NCBI RefSeq assembly: GCF_004959855.1
Contig: NZ_SPNT01000007.1
Location: 62,001-126,000 of the forward strand
Source of the DNA: Nitratireductor sp. XY-223
Lineage (GTDB): Bacteria > Pseudomonadota > Alphaproteobacteria > Rhizobiales > Rhizobiaceae
Reading direction: 5' to 3'
Length of the DNA: 64,000 nucleotides
Shown here piece after piece: positions 1-64,000 of the stretch. A program made the position numbers and the translations under genes. The first letter of the stretch is position 1. Each line of letters starts with the position of its first letter. Below the pieces are notes generated by a model that ran no database searches, was not told where the DNA came from, and saw nothing but the letters and a program-made list of their open reading frames with translations.

Positions 1-837
1 CGCTGCTTCGATGTCGGCATTGCGGAGCAGCACGCCGTCACCTTCGCTGCAGGGATCGCCTCGGAGGGCTACCGGCCGTTCGCTGCGCTCTACTCAACCT
101 TCCTGCAACGCGCCTATGACCAGGTGGTCCACGACGTGGCGATCCAGAAACTGCCGGTGCGCTTCCCGATCGACCGCGCCGGATTCGTCGGCGCCGACGG
201 GCCGACCCACGCGGGTTCATTCGACACGACCTATCTGTCCACCCTGCCCGGCTTTGTCGTGATGGCGGCTGCCAACGAGGCGGAGCTGAAACACATGGTC
301 CGCACGGCGGCGGCCTATGACGAAGGGCCGATTTCTTTCCGCTATCCACGCGGCGAAGGCGCCGGTGTCGATCTGCCGGAGCGCGGTTCCCTCATCGAAA
401 TCGGCAAGGGGCGCCTGATCAAGGAAGGCGGCAAGGTGGCCATCCTTTCCTTCGGCACGCGGCTTTCCGATTGCATGCTCGCGGCCGAGGATCTCGACGC
501 GGCGGGACTGCCGGCGACGGTGGCTGACGCCCGTTTCGCCAAACCGCTGGATCACGAGCTGATCCTGCAGCTGGCCCGCCACCACGAAGTGATGATCACC
601 GTCGAGGAAGGCGCCGTCGGCGGCTTCGGCGCGCATGTCATGCAGTTCCTCGCCCATGAGGGCCTTCTGGACAACGGCCTGAAATTCCGGCCGCTTGTCA
701 TGCCGGACCATTTCATGCAGCAGGCCAAGCCCGATGTCATGTATGCCCGCGCCGGCCTCGATCGGAAGGGCATTGTCAATGCCGCGTTCCAGGCCCTCGG
801 CAACGAAACGGTCCTGTCTTCCTCGACACAGGCCTGA
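1..837 (+). CDS. dxs: 1-deoxy-D-xylulose-5-phosphate synthase, C-terminal part (5' end outside window)
   Basis: This is the 3' portion (278 codons) of the thiamine-diphosphate enzyme that condenses pyruvate and glyceraldehyde 3-phosphate into DXP, the first step of the non-mevalonate isoprenoid pathway. The frame is open from base 1 and starts inside the conserved [13 protein letters not shown] segment of the pyrimidine-binding domain. It continues through [15 protein letters not shown] and into a transketolase C-terminal domain ([22 protein letters not shown]). The full protein is usually about 640 residues, so a little over half is missing to the left. The gene ends normally with TGA. ispE, a later step of the same pathway, lies at about 30.6 kb. 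Confidence 0.96.
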
Positions 838-943
838 GCCCGGCGTCCTGCGCGGCTACCGGACGTTAACGATAACCGCGCCATTTCGCCCGCTCGACCG
901 ACTAATTTGCTAGATTCCGCCGCACCTACAGGGGATGCGGAAA

Positions 944-1234
944 ATGCGGCCAATTGCTCTGCCTGCCACGATCTGTGCGCTGTGCCTTTGCCCGAGCATG
1001 GCGGTTTCGGCCCATGCGGGTCCGAAATACGACCGCAAGATCGAAATGGCGGCCATCACCATCGTTGCCGGGAAGCTTGGCATGATCCGCGGCACCCACG
1101 AAATCAACGAGCCGCACTCGCTCTACCCGCCGATCGAGGTCCGGAGTGCTTCGGACGGGACATTGCACCCAGCGCCACGCCATGAGGCCGGAACGAACAG
1201 CGCCGGCCTCGAAACGCTTTCCGGTCTGCGCTGA
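944..1234 (+). CDS. Small putative secreted protein, unknown function
   Basis: This 96-residue open frame begins with a plausible signal peptide (basic start, hydrophobic core, AHA-G cleavage site near residue 27). The mature part begins GPKYDRKIEMAAITIVAGKLG. I chose the ATG at 944 because AGGGG lies about nine bases upstream; an in-frame ATG at 935 sits directly on that motif and is less likely. The last 35 residues are low in structure and rich in Ala, Gly and Ser, so the gene may be shortened by a frameshift. I do not recognise the family. It lies between dxs and tlyA on the same strand. Confidence 0.45.
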   Translation: MRPIALPATICALCLCPSMAVSAHAGPKYDRKIEMAAITIVAGKLGMIRGTHEINEPHSLYPPIEVRSASDGTLHPAPRHEAGTNSAGLETLSGLR

Positions 1235-1283
1235 TACGCTACAAAGGTCTTGCCTCACAGGCCGGCAACGGCCATGAGAGGCA

Positions 1284-2048
1284 ATGACCGATGACAACGC
1301 CAAATCCCCGGACAAGCCGCGTCTTGACCAGTTGCTCGTGCAACGGGGCCATTTCGAAACCCGCGCGCGGGCACGCGACGCGGTGACGCGCGGGACCGTC
1401 AGCATCGATGGGGTTGTCAGCACAAGGCCCGGGGCGCGGTTCGATCCGCAGGCGGCGATATCCGTTTCCGACAAGGCGCAGAAATACGTTTCCCGCGCGG
1501 CGCTCAAACTGATCGCCGGCCTCGATCATTTCGGCTTCGATCCGGCCGACCGGAGTGTCCTCGACATCGGCGCCTCGACAGGCGGTTTTTCCCAGGTTCT
1601 GCTGGAGCGCGGCGCGGCGCATGTATCGGCGGTGGATGTCGGTCACGGCCAGTTGCACCCGGCCCTCGAGAGCGATCCGCGCTTGAGCAATCATGAGGGC
1701 GTCAATGCCCGCAACCTGGCGGCTGACGACATCGGCGGACGCGACATCGACGCGGTGGTCAGCGATGTCAGCTTCATCTCGCTGCGGCTTGCGCTCCCGC
1801 CCGCGCTGTCGCTCGCCGCGCCGGGCAGCTTCTGCGTCCTGCTCGTGAAGCCGCAGTTCGAGGCCGGAAAGGACGCGCTCGGCAAGGGCGGGTTGCTGAA
1901 GGATCCATCGCTGGGACCGCGGATCGCAAAGGACCTGTCCGACTGGCTCGGCGCGCAACCCGGCTGGGAAAGCAAGGGAACCTGCCCCTCGCCCATCGAG
2001 GGCGGCGGCGGCAACCGGGAGTTCCTGCTCGGAGGATTAAAGAGATGA
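1284..2048 (+). CDS. tlyA: TlyA family rRNA (cytidine-2'-O)-methyltransferase
   Basis: The 254-residue protein has an N-terminal S4 RNA-binding domain (RLDQLLVQRGHFETRARARD, about residues 13-70). An FtsJ/RrmJ-type Rossmann methyltransferase follows, with the SAM motif VLDIGASTGGFSQVLL near residue 92. The K-D-K-E catalytic pattern is suggested by KYVSRAALKL, VVSDVSF and LLVKPQFEAG. Characterised TlyA enzymes 2'-O-methylate 16S and/or 23S rRNA; the old name hemolysin is historical. GAGAGG precedes the ATG. The stop overlaps the next start by four bases (ATGA at 2045), so the two RNA methyltransferases are translationally coupled. Confidence 0.93.
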   Translation: MTDDNAKSPDKPRLDQLLVQRGHFETRARARDAVTRGTVSIDGVVSTRPGARFDPQAAISVSDKAQKYVSRAALKLIAGLDHFGFDPADRSVLDIGASTGGFSQVLLERGAAHVSAVDVGHGQLHPALESDPRLSNHEGVNARNLAADDIGGRDIDAVVSDVSFISLRLALPPALSLAAPGSFCVLLVKPQFEAGKDALGKGGLLKDPSLGPRIAKDLSDWLGAQPGWESKGTCPSPIEGGGGNREFLLGGLKR

Positions 2049-3286
2049 GCGTGGAAACCGTCACGATCGAGCGGCTGGGCGCACAAGGCGACGGCATCGC
2101 GACGGTCGGCGGCGAACCCGTCTATGTCGGGTATACGCTGCCAGGCGAGCGGGTGACGATCAACCGCATCGGTTCGCGGGGCGAAGCGGTGTCAATCGAC
2201 GCATCAGCGCCCGAGCGCACCAGTCCGCCATGCCGCCATTTCGGCCCGTCCAGCGACAGATGCGGCGGCTGCTTACTTCAGCACCTTGACATAAACTATT
2301 ACAATAGCTGGAAAAAACAGCTTGTGGCGGATGCCTTGTCCGCCCGCGGCATCGACGCCGATATCGCACCGCTGATCGCCTGCAGGACGGGCAGCCGACG
2401 CCGCGCGGTGTTTTCGGCGCGTGCCGTCAAGGGCGGCATCGTGCTCGGTTTCAACCGGGCCGGCACTCACACCATCGCCGACATCAGGGAATGCGCCGTC
2501 CTCAGGCCGTCAATTGTCGAGGCGCTTCCCGGCCTTCGCACGCTCGCCGGCGCGATCGCCCGCGGCGGCAAACCGTTCCGCCTGCAGGTGCTGGAAAGCC
2601 TGACGGGCCTCGATGTCGCGGTGGACGGCCTTCGCGGCCTGCCGGAGAAACAGCGGCAGGAGGCGATCGGCCGGGCGCTCGAACTCGGCTATGCGCGGCT
2701 GTCGCTCGGCACCGAAATCCTGGTGGAAGCGCGCAAGCCGCTGCTCCGATTCGCAGGCATCGACGTCTCGCCCCCGCCGGCCGGGTTCGTCCAGGCAAGC
2801 GCGGAAGCGCAGGAGGCGATGATCGAAACCGTCGCAGCACACCTCGACGGCGCGAAACGGATTGCCGATCTGTTCTCCGGTTGCGGTACATTCGCGCTGC
2901 CGCTGGCGCGTCACGGTGCCGTGGATGCCGTCGAGAGCGACGGCGCGGCGCTCAAGGCGCTCGATCATGCCGCGCGCCATACGCCCGGCCTGAAACCCGT
3001 GACCGTGGAGCGGCGCGACCTCTTCCGGCGGCCCGTCACCGCCGCTGAACTGAAGAAGACCGACGCTATCGTATTCGATCCGCCGCGTGCCGGGGCGCAG
3101 GCGCAGGCAAGGGAAATCGCCGCTTCCGGCGTTGCGAAGGCCGCGGCGGTGTCGTGCAATCCCGCAACGCTTGCGCGGGACCTGCGCATTCTCATCGATG
3201 GCGGCTTCAAACTGGTCTCGGTCACGCCGATCGACCAGTTCCTGTGGTCGCCGCATGTCGAGGCAATCGCTTTATTGGAACGCTAA
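2045..3286 (+). CDS. Class I SAM-dependent RNA methyltransferase (TrmA/RlmC/RlmD type, Fe-S)
   Basis: The 413-residue protein starts with a TRAM-like beta domain (about residues 1-58). Cysteines 63, 73 and 76 (CRHFGPSSDRCGGC) follow and resemble the [4Fe-4S] ligands of RlmD/RumA. The C-terminal half is a Rossmann methyltransferase with ADLFSGCGTFALPLA (SAM loop), FDPPRAG and the nucleophile motif SCNPATLARD. Such enzymes make 5-methyluridine in 23S rRNA or tRNA; which site is modified cannot be told here. Its start overlaps the tlyA stop by four bases. Its stop overlaps the convergent crotonase stop by four bases. Confidence 0.92.
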   Translation: MSVETVTIERLGAQGDGIATVGGEPVYVGYTLPGERVTINRIGSRGEAVSIDASAPERTSPPCRHFGPSSDRCGGCLLQHLDINYYNSWKKQLVADALSARGIDADIAPLIACRTGSRRRAVFSARAVKGGIVLGFNRAGTHTIADIRECAVLRPSIVEALPGLRTLAGAIARGGKPFRLQVLESLTGLDVAVDGLRGLPEKQRQEAIGRALELGYARLSLGTEILVEARKPLLRFAGIDVSPPPAGFVQASAEAQEAMIETVAAHLDGAKRIADLFSGCGTFALPLARHGAVDAVESDGAALKALDHAARHTPGLKPVTVERRDLFRRPVTAAELKKTDAIVFDPPRAGAQAQAREIAASGVAKAAAVSCNPATLARDLRILIDGGFKLVSVTPIDQFLWSPHVEAIALLER

Positions 3287-4056
3287 GCGCTTTTCTTTCG
3301 TGCCATGAAGGCCTCGAAGGCGGCGCGTGCCTCCGGCGAGGAAAGCCGCTCGCCGAACAGTGCCGATTCCTCCTCGATGCGTGCGACCACGGATTCGCGG
3401 TCGGTGCGGCGCAGCAGGTCGCGGGCGAGCTGCATGGCCTGCGGCGGCTTGGACGCGATATCGGCGGCCGCCGCGAGGGTGACATCCTCCAGCGCTTCTT
3501 CCTCGACGACCTGGTAGATCAGGCCGGCCTCGCGCGCCTCCTCGCCGGAAAAGCCGGTTCCGGCTGCAAGCATCGCGAAGGCGCGCTGATAGCCCATCAC
3601 GTCCGGGCCAAGCAGGCTGGAGCCCGCTTCCGGCAGGAGCGCGAGGTCGACAAAAGGCGTGCGGAACTGCGAACGCGGCGTGGCGAATGTCAGGTCGCAG
3701 TGGAAATGCATGGTCGTGCCGATGCCGATCGCCAGGCCGTCAACGCCCGAAACCATCGGTTTCTTTACGGTCGCCAGCGCCTTGAGGAAGCGGCCGACAT
3801 GGCCCTCGCCGATCCGGCCGCTGATGGCGTAGGAAAGGAAATCCTGCATGTCATTGCCGGCGGTGAAACATCCCTCGGTGCCGAGGAAGACGTGGACACG
3901 GACCGCATCGTCGGCATCGCCCGCCTGCATCGCCTCGACCAGGATGCGGTACATGTCCTGCGTGATGGCGTTCATTTTGTCCGGCCGGTTGAAACGCATG
4001 ACCTGGACCGCGCCGCCATGCTCCGCAGGCCGCTCGACTATGATGTGTTCGCTCAC
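3283..4056 (-). CDS. Enoyl-CoA hydratase/isomerase (crotonase) family protein
   Basis: The 257-residue crotonase-fold enzyme shows RFNRPDKMNAIT, the oxyanion-hole stretch GCFTAGNDMQDF, and SGVDGLAIGIG. TPFVDLALLPEAGSS follows; the Glu in LLPEAGSS matches the position used by Eci2-type delta3-delta2 enoyl-CoA isomerases, so isomerase activity is as likely as hydratase. I set the start at the GTG at 4056 because GAGGGAGAG lies six bases upstream. Longer versions would run into the upstream dehydrogenase. Only 17 bases separate it from that gene, so the two form an operon for CoA-thioester oxidation. Confidence 0.88.
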   Translation of the reverse strand: MSEHIIVERPAEHGGAVQVMRFNRPDKMNAITQDMYRILVEAMQAGDADDAVRVHVFLGTEGCFTAGNDMQDFLSYAISGRIGEGHVGRFLKALATVKKPMVSGVDGLAIGIGTTMHFHCDLTFATPRSQFRTPFVDLALLPEAGSSLLGPDVMGYQRAFAMLAAGTGFSGEEAREAGLIYQVVEEEALEDVTLAAAADIASKPPQAMQLARDLLRRTDRESVVARIEEESALFGERLSSPEARAAFEAFMARKKSA

Positions 4057-4073
4057 GATGTTCTCTCCCTCGT

Positions 4074-5864
4074 TCAGTTCAGGGCGCTGCGCGCCTGGAT
4101 CAGGCTCTGCGCGCCCTCGGTCACGGCGTTCCTGAGCGCCGATGTCTCCCCGAGCAGGTTCTCGGCGCAGAAACGACAAAGGGCGATGCGTCCGTTCTCC
4201 AGCGCGTCACCGGTTTCGACGAGCGCGCCCTTGGCGAGATAGATCGCCCCGGACGTCAGTCCGAACAGGCGTTGATAGGGCGTCGCACCGGCAAGCGCCT
4301 CCTCGACGCGCCCGTCCTGCAGCGCCTGGAGCAGCCAGCTCGTTGCCGTTTCCAGGTCGGCCAGCGCCTCTTCCAGCTTGTCCGCCGTCATGCCGAAATC
4401 CGGGTTGTTCTTACGGCCCACCTCGGCTGCGATTTCCTTCAGCTCGCCGATATAGCCCTTGACGTGCTCGCCGCCGGACTGGGGCAGCTTGCGGGTCACC
4501 AGATCGATGGCCTGAATGCCGTTGGTGCCCTCATAGATGGGCGCGATGCGGGAATCGCGCAGCAGCCTTGCCGCGCCCGTTTCCTCAATAAAGCCCATGC
4601 CGCCATGCACCTGGACTCCAATGGATGCGGCATCGACGCCGATGTCGGTCGAAAAGGCCTTGGCAATCGGGGTGAGCAGGTTGGCGCGCTCGCGCCAGAA
4701 CTTCGCAGCCTCGGTGTCGCCGCGCTCATCGGCGCTGTCGGCCATGTCGATCGCATGGGCGCAGCTGAAGGCGATCGAGCGTGATGCCTGCGCAAGCGAT
4801 TTCATGGTCAACAGATTGCGCTGGATGTCCGGGTGCTCGACAATCGGGCTCATGCCCTGGCCCTGCCAGCCGGGCGCCCTGCCCTGGGTGCGCTCACTGG
4901 CGTATTCAAGCGCCTTCTGATAGGCGGCCTCGGCCATGGCGACACCCTGGATGCCGACATTGAGGCGGGCGTTGTTCATCATGGTGAACATGCAGGCAAG
5001 GCCCCTGTTCTCCTCGCCGACCAGCCATCCGATAGCACCGGCTTCGTCGCCGAACTTGCCGTCGCCATAGATCATGGTGCAGGTGGGCGAACCGTGGATG
5101 CCGAGCTTGTGCTCGACGCTGTGGCAGATCAGGTCGTTGCGGGCGCCGAGGCTTCCATCGTCGTTGACCAGGAATTTCGGCACCAGGAACAGCGAGATCC
5201 CCTTGGTGCCGGGCGGTGCATCCGGCAGGCGCGCCAAGACGAGATGGATGATGTTGTCGGCGAAATCGTGCTCGCCGTAGGTGATGAAGATCTTCTGGCC
5301 AAAGATGCGGTAGGAGCCGTCGCCGACGGGTTCGGCGCGCGTCTTCAGAACGCCGAGGTCTGATCCGGCGTGCGGCTCGGTCAGGTTCATCGTCCCTGTC
5401 CACTCGCCGGATATGAGCTTTTCCAGGTAAATCCGCTTGAGCCGCTCATCGGCATGCGCCTCGACGGCCTCGACGGCGCCCATCGTCAGGAGCGAGCACA
5501 GGCTGAAGGCCATGGAGCTGGAATTCCACATCTCGCTCGTTGCCACCGAAAGCATCGTCGGCAGGCCTTGCCCGCCGTAATCGGGCGTGCCGGTCAGGCT
5601 GTTCCAGCCGCCGGCGATCCAGTTCCTGTAAAGATCAGCCCATCCCGGCGGCGTCGTCACCACGCCGTCCTTGACCGGCGTCCCCCTCTCGCCCTCTTCG
5701 GCGAGCGGCGCGACCTCTTCGGAGGCAAAGCGCCCGGCCTCTGTCAGGATCGCGTCGACCAGATCGTCCGTCAGGTCGCCCAGATGGCCCGCGTCGAGCG
5801 CCGCCTGCAGCCCGGCGACATGTTTCAGGGTAAATGCGATATCCTCCACAGGTGCGCGGTACAT
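4074..5864 (-). CDS. Acyl-CoA dehydrogenase with C-terminal extension (DmdC-like)
   Basis: The 596-residue flavoprotein is longer than a standard acyl-CoA dehydrogenase (about 380). It has the layout of the DmdC-like subgroup: an N-terminal extension, the ACAD core with MNLTEPHAGSDLG and VQVHGGMGFIEETGAARLLRDSRI, the base-bearing loop IAPIYEGTNGIQAIDLV, and an added C-terminal domain. Some members oxidise 3-methylmercaptopropionyl-CoA from DMSP breakdown; others act on ordinary acyl-CoAs, so the substrate is open. The start at 5864 (MYRAPVED) is preceded by AGGGAGG. The first gene of a two-gene operon, it has a dyad operator about 110 bases upstream at 5976-5991. Confidence 0.92.
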   Translation of the reverse strand: MYRAPVEDIAFTLKHVAGLQAALDAGHLGDLTDDLVDAILTEAGRFASEEVAPLAEEGERGTPVKDGVVTTPPGWADLYRNWIAGGWNSLTGTPDYGGQGLPTMLSVATSEMWNSSSMAFSLCSLLTMGAVEAVEAHADERLKRIYLEKLISGEWTGTMNLTEPHAGSDLGVLKTRAEPVGDGSYRIFGQKIFITYGEHDFADNIIHLVLARLPDAPPGTKGISLFLVPKFLVNDDGSLGARNDLICHSVEHKLGIHGSPTCTMIYGDGKFGDEAGAIGWLVGEENRGLACMFTMMNNARLNVGIQGVAMAEAAYQKALEYASERTQGRAPGWQGQGMSPIVEHPDIQRNLLTMKSLAQASRSIAFSCAHAIDMADSADERGDTEAAKFWRERANLLTPIAKAFSTDIGVDAASIGVQVHGGMGFIEETGAARLLRDSRIAPIYEGTNGIQAIDLVTRKLPQSGGEHVKGYIGELKEIAAEVGRKNNPDFGMTADKLEEALADLETATSWLLQALQDGRVEEALAGATPYQRLFGLTSGAIYLAKGALVETGDALENGRIALCRFCAENLLGETSALRNAVTEGAQSLIQARSALN

Positions 5865-5975
5865 GTCGCTCCATCCTCCCTTGGAATTGAATTGCACGCC
5901 AAAACAGCAGGCTTCGACGGTCCTGTCCACACGAAATACGGCTTCGCTCGCTATTGGCCTAGGGCGTATGTGATT

Positions 5976-5991
5976 TTTACGTAAACGTCAA
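5976..5991. promoter_or_regulatory. Near-perfect dyad operator candidate upstream of the acyl-CoA dehydrogenase
   Basis: TTTACGTAAACGTCAA is an inverted repeat with one mismatch between arms (TTTACGT / ACGTCAA), in an AT-rich stretch of the divergent region between the dehydrogenase and the Sua5 gene. Its shape resembles operators of MerR- or TetR-family regulators of acyl-CoA catabolism such as LiuR. No such regulator is encoded nearby, so the assignment is inference. Confidence 0.45.
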
Positions 5992-6089
5992 TTAAATTCA
6001 GCAAGGTTGAACAATCTCCTGCAGACCGCCCCCTGCCCCGTTGAGCGCCGGCCGCAAGACTGCTATCTGCCCTGAAAACGGTTGCAGAC

Positions 6090-7061
6090 ATGGCTATTTT
6101 GAGTATTGCACAGAACGAGGACCGCGCGCGAAGGCACGCCTGCAGGACGCTGTCGGAAGGCGGCCTGATCGCCCTGCCGACGGAGACCGTCTACGGCCTT
6201 GCCGCCGACGCGACCGACGGCCGTGCGGTGGCGCGCATTTTCGAGGTCAAGGGCCGGCCACGGTTCAACCCGCTCATCTGCCACATGAGCGACATTGCCA
6301 TGGCCCGGCGCTATGTCGAATTCAACGCGATGGCGGAGCGCCTTGCCGAAGCCTTCTGGCCGGGCCCGCTGACGCTCGTGCTGCCGCTGAAGCCGGGCGC
6401 CGCCGTTCACCCGCTGACATCGGCCGGCCTCGACACGCTGGCGGTCCGGGTCCCGACCGGCTTCGCACGCAGCCTCATCGCCCGGTTCGACAAGCCGCTC
6501 GCCGCGCCCAGCGCGAACACGTCCGGCAGGATCAGTTCGACCACCGCGCAACATGTCGCCGCCGATCTCGGCGACCGGGTATCGCTGATCCTTGACGGCG
6601 GCCCGGCGGCCATCGGCCTCGAATCGACCATCGTGAAGCCGACCGACAGGGGCGTCGACCTTTTGCGCCCGGGCGGCCTCGCCGCAGCCGAGATCGAGGC
6701 CGTCTGCGGGGTGCGCCTTGCGCGCCCGCAGGAAGCCGCGCCCGCCATCGAGGCGCCGGGCATGCTGCGCTCACACTATGCGCCGGGCGCCGCCTTGCGC
6801 ATCAACGCGCAGACAGCGGCGGCCGGCGACGCGGTCATCACCTTTGCCGGCGCCGCCCTTTCCGGCGCCGAGAATGCATCGATCGTCCTCGACCTCTCCC
6901 CGTCCGGCGACCTCAACGAGGCCGCCGCCAACCTGTTCGACACCATGAAGCGCGCCGACGAAGCTGCCACAAACGAAATCGTCGTCGCGCCGATCCCGAA
7001 TGAAGGGCTCGGGGAAGCGATCAACGACCGGCTCCAGCGAGCGGCGGCGCCCAGGTCGTAG
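6090..7061 (+). CDS. sua5: L-threonylcarbamoyladenylate synthase, Sua5 type
   Basis: The 323-residue protein makes threonylcarbamoyl-AMP for the universal t6A37 modification of ANN-decoding tRNAs. The N-terminal YrdC domain shows IALPTETVYGLAADA, KGRPRFNPL, FWPGPLTLVLP and APSANTSGRIS. The C-terminal third (from about residue 220, GMLRSHYAPGAALRI) is the Sua5-specific domain, so it is the two-domain form. The start is the ATG at 6090; no stronger alternative is seen. Part of its 3' end (6904-6958) is repeated at 8770-8824, beyond the symporter gene. Confidence 0.93.
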   Translation: MAILSIAQNEDRARRHACRTLSEGGLIALPTETVYGLAADATDGRAVARIFEVKGRPRFNPLICHMSDIAMARRYVEFNAMAERLAEAFWPGPLTLVLPLKPGAAVHPLTSAGLDTLAVRVPTGFARSLIARFDKPLAAPSANTSGRISSTTAQHVAADLGDRVSLILDGGPAAIGLESTIVKPTDRGVDLLRPGGLAAAEIEAVCGVRLARPQEAAPAIEAPGMLRSHYAPGAALRINAQTAAAGDAVITFAGAALSGAENASIVLDLSPSGDLNEAAANLFDTMKRADEAATNEIVVAPIPNEGLGEAINDRLQRAAAPRS

Positions 7062-7286
7062 CCGGCGGCTCAGGGTGTTCAAAGCCAAGATATCCCCGTA
7101 ACGGCAATGCAGACTGCGGGACGATATCCGGATGCGTTTGATGACGGCGGACCAGTTGGTGAGAACGGTTCTGCCCGGGATGAGGATTCGAGCAAAAAAG
7201 TAACACTTTGATTGTAAATTCCCAAAGCGCTCCGTTTTTATGCAAATGGTCTCGGTCAAGGACCAAGGTCAGGTCCATCATCCTCC

Positions 7287-7301
7287 TGCATTGCATTGCA
7301 T
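7287..7301 (+). repeat. Three tandem copies of TGCAT
   Basis: TGCAT occurs three times head to tail, about 18 bases before the symporter start. It is a short local repeat in an AT-richer stretch and may have no role. Confidence 0.4.
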
Positions 7302-7318
7302 TGGATTAAATTATTCTT

Positions 7319-8734
7319 ATGAAACAATTATTTGATCTTCTGGAAGCTGCAACATGGGGCTTTGCCACCATCCCCATGTTGGTCATCTTTGGAATTGTGT
7401 TCACACTCTTCACGCGGTTTTCGCAGGTGCGTTTTTTCCGCCGCATGTTTGCCGGTCTTAAGAAGGGCACCGAGGCTGAAACCGGAATTTCCAATCGAAA
7501 GGCTCTTTTGCTTTCCGTCGGGGGGCGCGTCGGTGCCGGGAATATCGCCGGCGTCTCGGTCGCAATAACGCTCGGAGGGCCCGGCGCCGTCTTCTGGATG
7601 TGGGCGCTTGCGATCGTCGGCATGGCGACGATGTTGGTCGAATGCTCGCTCGCGCAACTCTACAAGCAAAAAATGTCCGACGGCACCTTTCGGGGCGGCC
7701 CGCTCCAGACGATTATCTTCGGACTCGGCAGCGAATTCCGATGGCTCGCCGCGATCTTTGCCCTTTGCATGATCGCGGCCTATGGCGTTGCTGTATTGGC
7801 TTTCCAGAGCAATAGTGCCGCCGCCGCCATTGAGGAAGGTTTGAGCCTCAGTCCCTGGATCGGTGGCTTGATTCTGGCGGGTATTGTCGGGGCCATTATC
7901 CTGGGGGGTATTCGAAGAATTGCCGTTGCCTCCGAAGTGATGGTTCCGGTGATGGCAATTGCCTACATTGTCATGGCGCTGTTGGTGATCGTTGCCAACA
8001 TATCCGCAGTCCCGGCAGTGTTTTTGTTGATTCTGGAAAATGCCTTTGGACTGCGCGAAGCCGTTGGCGGCGGCGTCGGTGCCGCAATCCTCCATGGAAT
8101 GCAACGCGGACTCTTGTCCAACGAGGCCGGACTGGGGTCGGCTTCGAACGTCGCGGGCGCGGCCTTCGCCAAACACCCGGTGGATCAGGGTATCACCCAG
8201 GCCTTCGGAGTATTCATAGACACGATTGTCATCTGTTCCTGCACCGCCTTTATCATCCTGCTGAGCGATGTGTATGTGCCGGGTGCGACAGAGGTCGACG
8301 GCATCGCGCTGGCTCAAAGGTCACTCGCCACGGAACTGGGCGGCTGGACGTCGCCCGTGCTTTCTTTCGTGATTACGCTAATCCTGCTCACCACCATAAC
8401 CTACGCCTATTACATGGCTGAAAACGGCCTGGCCTTCCTGACGGGCAACAGGATCGCGCTTCATGCCTTGCGAATTGTCGCGATTGTCGCGGTGTTTATG
8501 GGCGCGCTCACCCCGACGGTGCACAATGTTCTTTTCTTTCTTGACCCTCTTCTCGGCCTGATGGCGGTGATCAACCTTGTTGTCATTTCCATGCTTTTCC
8601 CGAAAGCTCTGGTCCTCATCAAGGACTACAAGGCGCAGTTGAGTGCAGGTAAGCAGCAACCTGTCTTCGATGCCGCATCGTTTGCAGACGCCAATGTGGA
8701 CACTCCTGCCTGGAATGCGGTTGATCGAGGGTAA
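7319..8734 (+). CDS. Sodium:alanine symporter family (AGCS) protein
   Basis: The 471-residue polytopic membrane protein carries the AGCS hallmarks GGRVGAGNIAGVSVAI (about residue 68) and GLLSNEAGLGSASNVAGAA. About ten membrane segments are visible. Family members import alanine, glycine or related small amino acids with Na+. The ATG at 7319 has no clear Shine-Dalgarno sequence. Codon use is more AT-rich than in neighbours (for example ATG AAA CAA TTA TTT at the start). The gene is followed by a fragment of a second Sua5 gene, so the segment was probably acquired. The exact substrate cannot be read from the sequence. Confidence 0.9.
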   Translation: MKQLFDLLEAATWGFATIPMLVIFGIVFTLFTRFSQVRFFRRMFAGLKKGTEAETGISNRKALLLSVGGRVGAGNIAGVSVAITLGGPGAVFWMWALAIVGMATMLVECSLAQLYKQKMSDGTFRGGPLQTIIFGLGSEFRWLAAIFALCMIAAYGVAVLAFQSNSAAAAIEEGLSLSPWIGGLILAGIVGAIILGGIRRIAVASEVMVPVMAIAYIVMALLVIVANISAVPAVFLLILENAFGLREAVGGGVGAAILHGMQRGLLSNEAGLGSASNVAGAAFAKHPVDQGITQAFGVFIDTIVICSCTAFIILLSDVYVPGATEVDGIALAQRSLATELGGWTSPVLSFVITLILLTTITYAYYMAENGLAFLTGNRIALHALRIVAIVAVFMGALTPTVHNVLFFLDPLLGLMAVINLVVISMLFPKALVLIKDYKAQLSAGKQQPVFDAASFADANVDTPAWNAVDRG

Positions 8735-8769
8735 GGGCCTCAAGCGGCGCTTGGCGGAACCACTCACCG

Positions 8770-8853
8770 CCGGCGACCTGCACGAGGCCGCCGCCAAACT
8801 GTTCGACACCATGAAGCGCGCCGATGCGGCGGCCTCTCTTCACTATCCCGATT
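8770..8853 (+). pseudogene. Fragment of a Sua5 gene 3' end (duplicate)
   Basis: The frame reads AGDLHEAAAKLFDTMKRADAA. It matches residues of the intact Sua5 C-terminal domain (SGDLNEAAANLFDTMKRADEA, encoded at 6904-6958). By eye 52 of 55 bases agree between 8770-8824 and 6904-6958; similarity then fades and the frame closes at a TGA near 8855. No start or upstream Sua5 sequence is present. It is best read as a scar left when the symporter segment was inserted or exchanged. Confidence 0.7.
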
Positions 8854-8877
8854 GACACCCAACCGGTTTGCGGCACC

Positions 8878-9708
8878 TCAGATCCCGTAGCGGTCGAAAA
8901 CCCGCCCGGCCCGGGCGAACTGGCGCGTCACGTCTTCGGGGTGGTGGACGATCGCCGAGGAGGTGCATTTCAGCACGAGGAACGCGATGTAGGCGCGCAG
9001 CACCCGCGGCTCGATGCCCGCGGCATCGACGATGTCCCAGACCGGCTGGTCGTGACCGTCGAGATCGAAGGCGAATTGCACCAGGTCGTACCGGTGGTCA
9101 CCGGCGCAGGCCTCCTCCCAGTCGATGATGCCGGTCAGCGTGTCGCCATCGATGAGGATGTTGTCGGTGTGCAGGTCGAGGTGAACCAGCCCGCCGTCTG
9201 GGCACCAGTCCGGGTCGGCTTCAGCACCGACCGCCTTGATGCGGTCAAGCACGGCTTCGGTGCCCTGATTCCAGCTGCGCAGCGGCTCGTGCATCCCGTC
9301 CCGGCCGACCGTCAGCGTGCGGACGACAAACGCGCCCCATGTGGGCTGGCCATCCGGAGGCGGCGGCCCGGCGATGCCGTCCTGCGCGGCGATGCATTCG
9401 ATCACGGCTTCGATGACCGCTGGAGACGGGTTGTCTTGCGACTGACCGGGCAGAAACCGTTGCGCGGAGAGCGTTCCGCCGTCAAAGGGCGTCACCTGCA
9501 GGTAGTCGGGCACAGGAACGCCGCGGGCGCGCAGTTCGTCGAGCGCCGGCAGAAGCGCCGCGTACTGCCCGGCCATCGCAGTGTCCTCAGACCATTTGAG
9601 GACCACAGGCGTGCCGTTGGGCGCCGTCGCCGACCAGGCGCCTTGGGACCGCCCGCCAAAGGCACGGCCTAGGTCAAAGCCCAGTTCAAGGAGCCGAGCG
9701 CGGTTCAC
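8878..9708 (-). CDS. Aminoglycoside phosphotransferase (APH) family protein
   Basis: The 276-residue protein has an APH-type kinase fold. VVLKWSEDT contains the ATP-binding lysine. HLDLHTDNILIDGD is the catalytic loop (Asp plus the Mg-binding Asn), and GIIDWEEACAGD holds the metal-binding Asp. A Trp/Pro-rich stretch lies in the middle (about residues 110-130). Members phosphorylate aminoglycosides, choline, homoserine or sugars, and the small family gives no substrate, so resistance should not be assumed. It stands alone on the minus strand, convergent with the symporter segment, with AT-richer sequence on its upstream side. Confidence 0.82.
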   Translation of the reverse strand: MNRARLLELGFDLGRAFGGRSQGAWSATAPNGTPVVLKWSEDTAMAGQYAALLPALDELRARGVPVPDYLQVTPFDGGTLSAQRFLPGQSQDNPSPAVIEAVIECIAAQDGIAGPPPPDGQPTWGAFVVRTLTVGRDGMHEPLRSWNQGTEAVLDRIKAVGAEADPDWCPDGGLVHLDLHTDNILIDGDTLTGIIDWEEACAGDHRYDLVQFAFDLDGHDQPVWDIVDAAGIEPRVLRAYIAFLVLKCTSSAIVHHPEDVTRQFARAGRVFDRYGI

Positions 9709-9978
9709 GTTGCCGGTGGATCGGGGTCCGGACGGACCCCTATTGCCTGAAGCGGTAATGTCATGAGCGACAGTATGTCCGCGCCCGGACAGAGTGTAAA
9801 CGGACGCTGTCGCTCCAGACAGGCCGCCTTTGGGCTGAATTTAGTTGGTGAATGACAGCAACGCGGACTAAGCTGCCGTTGGTGTTCGATAGAAGTCTAT
9901 TTTGCATGTCAGCGGCTGTGACCCCACTCATCCAATCAAAAATTTCGTTTGTCACAGGGTTTTAAATATGTTGCCCGC

Positions 9979-10341
9979 ATGAAGCTTATTGGAAGTCTGA
10001 CCGAAGACCGACTTAGAGAAGAGCTGCAAAGGTCACGGCGCACCTTTGTCGAACATATGAGATGTTGTGAAATCCTTCTTGCAATCGGACTGACAGAGTC
10101 GAGCAAAGATCAAATCGTTGTTTTAGAACAAATCCCAGACACTGATTGTGAGTACTTCAGGCTGCTCCTGCCAAACATAGACATTGTTCGGCTTGACGTT
10201 CCAAATATGGCGTCGGAACCGATTGTAGTTGAAGAGACACTTAACCTGGATCAATACCGGGTCGGGCTAAGCCAATTTGGGCAGGTTCGACTCACTGTTG
10301 CGCTTCAACTCGCCAGCTCGACAGACGAAATCTCGACTTAG
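9979..10341 (+). CDS. Hypothetical protein, AT-richer than its neighbours
   Basis: This 120-residue open frame starts at the ATG at 9979 (MKLIGSLTEDRLREELQ). A TTG ten codons upstream is an alternative, and neither has a clear ribosome binding site. The protein looks globular and soluble, with a helical N-terminal half (RSRRTFVEHMRCCEILLAIGL) and a beta-rich second half with no membrane segment. I do not recognise the family. Base and codon use are clearly less GC-rich than the flanking metabolic genes, which fits transfer. The 270-base region before it holds no feature I can name. Confidence 0.5.
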   Translation: MKLIGSLTEDRLREELQRSRRTFVEHMRCCEILLAIGLTESSKDQIVVLEQIPDTDCEYFRLLLPNIDIVRLDVPNMASEPIVVEETLNLDQYRVGLSQFGQVRLTVALQLASSTDEIST

Positions 10342-10494
10342 AAAGAACATCTGCCACAGGTTTTGCCGAGTCCGTAACGGGCTCAAAGCTGCCATTAGCG
10401 GTGCCGGCTCTATGAACCCCGAACCTGGCGCAATTTCCACCTGACGGCTCACGCCCCAATAGACCAGCGCAGGCGTCGTGGCTATTAATGGCGC

Positions 10495-11919
10495 ATGACG
10501 AAAGACATGCTCGACCGCTTTGCCGCCATCGTCGGCGAAAGGAACGCCCTTCGAAACGCCGATCAAATCGCGCCCTTCCTCGTGGAGCCGCGCGGCATCT
10601 ATCACGACAACACACCGATGGTGCTTCGGCCGGGATCCGTCGACGAGGTTTCGCAGATCCTGAGACTGGCGACTGAAACGGGAACGGCCATCGTGCCGCA
10701 GGCGGGCAACACGGGCCATGTGGGCGGCCAGGTTCCGCTGGAAGGGACGCGGGACCAGCTCATCTTGTCGGTTTCGCGCCTCAACGGGATCCGCGCGGTC
10801 GATGCCACGGGCAACACCATGACGGTGGAGGCCGGCTGCATCCTCGAGGACATCCACAGGGCAGCCGGCGAGATCGAGCGCATGTTTCCCCTGTCGCTCG
10901 GCTCGCAGGGCAGTTGCGAGATCGGCGGCAATCTGTCGACCAATGCCGGCGGCACGGCGGTACTGGCCTACGGCAACACCAGGCAACTCTGCCTCGGCCT
11001 CGAGGTCGTCTTGCCGACCGGCGAGGTGTGGAGCGGCCTTCGCAGCCTGAAGAAGGACAATACCGGCTACGACCTGCGCGACCTTTTCATCGGCGCGGAG
11101 GGAACGCTCGGCGTCATCACGGCGGCGGTGCTGAAGCTTTTCCCCGTCCCGTCCGGACACCAGGTGGCGATCGCCGGTCTGGAGAGCCCCGAGGCGGCGC
11201 TGGCCGTGCTGAAGCTCGCGGAAAGGCGCTGCGGCGGCGCCCTCACCGGCTTCGAGCTGATGCCGCGCATCGGCGTGGAATTCACCGTGGCGCACATTCC
11301 GGGCAACCGGGATCCGCTCTCCGGGAAACATCCGTGGTACGTGCTGATCGACATCTCCTCCGGCCAATCGCAGGAAGCGGCCGACGCGATGATGCAGGCG
11401 GTGCTCGAAGACGCGCTGACGGAGACGCTGATCGGCGACGCGGTCATTGCCCAGTCGGAAACGCAACGCGCGGAATTCTGGCGCCTGCGGGAAACGATGT
11501 CGGAATCGCAGAAACACGAGGGCGCTTCGATCAAGCACGACGTCTCGGTGCCGGTCGCCGAGATTGCGCGTTTCATGTCCCGCGCCGACCGGGCCGTGCT
11601 TGACGCCATGCCGGACGCGCGCATCTTCGCCTTCGGCCACATGGGCGACGGCAACATCCACTACAACATCTCGCAGCCCGCGGGCGCCGACCCCGACGCC
11701 TATCTTGCCCGGCGCTTCGAGATCAATGAACGGATCTACGACATCGCCCTTGAATTCGGCGGATCGATCTCGGCCGAGCACGGCATCGGGCAGATGAAGC
11801 GCGACCGGCTCGCGGCAATCCGCCAGCCGATCGAGATCGATCTCATGCGGCGCATCAAGACGGCGTTCGATCCGGCCGGCATCATGAACCCGGGCAAGGT
11901 GGTCGCCCGCCCCGACTGA
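10495..11919 (+). CDS. FAD-binding D-2-hydroxyacid dehydrogenase (GlcD/D2HGDH type)
   Basis: The 474-residue protein combines a PCMH-type FAD-binding domain (VPQAGNTGHVGGQVP near residue 70; LGSQGSCEIGGNLSTNAGG near 140) with the FAD-oxidase C-terminal domain. FGHMGDGNIHYN and AEHGIGQMKRDRL supply the metal- and substrate-binding residues, and NPGKV ends the protein. The family oxidises D-lactate, glycolate or D-2-hydroxyglutarate and passes electrons to a membrane carrier; D-2-hydroxyglutarate is a common substrate in this subgroup. The ATG at 10495 is chosen by family length. It is a single gene with no operon partner. Confidence 0.9.
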   Translation: MTKDMLDRFAAIVGERNALRNADQIAPFLVEPRGIYHDNTPMVLRPGSVDEVSQILRLATETGTAIVPQAGNTGHVGGQVPLEGTRDQLILSVSRLNGIRAVDATGNTMTVEAGCILEDIHRAAGEIERMFPLSLGSQGSCEIGGNLSTNAGGTAVLAYGNTRQLCLGLEVVLPTGEVWSGLRSLKKDNTGYDLRDLFIGAEGTLGVITAAVLKLFPVPSGHQVAIAGLESPEAALAVLKLAERRCGGALTGFELMPRIGVEFTVAHIPGNRDPLSGKHPWYVLIDISSGQSQEAADAMMQAVLEDALTETLIGDAVIAQSETQRAEFWRLRETMSESQKHEGASIKHDVSVPVAEIARFMSRADRAVLDAMPDARIFAFGHMGDGNIHYNISQPAGADPDAYLARRFEINERIYDIALEFGGSISAEHGIGQMKRDRLAAIRQPIEIDLMRRIKTAFDPAGIMNPGKVVARPD

Positions 11920-12127
11920 TCCGCAAACGCTGCGATATCGGCGCTCGACCTGCCCCGTTAAAAAACGATTATCGCCTGTGTGAATTCGCTAACCATTTGC
12001 GAAAGCAGCATTTTCTTAACCGTAGATTTTAAGTCCGCTCGAAGGGAATTCGCGTAAGTTGCTGATTGCAAGAGGACAAAAGTCCCGCACCGGATTGATC
12101 CGGCTCTCAGAAGAGACAGAGGCAAAT

Positions 12128-12694
12128 ATGACGAATTCATTGCGCAAACCGGCCTGGGCCGGGGACGAATTGCGACTGGACCCGGGGCGATTTCCCCAGC
12201 AGGTCACCTATGCGTCGCGGCAGGACACGGACTGCATCACCTTCACGCTCGACAAGCGCGGTGCGGTCCTGCGCCGGACGCTGCCGCAGAGCGGTCTGCC
12301 GCTTTCCATCGCCTTGCCGGCGCGCGCCTTCAAGGGCATCGCCGCACGGGCCATGGATCATGGCGACGACACCGTCACCGTGACCCTGGAACTGCATCAC
12401 CAGGACAGCGATCTTTGCGTGCCGCTGCTGGTCGCGCATGACCTCGACGACATCGCCGCGGACTGGCATTCGTGGTGCGAAATCTATAAATTGCCCATGC
12501 TGATGATCGACGCGGACGGGACAGCCAGGCCATTGGACGATCAACTCGGACCGATCAAGACGAAGGCTTCGAAGCCGCGCAGGCGCCACTCGTTCCTGAC
12601 CGCGCGCCGCCCGCGCTTCCTGGTGCGTCGAAGCACCGGCACGCTGGGCGTCCGCATGGCCATCAAGGGCGAGGAAATCATCGCCCGCAAGTAA
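12128..12694 (+). CDS. DUF6101 family protein
   Basis: The 188-residue protein resembles the DUF6101 family of Hyphomicrobiales. Its features are the N-terminal PAWAGDELRLDPGRFPQQV, a beta-rich central domain (LDKRGAVLRRTLPQSGLPLSIALPA in two parts), and a basic tail (RRRHSFLTARRPRFLVRR). The start is the ATG at 12128, with AGAGG six bases upstream; a longer version has no support. The function is unknown. The basic C-terminus might contact nucleic acid or membrane phospholipid, which is only a guess. It is followed by a hairpin at 12753-12772. Confidence 0.78.
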   Translation: MTNSLRKPAWAGDELRLDPGRFPQQVTYASRQDTDCITFTLDKRGAVLRRTLPQSGLPLSIALPARAFKGIAARAMDHGDDTVTVTLELHHQDSDLCVPLLVAHDLDDIAADWHSWCEIYKLPMLMIDADGTARPLDDQLGPIKTKASKPRRRHSFLTARRPRFLVRRSTGTLGVRMAIKGEEIIARK

Positions 12695-12752
12695 ACCGGC
12701 CGGACACACTGTTTCAAGCGTTAGCCGCGATTGCACAGTCCGTGCGATCGCG

Positions 12753-12772
12753 GCTTCCGTTTGAGCGGAAGC
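12753..12772. terminator. Intergenic hairpin between convergent genes
   Basis: GCTTCCG and CGGAAGC form a perfect 7-bp stem around a six-base loop. It lies between the end of the DUF6101 gene and the convergent ABC permease. There is no good T tract, so its use as a terminator is tentative. Confidence 0.4.
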
Positions 12773-12796
12773 TTCTGAAAGAACCAGATATGCGCG

Positions 12797-14323
12797 CTAC
12801 GCTTCGCGCGGCCTGATCATCCAGACGAATACGAGCACCAGGATCGCCATCGCGGCCGGGATCGCGGCCAGCCAGTTGCCGAGCGCCAGGAACGCGGCGG
12901 TTCCCGCCCAGCATATGGACGAGAACGCCTCCGCAAGGGTGGCGATCTTCGAAGAGGCGTGGCGGTGGCGGAAGTGGCTTCGCCTCGCCTGGGCACGGAA
13001 CCAGACCTGCATGGCGGTGGCGGCCGATGCGGACAGGACCATGCAGCCGGCGGTGATTGCCGCGGCACGCAGATCGACAAGCCCCAGGAACGCGACGATC
13101 GGAGAGACGGCAAGACCGACTGCGATCAGCACCGCCTCGATCTTCGCCTGCAAGGCAATATGCGGCGACATCGGCGCGGACTGCACCAGATCAGGCGCGT
13201 CCTCGCCGCAAAGGGTCAGCCAGGCGAGCCCGCCGGCAAGCTGTCCGGACGCCATCACCACGACGGGCACGACGACGATGACGGCGCCGATGTCGGTGCC
13301 GTAGTTGCGCCACAGCAGGAAGGCCGGCACCAGAAGATAGAGCATCTGCATGAGCGTCTGGGACAAAAGCCAGGGATCGCGCGCCAGCAGCACCAGTTCC
13401 TTGCGCCGCAGCGTCCGGCGGACGGTTCCCGCCCGGAACCGCGCCGGCCGCGCCGAATTGGCCGCGCTCTGCTCGCTCACGCCGACGGTTGAAAGGGCAA
13501 GGGTCGCGAACCGCGACGAGAAGGCGGCAATCGACAGTGCAAGAATGCCGAAACCGGCGATGCAGAAGGCCAGGACCGCGGAGATATCGCCAAGCAGTGC
13601 GCGTGCCGGAATCCAGAGAGGCGAAGCCACCGGCGGCAGGCTGCCGGTCAGTTCCGGGGACGTCAATACGCTCAGGCGCGAAACATTGCCGAAATAGACA
13701 ATGGCGACGAGCTGCATGGCGATGGCGAAGCCGGCGCCGATGACGGCAGCAATAATCTGGGCAATGACCCGGGTGCGCCGCGGCCCGACCGTGGCGAACA
13801 GGGCGACCGCGACGACAATGGCGATCGCCGTCGCAATTGCAGACATCGACAGCAGCGCGAAATAGCTGAGCAGCCAGACCGGACCCTCCAGAAACGCCAT
13901 GACGTTGAAGAACGGCGCGGCGAGCGCCGCCGACATGACGACGCTCATCAGCGCGACCGCGCAGAACCGCACGATGAATATGCGGGCCGAGGGCGCCGGC
14001 GACGTCAGGATGAGGTCAAGATCGGCGCGCGCGTAAAAGGCCCGGGTCACCATCTCCAGCGATTGCGACACCATCAGGCTCAGCGAGACGAGCGCACAGC
14101 CGGAGACGAATATGAAGACGGCACGCGGATCGGTCGCGGCAAGATCGACGGTATCGGTGACCGTGAACCAGGCGACGACGTGCATTCCGATGATGAAACC
14201 GGCAATGGCAAGCCCGACGAATATCCTGCGGTGCGGCTTTCCGCGCAGCACGAGCGCGGTCCAGTCGCGCCAGAAGAGGCCGATCTCGTGGCGCGCGAAC
14301 CAGGCGAACGAGGCGCTGGACAT
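12797..14323 (-). CDS. ABC transporter permease (ABC-2-like export type)
   Basis: The 508-residue protein has about twelve hydrophobic segments in two halves, separated by a basic linker (RTLRRKELVLLARDP, about residues 305-320). Its N-terminus is cytosolic and amphipathic. It has no nucleotide-binding domain and pairs with the ATPase encoded just upstream, whose stop shares a base with this start (TGATG). The pair therefore forms an exporter of unknown substrate. Repeated (A/T)(I/V) stretches in the first half fit membrane helices. Similar permeases are annotated as putative ABC-2 exporters in rhizobia. Confidence 0.82.
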   Translation of the reverse strand: MSSASFAWFARHEIGLFWRDWTALVLRGKPHRRIFVGLAIAGFIIGMHVVAWFTVTDTVDLAATDPRAVFIFVSGCALVSLSLMVSQSLEMVTRAFYARADLDLILTSPAPSARIFIVRFCAVALMSVVMSAALAAPFFNVMAFLEGPVWLLSYFALLSMSAIATAIAIVVAVALFATVGPRRTRVIAQIIAAVIGAGFAIAMQLVAIVYFGNVSRLSVLTSPELTGSLPPVASPLWIPARALLGDISAVLAFCIAGFGILALSIAAFSSRFATLALSTVGVSEQSAANSARPARFRAGTVRRTLRRKELVLLARDPWLLSQTLMQMLYLLVPAFLLWRNYGTDIGAVIVVVPVVVMASGQLAGGLAWLTLCGEDAPDLVQSAPMSPHIALQAKIEAVLIAVGLAVSPIVAFLGLVDLRAAAITAGCMVLSASAATAMQVWFRAQARRSHFRHRHASSKIATLAEAFSSICWAGTAAFLALGNWLAAIPAAMAILVLVFVWMIRPREA

Positions 14324-15099
14324 CAGGCCGCCGCCTCGTCGGCGCCGGAACCGCTCTCGGCGACCAGGTCGAGGAAGATATCCTCGAGGTTGGAGCCGTC
14401 GCGGCCCGATCTGGCGCGCAGTTCCTCCAGCGTGCCCTCGGCAATCAGCCTGCCGCGGTCGATCACGCCGATGCGGCGAGCCATCCGCTCGGCCACCTCG
14501 AGAATATGGGTTGTCATGATGACGGTGACGCCGCCGGCGACGCGTTCCTGCAGCACGCTCTTGACCTGGCGGGCGGACCCGGCGTCGAGACCGGTCAGCG
14601 GCTCGTCCAGGATGATCAGCCGCGGCTCATGGACTAGCGCGCCCGCCAGCGCAACCTTCTGGCGCATGCCCTTGGAGAAACCTCCGCAACGCTCGTGGGC
14701 ATGCGGTGCAAGGCCGAGCAGTTCCAGCAGTTCGCCGCTGCGCGCCTCCGCCGCACGGTTGTCGACGCTCCACAATCCGGCAACGAATTCCAGATATTCG
14801 AGCGGCGACAGCTTGTCGTAGATCATCGGCTCGTCGGAGACCCAGGCAACGACACGCTTGGCCTCGACGGGATGGAACAGGGCGTCGATACCATAGATGG
14901 AAATGGAACCGGAATCGGGCGGCAGCAGGCCGGCGACCATGCGCAATGTGGTTGTCTTGCCGGCTCCGTTGGGGCCGAGCAGCGCGTAGAACTCCCCGGC
15001 TTCGACCTCAAGGTCGAGCCCGCACACGGCCGGCTTGTCGAAACTCTTGAACAGGCCGGCAATGGACAGCGCCGGCGCGTCTTCCTGTCGGACAGTCAT
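14323..15099 (-). CDS. ABC transporter ATP-binding protein
   Basis: The 258-residue ATPase has Walker A (GPNGAGKTTTLRM, near residue 38), a variant signature (GGFSKGMRQKVALA in place of LSGGQ), Walker B with the catalytic Glu (LIILDEPLTGLD) and a switch His (MTTHIL). The SKGMRQK signature and the single-domain form are typical of CcmA/NatA-type exporters. The last base of its stop region overlaps the permease start, so the two are co-translated. The C-terminal tail (AESGSGADEAAA) is variable. Confidence 0.9.
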   Translation of the reverse strand: MTVRQEDAPALSIAGLFKSFDKPAVCGLDLEVEAGEFYALLGPNGAGKTTTLRMVAGLLPPDSGSISIYGIDALFHPVEAKRVVAWVSDEPMIYDKLSPLEYLEFVAGLWSVDNRAAEARSGELLELLGLAPHAHERCGGFSKGMRQKVALAGALVHEPRLIILDEPLTGLDAGSARQVKSVLQERVAGGVTVIMTTHILEVAERMARRIGVIDRGRLIAEGTLEELRARSGRDGSNLEDIFLDLVAESGSGADEAAA

Positions 15100-15247
15100 G
15101 CGATACCCCGAACCACGTCGAACCGGCGATGCGGGATTGCTCCGCCGATCGGTGATCCAGAATTAGCGCATGGCCGTTGAAACGAGGTAAACGGCGCGCC
15201 GCAAATCCGAGGCAAATGGCGGCGGCGCCCGGCCCGCCGCAAGCGCG

Positions 15248-15649
15248 CTAAAGCCGGTTGTACTCGAACTCCTCGCACGAGTGCCCCATCTGCGCCAGCC
15301 CTTCTTCGAGATGGTCGGCCAGCATCGGCATGCCGAGCAGATACTGCGCCGTGCGCTCATTGTGGGCGTCCGTGGCCTGCGAGCGCAGGTCGTCCCAGTC
15401 GCTGCGGTCGTAATCTTCCCGCCCGAGCCAGGCGAGGGTCACAAGGTCGATCTGCTCGTCGACCGAAAGCGACGAAATGAAGGATGTCAGCTCCTCCTCG
15501 ACGGCATCGTCGCGGTGGCTTTCAAGCACCGAATACATCGCATCGTCCGATGCGTTCGACCCGGGATCAGGGTCGGTGACCGCGTCCTTGACGTCGAATT
15601 CGCGCGCCTTGATGATCGTGAAGCAGACCTTTTCCGTAGAAATTTCCAT
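15248..15649 (-). CDS. DUF3775 domain-containing protein
   Basis: The 133-residue acidic protein resembles the DUF3775 family. It starts MEISTEKVCFTIIKAREFDVKD, has a helical middle (LTSFISSLSVDEQIDLVTLAWLGR in two parts), and ends LADHLEEGLAQMGHSCEEFE. I chose the ATG at 15649 because GGAGG lies eleven bases upstream; the ATG six codons earlier has none. The function is unknown. It is divergent from the HPF fusion gene, and one of two anaerobox-like motifs (15742-15755) lies about 95 bases upstream, so low-oxygen control of both genes is possible. Confidence 0.8.
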   Translation of the reverse strand: MEISTEKVCFTIIKAREFDVKDAVTDPDPGSNASDDAMYSVLESHRDDAVEEELTSFISSLSVDEQIDLVTLAWLGREDYDRSDWDDLRSQATDAHNERTAQYLLGMPMLADHLEEGLAQMGHSCEEFEYNRL

Positions 15650-15741
15650 CACTGCCCAATCCTCCATGCGAAGGTCAATCCTGCGCTCCGCACGCTTGCG
15701 GAGCCGATAAGAATAACTACATGAAATTGAGGGCGACGGAT

Positions 15742-15755
15742 TTGAGATGGGTCAA
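15742..15755. promoter_or_regulatory. FNR/FixK-type site candidate (TTGA-N6-TCAA)
   Basis: TTGAGATGGGTCAA fits the outer half-sites of the FNR/FixK consensus, with a poorer inner match than the second site 45 bases away. It lies between the divergent DUF3775 and HPF-cold-shock genes. Confidence 0.4.
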
Positions 15756-15800
15756 ATCAACCATCTGATTTCCTGCGTCAATCGAGCTGCGCCGGCGGTC

Positions 15801-15814
15801 TTGATCCAAATCAA
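15801..15814. promoter_or_regulatory. Perfect FNR/FixK anaerobox
   Basis: TTGATCCAAATCAA matches TTGAT-N4-ATCAA exactly. Its centre is about 71 bases before the start of the HPF-cold-shock gene, which suits a class II site near -41 if transcription starts around 15849. No FNR-type regulator is encoded in the window. Confidence 0.65.
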
Positions 15815-15878
15815 CGCAGGTGCCTGCCCAAGCGCGCAGGATCACCGACAACAGCTTTGAAATGCGGAGTAAAACACA

Positions 15879-16427
15879 ATGCAAGTCCCCCCGAAAATCA
15901 GTTTTCATGGCATGGACCCCTCCCCCGCGGTGGAAGCCCGGATCATGGAACGCATAGACAAGCTGGAGGAGTATCATAAACGCATCGTGTCCTGCCGGGT
16001 CTCGGTCTCGGCGCCCCACCGGCACAGCCGAAAGGGCAAGATATTCGACGTGCGCATCGATGTGGGCGTGCCCGGCCGCGACATCATCGTCAATCGCGAA
16101 CCGGGCAAGAACCACGCCCATGAGGACGTCTACGTGGCGGTCCGGGATGCATTCAACGCCGCGCAACGGCAACTCGAGGACCATTTCAGGAAACGCGGCG
16201 GAATCCGCGTCAAGGAGCACGCGCCGCGCGGGCACGGAACCGTCGCCCGGCTGTTTTCCGATGACGGCTACGGGTTCGTCGCAACGCCGGACGGGCGGGA
16301 GCTGTTCTTCGAGCGTGACAACGTCACCGGAGACGGCTGGCGCGCATTGAGCGTAGGAACGGAAGTACGTTACACCGAAATGGAAGGCGAAAAGGGCCAG
16401 CACGCCACATCGGTGACGACGGCCTAG
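15879..16427 (+). CDS. HPF/RaiA ribosome-associated domain fused to a cold-shock domain
   Basis: The 182-residue protein joins an HPF/RaiA-like domain (about residues 1-110: ISFHGMDPSPAVEARIMERI, HEDVYVAVRDAFNAAQRQLE) to a cold-shock-like beta barrel (about residues 118-180). The barrel shows GTVARLFSDDGYGFVATPDG and ELFFERDNV, the RNP1/RNP2-like strands. HPF proteins dimerise or silence ribosomes in stationary or hypoxic cells, and the second domain could add RNA binding. The promoter carries a perfect anaerobox, so induction at low oxygen is likely. Its stop overlaps the convergent ubiA stop by four bases. It differs from long-form HPF, which has a different C-terminal domain. Confidence 0.88.
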   Translation: MQVPPKISFHGMDPSPAVEARIMERIDKLEEYHKRIVSCRVSVSAPHRHSRKGKIFDVRIDVGVPGRDIIVNREPGKNHAHEDVYVAVRDAFNAAQRQLEDHFRKRGGIRVKEHAPRGHGTVARLFSDDGYGFVATPDGRELFFERDNVTGDGWRALSVGTEVRYTEMEGEKGQHATSVTTA

Positions 16428-17383
16428 ATAACATTCGCGCCGACACCGGCGCACAGCCCGAGAAAAATCGCCAGGCCGACCCGGTTGTTGGACTTGAAGA
16501 GCGCCAGGCACTGGTCGCCGTCGTCGATATCGACGACGGCGATCTGCCATGCAAGCATCAGGCCGGCGGCGACAAGCCCGGCAAAGGCCAGCCACGGGGC
16601 GCCGGCCAGCCAGAAAGCCGAGGCAAGCAACAGGATCGTTCCAGCATAGATGCCGGTCAGCCAGGCCTTGGTGCGCTCCCCGAACAGGCGCGCCGTGGAA
16701 CGCACGCCGATGAGCGCATCGTCCTCCTTGTCCTGGTGGGCATAGAGCGTGTCGTAACCGATCGTCCACAACACCGCGCCGGCGTAAAGCACGATTGCCG
16801 CAGCGCTCAGGCTTCCGAAGGCGCCGGCCCAGCCCATCAGAGCGCCCCAGGAAAATGCCAGGCCCAGGAAGAACTGCGGCCAGTCGGTGAAGCGCTTGGC
16901 AAAGGGGTAGATCGCGACGACCGCGAGGGAACAGATGCCCAGCACGATGGCGAACAGGTTGAACTGCAGCAGGACGACGAGGCCGACGAGCGCCTGCACG
17001 ACCATGAAGATCTTGGCCTGTGTCCGCGATACGCGCCCGGACGGCAGCGGCCGCGAGCGGGTGCGCGCCACCTGCATGTCGATATCATGGTCGACAAGAT
17101 CGTTATAGGTGCATCCGGCGCCGCGCATCGCAACGGCGCCGATCATGAAGAGTAGCAGATGACCGATCACCAGGCCCGGCTGCAGCGGACCCGACAGCGT
17201 CTGCGCGTTGGCCGCTAGCATCGTCGACCACCAGCAGGGCCACATCAGAAGTTGCCAGCCGATCGGCCGGTCCCAGCGGGCGAGCTGCGCGTAGGGCCAC
17301 AGCCACGGCGGCAACAGCCGGTAGACCCAATTGTCGGACGGTGCGTCGGCGACCCGCCCGGTATCAGTCGACATGTCCTGCAT
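16424..17383 (-). CDS. ubiA: 4-hydroxybenzoate polyprenyltransferase
   Basis: The 319-residue membrane enzyme attaches the polyprenyl tail to 4-hydroxybenzoate in ubiquinone synthesis. The two Mg-diphosphate motifs are NDLVDHDID (near residue 94) and YDTLYAHQDKEDD (near 220), and about eight membrane helices are visible. RDSRPLPSG-like ARTRSRPLPSGRVS follows the first motif. The start is set at the ATG at 17383 (MQDMSTD), with a second ATG at 17374 as an alternative. The polyprenyl diphosphate synthase that would supply its substrate is encoded at 27.5 kb. It is monocistronic and convergent with the HPF fusion gene. Confidence 0.93.
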   Translation of the reverse strand: MQDMSTDTGRVADAPSDNWVYRLLPPWLWPYAQLARWDRPIGWQLLMWPCWWSTMLAANAQTLSGPLQPGLVIGHLLLFMIGAVAMRGAGCTYNDLVDHDIDMQVARTRSRPLPSGRVSRTQAKIFMVVQALVGLVVLLQFNLFAIVLGICSLAVVAIYPFAKRFTDWPQFFLGLAFSWGALMGWAGAFGSLSAAAIVLYAGAVLWTIGYDTLYAHQDKEDDALIGVRSTARLFGERTKAWLTGIYAGTILLLASAFWLAGAPWLAFAGLVAAGLMLAWQIAVVDIDDGDQCLALFKSNNRVGLAIFLGLCAGVGANVI

Positions 17384-17512
17384 GCGGCCTTGGTGGCAGC
17401 ATAGGCCGCAAGAAGTCAAGCCTTCGGCACGCGGCGGCAACGGCCTGCGGGCCGTCGCAAGAACCCGGTACCGCCGGAAGCAATACCGGATTGGAACAAT
17501 GCGGACGATACG

Positions 17513-18523
17513 CTAAAGGCCGGAGACAAAGGCCTTCAGCTCGGTGTTGAAACGTGCCGGGTCCTCGACAAACGGCGCGTGACCGAAGCCCTCCAGCACG
17601 ATCCGCTGCGTCGATCCGCCGCCGGCTTCGATCAGCTCTTTCATGATCTCCGTCGAGCGCGGAAGGACGTGCTGATCCTTCGTGCCGTGCATCAAGAGGA
17701 CCGGCACCGTGATCGTGCCGAGCGTCGGCGAGTGATCGAGCGGACCGCCGACGACGAAGCGGTCGACGACCATGGCGCGCCGCACGTATGGCGGCGTCTG
17801 GAGATTGTAGGCCAGCGCCTCGGCCATGGCCGCCTCTGACAGCGGCGTGCCGGGAACCATCTCGAGGAAGCGCCGGGTCCCCGCGAGCTGCCGACCGTAA
17901 TCGCCGCAATTTCCGGCGGCGGCGCAGCCGTCGAGATCGGCATCGGGCGGACCGGCGGGGATGCCGGCCATGGGACCGGTGTTTTCGACCACGCCCGGCC
18001 CGAGGACCGGTTCCGGCCCACCGGCGTCCGGCGGGCGCAGATCGAGATTGTATCCGGTGGCAACGAAGACGAGGCCCGACAATTTGTCCTCGCCGTGCTC
18101 GGCGACATAGTCAAGAACCGGCAAGCCGCCATAGGACCAACCGACCAGCACCACGTCGTCCAATTGCTTGTCTGCAATCACGGCGGCGATGTCGTCGGCC
18201 CACAATTTGCTGTCGATGTAGTTCTTCGGGTCTTCCGGTTTGGCCGAGTACCCGTGGCCGCGAAGGTCGAAGGCGACCATATGGTGGGTGTCGGCGAGAT
18301 CGCTTAACATCTGATTGCGCCATGCCGCGGCACTTTGCGAAAAGCCGTGCACGAAGAGGATGGTTGGACCGTCGGTTTCGCCGCTTTCCACCACGGCAAT
18401 CGTCACCCCGTCGGGCGATGTCACCGTCGAAGGCACAAGTCCGGCCAGACGTTCGGATTTTGCCGGCATTGCCATTGCGGTTGCCGCTGCAGCAACCGCC
18501 AGCAGCTTGATCATGCGTGTCAT
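17513..18523 (-). CDS. Secreted alpha/beta hydrolase
   Basis: The 336-residue protein has an N-terminal signal peptide (MTRMIKLLAVAAAATAMAMP, cut near residue 22). An alpha/beta hydrolase fold follows: FVHGFSQS (oxyanion hole), VGWSYGG with the nucleophile Ser (near residue 148), LLMHGTKDQHV with the acid Asp, and EGFGHAPFVE with the catalytic His. The insert LDGCAAAGNCGDYG holds two cysteines that could form a disulfide, which fits a periplasmic location. It looks like an esterase or haloperoxidase-type enzyme; the substrate is unknown. It is divergent from the LuxR-type regulator, which may control it. Confidence 0.87.
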   Translation of the reverse strand: MTRMIKLLAVAAAATAMAMPAKSERLAGLVPSTVTSPDGVTIAVVESGETDGPTILFVHGFSQSAAAWRNQMLSDLADTHHMVAFDLRGHGYSAKPEDPKNYIDSKLWADDIAAVIADKQLDDVVLVGWSYGGLPVLDYVAEHGEDKLSGLVFVATGYNLDLRPPDAGGPEPVLGPGVVENTGPMAGIPAGPPDADLDGCAAAGNCGDYGRQLAGTRRFLEMVPGTPLSEAAMAEALAYNLQTPPYVRRAMVVDRFVVGGPLDHSPTLGTITVPVLLMHGTKDQHVLPRSTEIMKELIEAGGGSTQRIVLEGFGHAPFVEDPARFNTELKAFVSGL

Positions 18524-18636
18524 TCGATACCTCCCAGGAACTTCCGCCGAAGGCTAGGAGGTTTATCGGAACCACCGCAATCGCTATAAATAGGGACCGG
18601 CCACTGGAGGATGAGCCGATCCTGAACACGCAAGCC

Positions 18637-19614
18637 ATGAACGACCTGGCGCATGTCGCCTATGCGCTCGCGCAGCCGGACCACCGGCCGATCCTTGCGC
18701 GACGCCGGCTCGCGGAGCGGCTGCTGTCGCTGTTTCGCGCCGACTTCCTCGGACAGACGCAGTGGAACCCGGAGAAACGGGTGTTCGAGAAACCGCTGTG
18801 CTACAACCGCGACCAGCGCATGTCCTGGGAGTTCGAGGCCTACTACCAGCATTGCGACCCGATCTCGAAACACATCCGAACCCGCCGGCTGGCAACGTCC
18901 ACTTACGAGGTCATCGCGCGCGGGGCGCTGGAGCGCAGCGAATACTACTGCGATTTTCTCCAGCCGCACGGGGTTTCGCACGGGCTTGATCAATATCTGT
19001 TCGAGGACGGCAAAATCGTCGGCGATTTCCGGATCTGGCGCAAATCGGCGTCCTTCGAATTCGGGCGCAGGGAACGAGTGCTGCTCGGTGCCTTGCGGCC
19101 GATGCTGAAGAATGCCTACAGAGCGATGCCCTCTGGCGAAGCCCTCGAAGACGCGGTGAGCGGTCACGGCCTGCTGGCGGTCGCCATGTCGGCCGATCTG
19201 CGGCGGTACATCTGCTCGCCGGCGCTGATCGACTGGATCGCGCATCAGGACGATATCAGCGAGAGCGCATTCAAAAACACGGTGATCGCCGCCGTCCGCG
19301 GCCGCAAAAACACGGCAAGGTTCCAGCGTTTCGATCTGAGGATCGGCTGGCGCAATGTCGCGGCTCACTCGGACTGCGCGATCCTGTGCACGGTGATCCC
19401 GCGATCCCAGGGCGGCGGCTTGCGGTATCCGGACCTGACCAGGCGGGAAAAGCAGGTCGCCGCCCTGGTTGCCGAGGGCCTGACTGACCGGGAAATATCG
19501 GCCGAACTCGGCATCGCGTTCTGGACGGTTCGCACACATGTCGGAAACAGTCTGCGCAAGCTTGGCGTGCGAAACCGCACCGAACTGGCGAAACGCGCCG
19601 GCCAGTTGCCCTAG
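18637..19614 (+). CDS. LuxR-family (LuxR-type HTH) transcriptional regulator
   Basis: The 325-residue protein ends in a GerE/LuxR HTH (LTRREKQVAALVAEGLTDREI, with TVRTHVGNSLRKLGVRNRTE following, about residues 262-318). The N-terminal 250 residues do not match a quorum-sensing autoinducer domain that I can identify; they contain several aromatic residues (WEFEAYYQHCDPISKH) and might sense a ligand. The start is uncertain: the ATG at 18637 is the first in frame after the divergent hydrolase, but its ribosome binding site is weak. A GTG at 18517 would overlap that gene. Its target is plausibly the divergent hydrolase gene. Confidence 0.82.
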   Translation: MNDLAHVAYALAQPDHRPILARRRLAERLLSLFRADFLGQTQWNPEKRVFEKPLCYNRDQRMSWEFEAYYQHCDPISKHIRTRRLATSTYEVIARGALERSEYYCDFLQPHGVSHGLDQYLFEDGKIVGDFRIWRKSASFEFGRRERVLLGALRPMLKNAYRAMPSGEALEDAVSGHGLLAVAMSADLRRYICSPALIDWIAHQDDISESAFKNTVIAAVRGRKNTARFQRFDLRIGWRNVAAHSDCAILCTVIPRSQGGGLRYPDLTRREKQVAALVAEGLTDREISAELGIAFWTVRTHVGNSLRKLGVRNRTELAKRAGQLP

Positions 19615-19651
19615 CGTTGACCGGGAGTGCGTCGCTCATCCCCAGCGGGCA

Positions 19652-19679
19652 CTTGACCCTGCGTCACAGCATGCTACCC
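19652..19679 (+). promoter_or_regulatory. Candidate rhizobial-type sigma70 promoter of purD
   Basis: CTTGAC at 19652-19657 and CTACCC at 19674-19679 are 16 bases apart. This resembles the CTTGAC / CTATAT layout of alphaproteobacterial housekeeping promoters. The -10 match is partial. Confidence 0.35.
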
Positions 19680-19752
19680 CGTTGGCCGGATTGACGCTTT
19701 GGGAACCGCGCCCTGCGCGGCAAACGGGGCCGGACAAAAGAGGATAGCGGCA

Positions 19753-21027
19753 ATGAATGTGCTTTTGATCGGTTCCGGCGGCCGCGAACACGCACTGGCG
19801 TGGAAGATCGCCGCCTCTCCGGTTCTTCAGAAGCTCTATTGCGCGCCCGGAAACCCTGGCATCGCGCAAGAGGCGGAATGTGTGGATATCGACGTAGACG
19901 ACCACCACGCCGTTGTCGCCTTCTGCGCCGAAATGGAAGTCAGCCTCGTCGTCGTCGGGCCCGAGGCACCGCTCGTCGCCGGCATCGCCGACTCGCTGCA
20001 GGAGGCCGGCATTCCCGTGTTCGGCCCGACGGCGGCGGCAGCGCAGCTCGAGGGCTCGAAGGGTTTTACCAAGGACCTGTGCGACCGCTACAACATTCCG
20101 ACCGGCGCCTATATGCGGTTCAACAACGCTCCCAAGGCCAAGGCCTATGCGCGGGAAATGGGCGCGCCCATCGTTATCAAGGCGGACGGGCTTGCCGCCG
20201 GCAAGGGCGTGACCGTCGCCCGGACCCTCGACGAAGCCCTGGCAGCGATCGACGACTGTTTCGAGGGCGCCTTCGGCGATGCCGGCGCCGAGGTGGTTGT
20301 CGAAGAGTTTCTGGTCGGCGAGGAAGCAAGCTTCTTTTGCATCTGTGACGGCACCAATGCTCTGCCGCTGACCACGGCACAGGACCACAAACCCGTCGGC
20401 GACGGCGACACCGGCCCGAATACAGGCGGCATGGGCGCCTACTCGCCGGCGCCGATCATGACCGACGAACGCGTCGAACAGACCATGGAGCGCATCATCA
20501 AGCCGACCCTGCGCGGTATGGCTGACCGCGGCACGCCCTTCACCGGCGTCCTTTACGCCGGCCTGATGATCACCGCGTCGGGACCGCAGCTCATCGAATA
20601 CAATGTGCGCTTCGGCGACCCGGAGTGCCAGGTACTGATGATGCGCCTCAAGGACGATATCCTGATGCTCATGAAGGCTGCGGCCGACGAATTGCTGTGG
20701 ACGATGAGCGCGCGCTGGATTGATGAGGCCGCCCTGTGCGTGGTCATGGCGACCAGGGGCTACCCGGGCGCCTATGACAAGGGCTCGAAAATCGGCAATC
20801 TCGAGGCGGCATCCGCCCTGCACGATGTCGAGATCTTCCACGCCGGCACGAAACGCGAGGGCGATGCAATCGTCGCCAATGGCGGGCGGGTCCTGGGCGT
20901 GACGGCGCTGGGGGCGACGGTCAAGGCTGCCCATGACCAGGCCTATATGGCGGTCGACCTGATCGACTGGCCGCAGGGTTTTTGCCGGCGCGACATTGGC
21001 TGGCGCGCCATCGAGCGCGAAAAATAG
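19753..21027 (+). CDS. purD: Phosphoribosylamine--glycine ligase
   Basis: The 424-residue ATP-grasp enzyme joins glycine to phosphoribosylamine in the second step of purine synthesis. It starts [18 protein letters not shown]. It shows the ATP-grasp signatures [27 protein letters not shown] and [17 protein letters not shown], the catalytic segment [20 protein letters not shown], and [15 protein letters not shown] precedes the ATG at 19753, so longer starts are not needed. Length is normal for the family. It is followed by the HPE1-like protein gene with its own start region. Confidence 0.96.
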
Positions 21028-21129
21028 GCGGAATTTCCCGATTCCGCGTTTGCGGAACATTAACCATGCCTGAAAACCGCTTGAAAAGGCTTGTATGTTA
21101 GCTTCGAGGGGAAAACCCTGGAGAATGAC

Positions 21130-21735
21130 ATGACCCGCCTAGTAGTATTCACATCGTTTCTTGCCCTGGCCGTTAGCCCGGCTTTGGCCGGCGACTCTGT
21201 CATCAACGTTACCTCCGACACGCTCGGCGCCGGCAGCGTCATCGAGGTCGACTGCTCGGCATGCCCGCCGCTGAAACCGAAGAAAAAGGGATCGGCGGTC
21301 CACGGAGTCGAAGTGATCGAGACGGAAATCGGCGGCCAGCGCAAAACCGTTCAGACCGACAACATGATGGGCGGCAGCGCCGTGCGCACGGTGCGGGCGT
21401 CATCGTCCGATCCGCATTATGCCGGCGAAACCGTCACGCACAGCAAGGCCGGAACGAACGTTGCCTCCAAGCACCACGGCACGATCCACATTCAGCCGGG
21501 CGCGGAGCCCGTCGTTGCCGACAGCGGCACGACCTTCGAGGGCGGCGGCGAATTCAACGTCGAGGAAGTCGGCGAAAACAATGTCCGCAAGGACGGTGTC
21601 GACGACGACTCGCAGACCTCGTCGGTGAATATGACCGACGCGCAGCATAACAATGCAGGTCCGCAAGCGCCGGAAGGCGGCGAGGAGCCGCACAACAACG
21701 GTCCGGAAATTATCGAGCTGCGCCCGACGCACTAG
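21130..21735 (+). CDS. HPE1-like secreted protein (plant virulence effector HPE1-like domain)
   Basis: The 201-residue protein has a signal peptide (MTRLVVFTSFLALAVSPALA) and a mature N-terminus with CSACPPLKPKKKG. Such a C-x2-C-PPLK-x-KK pattern is seen in rhizobial proteins annotated as HPE1-like, named after a Liberibacter effector. The rest is hydrophilic and rich in Gly, Asn and Asp, with low-complexity repeats near the end (NNAGPQAPEGGEEPHNNGPE). GGAGA precedes the ATG. The role is unknown; the family occurs also in non-pathogens, so virulence should not be inferred. A strong terminator follows at 21765-21792. Confidence 0.62.
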   Translation: MTRLVVFTSFLALAVSPALAGDSVINVTSDTLGAGSVIEVDCSACPPLKPKKKGSAVHGVEVIETEIGGQRKTVQTDNMMGGSAVRTVRASSSDPHYAGETVTHSKAGTNVASKHHGTIHIQPGAEPVVADSGTTFEGGGEFNVEEVGENNVRKDGVDDDSQTSSVNMTDAQHNNAGPQAPEGGEEPHNNGPEIIELRPTH

Positions 21736-21764
21736 CCGGATTTCCAAGATTTCGAATTCCGTGA

Positions 21765-21792
21765 GGGGGTGATCATTGCATCACCCCCTTTT
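21765..21792 (+). terminator. Rho-independent terminator after the HPE1-like gene
   Basis: GGGGGTGAT and ATCACCCCC form a perfect 9-bp stem around CATTGC, followed directly by TTTTCG. It ends the plus-strand transcript before the convergent glyS gene. Confidence 0.9.
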
Positions 21793-21821
21793 CGTTTGTG
21801 AAATAATGCGACCGGTCGGGT

Positions 21822-23948
21822 TCAACCGCTGATGCGGGAAAAGTCGGCGACCGTTTCCGTCGCCGTGCGGATGCGGCGTAGCAGCGCCAGCCGGTTGGCC
21901 CGCACGGCATCGTCCTCGGCATTGACCAATACATCATCGAAGAACGTGTCGACGGGCTGGCGCAGCGCGCCCAGCGCGCGCATCGCGGTGGCGAAGTCCT
22001 CGGTTGCGATGGCGGCCGCGGCGCTTTCCTCCGCCTTGTCGACCGCTTCCGACAGGGACTTTTCCGCAGGTTCCTGAAGCAGCGCGGAGTCGACGGAATC
22101 CGCTATGCGGGTTTTCTTCTTCTCTTCCGCCGCGAGGATGTTCGCGGCCCGCTTGGTGCCCGCCAGAAGGTTCTTGCCGTCTTCGGATTCAAGCAGCTCG
22201 GCCAGCGCCTCGACGCGCTTGCAGATCATCAGGAGATCGTCCGCGTCCGGCGCTATGACGGCATCGATCAGGTCGTGGCGTGCGCCGTTGTCGCGCAGGT
22301 GAACCTTCAGCCGGTCGTGGAAGAACGACAGCAGGTCTTCCGTGACACCGATCTCGGAGAGCGGCAGACGAATTTCGTTCTCGAGCACCAGCCGGATGAC
22401 GCCGAGCGCCGCGCGGCGCAATGCGTACGGGTCCTTCGACCCGGTCGGCTTTTCGTCGATGGACCAGAAGCCGATCAGCGTGTCCAGCTTGTCGGCCAGC
22501 GCGACGACCACCGAGACGGGATTTGACGGCACGTCGTCCGACGGCCCCTGCGGCTTGTAATGCTCCTCTATGGCGGCGGCGATCTCCGGCGCTTCGCCCT
22601 GAAGCAGCGCATATTTGCGGCCCATCGTACCCTGCAGTTCCGGAAACTCCCCGACGGCTTCCGTCGTCAGGTCCGCTTTTGCCAGCAGCACCGCGCGATC
22701 GGACTGCGCCGACAGTTCGGGATCTTCCGCGATCACCGGGGCGAGCTGCCGCGCCAGATTGCGGATGCGGCCGATGCGCTGGCCCTGCGTGCCGAGCTTC
22801 GCGTGGAAGGTGACGTTGAGCGCATCGAGCTTCGCCATGCGCTGGTCGAGCGGCTTTGCAAGGTCGAGGCCGAAGCTTGTGGCCGATGCCGAGAGCGTTT
22901 CGAGATCGGGCAGGTCCGCCTGGTCGGTCTTCCAGAAGTGCAGCGCGTCGGCGAGACGCGCACGCACCACCTTGCCGTTTCCGTAGGCAATTTCCGCGCC
23001 GCCGTCGCTGGCTTCTATGTTCGCCGTTATGATGAACCTGTTGGTCAGTTCATCGGGCTTACCCTGCGGACGAAGCACGAAACATTTCTGGTTTTCCTTG
23101 ATGGTCAGCCGAACGACCTCGGGCGGAATGGACAGATAGTCCTCCTCGAATTCGCCCATCAGGATCACCGGCCACTCGACCAGGCCCGAGACTTCGTCGG
23201 CCAGTGCCTCGTCCTCGACGAGTTCGAAGCCCTGGGCGAACGCGAGGTTGCGCGCGTCGGACAGAATGATCTCGCGGCGGCGGCCCGCATCCAGCACCAC
23301 CTTGGCCTTTTCTAGCTGTTCGGCATAGTCGTCGAAACGGCGGACGGTGATGGGCCCCGGCGCATGAAAGCGGTGACCGTAGGTCACGTTGCCCGACCTC
23401 AGGTCGCCGATCTCGAACTCGACAATGACGGGTTCCTCGGTCTCGGGACCGAAGGTGCAGACGATCGACTGCAGCGGACGCACCCAACGCAGGGCACCCG
23501 GCTTCGCCGAGGCCTCGCCCCAGCGCATCGATTTCGGCCAGGGGAAATTGCGGATGATGCCGGGCATGATTTCGGCGATGATCTCCTCGGCCGGACGGCC
23601 GGGTTTCTCGATCACGGCAACATAGAAATCGCCCTTCTTCGGATCCGACTGGACCGCCGCCTGGTCCACGGACTGCAGTCCGGCGCCGCGCAGGAAGCCG
23701 GCGATCGCCTTTTCCGGGGCGTCGGTGCGCGGGCCCTTTTTCTCCTCCCGGATATCGGCGGAGCGCGCAGTCACACCGCGCACGTCGAGCGCAAGGCGCC
23801 GCGGCGTCCAGTATTCGCGCGCCGCCTCATAGGTTAGACCCGCATCGACCAGCCCGTCGGTGACGAGCTTCTTGAGATCGCCCGCCGCCTGACGCTGCAT
23901 GCGGGCCGGGATTTCCTCGGAGCGGAGTTCGAGCAACAGGTCGGGCAT
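21822..23948 (-). CDS. glyS: Glycine--tRNA ligase beta subunit
   Basis: The 708-residue beta subunit of the alpha2beta2 glycyl-tRNA synthetase starts [18 protein letters not shown], the typical opening of this family. It continues with [20 protein letters not shown] and KFRLW-like segments, an HD-like central region, and an anticodon-binding C-terminus ([20 protein letters not shown] in part). I start at the ATG at 23948; the codon before AAG is a TTG and lengthens the protein by only two residues. glyQ lies 37 bases upstream and is transcribed first, so the two subunits come from one message. Confidence 0.96.
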
Positions 23949-23985
23949 CTTCAACTCATTTCCACATATTCAGTTCGGGGCCGCA

Positions 23986-24945
23986 TCAGGCCGCATCGGC
24001 CCTGAAGCCGCCCGCCTCGGTCAGCAGATAAGCCTCGCCGCACATTTTCGAAAGATTGCGCACCCGCAGAATATAGCTCTGGCGCTCGGTCACCGAGATG
24101 ACGCCGCGGGCATCGAGGAGATTAAAGACATGCGAGGCCTTGATGCACTGGTCATAGGCGGGCAGCACGCATTTGTGCGCGTCGGCAGGACCGCGCTCGC
24201 CAGCGCCCTTTTCCAGCAGCGCAAGGCATTCGGCCTCGGCATCGTCGAAATGGCGCAGCAGCGCGGCGGTATCGGCATATTCGAAATTGTAGCGCGAATA
24301 TTCCCGCTCGGCCTGCAGGAAGACATCGCCATAGGTCACCTTGTCGCTGTCGCTGCCGCCGTTGAAATTGAGATCATAGACGTTGTCCACGCCCTGAACG
24401 TACATCGCCAGGCGCTCAAGGCCGTAGGTGAGCTCGCCGGAAACGGGCGCGCACTCAATGCCGCAGACCTGCTGGAAATAGGTGAATTGCGAGACCTCCA
24501 TGCCGTCGCACCAGCACTCCCAGCCAAGCCCCCAGGCACCGAGCGTCGGGCTTTCCCAGTCATCCTCCACAAACCGCAGATCGTGCAGCAGCGGATCGAT
24601 GCCGATCGCCTCGAGCGAGCCGAGGTAAAGCTCCTGCAGGTTGGGCGGCGAGGGCTTCAAAAGCACCTGGTACTGATAGTAGTGCTGCAGCCGGTTTGGG
24701 TTTTCACCATAGCGTCCGTCGGTCGGCCGGCGCGACGGCTGGACATAGGCCGCGTTCCACGCACGCGGTCCCAGCGAGCGCAGCGTCGTCGCCGGGTGGA
24801 ACGTACCGGCCCCAACCTCCATGTCGTATGGCTGAAGGATGACGCAGCCATATTCGGCCCAGTAATTGTGCAGGGCAAGGATCAGCCCCTGAAACGAGCG
24901 GCTGGGATGCAGTAAGGACGCCGTTGGGCGCGCTGACGAAGACAT
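23986..24945 (-). CDS. glyQ: Glycine--tRNA ligase alpha subunit
   Basis: The 319-residue catalytic alpha subunit shows [52 protein letters not shown] and [20 protein letters not shown] in two parts, all diagnostic of GlyQ. The class II active site binds glycine and ATP. The start is the ATG at 24945 ([18 protein letters not shown]); a longer open stretch upstream has no ribosome binding site. It is the first gene of the glyQ-glyS pair and follows a gap of about 100 bases after the small membrane protein gene. Confidence 0.96.
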
Positions 24946-25045
24946 GGATCGGTTCCGGACACAATTGGAATTCGGCGCGACAGGTGCCATGCGGGCCCAG
25001 CGGGGTCAAGGGTTTCGAGCGGCGAAAGAAGCTCCGGCTCCCTCG

Positions 25046-25243
25046 CTACTGCTCGTCCTCGTCCTTTTCGACGCGGTATTCGCCCGTCTTCGGATCCTCG
25101 ACCAGCGTGCCTTGCGCCCCGGTCTTGGCCTCCTTCTCGTGCCGCCGCACCGACTTGCTGACCCGTTCAGCCTCCTTCAGGAAACGCTTGTATCCCATCC
25201 AGCCGACAATCAGCACGGCGATCAGTAGCAGGATCTGAACCAT
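25046..25243 (-). CDS. Small single-span membrane protein, unknown function
   Basis: The 65-residue protein has one N-terminal membrane helix (ILLLIAVLIVGWMGY) and a charged cytosolic tail (KEAERVSKSVRRHEKEAK, then ending EDPKTGEYRVEKDEDEQ). The tail looks helical and could form a coiled coil. It lies between glyQ and the S49 peptidase gene, 25 bases after the latter, so the three genes may share a transcript. Similar small proteins occur at this spot in related genomes as far as I recall; no function is known. Confidence 0.75.
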   Translation of the reverse strand: MVQILLLIAVLIVGWMGYKRFLKEAERVSKSVRRHEKEAKTGAQGTLVEDPKTGEYRVEKDEDEQ

Positions 25244-25268
25244 CTATGCCTCCCCCGGGCCGACGTCT

Positions 25269-26129
25269 TCAGAGGCCGTACCGCCCCCAGAGCGCCCTTT
25301 CCTCCGCCGCTTCCAGAAGGCCGGCCGCCGCGGCACCGGCGATCTGCGTGGACATGTCGCCGAAGCCCGCTCCGGCCATCCTGCGGCCGAACAGGCCGCG
25401 CGGCATCGTTATCAGCCGCAGGCGCGCCTTTTCTCCATAGCGCTCCTTGATCACCGAACGCAGGTCGCCCAGCGAATCGACGAGGCCGAGTTCCTTGCCC
25501 TTTATGCCCGACCAGAACAGACCCGTGAAGAGATCGCCGTCGTCGGCAAGTTTTGTGCCGCGGCGCTCCTTCACCAGATCGATGAACACCTGGTGCACCT
25601 CGAGCTGAAGCGCCTTGAGGTGATCGACATCAGTCTTCTTTTCCGGCTGGAACGGATCGAGCGTCACCTTGTTCTTGCCGGCCGTGTGGACGCGACGGTC
25701 GACGCCGATCTTCTTGATCATCTCGTTGAAGCCGAAGCTGGCCGAAACCACGCCGATCGAGCCGACAATCGACGACGGATCGGCGATGATCTCGTCGCCG
25801 GCGATGGCGATCATGTAACCGCCGGAGGCGGCGAGGTCCTCGACAAAGACGAAGACCTTCTTTTCCTTTTCCTCGGCAAGATCGCGGATGCGCCGGAAAA
25901 TCAGGCGCGACTGCACGGGCGAGCCGCCGGGCGAATTGACGACGATCGCCACCGCGGGCGCCCTCTTGTCCGCAAAGGCCTTTTCGAGCAGCGGTGCGAC
26001 GGTGGCCATATTCAGCGCCGGACGGAACTGCGTACCGCCGGCCATGATCATGCCCTGGAGCCTGACCACCGGGATGGTGGTGTCGCTTTTTCTGAAACGC
26101 CGTGGAAGTAAAGACCTGAAGGACGCCAT
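25269..26129 (-). CDS. S49 family serine peptidase (SppA/SohB-like)
   Basis: The 286-residue protease resembles the short SppA/SohB forms. Features are PVVRLQGMIMAGG, VVNSPGGSPVQSRLI, the nucleophile-bearing motif EDLAASGGYMIAIAGDEI, GSIGVVSASFGFNEMIKKIG and FWSGIKGKELGLVDSLG. A Lys in the later part should complete the Ser-Lys dyad. There is no clear N-terminal membrane helix, only a basic start (FRSLLPRRFRKS), so it may be membrane-associated from the cytosol. The ATG at 26129 has CAGGAT upstream. Family members degrade cleaved signal peptides or membrane proteins. Confidence 0.9.
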   Translation of the reverse strand: MASFRSLLPRRFRKSDTTIPVVRLQGMIMAGGTQFRPALNMATVAPLLEKAFADKRAPAVAIVVNSPGGSPVQSRLIFRRIRDLAEEKEKKVFVFVEDLAASGGYMIAIAGDEIIADPSSIVGSIGVVSASFGFNEMIKKIGVDRRVHTAGKNKVTLDPFQPEKKTDVDHLKALQLEVHQVFIDLVKERRGTKLADDGDLFTGLFWSGIKGKELGLVDSLGDLRSVIKERYGEKARLRLITMPRGLFGRRMAGAGFGDMSTQIAGAAAAGLLEAAEERALWGRYGL

Positions 26130-26199
26130 CAATCCTGCCCGTGTTGCGTGAATAACTGCCGCCTGATGTAAGTCTTTTCCGGCAAAACACAATGGCCCG

Positions 26200-27021
26200 T
26201 CAGCCGTGCGCCGATTTGCGTTCGATAAAGGCGCGGCCGTTGTTGAGATTGTCGATTTCGACCGAGAACGCCTGTTCCGCGCCGTCATGTATGAAAAGCG
26301 GCGGGCGCACGGTCAGGCGCGCCCTGCTTCCCTTGATTCCTGTCAGCAGGACACGGATCGCATCCTCGCCGGGTCGGGGGTGAACCGGAATCGCCTGCAA
26401 GCCGCCGAAACGGTTGTGGCAGGCGCCCAGGATTTCAAGCAGCGATTGCGGCCGGGCAATGAGAGACAACTGTCCGCCGGGCCTGCAAACCGCGCCCGCC
26501 GTCCTGATCCAGCGCTCGAACAGCCTGTCGGACATCGCGTGCGCTTCCGCCTTTAGCGAATCGGGCGTCGCGCGGTCGGCGGCATCGTTGAAGGGCGGGT
26601 TCATGATCACATGGTCGAATGCGGCGTCCTCGAGCCCCGCCACAAGCCGCTCGCGCCCGGTCAGCGTCACATCGGCGGCCAGCACCGTCACGCGGCCCGA
26701 AAAACCCGCGTTTTGGGGCAGGCGGACCGATTCCGACGCCAACTGCGCCATGTGCGCCGATCGCTCGACCAGGACCACATCGATCGTTTCGATGCGGCTG
26801 GCGACGGCCATGCCGGCGGCGCCCGAACCGGCGCCGAAATCGGCCAGCCTGCCGGTCGCGCCGCCGGGAACCAGCGATGCCAGCAGCATGGCGTCAACAC
26901 CGGCCCGGTGGCCCCTGCCCCGCGGCTGTACAAGGTGGAACCGGCCCCGATGGAATGCGTCGACTGTGGTTTGCGGTATCGGCGGCTTTTCGGGCCCGGC
27001 GCTGTCCGGCCGCCCGGTCAT
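26200..27021 (-). CDS. tRNA1(Val) (adenine(37)-N6)-methyltransferase family protein
   Basis: The 273-residue SAM methyltransferase opens with TTVDAFHRGRFHLVQPRGRGHR and AGVDAMLLASLVP. It has a SAM-binding loop (ADFGAGSGAAGMAVASR), an acidic strand end (VLVERS) and the NPPF motif (HVIMNPPFNDA) typical of N6-adenine methyltransferases such as TrmN6/YfiC. The substrate in E. coli is A37 of tRNA-Val; in this order it is assumed from family. Its start overlaps the DUF2007 gene stop by four bases, so both are read together. It is divergent from the polyprenyl synthase gene by way of that small gene. Confidence 0.88.
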   Translation of the reverse strand: MTGRPDSAGPEKPPIPQTTVDAFHRGRFHLVQPRGRGHRAGVDAMLLASLVPGGATGRLADFGAGSGAAGMAVASRIETIDVVLVERSAHMAQLASESVRLPQNAGFSGRVTVLAADVTLTGRERLVAGLEDAAFDHVIMNPPFNDAADRATPDSLKAEAHAMSDRLFERWIRTAGAVCRPGGQLSLIARPQSLLEILGACHNRFGGLQAIPVHPRPGEDAIRVLLTGIKGSRARLTVRPPLFIHDGAEQAFSVEIDNLNNGRAFIERKSAHG

Positions 27022-27248
27022 AGACCCGGTTGTCTGAGTTCGTCGCCGAGTCCGGCGCCCTCGACAAGCCTGCGCGCCTCGTTGACGCGCTCGGCATCGA
27101 CCAGAAGGCGTCTTGAAAGCGCGTTTATCGATCCGTCGAGCACGCTCATATTCTCATCGGCGATGAAATACTGAATGCCGGCCTCCTTGAGGAGCGATCC
27201 GACAAACGAAAGCGTGACGACATTGTTGGTGCGGATCAATTCCTCCAT
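27018..27248 (-). CDS. DUF2007 domain-containing protein
   Basis: The 76-residue protein matches the DUF2007 family of putative signal-transducing proteins. It shows MEELIRTNNVVTLSFVGSLL, GIQYFIADENMSVLDGSI, and RLLVDAERVNEARRLVEGAG. The short beta-alpha-beta fold resembles a ferredoxin-like regulatory domain. The start at 27248 follows from the family length; the upstream frame is AT-richer and unlike coding sequence. The stop overlaps the start of the tRNA methyltransferase gene by four bases. The function is unknown. Confidence 0.85.
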   Translation of the reverse strand: MEELIRTNNVVTLSFVGSLLKEAGIQYFIADENMSVLDGSINALSRRLLVDAERVNEARRLVEGAGLGDELRQPGL

Positions 27249-27482
27249 ATTTTCAAGGCCTTTCGGATAACAATTCAATTGCGGTCCGGCCGGCGCCGGA
27301 GCCATTGTCGTCGTGTCATTTACCCTTATATGCAGGTCTGCAGGCAATTTGTCATCAGCGACAGCCGCGTCAACGCAAAAGTGAGCGAATGTCGGCGGCA
27401 AAGCACGTGGTGCGTCGATTCTTCACTTGTACCGGAACCGGCCAGTTTCTATTGTCTGTCGAAGCATTTGAGGAGTCGCATT

Positions 27483-28499
27483 TTGGGTGTTGTTGTACCG
27501 CTTAAGGACAAAAGCAAGAATACTGCATCGGTCAAGCCGCTGGTTGACCTGACCAAATCCGATATGGGCATGGTGAACCAGCTGATCCTCGCGAAAGCGG
27601 GGTCCGATGTCGAAATGATCCCCGAGGTGGCAAATCACCTGATTTCATCGGGCGGCAAGCGTTTGCGGCCGATGCTGACTCTGGCCTCGGCAACCATGTT
27701 CGGCTACCAGGGCGACGGGCATGTGAAACTCGCGACCAGCGTCGAGTTCATGCACACCGCGACGCTGCTGCACGACGATGTCGTCGACGAGAGCGACCTG
27801 CGCCGCGGCAAGTCAACGGCCCGCATGATCTGGGGCAATCAGGCCAGCGTCCTGGTCGGCGATTTCCTGCTCGGACAGGCATTCAAGATGATGGTCGAGG
27901 TCGGCTCGCTGGATGCGCTCGACGTCTTGTCGAACGCCGCGTCCATTATCGCCGAGGGCGAGGTGCTACAGCTTTCGGTCGCGAAAAACATGGAAACGAC
28001 GGAAGACGACTACCTCGCCGTCATCCGCGCCAAGACCGCGGCGCTGTTTTCGGCCGCGGCCGAAGTCGGGCCGATCATCGCCGGCGCAACCAAGGCCGAA
28101 CGGGACGCGCTCCGGTCCTACGGAACCAATCTCGGCCTGGCGTTCCAGCTCGTTGACGACGTTCTCGACTATGGCGGCTCGGCCCAGGATCTCGGCAAGA
28201 ATGTCGGCGACGACTTCCGCGAGGGCAAGATCACGCTTCCGGTGGTGCTTTCCTACCGCCGCGGCAACGACGAGGACCGGACCTTCTGGCGCTCGGCCAT
28301 AGAGGACGGAAACAATGACGACGCGGCGCTTGAAAAGGCGCTGTCGCTCATCGCGCAATCGAATGCGCTGAAGGATACAACCGCGCGGGCCGAACACTAC
28401 GGCGCCATCGCACGCGACGCGCTTGCGCCGCTGGCCGATACACCGGCCAAATCGGCGCTGCTCGAGGTGATCGATTTCTGCATCAGCAGAGTTTACTGA
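27483..28499 (+). CDS. ispB: Polyprenyl diphosphate synthase (octa-/decaprenyl type)
   Basis: The 338-residue trans-prenyltransferase makes the ubiquinone side chain. The first aspartate-rich motif is LLHDDVVDESDLRRG and the second is LVDDVLDYGGSAQDLGKN. ISSGGKRLRPML precedes them and DDFREGKITLPV follows. Ala at the fifth position before the first motif is small, as expected of long-chain synthases (C40-C50; C50 is usual in rhizobia). I start at TTG 27483 because GAGGAG lies seven bases upstream and LGVVVPLKDK begins the conserved region; a longer frame to 27279 would be rich in Cys and Arg. It is divergent from the DUF2007 gene. Confidence 0.9.
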   Translation: MGVVVPLKDKSKNTASVKPLVDLTKSDMGMVNQLILAKAGSDVEMIPEVANHLISSGGKRLRPMLTLASATMFGYQGDGHVKLATSVEFMHTATLLHDDVVDESDLRRGKSTARMIWGNQASVLVGDFLLGQAFKMMVEVGSLDALDVLSNAASIIAEGEVLQLSVAKNMETTEDDYLAVIRAKTAALFSAAAEVGPIIAGATKAERDALRSYGTNLGLAFQLVDDVLDYGGSAQDLGKNVGDDFREGKITLPVVLSYRRGNDEDRTFWRSAIEDGNNDDAALEKALSLIAQSNALKDTTARAEHYGAIARDALAPLADTPAKSALLEVIDFCISRVY

Positions 28500-28611
28500 C
28501 AGAATTCGGACATTTATCCCGCGTGCTTGCCGTGCAGGCCGAAAAAGGCCATGCTTTGGAAGAACGTTATGGAATCGCTTTTGAGGAATAAGACAGCGGG
28601 AACGGGATCAG

Positions 28612-30609
28612 ATGCGGCTTAAGATTCTCACCATGACCGCCAGCGCAGCCGTCATCGGGCTGATGATGGGTCTGCCGGCTGCGGCGGAGGGCGAGCGAAA
28701 CCCGAACAGTTTCGAAACCGAGACCGTCGACAGCTTCGCCGGCGCGATACTGGCGGGCCGTACGGCCGAGGCGGACCGCGATGCGGAAACCGCCATCGAC
28801 CTCTACCGCAAGGCGCTCGAGTTCGAAGAGGACAATTCGGATATCCAGCAGCGGCTGATGGTCCTCTATTTCAACAATGGCGATTTCGACGAGGGCGTCG
28901 CGCTCGCCGAGGGCCTCAAGGGCGACCCGGTGATCGAGAGCACGGCGCGGCTGGCACTCGGCATCAACGCCATCCGGCAGCGCGAATACAAGAACGCGCA
29001 AACGCTGCTCGACTATGCCGGTGTCAGCGATCTGGAACGCCTGTTGCACGGCCTGCTGCAGTCCTGGGCCTATTTCGGCGACGGACAGGGCGATAAGGCG
29101 CAGGAAACGATCGATGCGCTGGAAGGCCCCGAATGGTACGGCATATTCAAGGGTTTCCACAGCGCGGCCCTGCAGGAGGCCCTGGGCAACACGGATGAGG
29201 CGCGCCGGCTCTACACGTCCGTCATCACCGATCAGAACAGTGCCGGCATGGCACCGGACACCTATATCCGTGCCGCAATGGCGCTCGCCGTCATGGAGGC
29301 GCGCAACGGCGGCAAGCAAAAAGCGCTCGACGCCATCGCCACGGGAAGCGCCTTCGCGCCGGGCTATGCTCCGTTGAAGACGATGCAGGACCGCATCGCG
29401 TCGGACAATGTTCCGCGTGCCGAAATCCGTACACCCTCTGAAGGTGCTTCGGCGGTCCTTTACACGATCGGCAGCGCCCTCAATCGCAGCGGCGCCGAGG
29501 ATTTCGTCTCGCTTTACCTGAATTTCGCCAGGGTTCTCGATCCCAAGAATGCGTCGACGCTGATAATGCTCGGCAGCCTTGCCGAAAACCAGGGCAACCC
29601 GGAAAAGGCCATCGCGATCTACGAGAGCATTCCGGAGGATTCGATCGTTCACCGGGAATCGGAACTGCAGCTCGGGCTCAACCTTGCCGACCTCGGCCGT
29701 CTCGACGAAGCCAAGCAACACCTTGCGAAGCTGATCGACGACGACCCCTCCGACATGCGCTCCTACATCGCCTTCGGCAGCGTGCTGTCGGACGCCAAGG
29801 ACTACCGGGCCATGGCCGACAATTACGACCGCGCCGTCCAGGCGATCGGCGTGCTGCCCGACCGCTCGCACTGGAACATCTTCTACCAGCGCGGCATCGC
29901 CTATGAGCGTCTGAAGGAATGGGAGAAGGCGGAACCGAATTTCCAGCGGGCGCTGGAGCTTTATCCGAACCAGCCGCAGGTCATGAACTATCTGGGCTAT
30001 TCGTGGATCGACATGAACATTCACCTCGAGGAGGGAATGGATCTCATCCGGGAAGCGGTGCGGCTGCGTCCGAATGACGGCTATATCGTCGATTCGCTCG
30101 GTTGGGCCTATTACCGTCTCGGCGATTTCGAGAGCGCCGTTGAGGAACTTGAACGCGCGGTGGAAATCCGTCCCGGCGATCCGACGATCAACGATCATCT
30201 GGGCGATGCCTACTGGCGGGCCGGCCGGCGTATCGAAGCCCGGTATCAGTGGGAACGGTCGCTGACCATGGAACCGGAACTCTCCGAGATCCCGAAAATC
30301 CGGTCGAAGATCGAAAAGGGCCTTCCGGAACTTGCACCCAAGGCACCGTCCGCCCTCAATTCGGACGGCGACAAGGACGATGTCGACGGCTCGGTGAAAC
30401 CTGTCGACGCGCCCAAGAAAAGCCAGTTGAAGGGCGGGAACCAGGAGACCGCCACGCAGTACAAGGTCAAGCCCGGGCAGACGCTTTGGACCATCGCCGA
30501 CGAGGTTCTCGGCGACGGCAACCGCTATCGCGAAATCATCCTGCTCAATCCCTCGCTGAAAGAGGGCGCGGACGTCATTCATCCGGGGCAGATCATCCTG
30601 CTGCCCTAG
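28612..30609 (+). CDS. TPR-repeat protein with C-terminal LysM domain, exported
   Basis: The 665-residue protein has a signal peptide (MRLKILTMTASAAVIGLMMG, cut after AAA near residue 25). A long array of TPR-like helices (about residues 40-590) follows, with a charged linker (GDKDDVDGSVKPVDAPKKS) and a C-terminal LysM domain (YKVKPGQTLWTIADEVLGDG, ending HPGQIILLP). LysM binds peptidoglycan, so the TPR part probably works as a periplasmic scaffold. Its stop lies five bases before the ispE GTG, so translation may be coupled. The best TPR unit is near 565 (GWAYYRLGDFESAVEELERA). Confidence 0.85.
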   Translation: MRLKILTMTASAAVIGLMMGLPAAAEGERNPNSFETETVDSFAGAILAGRTAEADRDAETAIDLYRKALEFEEDNSDIQQRLMVLYFNNGDFDEGVALAEGLKGDPVIESTARLALGINAIRQREYKNAQTLLDYAGVSDLERLLHGLLQSWAYFGDGQGDKAQETIDALEGPEWYGIFKGFHSAALQEALGNTDEARRLYTSVITDQNSAGMAPDTYIRAAMALAVMEARNGGKQKALDAIATGSAFAPGYAPLKTMQDRIASDNVPRAEIRTPSEGASAVLYTIGSALNRSGAEDFVSLYLNFARVLDPKNASTLIMLGSLAENQGNPEKAIAIYESIPEDSIVHRESELQLGLNLADLGRLDEAKQHLAKLIDDDPSDMRSYIAFGSVLSDAKDYRAMADNYDRAVQAIGVLPDRSHWNIFYQRGIAYERLKEWEKAEPNFQRALELYPNQPQVMNYLGYSWIDMNIHLEEGMDLIREAVRLRPNDGYIVDSLGWAYYRLGDFESAVEELERAVEIRPGDPTINDHLGDAYWRAGRRIEARYQWERSLTMEPELSEIPKIRSKIEKGLPELAPKAPSALNSDGDKDDVDGSVKPVDAPKKSQLKGGNQETATQYKVKPGQTLWTIADEVLGDGNRYREIILLNPSLKEGADVIHPGQIILLP

Positions 30610-30614
30610 CGCCC

Positions 30615-31520
30615 GTGCATGAAACGGCCGAAACGGCGCGGGCCAAGATCAATCTCGCGCTTCATGTAACCGGCCGCCGGCCGGACGGCTATCACCTGAT
30701 CGACAGTCTCGTTGCATTCGCCGAGCTCGGTGATGTGCTGACATTTTCATCAAGCGACCACGACAGCCTGGCGATCAGCGGCATATTTGCCGAAGAACTC
30801 GGCTCGGAAGACGACAACCTTGTCTTCAAGGCGCGCACGAGACTGCGCGATGCCGCCGCCGAGCGTGGCCTTCCCGCGCCACCCGCGGCCATTCATCTGG
30901 AAAAGAACCTGCCGATCGCATCGGGCATCGGCGGCGGCTCGGCGGACGCAGCCGCCTGCCTGCGCGGCCTTGCGCGCATGTGGGGCCTTTCGCAGGCCGA
31001 CATCGATCTTGCCCCGATCGCCGCCGGGCTCGGGGCGGACGTGCCGATGTGCCTCGTCTCAAGGCCGCTGCTGGCGCGCGGCGTCGGCGACGAGATTACC
31101 GCCATCGACGGTCTGCCGGCCATGCCGGTGGTGCTGGTCAATCCGCTCGAAGCGGTCTCGACACCAGAAGTCTTTGGCGCTTTGGATAATAAAAACAACG
31201 ATCAACTGGACTTTCCTGAAGTCCCGACCGATCTTGCCGGGACCGTCGGCTCGCTGGCGGCGACGCGCAACGATCTCGAAGCGCCGGCCGCGCGGATCGC
31301 GCCCGTCGTCGACGAGGTGCGCGCGGCACTCGCGGACTGCAATCCGCTTTTTGCGCGCATGTCGGGCTCCGGCGCGACATTTTTCGGCATCTTTCACGAT
31401 CCGGTCGAGGCGCGCCTTGCCGGCGATGTGCTTCGTGATAAATATCCGCATTGGTGGGTGCGCTCGACGGTGACCGGCGGCGCGGCAAAACAGGAGACGG
31501 CCGATGTCGAAAACAGATGA
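30615..31520 (+). CDS. ispE: 4-diphosphocytidyl-2-C-methyl-D-erythritol kinase
   Basis: The 301-residue GHMP kinase phosphorylates CDP-ME in the non-mevalonate pathway. The substrate region ARAKINLALHVTGRRPDGYH is followed by the ATP-binding glycine loop LPIASGIGGGSADAAACLRG and, near the end, the third motif ARMSGSGATFFGIF. The start is the GTG at 30615, five bases after the stop of the TPR gene; no ATG fits. The end overlaps moaB by 17 bases. dxs, the first enzyme of this pathway, is at the left edge of the window. Confidence 0.93.
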   Translation: MHETAETARAKINLALHVTGRRPDGYHLIDSLVAFAELGDVLTFSSSDHDSLAISGIFAEELGSEDDNLVFKARTRLRDAAAERGLPAPPAAIHLEKNLPIASGIGGGSADAAACLRGLARMWGLSQADIDLAPIAAGLGADVPMCLVSRPLLARGVGDEITAIDGLPAMPVVLVNPLEAVSTPEVFGALDNKNNDQLDFPEVPTDLAGTVGSLAATRNDLEAPAARIAPVVDEVRAALADCNPLFARMSGSGATFFGIFHDPVEARLAGDVLRDKYPHWWVRSTVTGGAAKQETADVENR

Positions 31521-32049
31521 TTCACGCCCGTTTATCCCGGTCCGGATCGCGGTGCTGACGGTATCGGACAGCCGCAGCCTGGAGGATGACCGGTCGGGCG
31601 CCACGCTGGCGGGGCGCATCGAGGAAGCCGGCCATGTGCTGGCGGCGCGTGACATCGTCACCGACGACGCCGACAAGATTGCCGCGCTGGTCAAGGGCTG
31701 GGCGGACGATCCGGAGATCGATGTCATCATCACGACAGGCGGAACCGGCTTTACCGGACGCGACGTAACGCCGGAAGCGGTCGTGCCGCTGTTCGAGAAG
31801 CAGATGGACGGATTCTCCGAGGTCTTCCACCGTATCTCCTACGACAAGATCGGCACATCGACCATCCAGTCGCGGGCGACCGGCGGCGTCATCAGCGCGA
31901 CCTACGTGTTCGTCCTGCCGGGCTCGCCCGGCGCCTGCAAGGACGCCTGGGACGGGATCCTGCGCCAGCAGCTCGACTACCGGCACATGCCCTGCAATTT
32001 CATCGAGATCATGCCGCGGCTGGACGAGCACTTGAAACGCGGGAATTGA
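31504..32049 (+). CDS. moaB: Molybdenum cofactor biosynthesis protein B
   Basis: The 181-residue protein has the MoaB/Mog fold: AVLTVSDSRSLEDDRSGATL, VIITTGGTGFTGRDVTPEAV and VFVLPGSPGACKDAWDGIL (split motifs of the MoCF-binding domain). Such proteins adenylylate molybdopterin before metal insertion. Its start overlaps ispE by 17 bases in another frame, so the TPR gene, ispE and moaB form one operon of unrelated functions. The last ten residues (RLDEHLKRGN) are variable. Confidence 0.93.
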   Translation: MSKTDDSRPFIPVRIAVLTVSDSRSLEDDRSGATLAGRIEEAGHVLAARDIVTDDADKIAALVKGWADDPEIDVIITTGGTGFTGRDVTPEAVVPLFEKQMDGFSEVFHRISYDKIGTSTIQSRATGGVISATYVFVLPGSPGACKDAWDGILRQQLDYRHMPCNFIEIMPRLDEHLKRGN

Positions 32050-32104
32050 AGGCGCGGAACGGATCACCCGGCGGGTGAGGTAAGACGGGGGTGCTGCGAT
32101 TCAT

Positions 32105-32166
32105 GGTTCCAAAATGGAGCCCGGTCGGCTACCAACCAATCGAATTTGCAAGCCATTTTGGGAACC
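32105..32166. repeat. Imperfect inverted repeat in the 3' region of the moaB transcript
   Basis: GGTTCCAAAATGG (32105-32117) pairs with CCATTTTGGGAACC (32153-32166), leaving one bulged G and a 35-base loop. It lies in the 232-base gap between moaB and the PEMT-like gene. No T tract follows. Its role is open: an RNA structure, or a decayed element end. Confidence 0.4.
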
Positions 32167-32281
32167 TCGGGTAATACTTCCTATACGAAAGACCAATAGA
32201 CCTAGCCTCCCGGAGGAATCGAAGAATCTTCGTCGAGGTACAATCTCTTCCGGTCGGCGGTTTGGACGAGATATAGAGAGA

Positions 32282-33034
32282 ATGTCACGAGCGGCGGAAG
32301 GTCTGAAAGATGTGCTGTCAGGCGATCGGGCACCGATCTGGATCCTTGCCTTCGTGCTCCTCGTGCTTGGTGTAGCGTACGCCAGCGGGCGATGGGATGT
32401 TGCTGTCTACGCGCTGAGCTTCTGGATTTATCTGGTCTATGTAATGGCCTTCTTCTGGCGACGGATCCCGCAGCAGCGTTTCATCCGGGATTCGATATTG
32501 CTGAAGGTGATATCGCTGCTCGCCTTTGCTTTCGCCTTTATCCAAACACATCCCAGTCTATTGTCTCTGATCGTCATGGCTACCGGCTTTGCGCTCAACA
32601 TCATGGCGGCCAGAGCCCTCGGCATCGAGCGCACCTATTACGGCGTCGAGGTCGGCGGCATGCCGCCTGTACGCGTCATCGGGTTTCCTTTCTCGCTGGT
32701 TAGGCATCCGATGCTCACCGGCAGTATGATCGCATTCGGCGCCGCACTCTTGGCTCCGGAGTTCCGAGCCGTCTGGTGGCCGCTGGCACTTCTACACGTC
32801 ATCCTCAATTTCGCCGTTCTTCAAATGGAGATTCACGGGCGAAGGAGCCGCACCCTGGGCATGGCCGTTTCGATCATTGGCTTGCTGGCCGGCGCGCTCT
32901 TGCTGATCGCCGGGTTCTTCGATGCATGGCGGGCGGCTCTTGCCACCATAGTCATCGGCGCCATTTTCGCCGGGTTTCTGCTAATCCGCTACGCAGGGCC
33001 GGATCTTCGGACCAGCGTTGCGAGAGGATCATGA
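32282..33034 (+). CDS. PEMT/ICMT-like integral membrane methyltransferase
   Basis: The 250-residue protein has about six membrane segments. The stretch GIERTYYGVEVGGMPPVRV and SLVRHPMLTGSMIAFGAALL resembles the SAM-binding region of phosphatidylethanolamine N-methyltransferases (the GxG and RHPM-like parts) and of isoprenylcysteine methyltransferases. Likely substrates are phospholipid headgroups, but the family is broad. I start at the ATG at 32282 because GAGAGA is just upstream and the longer frame has poor coding character. It stands alone, with a 232-base gap upstream. Confidence 0.68.
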   Translation: MSRAAEGLKDVLSGDRAPIWILAFVLLVLGVAYASGRWDVAVYALSFWIYLVYVMAFFWRRIPQQRFIRDSILLKVISLLAFAFAFIQTHPSLLSLIVMATGFALNIMAARALGIERTYYGVEVGGMPPVRVIGFPFSLVRHPMLTGSMIAFGAALLAPEFRAVWWPLALLHVILNFAVLQMEIHGRRSRTLGMAVSIIGLLAGALLLIAGFFDAWRAALATIVIGAIFAGFLLIRYAGPDLRTSVARGS

Positions 33035-33112
33035 GTGAGTTGTCTTCGGCGATAGCCGCGTGGAAATGGCTTTCGAGACCTGTGACATCGGAACTAACTG
33101 TGCGGATTGCCT

Positions 33113-33460
33113 TCACATGACCGGCGGGACGAGGCCGCATTTGCGGCCGGCATTGCCCATTTCCCGGGCACCCTCACAGTACCAGGCCGAGCCGTCTTCC
33201 GACAGAAAGACCCGCTCGTTTGCGACCGCGCGCTCGATGCCGTAGCGCAGATGAAAACGCGTGCGGCCACCTTCCGTTTCGTAGCGCAGGGCCGGCTGGC
33301 ACATGCAACACAGCTCGGGATTGGCGGGCGTTCCGTAGTGGACGTTGCCCTCGGCATCCTGTCGTTTTTGCAAGGTCTGCGCATCAACGGCGGTGCCGGC
33401 CAGGCAAAGGAAGACCGCGGACCGGCAAATCAGCGCACGCGTCGCCCGATATTCAGTCAT
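33113..33460 (-). CDS. Small secreted protein, Cys-rich, unknown function
   Basis: The 115-residue protein begins with a signal peptide (MTEYRATRALICRSAVFLCL, cut after VDA near residue 27). The mature part holds four cysteines (CCMCQPALRY and the two in WYCEGAREMGNAGRKCG), a pattern that suggests disulfides in the periplasm. DAEGNVHYGTPANPELCC resembles a DUF4124-like start only faintly. The start is placed at 33460, which overlaps the last eight bases of the hydrolase gene on the same strand, so the two are coupled. I do not recognise the family. Confidence 0.6.
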   Translation of the reverse strand: MTEYRATRALICRSAVFLCLAGTAVDAQTLQKRQDAEGNVHYGTPANPELCCMCQPALRYETEGGRTRFHLRYGIERAVANERVFLSEDGSAWYCEGAREMGNAGRKCGLVPPVM

Positions 33461-34256
33461 TCGAAACCGCCTCGACCGATTGGCGCAGGGCCGCGACGAA
33501 TTCAGCCCGTTCATAGATATCGTTGTGGCCGGCGCCGGCGATCACCGTGTCGGCGCGCAGATCGGCCGCGGCCTCACGAACGGGCTTCGAACGCGGCGCT
33601 GGCACGACGGTGTCATTGTCGGCGGTGATGATCGCCACCGGCAGCGTCAGAGCGCGCAGCGTGGCGGCGGATTCCATGCGGTGGCGCAAAAGCAGGCGCA
33701 CCGGAAGCCAGGGATAGTGTGTTGCCGCGAGCTCTTTCAGCGAATCGAAGGGGGTCGCAAGGACCAGCCCCTTGAGCGGCCGGCTGGCCGCCAGATCGAC
33801 CGCGACCGATGCGCCGATGCTGAAGCCGACCGCCACCACGCCGGCCTGCGACTGCCTGGACAGGTGATCGAAAGCAAGGGCCGCGTCTTCGAAAAGCGCC
33901 TTAGCGGACGGCCGCCCGCTGCTCGGGCCGTATCCGCGGTAGTGCATCGCCGCGATCTCGTATTCGGGGAAAATCCGGTGCAGCAACTCGGCGACGGCAT
34001 CGGCACTCCACGCATTGCCGCCGAACCCGAGCAGAACCGGCCGCTCGCCGGTTTCAGCACCGACTGGCGACAGACGGATGAGAACGACCGTTTCGCCGTC
34101 CGACGTCGTCAGTTCGACATTGCGGCCGCCCGGCGGCGGCGCGGACCGACCGACAAGACCGGCCGGAAAGATCAGCTGCGTCTGCAGGAAATAGGCCGCG
34201 ACGACGATCGCCGCGTAGACTCCGGCCAGGGCAATCGCTATCTTGAACATCCACAT
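33453..34256 (-). CDS. Membrane-anchored alpha/beta hydrolase (ABHD13/BEM46-like)
   Basis: The 267-residue protein has an N-terminal membrane anchor (IAIALAGVYAAIVVAAYFL) and an alpha/beta hydrolase core. VGFSIGASVAVDLA carries the nucleophile Ser, AIITADNDTVVP the acid Asp and GAGHNDIYER the His. MHYRGYGPSSGRPS is the cap-adjacent loop seen in Bem46/ABHD13-type hydrolases. The substrate is unknown. Only seven bases separate its start from the stop of the crotonase upstream (34263), and the small secreted protein gene overlaps its end, so the three form an operon. Confidence 0.86.
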   Translation of the reverse strand: MWMFKIAIALAGVYAAIVVAAYFLQTQLIFPAGLVGRSAPPPGGRNVELTTSDGETVVLIRLSPVGAETGERPVLLGFGGNAWSADAVAELLHRIFPEYEIAAMHYRGYGPSSGRPSAKALFEDAALAFDHLSRQSQAGVVAVGFSIGASVAVDLAASRPLKGLVLATPFDSLKELAATHYPWLPVRLLLRHRMESAATLRALTLPVAIITADNDTVVPAPRSKPVREAAADLRADTVIAGAGHNDIYERAEFVAALRQSVEAVSND

Positions 34257-34262
34257 CCGAAA

Positions 34263-35045
34263 CTAGATCTCCTCGAAACTACCGGACCTTCCCTTTCCGG
34301 AGGCAAAGCGGGACGCGCCCTTTTGCGCCTCCTCGCGCACCGGTTTCTCGCCGTCGATGCCTTCAAGACGCAACGCCTCGCCGACATCCATGCCCCATTG
34401 ACGATAGGCGGTCATCCGGTCGGTCCTGAGGCAGGTCTGCGGAAACCGCGCGAGGTCCGTCGCCAGGTCGACCGCCTCCGTCAGCGCTTCGCCGTCCGGG
34501 ACAATGCGGTTGGCAAGGCCGAATGCGAGCGCCTCCTCGGCGCCCACGGGCCGTCCCGTCAGGATCATGTCCATCGCCCGGCTGTGGCCGACGAGCCGCG
34601 GCAGGCGCACATTGCCGCCGTCGATCAGCGGCACGCCCCAGCGGCGGCAGAACACACCGAAGACGGCGCTTTGGGCGGCGACCCGCATGTCGCACCACAG
34701 AGCAAGCTCGAGACCGCCGGCCACCGCATGGCCCTCGACGGCGGCGATCACCGGCTTTGACAACAGCATGCGGGTCGGGCCCATGGGCCCCTCGCCCACC
34801 GGATCGTATTCCAGCGCGCCTCCGGAGACCGCGTGAAGGTCGAATCCGGCACAGAAGGTCCCGCCCGTTCCGCAGAGCACTGCGGCGGACTGGCTGTCAT
34901 CCGCCTCGAAGGCCTCGAAGGCGGAGAGCAGAAGACCGGCCGTTTCCGGGTCGACCGCGTTGCGTCTTTCGGGCCGGTTGATCGTCACGATGGTGACCGG
35001 GCCTTTCTGTTCCGTTTTTACCTTCTGCCCGCTTGCTCCGCCCAT
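34263..35045 (-). CDS. Enoyl-CoA hydratase/isomerase (crotonase) family protein
   Basis: The 260-residue crotonase shows TINRPERRNAVDPET, the oxyanion-hole segment GTFCAGFDLHAVS, and AAVEGHAVAGGLELALWCDM. FCRRWGVPLIDGGNVRLP follows. In this stretch the second catalytic Glu of classical hydratases is replaced (GVPLIDGG), so the reaction may differ from simple hydration. The start is set at the ATG at 35045, with GGAG six bases upstream; the ATG at 35057 is an alternative. The first gene of a three-gene minus-strand operon, it is divergent from the radical SAM gene. Confidence 0.86.
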   Translation of the reverse strand: MGGASGQKVKTEQKGPVTIVTINRPERRNAVDPETAGLLLSAFEAFEADDSQSAAVLCGTGGTFCAGFDLHAVSGGALEYDPVGEGPMGPTRMLLSKPVIAAVEGHAVAGGLELALWCDMRVAAQSAVFGVFCRRWGVPLIDGGNVRLPRLVGHSRAMDMILTGRPVGAEEALAFGLANRIVPDGEALTEAVDLATDLARFPQTCLRTDRMTAYRQWGMDVGEALRLEGIDGEKPVREEAQKGASRFASGKGRSGSFEEI

Positions 35046-35219
35046 TGCGCACTCCATTGCCTCTAGTTTTGCCCGGCAGGATGCTGGCACCGGCGCCGGG
35101 TGCGGTCAACGGCCCGGTCTTGAAACTTCTCTCCACAGGCATCATTTTGTTCTTGATATGTTCTCATTCCTTTGTTAGGAATAAATTCACAAACCAAGTG
35201 ATGACGGAAGGCTGTTGCC

Positions 35220-36377
35220 ATGGGTGAAATGGATCATTTCAGGCAGAACGCGCTCGACCCCGCGAAGCGGGCTGATGTCGCCGATGCGCTTGCAGCCCGG
35301 TCCGGCATGCGCATCGATATCGATCGCCGGCGCGGACGCGGCGCCGGCATCAATCCGAGCGGCCGCTTCGAAAGCAAGACCCGTCATGTCTTTGACGACG
35401 GCTGGGAAACGCTGGAAGACCTTCCCGCCTTCAAGACCGAGGTCCAGGTCGAACGGCCGCGCACCGTCATTACCAGGAACGAGTCGCCGGACCTTTCCTT
35501 CGACCGCTCGATCAATCCCTATCGCGGCTGCGAGCACGGATGCATCTATTGTTTCGCGCGGCCGACGCACGCCTTCATGGGTCTTTCGCCGGGCCTCGAT
35601 TTCGAATCGCGCCTGTTCGCCAAGCCGGACGCGCCGAAGCTGCTGGAACGGGAACTGGCCAAGTCCGGATACAAGCCGCGGGTCATCGTCATCGGGACGA
35701 ACACCGATCCCTACCAGCCGATCGAGAAGAAATGGCGGATCGTGCGCCAGATCCTCGAGGTGCTGAATGCCTGCGACCATCCGGTCGGCATCGTGACAAA
35801 GTCGGCGACGGTGCTGCGCGATACCAATATCCTGTCGCAGATGGCGGAAAAGGATCTCGTCAAGGTCGCGGTGTCGGTGACGACGCTGGACCGGCAGCTG
35901 GCGCGGACGATGGAGCCGCGCGCCTCGACGCCGGTGCGCAGGCTTGAGGCCATCAAGGGGCTTGCCGATGCGGGCATTCCGGTCGCCGTCATGGCATCGC
36001 CGGTCATACCGGGCCTCAACGACCACGAGATGGAGCGCATCCTCGATTCGGCCAAGGCCGCCGGCGCCTCGACGGCAAGCTACATCCTGCTGCGCCTGCC
36101 GCTCGAGGTCAGCCCGCTGTTCCGCGACTGGCTGCTGCGCCACTACCCAGACCGCTACCGCCATGTCATGTCGCTGGTGCGCTCGATGCGCGGCGGCAAG
36201 GATTACGACGCCGAGTTCAACAAGCGCATGAAGGGCAGCGGCCCCTATGCCTGGCAGCTGGCGCGGCGTTTCGAGATCACCACCAGGAAGCTCGGGCTGG
36301 ACAGGAAATGGCGCGCCCTGCGCACCGACCTCTTCACGCCGCCGCACGGCACCGGCGTGCAGCTCAATCTCCTGTAG
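35220..36377 (+). CDS. PA0069-type radical SAM protein
   Basis: The 385-residue protein carries the radical SAM cluster motif C104-x3-C108-x2-C111 (NPYRGCEHGCIYCFARPTHA). VIGTNTDPYQPIEKKWRI, VTKSATVLRDTNILSQMA and SPVIPGLND are conserved in the PA0069/SplB-like group. The start follows GGAAGG with the ATG at 35220. Its reaction is not known; relatives are sometimes annotated as DNA repair photolyases from similarity to spore photoproduct lyase. It is a single gene with its own promoter region of 174 bases. Confidence 0.87.
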   Translation: MGEMDHFRQNALDPAKRADVADALAARSGMRIDIDRRRGRGAGINPSGRFESKTRHVFDDGWETLEDLPAFKTEVQVERPRTVITRNESPDLSFDRSINPYRGCEHGCIYCFARPTHAFMGLSPGLDFESRLFAKPDAPKLLERELAKSGYKPRVIVIGTNTDPYQPIEKKWRIVRQILEVLNACDHPVGIVTKSATVLRDTNILSQMAEKDLVKVAVSVTTLDRQLARTMEPRASTPVRRLEAIKGLADAGIPVAVMASPVIPGLNDHEMERILDSAKAAGASTASYILLRLPLEVSPLFRDWLLRHYPDRYRHVMSLVRSMRGGKDYDAEFNKRMKGSGPYAWQLARRFEITTRKLGLDRKWRALRTDLFTPPHGTGVQLNLL

Positions 36378-36581
36378 ACACCGGTTCCGTCATGACCGCC
36401 CTACCCCGACTGCGTTCATGACGGCGGCTCCCTCCGCCAAGCCGCAGCCGGATTCCCGCCACCCAGCCTCACACGGGAATCCGGTCTTCAAGGGGCAGTT
36501 GATCCGGCTTCTGCCGTCCGGACAATGCTCTTTCACGGAGGGACTTGCAGGGGATCGGGTGGGCGTGCGAGTTTGCCGCAC

Positions 36582-37271
36582 ATGGCTCGCACCCCACCTG
36601 ATTCTCGCAAACCAAACACCCGGAGCCGATCAAACGGCAGCGAACAGGCAACGCTGTTCGCGCTGCCGGACAACGCTCCCGATTTCAGCCTGGAGCGCGA
36701 GGCCGGAGCGCCGGCACGCCTGATCGCCGGCGCCGACGAGGCCGGGCGCGGGCCGCTGGCCGGACCGGTGGTCGCGGCCGCGGTGATCCTCAACCCGGAC
36801 CGCATTCCGGATGGGCTGGACGATTCGAAGAAACTGCCCGAATCAAAGCGCGTATCGCTGTTCGACCAGATCCTTTCATCCGCCGTCGTCGCCGTTGCAT
36901 CGTCCGGCCCCGCCCGCATCGACGACACCGACATCCTCAAGGCGAGCCTCGACGCCATGCGCCGGGCGGTCGCGGCGCTTTCACACCGGCCCGATCACGC
37001 GCTGATCGACGGGCGGGACGTGCCGCCCGGCCTCATTTGTCCGGCACGGGCGGTGATCAAGGGCGACGCCCGGTCGCTGTCGATCGCCGCCGCATCGATC
37101 GTCGCCAAGGTCACCCGCGACCGGATGATGGAACGGGCGGCCCGCGACCACCCGGCATTCGGCTTCGAACGACACGCGGGTTACGCTACCGCGGCGCACC
37201 GCAAGGCGATCGCCGAGACCGGCCCCTGCCCGCTGCACCGCATGAGCTTTCGGCCGATGCGGCGGGATTAA
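36582..37271 (+). CDS. rnhB: Ribonuclease HII
   Basis: The 229-residue enzyme removes ribonucleotides from RNA-DNA hybrids. The active-site motif [20 protein letters not shown] gives the Asp and Glu. [12 protein letters not shown] and IDGRDVPPG follow, and [16 protein letters not shown] supplies the third acidic cluster. The tail [11 protein letters not shown] is variable. I start at the ATG at 36582, where GGGGATCGGG upstream is only a weak ribosome binding site; an N-terminal extension of about 40 residues precedes the catalytic core. It is followed by a region of likely insertion. Confidence 0.93.
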
Positions 37272-37401
37272 GCTACGGGCTCATAAGCGCGCAGGCGGAG
37301 CCGGATAGCGGGCAGCGACCGTTCAGAGCCCATTTCTACCGAGTTGGGGATGTTGCGGTTAGAACAGCGCAGAGGGAATCTGACTCATTGGAACGAGCCT
37401 G

Positions 37402-37980
37402 CTACCTTCTTCTCCTTGGGACAACGTCCTTGAACTGCTCATAGCCTTTCCAGGCTGGTTCGACCGGAGGTTCATTGTCATCCGGCAGATACCTGGAGGG
37501 TTTGCCGTTCTCCAAATCGGGAATATATCGCGGGCAGTTGGGGAATATGTGCCTGGGCGTGACCTGGACAATGGCCTGTGCGCCATCGAAATCATGTATC
37601 AGAGGGCTCTCCAAATCCACGACCGCTGTCCCATTGACACGCAAGCGTCTTGGGGTATCGCCCATCGCAATGAACAGCAGGCCAACATTCGGATTCGACA
37701 TGATATTACCGAGGCTTTTGAACATGCCATTCCCGTCATAATCAGGAAAGACCAAACAATCCGGACCAGTGATCCTCACAAATCCAGGCGGACCACCCTT
37801 GAATGAGCAGTCGGGCTGTCCTTCGGGGGTAGATGTTGCCAGAAAAAAGAATGGAAGTTGTCCAACAAAACTGACGTCGGTTTCGTCGAATTGAGTCCGG
37901 TTGTACTGCTCGACGAGCCTGTCAGCCAAAGATGTCGACCCAAACGCGTCTTGGAGGTCTCGATTTCCACGGTGGTACAT
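37402..37980 (-). CDS. Pyridoxamine 5'-phosphate oxidase-like FMN-binding protein
   Basis: The 192-residue protein has the PNPOx split-barrel pattern: QLPFFFLATSTPEGQPDCSF, GPPGFVRITGPDCLVFPDYDG, NVGLLFIAMGDTPRRLRVNG and VTPRHIFPNCPRYIP. Members bind FMN or F420 and reduce small molecules or heme; the substrate is unknown. The start is the ATG at 37980 (MYHRGNRDLQ); upstream sequence loses coding character. The gene is less GC-rich than its neighbours, is flanked by the truncated gene at 38145-38279, and has 130 bases of nothing recognisable on its 3' side. It is likely acquired. Confidence 0.82.
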   Translation of the reverse strand: MYHRGNRDLQDAFGSTSLADRLVEQYNRTQFDETDVSFVGQLPFFFLATSTPEGQPDCSFKGGPPGFVRITGPDCLVFPDYDGNGMFKSLGNIMSNPNVGLLFIAMGDTPRRLRVNGTAVVDLESPLIHDFDGAQAIVQVTPRHIFPNCPRYIPDLENGKPSRYLPDDNEPPVEPAWKGYEQFKDVVPRRRR

Positions 37981-38144
37981 CAAGGGCCGGCCCTCTTGTA
38001 TTGCGATCAGTAAACAGCAGGAAGTCCAGAAAGGCAATTTCGCGACAAAGTCGCACTCAGCCCAACGCGACACAGCGTTTCTAGGCCTAAATCCCACACT
38101 GAGACGATCGCCACTGCTCGAGGAGGACCAGGGGCACGGACGGT

Positions 38145-38279
38145 CAGATCCACGCCGAGATCCGGAGCCTGTTCGTGTGGTTCGACCTGAAGCGCCGCAA
38201 GGCCGTTACCGGCCCGCAAGCGTTGCTGGACGGCATGGACGCGCTGCCACGGACGGATGATTTCGCCGTCCTCGACTGA
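38145..38279 (+). pseudogene. 3' remnant of a gene, possibly a hotdog-fold thioesterase
   Basis: A 44-codon stretch in frame with a TGA at 38277 reads QIHAEIRSLFVWFDLKRRKA and then VTGPQALLDGMDALPRTDDF. The F(V)WFDL-x-RRKA-V-x-P-x-L pattern is that of the last strand and tail of 4HBT-type acyl-CoA thioesterases. No start or N-terminal part exists: upstream of 38145 the frame loses similarity and runs into the PNPOx promoter region. The remnant suggests that the PNPOx insertion cut an older gene. The thioesterase identity is a tentative reading by eye. Confidence 0.45.
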
Positions 38280-38296
38280 CCGCGCGCCCAAATCCG

Positions 38297-39217
38297 TCAG
38301 GCCGCCTGCGCAGCCGGCTCGCGCGCCTCGCGATGGGCGATGTAGATCGACGCCGAGACGATCAGCAACGAGCCGAACCACAGGTTTCCGGTGGGCACGA
38401 AGCCGAAGACGACCCAGCCGGCCACCACGTTGAGCGGCAGCTTCAGGTGATCGAAGGGCTGCACGTAGGCCGCGTCGGCGCTGGCATAGGCACGCACGAT
38501 CAGGAACTGCGCCGCCATGGTCATGACACCGGCGCCGACGATCAGCGCCGCAGCCACCATGCCGGGAATGGCGAAGCCGCCGGCCGTCGTGGCGAGGCCC
38601 GCATTGATGGGCGTCAGCAACAGCAGCATGTAGAGCGTGATGGTCTGCGAGGATTCGGTATCCGTGAGCTTCTTGGTCATCAGCGACGTCGCCGCCCAGA
38701 ACACGGCCGCGGCGACCGGCAGCAGCGTCGCGCCGGTGAAGGCGTCGGACCACGGCGCCAGGATGATCATGCCGCCGACGAAACCGAGAAGTGTCGCAAG
38801 CCAGCGTGCCGGGCCGACACGCTCGCCGAGCAGTAGGCCGGCGCCGAGCGTGACGAAGAATGGCGATGTCATGATGAGCGCGATCGCCTGCCAGATCGGC
38901 ACCGACGCAAGGCCGGCGACCCAGAACTGGACACCGATCGCGGCCAGCGCCACACGCATCACGTGGGCGCCGGCATTGGCCGTCTTCAACACGCCCATTC
39001 CGGTGCGGACGATCCACGGCAGGCCGCACAGCATGGCGACGAGATACTGCCAGAACGCCGCCGAGGCCGGCAACATGCCGAACCGCATGGTGACGGCCTG
39101 GAGGCCGACATTGACGAGCGCGAAGGCTGCGCCGCCGAGAACCATGTAGGCGGCTCCGGCCAGTGCCGGATTGTGCTGAAAAGAACGCGAATTTGAGTGG
39201 GGATTGATCTGATTCAT
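38297..39217 (-). CDS. ribN: Riboflavin transporter, DMT/EamA family, FMN-riboswitch controlled
   Basis: The 306-residue protein has ten predicted membrane helices in two EamA repeats (about residues 15-145 and 160-295). A short soluble N-terminus (MNQINPHSNSRSFQHNPALA) precedes them. Published work on Rhizobium describes RibN as a DMT-family riboflavin importer behind an FMN riboswitch, and this gene has both features. The start is the ATG at 39217, with AGGAAC upstream. Riboflavin uptake would save synthesis when external flavin is present. The gene is monocistronic. Confidence 0.85.
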   Translation of the reverse strand: MNQINPHSNSRSFQHNPALAGAAYMVLGGAAFALVNVGLQAVTMRFGMLPASAAFWQYLVAMLCGLPWIVRTGMGVLKTANAGAHVMRVALAAIGVQFWVAGLASVPIWQAIALIMTSPFFVTLGAGLLLGERVGPARWLATLLGFVGGMIILAPWSDAFTGATLLPVAAAVFWAATSLMTKKLTDTESSQTITLYMLLLLTPINAGLATTAGGFAIPGMVAAALIVGAGVMTMAAQFLIVRAYASADAAYVQPFDHLKLPLNVVAGWVVFGFVPTGNLWFGSLLIVSASIYIAHREAREPAAQAA

Positions 39218-39272
39218 CACATGTTCCTTCAAAAGAACCTATAAGAATCAGGGCATACAGGCATGACCGTCG

Positions 39273-39292
39273 GCATTCCAAAGGCGGAATGC
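39273..39292 (-). promoter_or_regulatory. Hairpin between FMN aptamer and ribN start
   Basis: On the minus strand GCATTCC pairs with GGAATGC around a six-base loop. It lies just after the aptamer and 55 bases before the ATG. It has no U tract, so if it is the expression platform it would work on translation, or with Rho, rather than as an intrinsic terminator. This is inference. Confidence 0.45.
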
Positions 39293-39304
39293 GTCCGTGT
39301 CCTG

Positions 39305-39470
39305 ACCCGCTCTCTTCCATCCGGACTGTGACCGTCGGCTTCGGAATTGCACCGAATCTGCTGACCCCGATCCTTGCGGACCGGGCGCTCGCGGGCTTCG
39401 AATCCCTGTCGCTGTCGCTTAAGGGCTTCGTCACCGCCGGTGGGGAATTTCACCCCGCCCTGAGAACGAA
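39305..39470 (-). ncRNA. FMN riboswitch (RFN element)
   Basis: Read on the minus strand, the region starts with TTCGTTCTCAGGGCGGGGTG and contains AAATTCCCCACCGGCGGTGA. Further on come GGTCAGCAGATTCGGTGCAA and CCGAAGCCGACGGTCACAGT, ending CCGGATGGAAGAGAGCGGG. These are the conserved RFN-box blocks in the canonical order. A variable P-loop (GCTTAAGCGACAGCGACAG) lies between the second and third blocks. The aptamer binds FMN and ends about 90 bases before the ribN ATG. Confidence 0.95.
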
Positions 39471-39471
39471 T

Positions 39472-39498
39472 GCGCCGGCAGGTTTCCCGCCGGTGCGC
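39472..39498 (-). promoter_or_regulatory. GC-rich hairpin just upstream of the riboswitch
   Basis: GCGCACCGGC and GCCGGCGC (minus strand) form a stem with one bulge around a ten-base loop. It abuts the 5' end of the aptamer and lies after the atp terminator. It may protect or fold the leader; no role is established. Confidence 0.35.
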
Positions 39499-39529
39499 AC
39501 AAAGCGATAAATCAAAAACCGGCAAAAGA

Positions 39530-39553
39530 AAAGGCCGGGCGAACCCGGCCTTT
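39530..39553 (-). terminator. Rho-independent terminator of the F0 operon
   Basis: On the minus strand AAAGGCCGGG pairs with CCCGGCCTTT around a four-base loop, with TTCTTTTGCC following. It lies 24 bases after the atpF stop. Confidence 0.9.
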
Positions 39554-39577
39554 GTCCAATCCGATCGTCGATACGCC

Positions 39578-40057
39578 TCAGTTGAGCCGTTCCTTCAGCT
39601 CGGCGACGGACGCCTCGAACAGTTCCGCGGTCTTCTTCTCGTCGGCCTTCTCGGCGATGAGCGTCTGTGCCGCAGCGACCGCGATGTCGACCGCCGACTG
39701 GCGAACTTCGTTCACGGCCTCGGTTTCGGCGAGAGCAATCTTCTGCTCGGCCATTGCCGTTCGGCGGGTGACGTATTCTTCCGTTTTGGCCCGCGCCTCG
39801 GCAACAAGGCCGGCCGCCTCGTGTTCGGCGGCGGCGATGACTTCGCTGGCTTCTTTCTCGGCGTCCTTGCGCTTGCGCTGATACTCGGCAAGGAGTTGCT
39901 GCGCCTCTTCGCGCAGCCGGCGCGCCTCATCCAGTTCGTTGCGGATCTTGTCGGCCCGTTCGTCAAGCGACTTGGCGACCATGCCCGGAACCTTGAGATA
40001 GGCAATCAGCGCAAGGAAGAGGACGAGCGAAACCAGGGCCCAGAATGTGGCGTCCAT
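39578..40057 (-). CDS. atpF: F0F1 ATP synthase subunit B
   Basis: The 159-residue b subunit has one N-terminal membrane helix (FWALVSLVLFLALIAYL) and a long charged coiled coil (from about residue 30), which forms part of the peripheral stalk. The start ATG shares one base with the stop of the b' gene (TAATG at 40055-40059), so the two stalk subunits are co-translated. It is the last gene of the F0 operon and is followed by a strong terminator. The F1 genes are elsewhere, as is usual in alphaproteobacteria. Confidence 0.94.
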   Translation of the reverse strand: MDATFWALVSLVLFLALIAYLKVPGMVAKSLDERADKIRNELDEARRLREEAQQLLAEYQRKRKDAEKEASEVIAAAEHEAAGLVAEARAKTEEYVTRRTAMAEQKIALAETEAVNEVRQSAVDIAVAAAQTLIAEKADEKKTAELFEASVAELKERLN

Positions 40058-40611
40058 TAATCCCTCCCCTCGGCTGCGGCCTTGACCGCAGCGTTCAGCT
40101 TGGCCTTGGTGACCGTACCGCCGATAAGCTGGCTTACGATGGCTGCCGTGGTGTCGGCGGCAATGGCACCGACCTCGGCCAGGGCCTTCTTCTTGACGGC
40201 GGCGATTTCGGCTTCTGCCTTCTCCAGCTTGCCGGCAACGTCGGCCTCGACCTTCGCACGCTCGTCATCGGCATCGGACTTGGCGGCATCGCGTGCGGCC
40301 TGGGCTATCTCATGGGCCTTGGACTTGGCGTCGGCCAGTTCCTGCTCATAGGCCGCGAATGCCTGGTCCGCCTCTTCCTTCAGGCGGCTTGCCTCGTTGA
40401 GGTCCTGGGCGATGCGGTCGCGGCGCGTCTCGAGGATGCTGCCGATGCGCGGCAGTACGACACGGGACATGAACAGGTAGAACAGGCCGAAGGTAATGGC
40501 CAGCCAAAGCAGCTGAGAAGCAAATGTGGAGCTGTCAAACGGCGGGAAGTTGCCTTCCGCCGCATGTTCAGCAGCTTGTTCAGTGGCTGCATGGGCCGCT
40601 GTTACGAGCAT
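40057..40611 (-). CDS. atpG: F0F1 ATP synthase subunit B'
   Basis: The 184-residue b' subunit is the second, diverged stalk subunit found in photosynthetic and other alphaproteobacteria. It has an Ala/Glu-rich N-terminal extension ([20 protein letters not shown]), a membrane helix ([20 protein letters not shown]), and a coiled coil dominated by Ala, Glu and Lys ([19 protein letters not shown] onward). The start is the ATG at 40611; the extra 18 codons upstream carry no motif. The stop is shared with the atpF start. Confidence 0.92.
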
Positions 40612-40728
40612 GATTGCCTCCAATGGGTTCCACAATGCCGCGGGCGGCCAATCGCGCCCAGGCACCGCGGTTCAATATCCGGAGCGGCTCGCTCGCGCGG
40701 ACCACTCGCGGCCACACCGTTCGGCATG

Positions 40729-40743
40729 GCCGGATACGCCGGC
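40729..40743 (-). promoter_or_regulatory. Hairpin directly after atpE
   Basis: GCCGG and CCGGC pair around CGTAT within five bases of the atpE stop. A structure here could stabilise the atpE part of the message, whose product is needed in ring amounts. The stem is short, so the call is tentative. Confidence 0.35.
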
Positions 40744-40747
40744 TTGA

Positions 40748-40975
40748 TCAGACGGCGAACAGGAGGAGCAGTGCAACGAGCAGCGAGAAGATGCCCAGGG
40801 CTTCGGTAACGGCAAAGCCGAAGATCAGGCGGCCGAACTGGCCGTCGGCTGCCGACGGGTTGCGCAGCGCGCCGGACAGGTAGTTGCCGAAGATGGTGCC
40901 GAGGCCGATGCCCGCACCGCCCATGCCGAGACAAGCAATGCCTGCGCCGATGTATTTTGCTGCTTCCGCTTCCAT
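40748..40975 (-). CDS. atpE: F0F1 ATP synthase subunit C
   Basis: The 75-residue proteolipid has two membrane helices joined by the polar loop [15 protein letters not shown]. The proton-binding carboxylate is Glu58 ([11 protein letters not shown]). The glycine-rich first helix ([20 protein letters not shown]) is typical. Copies form the rotating c-ring. It is preceded by atpB at 66 bases and followed by the b' gene at 136 bases. The usual proton-type pattern is seen, with no Na+-binding residue set. Confidence 0.95.
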
Positions 40976-41041
40976 GATGAACTCCTTCGAATGGGAAAAT
41001 TGCGGCTATGTGACAGGCGGCCTCGCCGCCGTGTTCTTCTC

Positions 41042-41791
41042 CTAGTGGCCGGGATGCAGGGCGTCGTTGAGGTACATGCATGTCAGTACCGCAAAAACAT
41101 AGGCCTGCAGGAAGGCGACCAGAAACTCGAGACCGGTCAGCGCGACCGTCATGACCAGTGGCAATATGGCGCCGCCGATGCCGAGCGCGCCCAGCGCGCC
41201 CAGGGACGTGACGAAGCCCGCGAAAACCTTGAGCGTGATGTGTCCGGCCAGCATGTTGGCGAAAAGACGAACCGAAAGGCTGATCGGACGGGAAAGGAAC
41301 GAGATGACCTCGATGAGCACGACCAGCGGCAAAAGCATGCCTGGAACGCCGCTGGGGACAAACAAATTGAGAAAGCCGAGGCCGTGTTTCATGAAACCGT
41401 AGACCACCACGGTTCCGATCACCAGGATGGCGAGCGCGAAGGTGACGATGATGTGGCTGGTAACGGTGAAGAAATAGGGGAACATGCCGAGCAGGTTGGC
41501 GACCAGCACGAACATGAAGAGCGAGAAGACCATCGGGAAGAACCGCATGCCGGCGGATCCCGCCCCGTCACGCAGCATCGAGGCCACGAACTCGTAGCAC
41601 ATTTCCGAAATCGACTGCATGCGGCTCGGGACCATTCCGCGGTTTGATGTCGTCAGAAACAGGAAACCGGATGCCGCGGCAACCGTGGCGACCATGAACA
41701 GCGACGAATTGGTGAAGGAGAAATCCAGACCGCCGACCTCGATCGGGATGATCTTGCTGATCTGGAACTGGTGGATCGGATCGTTTGCCAC
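41042..41791 (-). CDS. atpB: F0F1 ATP synthase subunit A
   Basis: The 249-residue membrane stator protein has five to six helices. The essential arginine is in [20 protein letters not shown], and the downstream polar residues in [20 protein letters not shown] line the proton half-channel. It starts [20 protein letters not shown]. It follows atpI by 29 bases. All features match the proton-translocating a subunit of alphaproteobacteria. Confidence 0.95.
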
Positions 41792-41820
41792 CTTATGCCT
41801 CTCTCTTTGCGCCGGCCCGT

Positions 41821-42228
41821 TCAGCCATTGGCGTTATGGTTCTTGCCCCGGTCGTCCTTGCGGTCGAGGCGGTTATCCGCCACCAGACCGGCCGAACGCA
41901 TGACGTTCAAAACCCCGGCAACGAAACCCAGCAGAAGAAACAGGATCATCCCCCACGGCGTCGTCCCCAGGAAACGGTCGATCAGATAGCCGAGAAGCGC
42001 ACCGACGAAAATCGCAGCGACAAATTCGGTCGAAAGCTGAAACGCCTTGGCGTAGGACGACTTGCCCGCCCATTCGGCTTCCTTGCCCGGTTTGTCGGCC
42101 GGCCGGCGGGAAGCGAGTTCTGCCTCCAGCTGCCTGCGGCGCTCTTCCAGACCATCGGCCTGATCATTCCGTTCGCCGTCGTCAGGAGCAGTTTTATCTG
42201 TTCCTTTGTTTTGCGCTGGTTTTCGCAT
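41821..42228 (-). CDS. atpI: AtpZ/AtpI family protein
   Basis: The 135-residue protein has a hydrophilic, charged N-terminal half ([20 protein letters not shown]) and a C-terminal pair of membrane helices ([38 protein letters not shown]). Such proteins help assemble the c-ring or take up Mg2+. The start at 42228 ([12 protein letters not shown]) follows the promoter at 42290-42318 by a leader of about 55 bases. A longer frame upstream would overlap the promoter. It is the first gene of the operon. Confidence 0.9.
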
Positions 42229-42289
42229 GAAAGTCGCGCTCCACAAGGTGCCTGACGATCTGGAACGGGACCGTTCCGAAGTCGGGCGC

Positions 42290-42318
42290 AACATAGTTTT
42301 CCACCCATGCCAAGTCAA
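42290..42318 (-). promoter_or_regulatory. Sigma70-type promoter of the F0 operon
   Basis: On the minus strand TTGACT (42313-42318) and TATGTT (42290-42295) are 17 bases apart. This gives a transcription start near 42283, about 55 bases before the atpI ATG. Confidence 0.7.
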
Positions 42319-42509
42319 GGCGACATTCGAACCGATATCAGCCTGAAATTCTTATTAAAAATCAATAAATTATAGGTTCGCCATCGGATTCTCAGACTTA
42401 AGTGTCAAAGAATCATTCCGCGATGCGGCACTTTGCCCGCGGCGCGGCGGCGGCGACGGGCAATTTCCCGGCCGGCGCCCGCTCGCCCGTGTTTGCCGTC
42501 GATCGCGTC

Positions 42510-43175
42510 TCAGCAGCAGCGCAGCACCGGCATGTTGGCGGCGAACAAGGCCTCGCTCAGTTGCAGCATAACCGCATGGTCCGGCGTGAAGAGGTAGACG
42601 ACGTCCCAACGTTCCGTCATGGCATCGCTGCCGATGGCCGCGAGGCCGAATTTCCCGTCCAGTTCGCGCCGAAACCGCATCGGCAGGTCGCTGCCGTAGC
42701 CGCGCCAGTGATAGTGGCTCTCGGGCGCCGCCCGTCCGAGTTCGAACGTCTCGACGCAGAAGGCGGTGACCGGAACGGTGATCTGAAGGACACCGTGCGG
42801 CCGCAGCACGCGAAACAGCTCGCGCATGCCGGCAAAATCATCCTCGACATGCTCGAGCACATGATTCGCGACAATCCAGTCATAGCTTCCGTCCGGACGG
42901 TCGATGGCGCTCAGATCGAGGCTGTTCTCCTCCTCGAAGACGGAAATCTCGAAGGACTTGAACCGCTCCTTCGGGGCGGCAATGTCACGCGAGAACTGCA
43001 GTGCGGACGCCTCGGAGAGCATGGTGTCGGGCAGTGCGTCGTAGACCTGCCGGATGATGCGGTGGCGCTCCAGCGACTTGCAGGTTATGCAGCGCGGCGC
43101 CTGTCCGTTCTTCGCCAGACGGCCGGACGGTCCCGGCCGGAAGGCGGTGCCGCCGCATATGTTGCAGGTCGCCAT
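42510..43175 (-). CDS. Class I SAM-dependent methyltransferase with N-terminal zinc ribbon
   Basis: The 221-residue protein begins with a C-x2-C ... C-x2-C pattern (MATCNICGGTAF, RCITCKSLERHR), a likely zinc ribbon. A Rossmann methyltransferase follows with IVANHVLEHVEDDFAGMREL and LFRVLRPHGVLQITVPVTAF, the post-SAM motifs. The classical glycine loop is poorly kept (ASALQFSRDIAAPK), so SAM binding is inferred from the rest. It resembles methyltransferases of the Methyltransf_11 type that act on lipids or sugars. It stands alone, with a 281-base gap to the atp promoter region on one side. Confidence 0.75.
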   Translation of the reverse strand: MATCNICGGTAFRPGPSGRLAKNGQAPRCITCKSLERHRIIRQVYDALPDTMLSEASALQFSRDIAAPKERFKSFEISVFEEENSLDLSAIDRPDGSYDWIVANHVLEHVEDDFAGMRELFRVLRPHGVLQITVPVTAFCVETFELGRAAPESHYHWRGYGSDLPMRFRRELDGKFGLAAIGSDAMTERWDVVYLFTPDHAVMLQLSEALFAANMPVLRCC

Positions 43176-43298
43176 GGGTTCCCCTTTTCAGTAAAATCGC
43201 GGCGCGTCAGACGGCGCATCGCCGTGCGCCACAGATAGGCGCAGTCGCGCCCGGCGGCAAGCGCCGGCGCGATTCACGCACTTCAGAGTTCTTGGTGA

Positions 43299-44486
43299 CT
43301 AGCTCCAGCCACCGCCATAAGTGCGGTAGAAAATGTGGAGACCGATCCGGCCGACGCGCTTCATGCGGCGCGCCCATTTCGGCCGCACATAGGTGGCATG
43401 GTAATGGGTCGAGGAACCCACCTCGTCGAGCCAGATCTTGCCGGCGGTCACGGCCATGGACACGTCCTTGGCAATCGACCAGTGGCGCCGCGAACGAACA
43501 CGGTCGCGGATGCCGTCGCAGGCGAAGGAGAACTGGCAGCGGTTGCGCCAGCGCTTGTTCTGGTAGACGACGCCGCAGATGGTGTTCGGATAGGCCGGGT
43601 TGCGCACACGGTTCAAGATGACCTGCGCAACCGCCGCCTGACCCTTCACCGGCTCGCCGCGCGCCTCGAAATAGACACCGGAGGCGAGGCACCGCTGTTC
43701 ACGATCGGAAAAGACATGCTCCGGCAGCACGTGCCGCGCCCAGGCATGGTCGTTCTTCTGCGCAGGCGGAACGAAGCGGCCGCCCTCGTCGCGCAGTACC
43801 GAAGCGAACGGAGAATCGCTTGCATAGTCAGGTTCCGGCGCATAGGCGGTGGCAAGCACGTCGTGATTGTCGTTGTTGACCAGGCTTGCCAGCATGACCG
43901 GCACCTTGCTCTTGGTCCCGGTGGCCGAGCGCCTGTGGAAGGCCGTGGCGATCTCGACCTCCCGCCCGCGGATGTCCGGTTCGGAAAAGGCCATCCGCAG
44001 CCCGTCGGGATCGGCGGGCATGGTAACCATGCTGCGGCGCTCAAGGATCGATCCGGCGGAGAAATGCCTGGGCGGCGCCACCGGCACGGTGCTCGTCACC
44101 CGCCCGCGCTTCTGGTCACGTGTGACGCGGTCCTCGTCCGGTCCTGCATCCGTATTGCCGTTCTTGTGGCGGAACGCGATGGTGCGCCCGTCCGCCGTCT
44201 TCATGCTGACATTGCCGGCCGTGGAGCCTGTCGTGATCGGGTCGGTGAAAACCAGTTCGACATCGTGGATGGAGCCCGCGGGCGCATCGACGAGATAGGT
44301 CTGCCACCGGTCAACACCACTCATTCCCCCGGTGACCACGCTGGCCATATCGGAAAATGCCGTGGACGATGTCGAAATGAAGAAACCCAGCACCCCAAAC
44401 GCAACGGGCGCTGTCCAGCCACGGTCAATTGACGCAAGCCGGCCCAAATCGGCTAATCTTTGACGCAAAAACCCTACTCCGCGCAC
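43299..44486 (-). CDS. Cell wall hydrolase with SleB catalytic domain
   Basis: The 395-residue protein has an N-terminal membrane anchor or signal (VAFGVLGFFISTSSTAFSDM) and a long variable middle. The C-terminal Hydrolase_2/SleB domain (about residues 265-395) contains CLASGVYFEARGEPVKGQAA, QVILNRVRNPAYPNTICGVV and STHYHATYVRPKWA. The Glu in YFEARGE is the expected catalytic acid of this lytic transglycosylase-like family. The start is the GTG at 44486. An inverted ATTAAC/GTTAAT repeat lies 34 bases upstream. It probably acts on peptidoglycan in the periplasm. Confidence 0.87.
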   Translation of the reverse strand: MRGVGFLRQRLADLGRLASIDRGWTAPVAFGVLGFFISTSSTAFSDMASVVTGGMSGVDRWQTYLVDAPAGSIHDVELVFTDPITTGSTAGNVSMKTADGRTIAFRHKNGNTDAGPDEDRVTRDQKRGRVTSTVPVAPPRHFSAGSILERRSMVTMPADPDGLRMAFSEPDIRGREVEIATAFHRRSATGTKSKVPVMLASLVNNDNHDVLATAYAPEPDYASDSPFASVLRDEGGRFVPPAQKNDHAWARHVLPEHVFSDREQRCLASGVYFEARGEPVKGQAAVAQVILNRVRNPAYPNTICGVVYQNKRWRNRCQFSFACDGIRDRVRSRRHWSIAKDVSMAVTAGKIWLDEVGSSTHYHATYVRPKWARRMKRVGRIGLHIFYRTYGGGWS

Positions 44487-44519
44487 CCGTACTGAACACT
44501 ATTGTTCGGATGATGGAGT

Positions 44520-44542
44520 ATTAACCTTTATGGAGCGTTAAT
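44520..44542. promoter_or_regulatory. Inverted repeat ATTAAC-N11-GTTAAT upstream of the SleB gene
   Basis: Two perfect 6-base arms lie 34 bases before the GTG start. TTAAC is also the half-site of CtrA, but the orientation and spacing differ from the usual TTAA-N7-TTAA, so CtrA control is doubtful. Confidence 0.3.
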
Positions 44543-44622
44543 CGGGCAGGCCCGCCTTTTTTCACAATCTTCGGATAAATTATTGTTTCACACGTGTAGC
44601 ATTTGGTCAGCCGACAAATCAG

Positions 44623-46038
44623 CTACCGCCGTTTCTTGCGTGGCGCATACGGATTGTCGCCCTTGCGGTAGGACACCCGCAGGGGAACGCCGGGCAGGTC
44701 GAAATCCTCGCGCAGCCCGTTGATCAGGTACCGTGTATACGAGGCCGGTAGGGCCTCGGGCCGTGAGCAGGAAATGACGAAACCCGGCGGGCGGGCCTTT
44801 ACCTGCGTCATGTATTTCAACCGGATGCGGCGGCCGGAGACCGCCGGCGGCGGGTGCTGGACCTGCATGGATTCGAGCCAACGATTGAGCCTGGCGGTCG
44901 GAATGCGCCGGTTCCAGACCCGGTGCGTGTCGATCACGCATTGCATCATCTTGTCGAGACCGGAGCCGGTCAGGCCGGACACCGGCACTGCGCGGATGCC
45001 GCGCGCCTGAGGCAGCAGACGCCCGGTCTTTTCCCTCAGATCGGCAAGCGCCTGCTGACGGTCCTCGATCTTGTCCCACTTGTTGAAAACGATGACCGGC
45101 GCCCGACCCTCGCGGATGACGAGATCGGCGATCTGCAGATCCTGCTTCTCGAACGGCACGTCGGCGTCGAGCACGATCACCACGACCTCGGCGAAGCGGA
45201 TGGCTCTAAGCGCATCGGCGACCGAGAGCTTCTCGAGTTTCTCCTGGACGCGCGCCTTGCGGCGCAGACCCGCGGTGTCGAACATCTTGATGCGCCGCCC
45301 CTTCCAATCCCATTCAACGGATATGGAATCGCGCGTGATACCGGCCTCCGGACCGGTCAAAAGCCGCTCCTCGCCGAGAAAGCGGTTGATCAGCGTCGAT
45401 TTGCCGGCGTTCGGCCGGCCGACGATCGCGACCCGCAGCGGCTTGCTTTCGTCATAGTCCTCCGATTCCGCTTCGTCCTCTTCGGACGGGACGATATCGA
45501 CATTGGTGACGGCTTCCTCGTCTTCGGCCGGCAAGGCCCTTTCCTCGCCAAGCGCCGCGACGATGGCATCGCGCAGATCGAGCATGCCTTCGCCGTGCTC
45601 GGCGGAAATGGGACAGGGCTCGCCGAGCCCGAGCCGGAAGGCATCGAGGAGACTTGCCTCCGCGCCCCGCGCCTCGGCCTTGTTGGCAACGAGGACGACC
45701 GGCTTGCCGCGCTTGCGCAGGATGGTTGCCAGCGTCTCGTCGGCCGGTGTCACGCCCATCTTGGCATCGATGAGGAACAGGGCCAGATCGGCCTCGTCGA
45801 TGGCGGCCTCGGTCTGGGCGCGCATGCGGCCTTCGAGGGTATCGGGGCCCGACTCCTCGAGCCCGGCCGTATCGATGATGCCGAACTTCAGGTCGACAAG
45901 GCGAGCCTCGCCGGGACGGCGGTCCCGGGTCACGCCCGGCGTGTCATCGACAAGGGCGAGCTTGCGTCCGGCCAGCCGGTTGAACAATGTCGACTTGCCG
46001 ACATTGGGACGCCCGATAATTGCCACGGAAAATGTCAT
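44623..46038 (-). CDS. der: Ribosome biogenesis GTPase Der
   Basis: The 471-residue protein has two EngA-type GTPase domains. The first P-loop is [13 protein letters not shown] near residue 9, with [10 protein letters not shown] and NKAE. The second is [13 protein letters not shown] near residue 210, with [16 protein letters not shown] and FNKWDK. A KH-like C-terminal domain (about residue 390 onward) contacts rRNA, and the tail is basic ([16 protein letters not shown]). It acts in 50S subunit maturation. The acidic linker between the domains ([20 protein letters not shown]) is longer than in E. coli. The YfgM-like gene lies 39 bases upstream. Confidence 0.96.
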
Positions 46039-46077
46039 GTGTCCGACCGTCTCGAGACGACGCAGCGGTCCAATGGG

Positions 46078-46752
46078 TCAGGACTGCTGCCCGCCCTGCC
46101 CGCTGGCGGCGATAACATCCAGCATCAGTTGCGCGCGTTGGGAAATGCCGCCCGGAACACCGGTGTCGCCGGCGATGAGTTCGAACCACTGCCGCGCCTG
46201 TACGAAGTCGCCCTGCTTCCAGGCCGACAGGCCGAGCGCTTCCCTGGCCGAGTGGCGCAACGGATTGTCGGCGCCGCTCAGCGCCTCGGCCTGAACGGCG
46301 ACATCGTCATAGGAGCCGAAATCGACGAGCAGATAGGCGGCCCTGATGCGGGCGATGTCGCGGATGGCGGCCGGAACGCTACGATCGTTGCCGATGGTCG
46401 AAAAGTCGGCGATGGCCGCCTCGTGATCGCCCCTGTCGGCCAGCACCGTGGCAGCGCGCATGCGCGCCAGCGCCGGATAGGATCCGTAGCCGGTGGTCTC
46501 GAGCTCGCGCAGCGCCGCCAGCGCCTCGTCCTGACGGCCCTCGCGGGCAAGATTGAGGGCGGCGAGGAAGGCATCGCCCGACCGCGAGGCCTGGGTCTGC
46601 TGCCAATATTCGTAACCGCGCACGCCGGCCGTGCCGACCACGATCAGTACGGCAAGGCCGATAATGTATTTGCCGAACCGCTTCCAGATCGATTTCATCC
46701 GGTCGGAGCGCAGCTCTTCATCGACCTCGCGGATAAAACTGTCGTCAGACAT
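46078..46752 (-). CDS. YfgM-like membrane protein with TPR domain
   Basis: The 224-residue protein has a cytosolic N-terminus (MSDDSFIREVDEELRSDRMK), one membrane helix (YIIGLAVLIVVGTAGVRGY) and a periplasmic TPR_21-like domain (about residues 50-220). In E. coli the homologue YfgM is a partner of the SecYEG/PpiD export system and lies in a yfgM-bamB-der cluster. Here it precedes der directly with no bamB between. The start at 46752 is the conserved MSDDSFI; six more codons upstream are not supported. Confidence 0.85.
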   Translation of the reverse strand: MSDDSFIREVDEELRSDRMKSIWKRFGKYIIGLAVLIVVGTAGVRGYEYWQQTQASRSGDAFLAALNLAREGRQDEALAALRELETTGYGSYPALARMRAATVLADRGDHEAAIADFSTIGNDRSVPAAIRDIARIRAAYLLVDFGSYDDVAVQAEALSGADNPLRHSAREALGLSAWKQGDFVQARQWFELIAGDTGVPGGISQRAQLMLDVIAASGQGGQQS

Positions 46753-46889
46753 GGTGCCTACCGGATCCACCGGCCCTCAACTCGGCGCGGGCATCGGCCC
46801 GCCGCCATCTGCTCTTCTTGTTCAGGCGGGCCTTGTAGCCGATTTTACAGCGTATGTAAGAAAAAATGTCAAAATTGCTCAATTGCCGC

Positions 46890-47474
46890 TCACAGTACGA
46901 CCGGGGGCACACCGATCAGCCACTCGTGCAGCTTCCAGACGAACAGCACATAGATGGCGGCGCCCGCCACCACGGCGATGACGTCGTTGCGCACCGGTCC
47001 TTGTTCCACATCCTGCGCCTGCCCCTCGGGCACGCGCCGTTTGACCGATATCCGGTCGGCCACCGCCCAGGCCAGGAAGGTGCCGAACAACAGCACCGAT
47101 GCGAGGTCGCCATTGGCCAGCAGATGGGCAAAGGCCCACAGTTTGACCGCCAGAAGCATCGGGTGCTTCAAAACCGCCTTCAGCCTGCCCGTAGGAACGC
47201 CGTAGACGGCGAGCGAAATGAAGGAAAGCAGCATTATGAACAGCGCAATGTGGCTCATCCAGACCGGTGGCGTATAGAGGATAGGCCCCTCGAAGCGGGC
47301 CATTGAAAACCCCCAGATGATCAGGATGAAGCCGACCAGCGAGACCAGCGAATAGGCCCCCTTCCAGGCATTGTCGCCGCGGGTCTCGATAAAGCGGGCG
47401 CGGAAGTCGGGCGCGAATATGCGCACAGAGTGAACGCCCAGGAACAGGATCAGTCCAAGTATCAGTATAAGCAT
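46890..47474 (-). CDS. NnrU family membrane protein
   Basis: The 194-residue protein has about six membrane helices and matches NnrU: LGVHSVRIFAPDFRARFIET, GPILYTPPVWMSHIALFIML and LLAVKLWAFAHLLANGDLAS. The family was named from denitrification gene clusters but is present in many non-denitrifiers, and no other denitrification gene is in the window. Its role is not settled. It starts at the ATG at 47474, divergent from the DksA-like gene with 147 bases between. Confidence 0.87.
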   Translation of the reverse strand: MLILILGLILFLGVHSVRIFAPDFRARFIETRGDNAWKGAYSLVSLVGFILIIWGFSMARFEGPILYTPPVWMSHIALFIMLLSFISLAVYGVPTGRLKAVLKHPMLLAVKLWAFAHLLANGDLASVLLFGTFLAWAVADRISVKRRVPEGQAQDVEQGPVRNDVIAVVAGAAIYVLFVWKLHEWLIGVPPVVL

Positions 47475-47621
47475 GATGTCCCCTCTTGCTTGCCCGGGTC
47501 ACCGCCGCAAACAAGCAAGACGTGCCCCACCGCTGGCTGCCGGCCGTCGATCAAGGTGTTTGCGGCGCGTTCACCATGGCGCCGGACACAACTTGCGTCA
47601 CCGGAATCGCATCCTTAGCAT

Positions 47622-47960
47622 ATGAAAATGGCCATTGATCTTGAAATTGCAAGAACGCGGCTCGCCGCGCGCAAGGCCGAAATAGAGGCCCTGTCGAAGC
47701 TTTCCGAAGAGTCACGATCGACCGTGGTGCTCGACCAGCAGGCGGTCGGCCGGCTGTCGCGCATGGATTCGATGCAGCAGCAGGCCATGGCCGAAGCGCA
47801 GGAGCGCCAGCGCAAGCGCGACCTGGTGCGAATCGAAATGGCCGAGCGGCGAATCAAGGACGGCGAGTACGGCTACTGCACGGAATGTGACGAGGAAATC
47901 CCCGACGGCCGCCTTGAAATCGACCCAATGGCTGAAAAATGTGTGCATTGTGCTTCGTAG
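47622..47960 (+). CDS. TraR/DksA family C4 zinc-finger protein
   Basis: The 112-residue protein has an N-terminal coiled coil (residues 1-75, rich in Glu, Ala and Arg) and a C4 zinc finger (YCTECDEEIPDGRLEIDP, closing with CVHC). It is shorter than DksA (about 150) and resembles the DksA-like proteins that bind in the RNA polymerase secondary channel. Whether it works with ppGpp is unknown. A basic segment (QERQRKRDLVRIEMAERRIK) joins coil and finger. It is monocistronic. Confidence 0.85.
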   Translation: MKMAIDLEIARTRLAARKAEIEALSKLSEESRSTVVLDQQAVGRLSRMDSMQQQAMAEAQERQRKRDLVRIEMAERRIKDGEYGYCTECDEEIPDGRLEIDPMAEKCVHCAS

Positions 47961-48093
47961 CCGAGGCATCCGCCTGACAATGTCACTTGAGTAAATTGCC
48001 CGACCAGGTTCGGCGTTGTATCGTCATCGCGCGGTCGTCACTGCATCAAGCAGTCGCGTGATATTGTGAATTACCCTGAATCCGAAGGGCCTC

Positions 48094-49083
48094 ATGTTCA
48101 AGTTGTACAAACTCACCGCGATCGTATTTCTATCCGCATTGCTCGTACCGCAAACCCAGGCAAAGGACACCAGACCGGAACAGCTCGTCATCGTCTCGTT
48201 CGACGGCGCGCACGACAATGATCTGTGGCAAAAGAGCCGGGATATCGCCCGGCGAACCGGCGCGCGCTTCACCTATTTCCTGTCCTGTACGTTCCTCATG
48301 ACGAAGGACCAGAGATGGTCTTACAAGGCTCCCGCACAGAAGGCCGGACGCTCCAATGTGGGATTTGCGAGGGACGAGGCCGAGGTGCAGAGGCGGCTTG
48401 ACCATATCTGGCAGGCGCGCAACGAAGGCCACGAGATTGCCAGCCACGCCTGCGGACATTTCGACGGCGGCGACTGGAGCGAGCGTCAGTGGCGGTCCGA
48501 GCTCTCGGCATTTTCAAAGACAATGGAAGACGCTTGGTCGAATGCAGGCGTGGCGGACCGGGAACCGGAAGGCTGGCAGGCTTTCGTCCGCGAGGACGTG
48601 ACCGGATTCAGGGCGCCTTACCTGTCGACCAACGGCAATCTGAACCCCGCCCTGAAAAAATCCGGCTACGCCTATGATGCGAGCGGCGTGTCGCGCGGGC
48701 CGGTGCAACCGCGCACGGGCCTCGCCTTCAGCACGTTCGATCTGCCGCTCATTCCCGAGGGTCCTGGCAACAGGCGGGTGATCGCCATGGACTACAACAT
48801 GTTCGTGCGCCACTCCGGCGGCATCGAGAACGCGGCCAAGTCCGGGGTCTATGAGGAGCGCGCCTACCAGGCCTTCCGGCGCGCCTTCGACCGGCAATAC
48901 CGGGGGCCGCGCCGGCCGCTGCAGATCGGGATGCATTTCGTCGAAATGAACGGCGGAGCCTATTGGCGGGCGGTGGAGCGGCTCTTAAGCGATGTCTGCG
49001 GCCGAGAGGACGTTTCCTGCATCACCTATGCCGGCGCGCTCGACACCATCAAGGCGCGAAGCCGCGTCGACGGCGGCGCATAG
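48094..49083 (+). CDS. Polysaccharide deacetylase family protein, exported
   Basis: The 329-residue protein has a signal peptide (MFKLYKLTAIVFLSALLVPQ, cut after TQA near residue 23). The deacetylase motifs are VIVSFDGAHDNDLW (with the metal-binding Asp) and GHEIASHACGHFDGG (H-x3-H metal ligands). GFRAPYLSTNGNL contains the conserved Arg. Family members remove N- or O-acetyl groups from chitin, peptidoglycan or other glycans. The last segment (CGREDVSCITYAGALDTIKA) holds two Cys that could pair in the periplasm. It stands alone and is convergent with bacA. Confidence 0.87.
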   Translation: MFKLYKLTAIVFLSALLVPQTQAKDTRPEQLVIVSFDGAHDNDLWQKSRDIARRTGARFTYFLSCTFLMTKDQRWSYKAPAQKAGRSNVGFARDEAEVQRRLDHIWQARNEGHEIASHACGHFDGGDWSERQWRSELSAFSKTMEDAWSNAGVADREPEGWQAFVREDVTGFRAPYLSTNGNLNPALKKSGYAYDASGVSRGPVQPRTGLAFSTFDLPLIPEGPGNRRVIAMDYNMFVRHSGGIENAAKSGVYEERAYQAFRRAFDRQYRGPRRPLQIGMHFVEMNGGAYWRAVERLLSDVCGREDVSCITYAGALDTIKARSRVDGGA

Positions 49084-49101
49084 AAACCCATCATCTCCAG
49101 T

Positions 49102-50388
49102 TTAAGGACGTTCTGCCTCGATCACCGATGAAAGCGGATCGGACGAGGCATCGATGCGCGCCAGATAGGCCTGGTCAATCTCCGGCAACGGCTCGTTCCT
49201 GATCGCGGCCTCGAATGCCTTCAGCCTTTTGTAGATCGACATCAGCTCGACGATCGTCGTCCACGAGTTCACCAGGTACTGGAACGAATTGGAGACCTGG
49301 GCAAAGGCCGTCAGGATCTGCTGAATGAGGCCGAGGGTGATCTTGCCGGCGGTAATCGTCGGAATGAGTATGAAATAGGCAAAGATGTTGTCCGCCTGCA
49401 GGAAAAAGCCCCGGGCAATATTGAAGTACATATAGTGGAAATAGAGGCGAAAATAGTTCTTGCGGACATTGTTGAAGAGTTCGGCGACGGTCGGCGGCTG
49501 CGCCCTTTTCTCATCGTCCTCGCCATAGACCAGCTCCTTGCGGTAGGCCGCCTCGACCCGCTGGTTCTTGAACTCCAGACCGGGCAGCTTGATCCCGACA
49601 ACGGATAAAAGCACTGTGCCGAAGAGCGACCAGAATATCGCGGCCGTGAACAGAGGCGACGGGATTTCGCCGATGATCGGCAATTCGCTGACATAGCCCG
49701 ACAGGCTCCACAGGACCGGCAGGAACGCAAACAGCGTCATGACGGAATCGACCATGCTGACGCCGAGCCCTTCCATGATGCCGGCGAAGCGCATGGTGTC
49801 TTCCTGGACACGCTGCGAGGCGCCCTCGATATGCCGGACCTCTTTCCAGCGCGACATGTAGTAATTGTTCATGGCGGTGCGCCAGCGGAAGATGTAGTGG
49901 CTGACGAGAAACCGGGTGGCGACAAAGACGGCCATGGCCATGAAGGCGATGTAACCGAAGATCATGATGAGACCGTAAAGGTCGGCGGCGGTCACCGTCC
50001 CCTCGCCCTCCAGTGCCGATTGAACGGAATCGAAGAACGGTCTGCGCCAGTTGTTGAGCGCCACGGAAACCTGGACGGAAAAATAGGTGGAAAACAGTAT
50101 CAGTGCCGAGCCGAGCACCGACCAGATGAACCATGGATGCGGCGAAAAGCGATACCAGAAGACCGCGAAGATCGCGACGACAACGGCGTAATAGACGTAG
50201 AACCACAAAAAGCTCTGGGTCCAGAAATAGCGGATGCCGACAACTTCCGCGTCGTCCGGTGCGAATTCAAACCCCAGCGCGGTACCGATCCCGGTCCCGT
50301 ACATGTACCAGATGAAAGCCGACAATAAGGCCCAGGCGACCGCGGACAGGAAAAACACCTTGGGCTGAGGAAAGAAGGATTTGAACAC
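49102..50388 (-). CDS. bacA: BacA/SbmA-type peptide antibiotic transporter
   Basis: The 428-residue membrane protein begins [19 protein letters not shown] and shows the SbmA/BacA core: [60 protein letters not shown] and [16 protein letters not shown]. Members import proline-rich and other peptides by proton motive force. In rhizobia BacA also matters for lipid A very-long-chain fatty acids and for legume symbiosis. Length is normal. A pair of overlapping GTCA/TGAC dyads lies upstream at 50422-50442. Confidence 0.92.
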
Positions 50389-50421
50389 GGTTCGTCTCTT
50401 CCGGTTTGCTGCTTGTTATAT

Positions 50422-50442
50422 TGACGGAGTCAAATATCTGAC
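50422..50442. promoter_or_regulatory. Overlapping GTCA/TGAC dyads upstream of bacA
   Basis: TGACGGAGTCA (50422-50432) and GTCAAATATCTGAC (50429-50442) share their central GTCA. They lie 34-54 bases before the bacA ATG. They may be an operator; no protein is assigned. Confidence 0.3.
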
Positions 50443-50502
50443 CGCCCATTAACGCATTTTACCTGGAACGAATACCTATGGCCGAACACCAGGCTTTGCA
50501 TA

Positions 50503-51714
50503 TCACAATTGCGTTCCCTGCGCGTGTGTCGCGGCCATGGCCGCCAGGACCGCCGCCAGGATGAGCGCTGCGGCGGCAACCAGGCTGCCTGACGTATATG
50601 TGCCGGAAATCTCGGCGAGATACCCCGCCACGATCGGACCGATGATCTGGCCGGTGCCGAAGCATGCGGTCATGATGGCAAGCGCCCGCCGGGGCGACCG
50701 TCCGGCAAGCAGCCGCCCGGCCTGCAGGCCGTAGGCGGTTATGGCGATGAAGGTGGCGCCGAGCAGCGCACCGCCGACGAAGGGCCCGATCGGCAGCGGC
50801 ACCAGCACGCTGGCGGCGACACCGGCCGCCTCCACCACGCAGCCGGCCGAAAAGGCCGCAAACAGGCTGAAATGCCTGCGGAACGGGGCCCACAGGACCA
50901 GCGAGAAGGTCGCCGCGATGCCGGTCGCCATCCAGACCCAGCCTTCCAGCGGCGATTGCCCGGCGCCGCCGCGAACGATCGCCACGAGAAATGTCGCGGT
51001 GACGATGTAGCCGATGCCGAACAGGCCGTAGGCGGCAGAAATCAGCAGCAAGGGCCGATCCCAAACGAGCGGCGGTTCCTTCCTGCCGTTGGCGGAATGC
51101 GCCGGGTCGGCACGCACCAGGACGGTGGCGACCAGCGCTCCGGCTGCCGCCAGCAAGGCCGAGGCGTACCAGCCGACCGGCCAGTGCGCGTCAGCCCGCA
51201 GCAGGATCATGAGCAGGATCGCCGATATGATCATTCCGATGCCAACACCGCTGAAATGGACCGCCTGAAGGTCGTGGCGGCCGGCAACGTCGAAATGGCT
51301 GAAGATGATGGTCGACACGAAAATCATCGAAAAGGCGCTGGCGATGCCCGCAGCAAAACGAATGGCGGCCAGCGCCAGCACTCCATCGACCAGCGGTATG
51401 GCCGCCAGCAGCACCGTCGTGGCGACCAGGCCGCCGACGAAGACCCGCCGCTCGATGCCCGCGGCCCAGCCGTAGGCGGCAAGGACAGCGCCAAGAAGAT
51501 AGCCGACATAGTTGGCAGAGGCGATGAAGCCGGCATCGGCCGGGTTGAGGCCGAGACCCTGCATGAGATCCGGCAATAGCGGCGTATAGACGAACCGTCC
51601 GAGCCCCATGGCAACGGCCATGGCAACCAGCCCACCGGCTGCCAGCCGGACGACGGACGGATGGGATTGATGTTCGGCGGGAACCGTATCCGCCTTCCGG
51701 TTGCCGAGAGACAT
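50503..51714 (-). CDS. YbfB/YjiJ family MFS transporter
   Basis: The 403-residue protein has twelve membrane helices. AVAMGLGRFVYTPLLPDLMQ at its start is the signature of the YbfB/YjiJ group. FSMIFVSTIIFSHFDVAGRH and AYGLQAGRLLAGRSPRRALA follow at the expected places. No substrate is known for the group; it probably exports small molecules. The start is the ATG at 51714 (MSLGNRKADT). It is divergent from the ArsR regulator gene and shares its promoter region, so joint control is possible. Confidence 0.88.
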   Translation of the reverse strand: MSLGNRKADTVPAEHQSHPSVVRLAAGGLVAMAVAMGLGRFVYTPLLPDLMQGLGLNPADAGFIASANYVGYLLGAVLAAYGWAAGIERRVFVGGLVATTVLLAAIPLVDGVLALAAIRFAAGIASAFSMIFVSTIIFSHFDVAGRHDLQAVHFSGVGIGMIISAILLMILLRADAHWPVGWYASALLAAAGALVATVLVRADPAHSANGRKEPPLVWDRPLLLISAAYGLFGIGYIVTATFLVAIVRGGAGQSPLEGWVWMATGIAATFSLVLWAPFRRHFSLFAAFSAGCVVEAAGVAASVLVPLPIGPFVGGALLGATFIAITAYGLQAGRLLAGRSPRRALAIMTACFGTGQIIGPIVAGYLAEISGTYTSGSLVAAAALILAAVLAAMAATHAQGTQL

Positions 51715-51799
51715 GCGCGAGCTATGGCATTGCGTCGCGTTGCGCGCAAGGCCGGTTTTCATCTAACTGCACACGGGGACCGCGATCGAAAGAGCCGGC

Positions 51800-51828
51800 T
51801 TGACAGTGCTAATATTTAACATTAGTGT
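51800..51828 (+). promoter_or_regulatory. Promoter with overlapping dyad operator for the ArsR operon
   Basis: TTGACA (51800-51805) and TAGTGT (51823-51828) are 17 bases apart. The inverted repeat CTAATATTTAACATTAG (51809-51825) fills the spacer and enters the -10. It is well placed for repression by the ArsR-type protein encoded 25 bases downstream. Confidence 0.55.
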
Positions 51829-51850
51829 TATTTAACCAATGAGGTAAATA

Positions 51851-52195
51851 ATGAACGTGCAGCACATATTCTCCGCCCTGTCGGATCCAACGCGTTTCGC
51901 GATCGTCGAACAGCTCCTTGAAAAGGGCGACCAGACGGCGGGCTCGCTTGCCGAACCTTTCAACATCTCCAAGCCGGCCATCTCAAGGCATTTGAAGGTG
52001 CTGGAGGAAGCCGGCGTGATCGAGCGCAAGATCGACCGGCAGTTCCGATCCTTTAGCGTGCGCCCGCAGAGCCTGCGCAGCCTGGATGACTGGATCGGGC
52101 GTTACCGCCGCTTCTGGCAGACATCGTTCGACCGGCTGGAAAAAGTCCTGCAGGACAACAAGGAAAAGGAAAACAAAGATGACGACCGTGATTGA
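51851..52195 (+). CDS. ArsR-family winged-helix repressor
   Basis: The 114-residue protein is a compact winged helix: MNVQHIFSALSDPTRFAIVE, SLAEPFNISKPAISRHLKVL and EEAGVIERKIDRQFRSFSV. It lacks the ELCVCDL metal motif of metal-sensing ArsR proteins, so it probably senses something else or is non-inducible, as in many ArsR-SRPBCC pairs. GAGG precedes the ATG. It overlaps the SRPBCC gene by 17 bases in another frame. Autorepression through the operator at 51809-51825 is likely. Confidence 0.9.
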   Translation: MNVQHIFSALSDPTRFAIVEQLLEKGDQTAGSLAEPFNISKPAISRHLKVLEEAGVIERKIDRQFRSFSVRPQSLRSLDDWIGRYRRFWQTSFDRLEKVLQDNKEKENKDDDRD

Positions 52196-52625
52196 CGATC
52201 AGGTGCTCTACATCGAGCGCACCATCGCAGCCCCGCCCGACAAGGTCTTCGATGCATGGATCAACCCGGACATGCTGATTCAGTGGTGGGGCCCGGAAGG
52301 CATGAGCATTCCCAAGCACAACCTTGATGTGCGCGAGGGCGGCAGCTGGGAGACGACCATGCGCAACGCGGAAGGCGGCGAAGTCATTGTCTCCGGGATC
52401 TACAAGGCGATCGACCGACCCAACCGGCTGGTCTTCACCTGGGCCTGGCACCAGCCCGACGGCTCGCGCGGAGAGGAAACCGAAATCACGGTCACATTCG
52501 AAGCCGTTGACCGCGGCACCAAGATGAAGCTCGACCAACGCGCGTTCGCCGAAGTCAGCAATCGCGACAATCACCGCATGGGCTGGGATTCGAGCTTCAA
52601 CTGCCTCGACAAACTGTTTGAATAG
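52179..52625 (+). CDS. SRPBCC/AHSA1 domain protein
   Basis: The 148-residue protein has the START/Bet v1-like fold of the AHSA1 group: IERTIAAPPDKVFDAWINPD, IQWWGPEGM and the C-terminal RMGWDSSFNCLDKLFE. Members bind hydrophobic ligands in a deep pocket; the ligand is unknown. AGGAAAAGG lies upstream of the ATG. The gene overlaps the ArsR gene and is followed at 11 bases by the DUF899 gene, so the three are one operon. Confidence 0.88.
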   Translation: MTTVIDDQVLYIERTIAAPPDKVFDAWINPDMLIQWWGPEGMSIPKHNLDVREGGSWETTMRNAEGGEVIVSGIYKAIDRPNRLVFTWAWHQPDGSRGEETEITVTFEAVDRGTKMKLDQRAFAEVSNRDNHRMGWDSSFNCLDKLFE

Positions 52626-52636
52626 GGAGAAGAGCC

Positions 52637-53347
52637 ATGCAGGATCATGCCGTTGTTTCTCGCGAAGAGTGGCTGAAAGCGCGGGTTGCGCTGCTTGAGC
52701 GCGAAAAAGCCTTTAACCGCGAACGCGACGCGCTCAGCCATGAGCGCCAGGCGCTGCCATGGGTCGAGGTGACCAAGGACTACACATTCGACACCGCCGC
52801 CGGCAAGAAGTCGCTGGGCGACCTCTTCGGCGAAAACAGCCAGCTTGTCGTCTACCACTTCATGTACGGACCGGACTGGGAGGCAGGCTGCAAGAGCTGC
52901 TCGTTCCTGGCCGACAGCTTCGACCGCAATGTCGTGCACCTGGCGGCACGGGACGTTACGCTCGTCGCCGTTTCGCGGGCGCCGCTCGAAACGCTAGACG
53001 CCTTCAAGAAACGCATGGGCTGGAGCTTCGACTGGATCTCATCGCTCGGCAGCGACTTCAACTACGACTTCGAAGTCTCGTTCACAGAAGAAGCGCGGGA
53101 AAAGGGGACCATCCGCTACAATTACCGGGCCAGCGAATTCCCGGCGGATGAAGCTCCGGGGGTCAGCGTCTTCTACAAGGACGCCGACGGAAAGATCTTC
53201 CACACCTATTCGACCTATGCGCGCGGTCTCGACATGCTGATCGCCTGTTACCATTTCCTCGATCTCGTTCCCAAGGGACGCGACGAGAACCAGCTGCCCT
53301 ACCCGATGGACTGGATCCGCCTTCGGGACGAATACGGCAAGGCGTAA
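52637..53347 (+). CDS. DUF899 family thioredoxin-like protein
   Basis: The 236-residue protein has the DUF899 pattern: SREEWLKARVALLEREKAFN, LPWVEVTKDYTFDT, VVYHFMYGPDWEAGCKSCSF and FYKDADGKIFHTYSTYARG. The C-x2-C in GCKSCSFLAD is in the thioredoxin position, so redox activity is possible. GGGAGA precedes the ATG. It is the last gene of the ArsR-SRPBCC-DUF899 operon and ends at a strong terminator. The biological role of the family is not known. Confidence 0.88.
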   Translation: MQDHAVVSREEWLKARVALLEREKAFNRERDALSHERQALPWVEVTKDYTFDTAAGKKSLGDLFGENSQLVVYHFMYGPDWEAGCKSCSFLADSFDRNVVHLAARDVTLVAVSRAPLETLDAFKKRMGWSFDWISSLGSDFNYDFEVSFTEEAREKGTIRYNYRASEFPADEAPGVSVFYKDADGKIFHTYSTYARGLDMLIACYHFLDLVPKGRDENQLPYPMDWIRLRDEYGKA

Positions 53348-53373
53348 CCGGAAACTGCCGGCAAAACCTGATG

Positions 53374-53397
53374 ACAGGCCGCCTCGCGGCCTGTTTT
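53374..53397. terminator. Rho-independent terminator, probably bidirectional
   Basis: ACAGGCCGC and GCGGCCTGT form a perfect 9-bp stem around CTC, followed by TTTCG on the plus strand. It separates the convergent DUF899 operon and histidine kinase gene. Confidence 0.88.
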
Positions 53398-53401
53398 CGT
53401 A

Positions 53402-54673
53402 TCATATGACCGGTGATTGGCGTGGCAGGCGGACCCTGATTGCGGCGTTCTCTTCCTCGCGCGGCACGATCTCGACGGAGCCGCCGTGCGCCCTTGCGAT
53501 CTGGTCGACCAGCGGCAGGCCGAGGCCGTAACCCTCGACATTCTGCCGGTCAGCGCCACGGTAGAAGGGCCGGAACACCTTCTCCCGGTCCTTCTCGGCA
53601 ATGCCCTCCCCCCAGTCGCGAACCGTCAGCGTCACGGTGTCGTCATCGGCCTCCAGTTCGACGAACACCGGCGGAACACCGTGCTTGTGTGCGTTTTCCA
53701 GCAGGTTCGCCAGCAGGCGGTGAAGAAGGCGCGGATCGCCGCTGATCTCCGGCGCCCGCCCGGACAGCCGGCAATCGTCGTAGCGGGCGCATTCCTCGGC
53801 CGCCAGGGCGACGAGATCGACGGGCTGGTTCATGTTGACGTTCGCGCCCGCGTCCAGCCGGCTCATCAGGAGGATCTCGTCGATGAGATTGTCGAGTTCG
53901 GCGATGTCCCGCTGCAGGTCTTTCTTTCGCTTCGGGTCCTGCTCGCCTTTCGACATCTCCAGGCCGAGGCGGATGCGCGACAGCGGCGTGCGCAGTTCGT
54001 GCGAGGCGTTGGCGAGCAGCAGCCGATGCGCACCGACCAGTTTCTCGATCTTCTCGGCCGCCTCGTTGAAGCTCTCGGCGAGCTTGGCCACCTCGTCGCG
54101 CCCGCGTACCTCGACGCGAGCGCTCAGTTCGCCGGCCCCTATGCGCTCGACACCGCGTTGCAGAAGTTCCAGCCGCTTGGTGAGGCGGCGCACCAGCGGA
54201 AATGCAGCGAGACCGACGCACACGGCGACAATCAAGAGCATCAGGAGCAGATCGCGCAACGGCTTGAACCCGTCCCCGCCGGGCGGGTCGGCGACAACGG
54301 AGCGGCCGTCCGGCAGGCGCAGCGAAAAGGCCGGCCCTTCCGATGTCCGCCGCCAACCGCTGCGCCGGTTGTGCCGGGAGCGCAGGATTTTCGGCTCGCC
54401 GTAAGCCGCGATCAGCTCCCCTTCGGCATCGAACAGGCTGATATCGAGTTCGAGTTCGCGGCCAAGCGAATTGACCGCGGCCTGCTGTTCGCTGTCCGGG
54501 GCGTCCGCGGGCGGCAATGTGAGAGCCACAAACCGGCCCGCCACTTCCGTGATCCGCCGATCCTCGCCGTCGCGTCCGAACGCGTTCCACAGGATGCCGG
54601 ACAAGATGGCCACGAGAACAAGGCTGGCGATCAGGGTCAGGTAGATCTGGAGGTAAAGGCGCCGTCTCAGCAT
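53402..54673 (-). CDS. Sensor histidine kinase (CpxA-like)
   Basis: The 423-residue kinase has membrane helices at about 10-30 and 142-160 with a periplasmic sensor of about 110 residues between them. HAMP (RRLTKRLELLQRGVERIGAG) follows. The HisKA phosphoacceptor is His225 (ANASHELRTPLSRIRLGLEM) and the ATPase lobe has NLLENAHKHG, DWGEGIAEKD and GYGLGLPLV. It is the last gene of a minus-strand set that begins with two Spy/CpxP genes. Its layout and context resemble CpxA, a sensor of envelope stress. Confidence 0.92.
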   Translation of the reverse strand: MLRRRLYLQIYLTLIASLVLVAILSGILWNAFGRDGEDRRITEVAGRFVALTLPPADAPDSEQQAAVNSLGRELELDISLFDAEGELIAAYGEPKILRSRHNRRSGWRRTSEGPAFSLRLPDGRSVVADPPGGDGFKPLRDLLLMLLIVAVCVGLAAFPLVRRLTKRLELLQRGVERIGAGELSARVEVRGRDEVAKLAESFNEAAEKIEKLVGAHRLLLANASHELRTPLSRIRLGLEMSKGEQDPKRKKDLQRDIAELDNLIDEILLMSRLDAGANVNMNQPVDLVALAAEECARYDDCRLSGRAPEISGDPRLLHRLLANLLENAHKHGVPPVFVELEADDDTVTLTVRDWGEGIAEKDREKVFRPFYRGADRQNVEGYGLGLPLVDQIARAHGGSVEIVPREEENAAIRVRLPRQSPVI

Positions 54674-54707
54674 CGGACCAGGCCTTGAAGGTGGTCAGTG
54701 CTTCGCA

Positions 54708-55394
54708 TCAGTCCTGCGACCGGGCGAAGACGTAGCCCGCCCCCCTGACGGTAATCAGCCGGCGCGGCCGGTTGGGATCTTCCTCGATCTCGGCGCGGAT
54801 GCGCGAAACGTGCACATCGATCGACCGGTCGAACGCCGCCAGGTCCTCACCTTTCAGCGCGTTCATGATGTAGTCGCGGCTGAGCACCCGGCCGGCGCTC
54901 CCGGCCATGATGTGCAGCAGTTTGAACTGGTGCGGGGTCAGCGCGCAGACCCGCCCTCCGATGCGCGCCTCCATGGCCTGCGGATCGATCTCGAGGCTGC
55001 CGAAGCGCAAGATGTCCGACCGCTCTTCGCTGCGACCGCGGCGCAAGATTGCGCGCAGGCGGGCCAGCAGCTCGCGCGGCTCAAAAGGTTTGGGAAGATA
55101 GTCGTCCGCGCCGAGCTCCAGTCCGACAATGCGGTCCATTGGCTCTCCCTTTGCCGTCAGCATCAGGATCGGAACCCCGTCGCCCGCGCGAATAGTGCGG
55201 CAGACCTCGAGCCCGTCGGTATCGGGCAGCATCAGATCGAGCAGCACCGCGTCGAAGCCGCGCTGGCGTTGCAGCGCAAGCCCTTCGGCCCCGGTGGCAG
55301 CGATCGTGACCGCAAAATCGGACTCGCCGAGATAGTCCCTGACCATCTCGGCGAGCCGCGCATCGTCTTCAATGAGAAGAATCTGTTGTGTCAT
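54708..55394 (-). CDS. OmpR-family response regulator (CpxR-like)
   Basis: The 228-residue regulator has a receiver domain with acidic residues IEDDARL, the phosphorylated Asp53 (AVLLDLMLPDTDG) and Lys (LTAKGE). A winged-helix DNA-binding domain follows (FGSLEIDPQAMEARIGGRVC, RAEIEEDPNRPRRLITVRG). It is encoded 34 bases before its kinase. It probably binds the GTAAA-N5-GTAAA boxes found twice upstream of the Spy/CpxP genes of this locus, which fit the E. coli CpxR consensus exactly. Confidence 0.94.
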   Translation of the reverse strand: MTQQILLIEDDARLAEMVRDYLGESDFAVTIAATGAEGLALQRQRGFDAVLLDLMLPDTDGLEVCRTIRAGDGVPILMLTAKGEPMDRIVGLELGADDYLPKPFEPRELLARLRAILRRGRSEERSDILRFGSLEIDPQAMEARIGGRVCALTPHQFKLLHIMAGSAGRVLSRDYIMNALKGEDLAAFDRSIDVHVSRIRAEIEEDPNRPRRLITVRGAGYVFARSQD

Positions 55395-55421
55395 TCAATG
55401 TGTCTGCTGCGGAAGTCGATT

Positions 55422-56024
55422 TCAGTGACGCCACCTGCCGCGCATCGACCGGAACTGCTCCAACCGCTCCTTGATCGTATCGCGCTGTTCCGCGGTCAGT
55501 ACCATGGACACATCGGTGACAACATCGACCCATTCTTTGCTGATCTGGTCGGCCTCCGCAAGTTTTTCGGCACGCAGTTCCTCGATCGCAGCGCGATCGA
55601 CGACCGGCGAGGTCAGCAGTTCAGCGAATTCCTGCCCGGTTCCGCGCATCTCGCCACGCAGCGTTTTCATGTTGATGACCGCCGGCAGGACCAGGGCGAC
55701 GATCTGCTCCTGCTGCTCCTCGGTGGCATCGATCTCGATTGCCAGGTGTTTGACCGCCCTGGTGATCTGCCGTTCGATTTCGGCATTCGACATGTTGGCG
55801 AAATCCGGTCCGCGGCGGCGGTGCCCGCCCCAGGCCGCATTGCGCAGTTCGGCACCGCCATCCGCGGTCAGCATGCGGACATGCTGGTAGGTCTTGCTGT
55901 CGGCCACGGCCTGGACGGTGAATATGCCGCCGGCGGTGATGCCGGCACCGGCGATCAGCGCGATGGCCAACCGGTTGCCTTTCCTGAACAGGCCGGATTT
56001 CGGGTTGTGCTGCTCGTTCGACAT
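55422..56024 (-). CDS. Spy/CpxP family periplasmic protein
   Basis: The 200-residue protein has a membrane anchor or signal (LAIALIAGAGITAGGIFTVQ) and a helical Spy/CpxP-like domain. RAVKHLAIEIDATEEQQEQI and VLTAEQRDTIKERLEQFRSM are two LTxxQ-type repeats, here TEEQQ and LTAEQR. CpxP in E. coli is a chaperone-like inhibitor of CpxA, and this protein lies 27 bases before the regulator gene. The start at 56024 follows AGGAG; the first 24 residues are hydrophilic. A CpxR-type box is 93 bases upstream. Confidence 0.87.
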   Translation of the reverse strand: MSNEQHNPKSGLFRKGNRLAIALIAGAGITAGGIFTVQAVADSKTYQHVRMLTADGGAELRNAAWGGHRRRGPDFANMSNAEIERQITRAVKHLAIEIDATEEQQEQIVALVLPAVINMKTLRGEMRGTGQEFAELLTSPVVDRAAIEELRAEKLAEADQISKEWVDVVTDVSMVLTAEQRDTIKERLEQFRSMRGRWRH

Positions 56025-56116
56025 GGTTTGCTCCTTTACTGTCGACGCCTCGGGGACATGGCCCCGGGCCTCCATTCCAACGTGGTGTTCGGACGTTTCC
56101 GCGGCTTTTCGGCCAG

Positions 56117-56131
56117 GTAAAGAAATGTAAA
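56117..56131. promoter_or_regulatory. CpxR-type box upstream of the first Spy/CpxP gene
   Basis: GTAAAGAAATGTAAA fits GTAAA-N5-GTAAA exactly. It lies 93 bases before the start of the 55422-56024 gene, within a 38-bp block that matches the block at 56675-56712 at 29 positions without gaps. Confidence 0.75.
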
Positions 56132-56137
56132 TTCCGC

Positions 56138-56157
56138 GACCGGAACCGGTTCCGGTC
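56138..56157. repeat. Perfect 20-bp palindrome between the two Spy/CpxP genes
   Basis: GACCGGAACCGGTTCCGGTC is its own reverse complement and covers the stop codon of the upstream gene. In RNA it would fold with a small loop. It can act as an attenuator or mRNA end, or as an operator. It has no T tract. Confidence 0.6.
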
Positions 56158-56596
56158 AGTTCGTGCGGCGCAGTCGCGCGCGCATCGCTTCACGCTGTTC
56201 CTTTTGCAGCCTGTGGAATTCGTCCATCTGCTGCGGCGAAAGCACGGTCGCCAGCTGCTGCTCGAACGCGCTTCGGTTCTTCTGCACGTCGCCGCGCATC
56301 GCCATCATCTTGCGCCTGGAGGGGCGCTCCCCCGGCTCCAGATCGACGTCGTGCTTTTCGAGCATCGCCTTGGTGGCCAGACCGTAGTCCTGCATGATCG
56401 GTATCAGGGCCTGGCGCTGATCTTCGGTCAGTTGCAACTTTTCGGCCATTTCCTGCACCCTTTCCTGTAATTGCTGTTCATCGCCAATGGACATGCCCTG
56501 CGCCGGCGCGGCGGTCGCGTAGAGGACGAGCAGGAACAGGTAAAATCCGCCGAGGAAGATCAGTTTGACGGCATTGAATGGCAGTTTGCGGCTCAT
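56156..56596 (-). CDS. Second Spy/CpxP-like periplasmic protein
   Basis: The 146-residue protein has a signal or anchor (LIFLGGFYLFLLVLYATAAP) and a helical domain with two LTxxQ-like motifs: LQLTEDQRQALIPIMQD and VLSPQQMDEFHRLQKEQRE. This pattern is that of Spy/CpxP and related heavy-metal sensor proteins. It is the first gene of the locus and starts at the ATG at 56596 after AAGGAA. A CpxR-type box lies 102 bases upstream. A 20-bp palindrome covers its stop codon. Confidence 0.85.
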   Translation of the reverse strand: MSRKLPFNAVKLIFLGGFYLFLLVLYATAAPAQGMSIGDEQQLQERVQEMAEKLQLTEDQRQALIPIMQDYGLATKAMLEKHDVDLEPGERPSRRKMMAMRGDVQKNRSAFEQQLATVLSPQQMDEFHRLQKEQREAMRARLRRTN

Positions 56597-56697
56597 GGTT
56601 CGCTTTCCTTGTGGAGGCCGGCGCTCTGCCGGCGGCACATTTCGAAATGCACACATGCCGTCCTACCCGGCCGCCGTTTCGGGTGTTTTTCGTCAAT

Positions 56698-56712
56698 GTA
56701 AAGTTATGTAAA
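56698..56712. promoter_or_regulatory. CpxR-type box upstream of the second Spy/CpxP gene
   Basis: GTAAAGTTATGTAAA fits GTAAA-N5-GTAAA exactly. It lies 102 bases before the start of the 56156-56596 gene, in the 38-bp block shared with the other Spy/CpxP gene. Confidence 0.75.
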
Positions 56713-56744
56713 GCTGCGCCGTTCTGGAGGTGATTCCGTTTCGC

Positions 56745-57425
56745 TCAATCCGCGACGGCCGTGTATTGCGGCGAACCGTTCCAGACAAGCTTCCAACGGG
56801 CGCCCGGCCGCACGTTCTGGACGAGATGCGGCTGGAAGGCGACAAGGCAGGTTCCGCCGGCGCGTCGGGCAGATGGGTAGATAATGCCGCGACTGCCGTA
56901 TTCCCTCAATGCGGCGGCAAGGGCCTGGCCTTCCGGATAGGCGTTTTCCGGGTCCTTCCCGAGACAGGCGGGCGATCCTGTCATTGCCCGCAGATCATGA
57001 AAATCGCCGACGAAGGCGGCCAGCAGGCACTGATAGACCGTTTCCTCTTCAAAAACACCGATGGCGGCCAGTTCCCGTGTCTTGTGAAAGGCCACCTCGT
57101 CGATGGCCGTCAGGTCTTCGAAGGCGCAATACCACGCGCCGCGGCTCTCGTCGTTGAAGCGGTTGCCGCCGGCCCGCGTATAGGCAAACGCGGCGTTGAT
57201 ATAGGACTGGCCCCAGACGTTAAAGGCCAGTTCCCGCGGGTCGAGCCCCGGAAGACCGGTGCTCTGCGCCCGAAGGCGCCGGTTTGTCAGACCCTCGATC
57301 TCCGCGAGGATCGCCAGCTCCTCGTCGTCGTCGACGAGCGGGGCCAGCACCGGAGGCTTGTAGTAGGCGGTGGGAACCAGGCGGACCGTGGCTTGCTGGC
57401 AGATGGTGGCCTCGGGTGGCGTCAC
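56745..57425 (-). CDS. RES-domain toxin (NAD+ phosphorylase type)
   Basis: The 226-residue protein has the RES pattern: GGNRFNDESRGAWYCAFEDL (the Arg and Glu region), FHKTRELAAIGVFEEETVYQ and SRGIIYPSARRAGGTCLVAF (the Ser region). RES toxins such as MbcT and ParT break down NAD+ or ADP-ribosylate a target and stop growth. It overlaps the antitoxin gene by four bases. The N-terminal 60 residues extend past the usual RES domain length of about 150. Toxicity is known from the family, not from this gene. Confidence 0.88.
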   Translation of the reverse strand: MTPPEATICQQATVRLVPTAYYKPPVLAPLVDDDEELAILAEIEGLTNRRLRAQSTGLPGLDPRELAFNVWGQSYINAAFAYTRAGGNRFNDESRGAWYCAFEDLTAIDEVAFHKTRELAAIGVFEEETVYQCLLAAFVGDFHDLRAMTGSPACLGKDPENAYPEGQALAAALREYGSRGIIYPSARRAGGTCLVAFQPHLVQNVRPGARWKLVWNGSPQYTAVAD

Positions 57426-57847
57426 GCCCCGCCCCGCAGCGCATCGACATAATTGCGGGTTTCCATGATCGCGGGCAGACCGCCCTCGATCATCGCCTCG
57501 ACCGGCTCGCGGCCGGAGAATATCGGGCCGCTGTTGCGCAGGCCGACCCAGCGGTCAGCCAAGGCATCGCTGAAATAGAGGTGCAGTGCCTTGTAAAGGC
57601 CGGTGATGGCGCTGACCCGCAGCAACTGATCGCGGTTAAGCCGGCCCGTCCACTGGCCGCTCTTCATGCGCGCCCAGGTGCGCGGGCTGACCGCGATCAG
57701 ATCGGCGGCAAGCCTGTTGTTGAGCTTCCAGGCCGCGACGATGCGCGCATAGGCCTTGGCGGCGACCGCTGCGACGCGGTCGTCGTCCATGGTTGCGAGA
57801 CCTGCGCCCGGTCCGGCGAACTCCTTTTGAAGCGGCTGCGGTGCCAT
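57422..57847 (-). CDS. Xre/MbcA/ParS-type antitoxin (DUF2384)
   Basis: The 141-residue protein has an Xre-like helix set (about residues 35-70: RLAADLIAVSPRTWARMKSG) and a DUF2384 toxin-binding domain ending GLPAIMETRNYVDALRGGA. I start at the ATG at 57847 because AAGGAA lies eight bases upstream and the promoter at 57873-57901 puts the transcript start near 57866; the ATG at 57865 would then be leaderless. It is the first gene of the toxin-antitoxin pair. Autorepression is likely through TGCCTTTTGGCA in the promoter spacer. Confidence 0.87.
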   Translation of the reverse strand: MAPQPLQKEFAGPGAGLATMDDDRVAAVAAKAYARIVAAWKLNNRLAADLIAVSPRTWARMKSGQWTGRLNRDQLLRVSAITGLYKALHLYFSDALADRWVGLRNSGPIFSGREPVEAMIEGGLPAIMETRNYVDALRGGA

Positions 57848-57872
57848 ATTTGCTTTCCTTGCCATGTGGCTT

Positions 57873-57901
57873 AATATAATATGCCTTTTGGCACAAATCA
57901 A
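57873..57901 (-). promoter_or_regulatory. Promoter and operator of the toxin-antitoxin pair
   Basis: On the minus strand TTGATT (57896-57901) and TATATT (57873-57878) are 17 bases apart. A perfect inverted repeat, TGCC-TTTT-GGCA (57882-57893), lies in the spacer. This is the usual place for antitoxin autorepression. Confidence 0.65.
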
Positions 57902-58122
57902 TATTGATGGCGCTGATTCGCTTGGCGACAAACCAGACATACACGCTGGATCAAAACGGCATGTCAGCAATATGACGGCCAACGGCGCCGGCACGACGGG
58001 ATTGCGTGTCCGAACTGTGGGCTCCTGGATTTAATTTAATTCTTCCAGATAGTTATCCGAAAGACTGGACTGATCGATTCAACGGATCACGCTGTGCGTC
58101 AAACCGTAAGACGGACCAACCG

Positions 58123-59526
58123 CTACGGATCATCGTCTCCCGCGTTGCCGAGTACGGCCCGCCGCATCTCGCTCTCGGTCCTGCGCGGCGCAAGTGCGTA
58201 GATCACGATGCCAAGCACCGTCCAAACACCGAGAATCGCATATTCATACGGCCAGATCAGCGACATGGACGTTCCCGGAATGAGGATGACCGCGATGACG
58301 CAGAGAGCGGCCAACGCCCCGAGGCCGGGAAGCCAGAAGGGCCTTGCCCGAAACGGTGGCTCGACGGCTCCGTGTATGCGGCGCACACGGTACAGGCTGA
58401 CCACCGCAATGCACCAGGCCAGACCGACATAGACGCCGCCGGTATCGAGGAACCAAAGCAGCGCCCCGCGGCCGAGCCATCCCAGTCCCAGTGTCAGCAC
58501 CAGGGTGAAAAGCAGCGCGTTGCCGGGTCTTCCGGAGGGTCCGACATTGGCAAAGGCCCGCGGGAACAGCCCGGCGCGCGCCATGGCAAGCACGAGCCGG
58601 GACGCTGCGGGAAACAATGCGACAAAGCTGGTGAGCAGTCCGAGCACAGAAATCGCGAAGGCGCTCCAGGCCAAGGCGGGGAAACCCGCTAGTCGAAATG
58701 CATCGATAACCCCGTCCTCGAGCGCAGCCGTCTCCTGCCAGGGGACAATCCACGCCGTCGCGAGCAGAACGGTGCAGTAAAACATCGCGGCCACGACAAC
58801 TGTCGCGATGACCGCGATGCCGATTTTCCTCTGGGACATGTCAGCATCTTCGGCCAGTGTGGAGACGAGACTGAAACCGGTCAGGAACGTCATTGCCGGC
58901 AGGATGAAACGAATGGTGTTCGTATATGGATTGGCGTCGTCCTCAAAGGCCGGCCAGAAGTTCTCGAAACTCCCGGTGGAGAATCCCGTTATGGCCAGCA
59001 CAATCCCTATGCAGATCATGATCGAGAAGAGCAGCATCTGGAAGCGCCCTGCCCGGTTCATACCCGAGGAGGTCAGCAGCCACACACCGATGCACAGGAT
59101 TACGCCGACCGCCAGGGAAGGCAAAAACACGGTGGTGCCGGCGACGCTGTAGATCGGCATCGTCCGCATGATCGGCAACAACTCGCTCAAGAGCATGCCG
59201 CTGGCGGAGACATAAAAGGCCAGCGAACTCACATAGGCGCCAAGCAGCAGCCAGCCTGCGACGAAGGCCCAGCCGCGTCCGAAAGCGGCGAATGCGAAGA
59301 CGACCTCGCCGCCGGCGCGCGGATAGCGCGATGCCAGTTCGGCGTAGGCCAGGGCGACGCAGACGGCGAGCACCGCACCCGCCAAAAGCCCGAAAATCTC
59401 GCCCCCGGCGCCATAGTCCCTGAAAAAGTCGCTTGCCGTGAAAATCCAGCTTGTGCCCATGATGCCGGCCGCGCCGAGTGCGATGAGCATTGGCAGGGAG
59501 AGGCTCTTGCGAAGATCGGATGACAT
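58123..59526 (-). CDS. APC-family amino acid permease
   Basis: The 467-residue protein has twelve membrane helices. It begins MSSDLRKSLSLPMLIALGAAG with IMGTSWIFTASDFFRDYGAG, the APC helix 1 GxG-type region. Helix 6 and the later RFILPAMTFLTGFSLVSTL segment follow. APC permeases carry amino acids or amines; the substrate here is unknown but may feed the enzymes encoded at 60.6-64 kb. The start is the ATG at 59526. It is divergent from the LysR gene by 137 bases. Confidence 0.87.
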   Translation of the reverse strand: MSSDLRKSLSLPMLIALGAAGIMGTSWIFTASDFFRDYGAGGEIFGLLAGAVLAVCVALAYAELASRYPRAGGEVVFAFAAFGRGWAFVAGWLLLGAYVSSLAFYVSASGMLLSELLPIMRTMPIYSVAGTTVFLPSLAVGVILCIGVWLLTSSGMNRAGRFQMLLFSIMICIGIVLAITGFSTGSFENFWPAFEDDANPYTNTIRFILPAMTFLTGFSLVSTLAEDADMSQRKIGIAVIATVVVAAMFYCTVLLATAWIVPWQETAALEDGVIDAFRLAGFPALAWSAFAISVLGLLTSFVALFPAASRLVLAMARAGLFPRAFANVGPSGRPGNALLFTLVLTLGLGWLGRGALLWFLDTGGVYVGLAWCIAVVSLYRVRRIHGAVEPPFRARPFWLPGLGALAALCVIAVILIPGTSMSLIWPYEYAILGVWTVLGIVIYALAPRRTESEMRRAVLGNAGDDDP

Positions 59527-59663
59527 GGTTCGGCCCGCACGGGTTGCTGGTTCAATGCACTTCACCCGCCACCATAGTTGCGGTTTCGAACAGGGCCAAG
59601 AGCGATGTAGCCGGCTATCAAGCTGGCGTTGCAATTCTCGTCTCTCGCAATATCGTGTCGGCC

Positions 59664-60587
59664 ATGAGCAGCCGGCGCTACAACATTCCGTCGACGAGCA
59701 GCCTCACCGCCTTCGAGAGCGTCGCGCGGCTGCGCGGGTTCGCCCGCGCGGCGGAAGAGCTGAACACGTCGCAATCCGCCGTCAGCCGGCATATCGGCGG
59801 ACTTGAAGCGCGGCTCGGCGTCAAGCTCTTCGACCGGTCGGGCAAGCGGGTCGCGCTGACACGGGCCGGGGAACTCTATTTCGGCGCCGTGACGTCGGCG
59901 CTCGAGGAGATCCAGAACGCGGAGCGTTCAATCCGCTCGGAGCCGAGCGATGTTACCATCGCCTGCACGCACGAGGTCTCGCACCTGTTCCTGATGCCGC
60001 GTTATGCGGATCTCAAGCGCACCCTCGGCGGAAAGGCCGACATGCGCATCATCACCAGCGAGTACAGTCTGGTTCCGTCGATCCTCGATGCCGGTGTCGA
60101 CCTCGTGTTCGAATATTCCGACACCACCGACCGGCAGGACGCGACGGTGGTAACGCCGGAGCTGATCACGCCCGTCGGCACGCCGGACCTGGTCGACGAA
60201 ATACGCGCCAAGCTCAAGGGTTCCGCATCCGCCTGGCGCGACGTGCCGCTGCTCGCGCTTTCGAAAGCCAATTACGGATGGGCTGTGTGGGACGACTGGT
60301 TCGAGGCGCGCGGCATCGCCGATCGCGGCATCACCGTCGAGACGTTCGACAATTATGTCTACCTGCTGGAGGCAGCAGTCAACGGCCAGGGACTGGCCCT
60401 CGGCTGGCGCGGCTTCGTCGACCGCTATCTGGCCGACGGCGCACTGGTGCAGCTCGAAGACCGATGGATCACACGCCGGACCAAGTTGTGGGCCCGGCTA
60501 ACGCCCAAGGGACTGAAGAACAAGGCGGCGCTGCGCATCATGCGGCAATTGCGGGACGATGCACCGAACTCAGAACGTTCCGGCTAA
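59664..60587 (+). CDS. LysR-family transcriptional regulator (GcvA-like)
   Basis: The 307-residue regulator has an N-terminal winged helix (SLTAFESVARLRGFARAAEE, TSQSAVSRHIGGLEARLGVK) and a substrate-binding domain (about residues 95-295) of GcvA type, with LPEGQGLALGWRGF-like GQGLALGWRGFVDRYLADG. GcvA-type LysR proteins often control amino acid catabolism. The start is the ATG at 59664. The stop overlaps the convergent FrhB-like gene by four bases. Its probable targets are the divergent permease and possibly the minus-strand set to the right. Confidence 0.88.
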   Translation: MSSRRYNIPSTSSLTAFESVARLRGFARAAEELNTSQSAVSRHIGGLEARLGVKLFDRSGKRVALTRAGELYFGAVTSALEEIQNAERSIRSEPSDVTIACTHEVSHLFLMPRYADLKRTLGGKADMRIITSEYSLVPSILDAGVDLVFEYSDTTDRQDATVVTPELITPVGTPDLVDEIRAKLKGSASAWRDVPLLALSKANYGWAVWDDWFEARGIADRGITVETFDNYVYLLEAAVNGQGLALGWRGFVDRYLADGALVQLEDRWITRRTKLWARLTPKGLKNKAALRIMRQLRDDAPNSERSG

Positions 60588-61846
60588 CGCTGAAACGGGC
60601 GCTTCTCCCTGCCCTGCCCTTCGCGCAGCCTGCGGGCGGTTCCTTCCGCCTGCGTCCGGTTGTTCGCGTCGCCGTTGAGATCGGCGAGTTCGTCAATGCG
60701 CAATCCAACGGTTTTCAGACGCGGCCGGCCCGATTGCGCGATCGCATCGAGGCGGGCGCCGGCGGCAAGTTTCTTCTTCACCTGATGCGGCTGGGTATCG
60801 TTCATGAAGTCCGGACCGACATCCTCACCAATGGCGAGATAGCCCGCGGCGACCGCCGCTTCCACAAGTTCCGTTCCGGCAGCCGTTCGAACGATGATCG
60901 AATTGAAACCGGGGTCGGTTTCGGATCCTTTCCTGTCGGGCGCCGCCCCGGGCCAGATGTCGGCGGCGGCGATATCGGCGCCGTCGCCGATGCCGTCGGG
61001 ACATATCTTGCAGCGGAACGGCAGCGACCAGGCGCTCTCGTCCTCGCCCCAGAAATCGAGATAGTGGAACGATCTTTCCTCGCTATCGCGCATGCGGAAC
61101 GTCGTCGGCCCCGGACAGCCGAGCCCGCGATAGCGCAACGCGGCGACGTTTGACGGGTCGATGCGATTGTCGTGCATGAACCGGTGCATCGCCTCGGTCG
61201 GCATATAGCCGCCGCAGACGGGACTCAGCCAGTAGCGCACAAGCGCGTCCACGCGCGGATCGCGATGCGCCAAGTTGCGCACGGCATTGAGGTCGCAGGG
61301 TTTGGCGATCAGCGCGAACGGCTCTTCGCGCGCCAACACGTCGTCGAAATCGATCAGCGGCGCCGTTGGGCCGTAGCGTGAACCGGCGCCCTCCAGGACC
61401 TCGGCCTCCGTGAAACTCAGCGTCCTTTCGCCGAAGGACGGCTCGGCCGCCGAGGCCTTGACGTGAAGGACGAACGCGACCCGGCGGCTGTTGAGGAGGT
61501 AACGGCCGAGCGCGGTCAGGACACCGCCGGCCGATCCCTCGTGGCGGATCTGCGGCTCGCCCGCCCATGCGAGCACCAACCGGTGATAGGGACCCCAGAC
61601 GGGATCGAATTCCGGCGCCTGCGACGACAGTGCTTCAGGAAGCCCTTCGGCGCGGGTACCTGGACAGGTCTCGTAGATCATGTCGACACGTTCCTCGGTC
61701 AGTGCGCCAAGGACCCGCGGCCGCAATTCGCCGCTTTCCGCCTTTTCCATGCGGATCGTATCCTTGCCGGCAACCGATTGGCACAAGCCGCAGCCGATAC
61801 AAAGGCCGCTTTCGACGATCCGGTAAAACCTGTCCTGTGGCGTCAT
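60584..61846 (-). CDS. FrhB-type Fe-S flavoprotein (coenzyme F420 hydrogenase/dehydrogenase beta subunit family)
   Basis: The 420-residue protein has a C-x2-C-x2-C cluster near residue 16 (CIGCGLCQSVAGKDTIRMEK). EGSAGGVLTALGRYLLNSRR, IAKPCDLNAVRNLAHRD and RCKICPDGIGDGADIAAADI are FrhB N- and C-terminal domain motifs. In archaea the family oxidises F420H2; bacterial members often use other flavins or ferredoxin. The start at 61846 is supported by MTPQDRFYR being the family-like opening. The sulfotransferase-like gene is 24 bases upstream. Confidence 0.85.
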   Translation of the reverse strand: MTPQDRFYRIVESGLCIGCGLCQSVAGKDTIRMEKAESGELRPRVLGALTEERVDMIYETCPGTRAEGLPEALSSQAPEFDPVWGPYHRLVLAWAGEPQIRHEGSAGGVLTALGRYLLNSRRVAFVLHVKASAAEPSFGERTLSFTEAEVLEGAGSRYGPTAPLIDFDDVLAREEPFALIAKPCDLNAVRNLAHRDPRVDALVRYWLSPVCGGYMPTEAMHRFMHDNRIDPSNVAALRYRGLGCPGPTTFRMRDSEERSFHYLDFWGEDESAWSLPFRCKICPDGIGDGADIAAADIWPGAAPDRKGSETDPGFNSIIVRTAAGTELVEAAVAAGYLAIGEDVGPDFMNDTQPHQVKKKLAAGARLDAIAQSGRPRLKTVGLRIDELADLNGDANNRTQAEGTARRLREGQGREKRPFQR

Positions 61847-61870
61847 GCTCACCCGTCGATCCAAACAGGG

Positions 61871-62614
61871 CTAACCATCGACGGAAATGCGGTGCGCGTA
61901 AAGATGCTCATAGTCGGGAAGAACGCTGTCATAGACCTCTCTGACGCGGTCCGGCGCGTCGGAGATGTCGATGTGGCGGCGCAACTGCGGCTTGAGGCCG
62001 TCGGAATCGCGCAGATTGGCGTGGAATGAGCCGCCGTCCCACCAGCTCACCTCGTCGCGGGCGCCCGGCTCCCAGCTCAGGGCGCTCTCGATGAAATCGA
62101 TACCCACCGCCTTGCACCAGGCCGCCACGATCCGGTGCGGCGCTTCCAGGAGATCGTCGCTGTCAATGAGCGGCGGCGCCTTGCCGTCGCGCTCCGCCAG
62201 ACGGTCGAACAGGGCGCGTTGTTCGGCAAAACCGACCTCCCCTTCGTGGAAATCCGGCCATTTGGAGTACATGGACGTGATGGTCTTGGCGGGATCGCGG
62301 ATAAGGAACGAGTGATTGAACATGTCGAGCCGCGCGTCGGTCCACATATGTTCGATGTAGTGCGGAAAGTCCTTGGAAAAGACCGGCCTCTCGCGGGCCA
62401 GCGCCGCCAGCGTTTCCCAGACCGACTCCAGCGTCAGGCCGGGTGTCCTGACGCTGTCCGCGGAAAGGCGCGGCCAGAGCGGCGCCTCGCCCTGGTACCA
62501 GGCCTCGCCGAAGGGTTCATGCAGGCATTCCAGGTCGCCGCGCTGGCGCATCATCCACTCGAATGCGGTCGAGGTCGATCGCGGCACCGCCCACAAAACA
62601 AGGATCTTGTGCAT
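61871..62614 (-). CDS. Sulfotransferase-like protein
   Basis: The 247-residue protein starts MHKILVLWAVPRSTSTAFEW. PRSTSTAFE is the P-loop-like PAPS-binding motif of sulfotransferases. FNHSFLIRDPAKTITSMYSK is the 3'-phosphate-binding strand. HEPFGEAWYQGEAP and DSDDLLEAPHRIVAAWCKAV complete the fold. Relatives of this short type are annotated as sulfotransferase-like without known substrate, and some resemble branched-chain amino acid-linked proteins. The ATG at 62614 comes five bases after the previous stop; an ATG at 62626 would overlap it. Confidence 0.78.
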   Translation of the reverse strand: MHKILVLWAVPRSTSTAFEWMMRQRGDLECLHEPFGEAWYQGEAPLWPRLSADSVRTPGLTLESVWETLAALARERPVFSKDFPHYIEHMWTDARLDMFNHSFLIRDPAKTITSMYSKWPDFHEGEVGFAEQRALFDRLAERDGKAPPLIDSDDLLEAPHRIVAAWCKAVGIDFIESALSWEPGARDEVSWWDGGSFHANLRDSDGLKPQLRRHIDISDAPDRVREVYDSVLPDYEHLYAHRISVDG

Positions 62615-62618
62615 TGGC

Positions 62619-63455
62619 CTATCCATTGGAGAGCATTGACAACAGGGCGCCCTGGCGGGTGACCGGACCAATTCCGAGGGTCTTGAAAATGCGCCAGTAA
62701 AGCGCGTTGTCGTGGGTGATCACCGGCTTGCCCAGCAACGCCTCCAGGTCTACCTCGAGGGACACGAAACGCTGGGCGAGACCGTCTCCGGCGCGGCGGA
62801 AATTGCACATGCCGTTGGCAAGGTAGGCATCGGCGGCGGGCGCTTTCTCGGCCACATAAGCCATGGATTTTTCCGCCAGGTCGCCGTCGAAGCACCATCT
62901 TCGGGCGTTGCACGCCTCTTGCGTGGCGATGAAACCCTGGTCGACGAAATTGCCAGCCCACAGGACATCGAAGCCGGCCTCCCTCAGGAAACCGACCGTT
63001 CCCTGCCACCAGTCCGGCCAGTGGTAGACGGCGTTCAGCGCGACCTTCTCGACATTCATCGCACGCAGCGCCTCGACCATGGCGTAGCCGGCCATGTGGA
63101 ACGGCGTCTGGTACTTGTCGCTGAGCATCGCACAATGATCGCGGATGCCATCGACGCCAAGGCCGCTGGCATGGACCCAGTTGGAGCCGACCTGGCCGCA
63201 GACATCGGCACCGTTGTTGGCCATGCATTCGACGAATTCCTCGAGCAGCCCGAAATTCGCCTTTCGCTGGTCGAGCCTGTGTCCGTAGCCCGGCACGTGC
63301 AGCATGCGGCCATGGACGCCCACGGTTTCCGGCGCGATGCGCAAAAAATCGGTGGGCGCGGCGTCGAAGTCATGCGGCGGGCAAGTGAAGCCGACCTGAT
63401 GGGGAAACAGCTTGTTTTCGGGATCGGCCCAGTGTGCGGGCTTCACATAACTCAT
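62619..63455 (-). CDS. Asp/Glu racemase-superfamily enzyme (maleate isomerase / arylmalonate decarboxylase-like)
   Basis: The 278-residue protein has two similar lobes, with active-site segments VCGQVGSNWVHASG (residue 85-98) and LANGMCNFRRAGDG (212-225). The end LGKPVITHDNALYWRIFKTL is typical of the maleate isomerase and arylmalonate decarboxylase group. In racemases and isomerases both active-site positions are Cys. Here the first looks like Gly90 and the second is Cys217, as in arylmalonate decarboxylase. GGGAGGG precedes the ATG at 63455. The natural substrate is unknown. Confidence 0.72.
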   Translation of the reverse strand: MSYVKPAHWADPENKLFPHQVGFTCPPHDFDAAPTDFLRIAPETVGVHGRMLHVPGYGHRLDQRKANFGLLEEFVECMANNGADVCGQVGSNWVHASGLGVDGIRDHCAMLSDKYQTPFHMAGYAMVEALRAMNVEKVALNAVYHWPDWWQGTVGFLREAGFDVLWAGNFVDQGFIATQEACNARRWCFDGDLAEKSMAYVAEKAPAADAYLANGMCNFRRAGDGLAQRFVSLEVDLEALLGKPVITHDNALYWRIFKTLGIGPVTRQGALLSMLSNG

Positions 63456-63585
63456 CACGTCCCTCCCGCGGGACCGGGCGAAGGCCTGTCCCGCCTTGTC
63501 GCCGGGCCGCTCTTGCAGCGCGATCCGACAGGCACAGCTTCGCAAACACGGCCATCCAATGCCAATGCCTATTGCGCATAACTTG

Positions 63586-63601
63586 ATATCAATATTGATA
63601 T
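63586..63601. promoter_or_regulatory. Perfect 16-bp AT-rich palindrome
   Basis: ATATCAATATTGATAT is its own reverse complement. It lies between the AcnX-domain gene and the racemase-superfamily gene, 131 bases before the start of the latter. It is a candidate operator within the catabolic set. Confidence 0.4.
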
Positions 63602-63612
63602 GCCTCGGGCCA

Positions 63613-64000
63613 CTAATCGCCGATCAGGATGGTGCCGTCGAGGGTAATCTCCACGCGATTTCCGTCTTCTAGAAAACAATATTCCGGCTCGGATACCAAC
63701 AATACGGGAACGCTGCTTCCGTAGAGTTCGCCCGCGACCATCGCCCCGATAGCGATATTGATATCACGATGCCGCAGGATGACCGCGACCGGGCCGGTGA
63801 CCAGGCGGATGCTCTCGGCAACGCCCGCGGGTGTGCCGGCCGATCCACGGCTGGCGGGCATGACGATGATCTTGCCGGTCACCGATTGGCCCGCCTGGGG
63901 ATGATGCCGGTCGATTATCTCGCCGTTCTTCGGATCGAAACCGCCCCAGAAACTCAGTGTCTCGTCGAGCACCAGCAAGGCGCCGGTCGCGGTGCCGGGG
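63613..64000 (-). CDS. Aconitase X swivel domain (partial, start outside window)
   Basis: The last 128 codons of a protein are present. TGALLVLDETLSFWGGFDPK, NGEIIDRHHPQAGQSV, GKIIVMPASRGSAGTPAG and AIGAMVAGELYGSSVPVLLV match the AcnX swivel (DUF126) domain. AcnX enzymes act as mevalonate 5-phosphate or cis-3-hydroxy-L-proline dehydratases and consist of a large Fe-S domain and this small swivel domain, fused or as two proteins. The frame stays open to the right edge, so whether it is the small subunit or the end of a fused protein cannot be told. Confidence 0.85.
   Translation of the reverse strand, partial: PGTATGALLVLDETLSFWGGFDPKNGEIIDRHHPQAGQSVTGKIIVMPASRGSAGTPAGVAESIRLVTGPVAVILRHRDINIAIGAMVAGELYGSSVPVLLVSEPEYCFLEDGNRVEITLDGTILIGD

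What the first reader, a model, noticed from the sequence alone, without database searches (positions are those of the whole stretch)
53402..56712. Cpx-like envelope stress locus with two matching CpxR boxes
Two Spy/CpxP-like genes, an OmpR-type regulator and a CpxA-like kinase are consecutive on the minus strand. Perfect GTAAA-N5-GTAAA boxes stand upstream of both Spy/CpxP genes at similar distances (102 and 93 bases). They sit in 38-bp blocks (56675-56712 and 56094-56131) that match at 29 positions without gaps. The same box consensus is known from E. coli CpxR. This suggests an autoregulated Cpx pathway with duplicated promoters in a rhizobial genome, where Cpx is little described.
Basis: partly seen in the sequence, partly recalled or inferred. 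Interest (0 to 1): 0.75.

Follow-up and report, generated by a model that had tools for sequence, protein, structure and literature searches.

The report
Cpx-like envelope stress locus, Hoeflea relative
This is a self-controlled stress switch that probably senses trouble in the bacterial cell envelope; it resembles the well-known Cpx system of E. coli and uses the same DNA control site, but its regulator belongs to a separate branch of the family.

Summary
Two exact GTAAA-N5-GTAAA boxes precede the two Spy/CpxP-like genes; the 38-bp blocks match at 29 positions. The 6.19-Mb genome has four exact boxes, all 80-125 bases before envelope genes: these two, an RND efflux operon and an L,D-transpeptidase. 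In 12 of 12 genomes with the regulator (own included) a box lies 0.67-1.30 kb upstream of it, always on the opposite strand. Two same-genus genomes without regulator and cpxP also lack the efflux-pump box. Conservation thus strongly supports an autoregulated Cpx-like system; no experiment was done here.

It is not new in kind: Santos et al. 2010 (PMC2912261, passages) reported this gene set with this box in Sinorhizobium meliloti, induced in a tolC mutant. What seems new: the regulators form their own clade (12 rows, 100/98) beside true CpxR (31 rows, 100/100), with both in 2 of 30 genomes; and the box is part of a longer promoter whose downstream positions match extra half-sites at CpxR-clade promoters. 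It works like Cpx; its regulator is not a CpxR-clade member.

The parts
53402..54673 (-). CpxA-like sensor histidine kinase (HAMP, HisKA, HATPase_c); periplasmic segment about residues 31-140 predicted PAS-like
   Evidence: Pfam; AlphaFold2 (pLDDT 81.9), Foldseek (best 3cwf PAS domain, E 2.2e-3, TM 0.59; none at 0.001 or better)
54708..55394 (-). OmpR-type response regulator of a clade separate from CpxR
   Evidence: Pfam; trees; best CpxR-model match of 16 in its genome but under cut-off
55422..56021 (-). CpxP-like LTXXQ periplasmic protein, the one conserved with the regulator
   Evidence: LTXXQ 27.5 bits over cut-off 24.3; 12 of 12 aligned homologues match LTXXQ; in 12 of 14 genomes searched, absent in the two regulator-less ones
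56094..56131 (-). extended operator of the cpxP-regulator-kinase genes: box 56117-56131, GAnAAnC 56104-56110, GAAAC 56095-56099
56079..56084 (-). candidate -10 element (CACGTT), placed by the conserved A at column 48
   Evidence: alignment; inference, weak hexamer
56156..56596 (-). second Spy/CpxP-like protein with signal peptide, lineage-restricted
   Evidence: LTXXQ 19.8 bits, sub-threshold; 3 of 5 members match LTXXQ; profile match to the other CpxP-like family, probability 88.7; four predicted helices after the signal, Foldseek inconclusive
56675..56712 (-). extended operator of the second Spy/CpxP-like gene: box 56698-56712, GAnAAnC 56685-56691, GAAAC 56676-56680
56660..56665 (-). candidate -10 element (TAGGAC)
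   Evidence: alignment; inference, weak hexamer

Best explanation
A Cpx-like envelope stress system. The kinase senses envelope disturbance through a PAS-like periplasmic domain and phosphorylates the OmpR-type regulator. The regulator binds GTAAA-N5-GTAAA, read as TTTAC-N5-TTTAC towards the cpxP genes, together with a weaker second pair of half-sites just downstream, and activates promoters whose -10 starts about 47 bases from the start of the box. In this genome it activates both Spy/CpxP-like genes with its own operon, an L,D-transpeptidase gene and an RND efflux operon: folding helpers, wall cross-linking and efflux. The CpxP-like proteins would bind misfolded envelope protein and damp the kinase. 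Shown by sequence: genes, boxes, their conservation, strand, spacing and joint absence with the regulator. Inferred: binding, activation, the signal, and feedback by the CpxP-like proteins.
For: Box 0.67-1.30 kb upstream of the regulator in 12 of 12 regulator-bearing genomes, 17 of 17 such boxes on the opposite strand. In 80 named loci, 57 with N5 and 17 more with N6 boxes upstream, all on that strand, none elsewhere in 661,411 bases; spacers 3, 4, 7, 8 and the reversed motif gave none. All 4 exact boxes of the own genome precede envelope genes by 80-125 bases. RND box in 4 of 6 regulator-bearing same-genus genomes and 0 of 2 regulator-less ones. Transpeptidase box, spacing and orientation identical in G007. 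Extended promoter: A at column 48 in 30 of 31, GAAAC in 23 of 31. E. coli cpxP has its box in the same orientation to cpxP, with TAAACT at nearly the same offset. Prior work: S. meliloti induction (PMC2912261, passages); CpxR acting on RND operons in Pseudomonas (PMC5063474, passages); the L,D-transpeptidase gene ldtD Cpx-induced in E. coli (PMC4791840, passages).
Against: No binding or expression data for this organism. G003 and G004 carry the regulator but no RND box. G007 has two further exact boxes whose context I did not examine. The total number of exact boxes is below the reversed control. The -10 hexamers of the two window promoters are weak. Some 60 of the 80 loci are Variovorax and near relatives, and four named loci are the same contigs as G007, G003, G001 and G051, so counts are not independent.
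Confidence: 0.84

Rival explanations
1. It is simply an orthologous Cpx system: the regulator is CpxR and the difference in trees reflects fast evolution.
For: Same box, linked LTXXQ protein; an AU test on 65 regulators does not reject the two clades as one group, p 0.80, that tree being 11.3 log units better than the quick free tree. It is the best CpxR-model match of its genome.
Against: Two separate well-supported clades, and 2 of 30 genomes hold one member of each. Window clade plus the OmpR set is not rejected either, p 0.76. CpxR and CpxA equivalog cut-offs missed by far. The recognition helix is not closer to CpxR (8 of 13) than BaeR and two paralogues (9 of 13) are.
Confidence: 0.15
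2. A metal-responsive system of the Zra, Czc or Cus type whose Spy-like proteins bind metal.
For: The CpxP-like protein also nearly matches Metal_resist (28.3 bits, cut-off 29.2), and 12 of 12 family members match it.
Against: Heavy-metal regulator and kinase models are far under cut-off (173.4 against 279.2; 113 against 292.55). The operator is of the Cpx type and the other boxed genes are an RND operon and an L,D-transpeptidase. Spy and CpxP themselves belong near that metal family (recalled).
Confidence: 0.1
3. The boxes are bound by another regulator, or match by chance.
For: 16 regulators of the genome match the CpxR model at E 1e-20.
Against: The box travels with this regulator across classes, and the RND box is absent with it in G002 and G005.
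Confidence: 0.04

Closest known systems
Sinorhizobium meliloti SMb21562-SMb21561-SMb21560 (Santos et al. 2010, PMC2912261, passages)
   Same: CpxP-like gene, regulator and kinase; GTAAA-N5-GTAAA box upstream; the pSymB regulator that I compared (CP130047, 62% identical) lies in the window's clade
   Different: One CpxP-like gene and one box in the pSymB stretch held; no RND or transpeptidase link in the passages read. I matched by plasmid, gene order and box, not by locus tag.
E. coli CpxPRA and Pseudomonas CpxPRS (PMC12802237 section 5 and passages; PMC5063474, PMC9600279, PMC4791840 passages)
   Same: Box, LTXXQ protein, box orientation and offset to cpxP, RND efflux (Pseudomonas) and an L,D-transpeptidase (E. 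coli) among targets
   Different: cpxP is divergent from cpxRA in E. coli; regulator in another clade, 39% identical; downstream positions read half-site-like CTTTAC or TTTGC at many loci and never GAAAC in 23 boxes
OmpR/EnvZ and RstAB
   Same: OmpR and RstB are the best NCBIfam scores of regulator and kinase; nearby in the tree
   Different: No cut-off met; no LTXXQ partner or GTAAA box defines them (recalled)

Membership tests
Cpx (CpxR-CpxA-CpxP) | Regulator in the CpxR clade or over the CpxR equivalog cut-off | tested here: not met
   173.6 bits against 341; own clade 100/98 apart from CpxR 100/100; sister relation not excluded
Cpx (CpxR-CpxA-CpxP) | Kinase over the CpxA equivalog cut-off | tested here: not met
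   128.7 against 486 bits; RstB and EnvZ score higher, also under cut-off
Cpx (CpxR-CpxA-CpxP) | PAS-like periplasmic sensor in the kinase | tested here: inconclusive
   Model pLDDT 81.9; best fold match a PAS sensor at E 2.2e-3, none at 0.001 or better; that CpxA has such a domain is recalled
Cpx (CpxR-CpxA-CpxP) | Linked periplasmic LTXXQ protein | tested here: met
   55422-56021 over LTXXQ cut-off
Cpx (CpxR-CpxA-CpxP) | GTAAA-N5/6-GTAAA operator before cpxP and the regulator | tested here: met
Cpx (CpxR-CpxA-CpxP) | Operator before other envelope genes | tested here: met
   RND operon and L,D-transpeptidase
Cpx (CpxR-CpxA-CpxP) | Regulator binds the box; response to envelope stress; CpxP damps the kinase | not testable with these tools
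   needs footprinting and reporter assays
LTXXQ / Spy family, second protein 56156-56596 | Over the Pfam LTXXQ cut-off | tested here: not met
   19.8 against 24.3 bits; homologues better, best E 8.8e-8 among 3 of 5 that match
Heavy-metal two-component systems (TIGR01386, TIGR01387) | Over the subfamily cut-offs | tested here: not met
   113 against 292.55 and 173.4 against 279.2 bits

The most novel reading that the evidence does not exclude
A second, ancient Cpx-like lineage, distinct from CpxR and spread over Alpha-, Beta- and Gammaproteobacteria, shares CpxR's operator and its tandem half-site cpxP promoter. Where it meets true CpxR in one genome (G107, G081) its distal half-site has changed by one base, while the proximal half-site and most of the downstream pair (GAAAT, GAAAC) are kept, which could insulate two paralogous stress systems that read nearly the same DNA word. 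Caution: changed distal half-sites also occur at loci such as Dyella and L047, where I did not test for a CpxR-clade gene.
Probability: 0.35. Interest if true: 0.62.

Novelty: new variant of a known kind. Interest (0 to 1): 0.5.

Why it matters
It gives the little-studied Cpx-like systems of Alphaproteobacteria a precise operator, a predicted promoter geometry and a small predicted regulon (two CpxP-like proteins, an RND pump, an L,D-transpeptidase), all directly testable. It suggests that genes called cpxR in rhizobia such as S. meliloti belong to a different regulator clade from enterobacterial CpxR although they read the same box, and two genomes that hold both offer a natural test of how paralogous two-component systems stay apart. 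The S. meliloti tolC data together with the RND box suggest a loop in which efflux failure induces efflux.

Tried and rejected
ChvI as reader of the GAnAAnC-GAAAC element: the ChvI motifs quoted in PMC9731502 (passages) do not match. ECF-sigma -35 reading of GAAAC: no conserved -10 at the spacing I recall for it. Wider regulon by one-mismatch boxes of the GTAAAG form in three genomes: 28, 25 and 44 places, below the reversed control of 76, 81 and 88; not analysed as a whole. I looked at 16 stretches (14 new sites): of the other exact boxes of GTAAAA or GTAAAC form in same-genus genomes, 7 of 7 lie inside open frames (L214, L216-L221); of three one-mismatch words shared by G000 and G007, two precede open frames (see noticed) and one lies in overlapping frames. 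Foldseek on the second Spy-like protein: best E 2.5, uninformative. PDB sequence searches with both Spy-like proteins singly gave nothing useful; the CpxP family profile reached a VirG-like protein at E 0.0088 and Spy at 0.026. The palindrome 56138-56157 is unique in the genome; the short spacing in L045 leaves no room for it there.

In one search the window was read from a wrong record, so its block comparison is void and was redone; the locus counts stand. In one search my ORF finder missed 28 of 30 regulators, so the tree holds only two of them; redone. The G001 line was cut on the wrong strand and is not used.
Full report
What is there. On the minus strand lie, in order of transcription, a small secreted LTXXQ-like protein (56156-56596), a second LTXXQ protein (55422-56021), an OmpR-type response regulator (54708-55394) and a sensor kinase (53402-54673). 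Exact GTAAA-N5-GTAAA boxes stand at 56698-56712 and 56117-56131, 101 and 95 bases before the two start codons; shuffles of the window give 0.01. The 38-bp blocks match at 29 of 38, and at 16 of 23 outside the box.

The four boxes of the genome. The genome has four exact boxes, against 11 for the pattern read backwards. Two are here. A third, GTAAAGTAATGTAAA, lies between hslO and an operon of a HlyD-type membrane fusion protein and an AcrB-type RND permease, 125 bases before the fusion protein. The fourth, GTAAAACCCAGTAAA, lies 80 bases before an L,D-transpeptidase gene (YkuD, 83.8 bits, cut-off 23.4), in the same orientation as at the cpxP genes; G007 has the same word at the same distance before its 92% identical copy. 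So 4 of 4 precede envelope genes by 80-125 bases. Seven other exact boxes that I looked at in G006, G001, G004, G002 and G005, of GTAAAA or GTAAAC form, all lie inside open frames; most other boxes listed were not examined.

Linkage of box and regulator. Of 61 genomes (own plus 60 relatives) 12 have the regulator at E 1e-60 or better. I searched boxes in 14: those 12 plus two same-genus genomes without it. In 12 of 12 a box lies 0.67-1.30 kb upstream of the regulator, 17 boxes in all, each on the strand opposite to it, out of 77 exact boxes in the 12 genomes. In the 80 best of 327 matching loci of named genomes (Hoeflea, Roseibium, Rhodoplanes, Bauldia, Dyella, Variovorax, Xenophilus, Inhella and metagenome bins), 57 carry 59 N5 boxes and 17 others carry N6 boxes within 1.4 kb upstream, all on the opposite strand; none of either kind lies elsewhere in 661,411 bases; spacers of 3, 4, 7 and 8 and the reversed motif give none. 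Six loci lack both (L047, L050, L061, L108, L109, L119): two have a one-mismatch box, three keep the proximal half-site with GAAAC or TTTAC downstream, and one is cut short. Sixty of the 80 (L065-L124) are Variovorax and near relatives, and four named loci are the same contigs as G genomes, so the counts are not independent.

A natural experiment. All 8 same-genus genomes have the RND fusion protein. An exact box precedes it in G000, G007, G006 and G001, in G001 further away and in the other orientation; none with up to 2 mismatches lies in the 306 bases before it in G002 and G005, the two that lack the regulator and the CpxP-like gene (12 of 14 genomes searched have it). Against the pattern, G003 and G004 have the regulator but no such box.

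A longer promoter. Read towards the genes and aligned on the box, 31 distinct promoters of the Alpha and soil-bin members show TTTACAT..CTTTAC, six free positions, GAnAAnC at columns 21-27, GAAAC at 32-36 and A at 48: GAAAC in 23 of 31, GAnAA in 21 of 31, A48 in 30 of 31. The extended pattern occurs in the own genome only at these two promoters, at up to one mismatch; since the pattern was built from them, only the uniqueness is informative. Variovorax-type loci have TTCAAGC at 21-27 and cTTGc at about 31-35, Dyella has TTTAC at 32-36. The transpeptidase promoters do not have GAAAC, but read TTCAT (G000) and TTCAC (G007) at 32-36 and TAGGGT and TAAAGT at 47-52 (my reading). At CpxR-clade loci, 22 of 30 have an N5 or N6 box upstream of cpxR, all on the strand of cpxR, as in E. 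coli where cpxP is divergent; read towards cpxP, many of the 23 boxes aligned have TTTAC or TTTGC near columns 30-36, and GAAAC in 0 of 23. I infer that the downstream element is a second, weaker pair of regulator half-sites next to a -10 at columns 47-52. In G107 and G081 that -10 reads TAATAT and TAACAT; E. coli cpxP has TAAACT about one base off (my reading, not a mapped start). In the two window promoters the hexamers are weak.

Whose family. By NCBIfam the regulator misses the cut-offs of all 25 families shown (of 102 matched); OmpR and MtrA score best, CpxR ninth. Among 16 CpxR-model matches of its own genome it is the best, narrowly (173.6 against 171.6; cut-off 341). A CpxR-model search of 249 genomes of the phylum (89 matched at 1e-55, 5 over cut-off) supplied the 30 best loci. 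I built a tree of 67 regulators: the window's, 8 of the 80 named loci, S. meliloti, two, these 30, 14 of E. coli and 11 paralogues of the own genome. The CpxR clade (31 rows, 100/100) and the window's clade (12 rows, 100/98) are separate; their relation with OmpR and RstA is open. An AU test on the 65 rows before rejects neither window plus CpxR (p 0.80) nor window plus the OmpR set (p 0.76). Of the 30 genomes with the best CpxR matches, 2 (G107, G081) also hold a member of the window's clade, next to its own LTXXQ gene and a box with one changed base in the distal half-site. Two genomes of the window's own family (G252, G255) hold a CpxR-clade regulator, without a box upstream in the stretch held, and no window-clade one. 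The recognition helix shares 8 of 13 places with CpxR, but BaeR and two paralogues of the same genome share 9, so the helix does not argue for CpxR.

Other parts. The conserved CpxP-like protein passes LTXXQ and 12 of 12 homologues match. The second protein does not pass; its small family, seen here in the window, Hoeflea poritis, a Roseibium and two uncultured bins, is related to the first by profile (probability 88.7), and its predicted four helices gave no decisive fold match. The kinase's periplasmic segment is predicted PAS-like.

What is known. Santos et al. 2010 (PMC2912261; passages) reported in S. meliloti a CpxP-, CpxR- and CpxA-like operon, 69-, 27- and 14-fold up in a tolC mutant, with GTAAAN5GTAAA before it. 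A search for its three locus tags found only that paper. PMC12802237 (section 5 read; passages) says Cpx homologues occur throughout Alpha-, Beta- and Gammaproteobacteria. PMC5063474 (passages) shows CpxR activating RND promoters in Pseudomonas through such boxes and cites activity in either orientation. PMC4791840 (passages) calls the L,D-transpeptidase gene ldtD Cpx-induced in E. coli. I saw no paper on the separate clade or the downstream element in the listings, of which 124 was mostly off the subject; that is no proof of absence.

Verdict. The locus works like Cpx, and may be its sister, but its regulator fails the clade and cut-off tests for CpxR.

Noticed in passing
49102-50388: SbmA/BacA-family peptide transporter (PF05992), 3 kb from the Cpx-like locus; no exact box nearby. 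PMC9600279 (passages) lists sbmA-ampH among E. coli genes it found CpxR-regulated.
   Followed up: no
56745-57994: RES-domain gene and Xre-like antitoxin gene, a likely toxin-antitoxin pair directly upstream of the first Spy/CpxP-like gene.
   Followed up: no
56138-56157: Perfect 20-bp palindrome GACCGGAACCGGTTCCGGTC at the end of the first Spy/CpxP-like gene, unique in the genome at up to 2 mismatches; it may be a hairpin between the two transcription units.
   Followed up: partly
51851-53347: ArsR-type regulator, AHSA1-domain gene and DUF899 gene in a row.
   Followed up: no
L222 1550-1564 and L223 1520-1534: One-mismatch box GTAAAGTAAATTAAA, 66 bases (start to start) before a 274-codon open frame in both G000 and G007; L224 and L225 hold GAAAAGCCAAGTAAA 41 bases before a 482-codon open frame in both. 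Possible weaker sites.
   Followed up: no
L138 2509-2523: GTAAAGAAATGTAAA box of G019 near LysR- and methyltransferase-like genes; the word equals that of a cpxP promoter but the context looks unrelated.
   Followed up: no
L208, about 2 kb downstream of the CpxR-clade gene start: In G255, a relative of the window's own family with a CpxR-clade regulator, two overlapping boxes (N5 and N6) lie about 2 kb downstream on the opposite strand, not upstream of cpxR.
   Followed up: no
L066 and other Variovorax loci: The box lies only 66 bases before the regulator itself, and the CpxP-like query found no homologue in these loci; the regulators seem autoregulated without a CpxP-like gene in front.
   Followed up: partly
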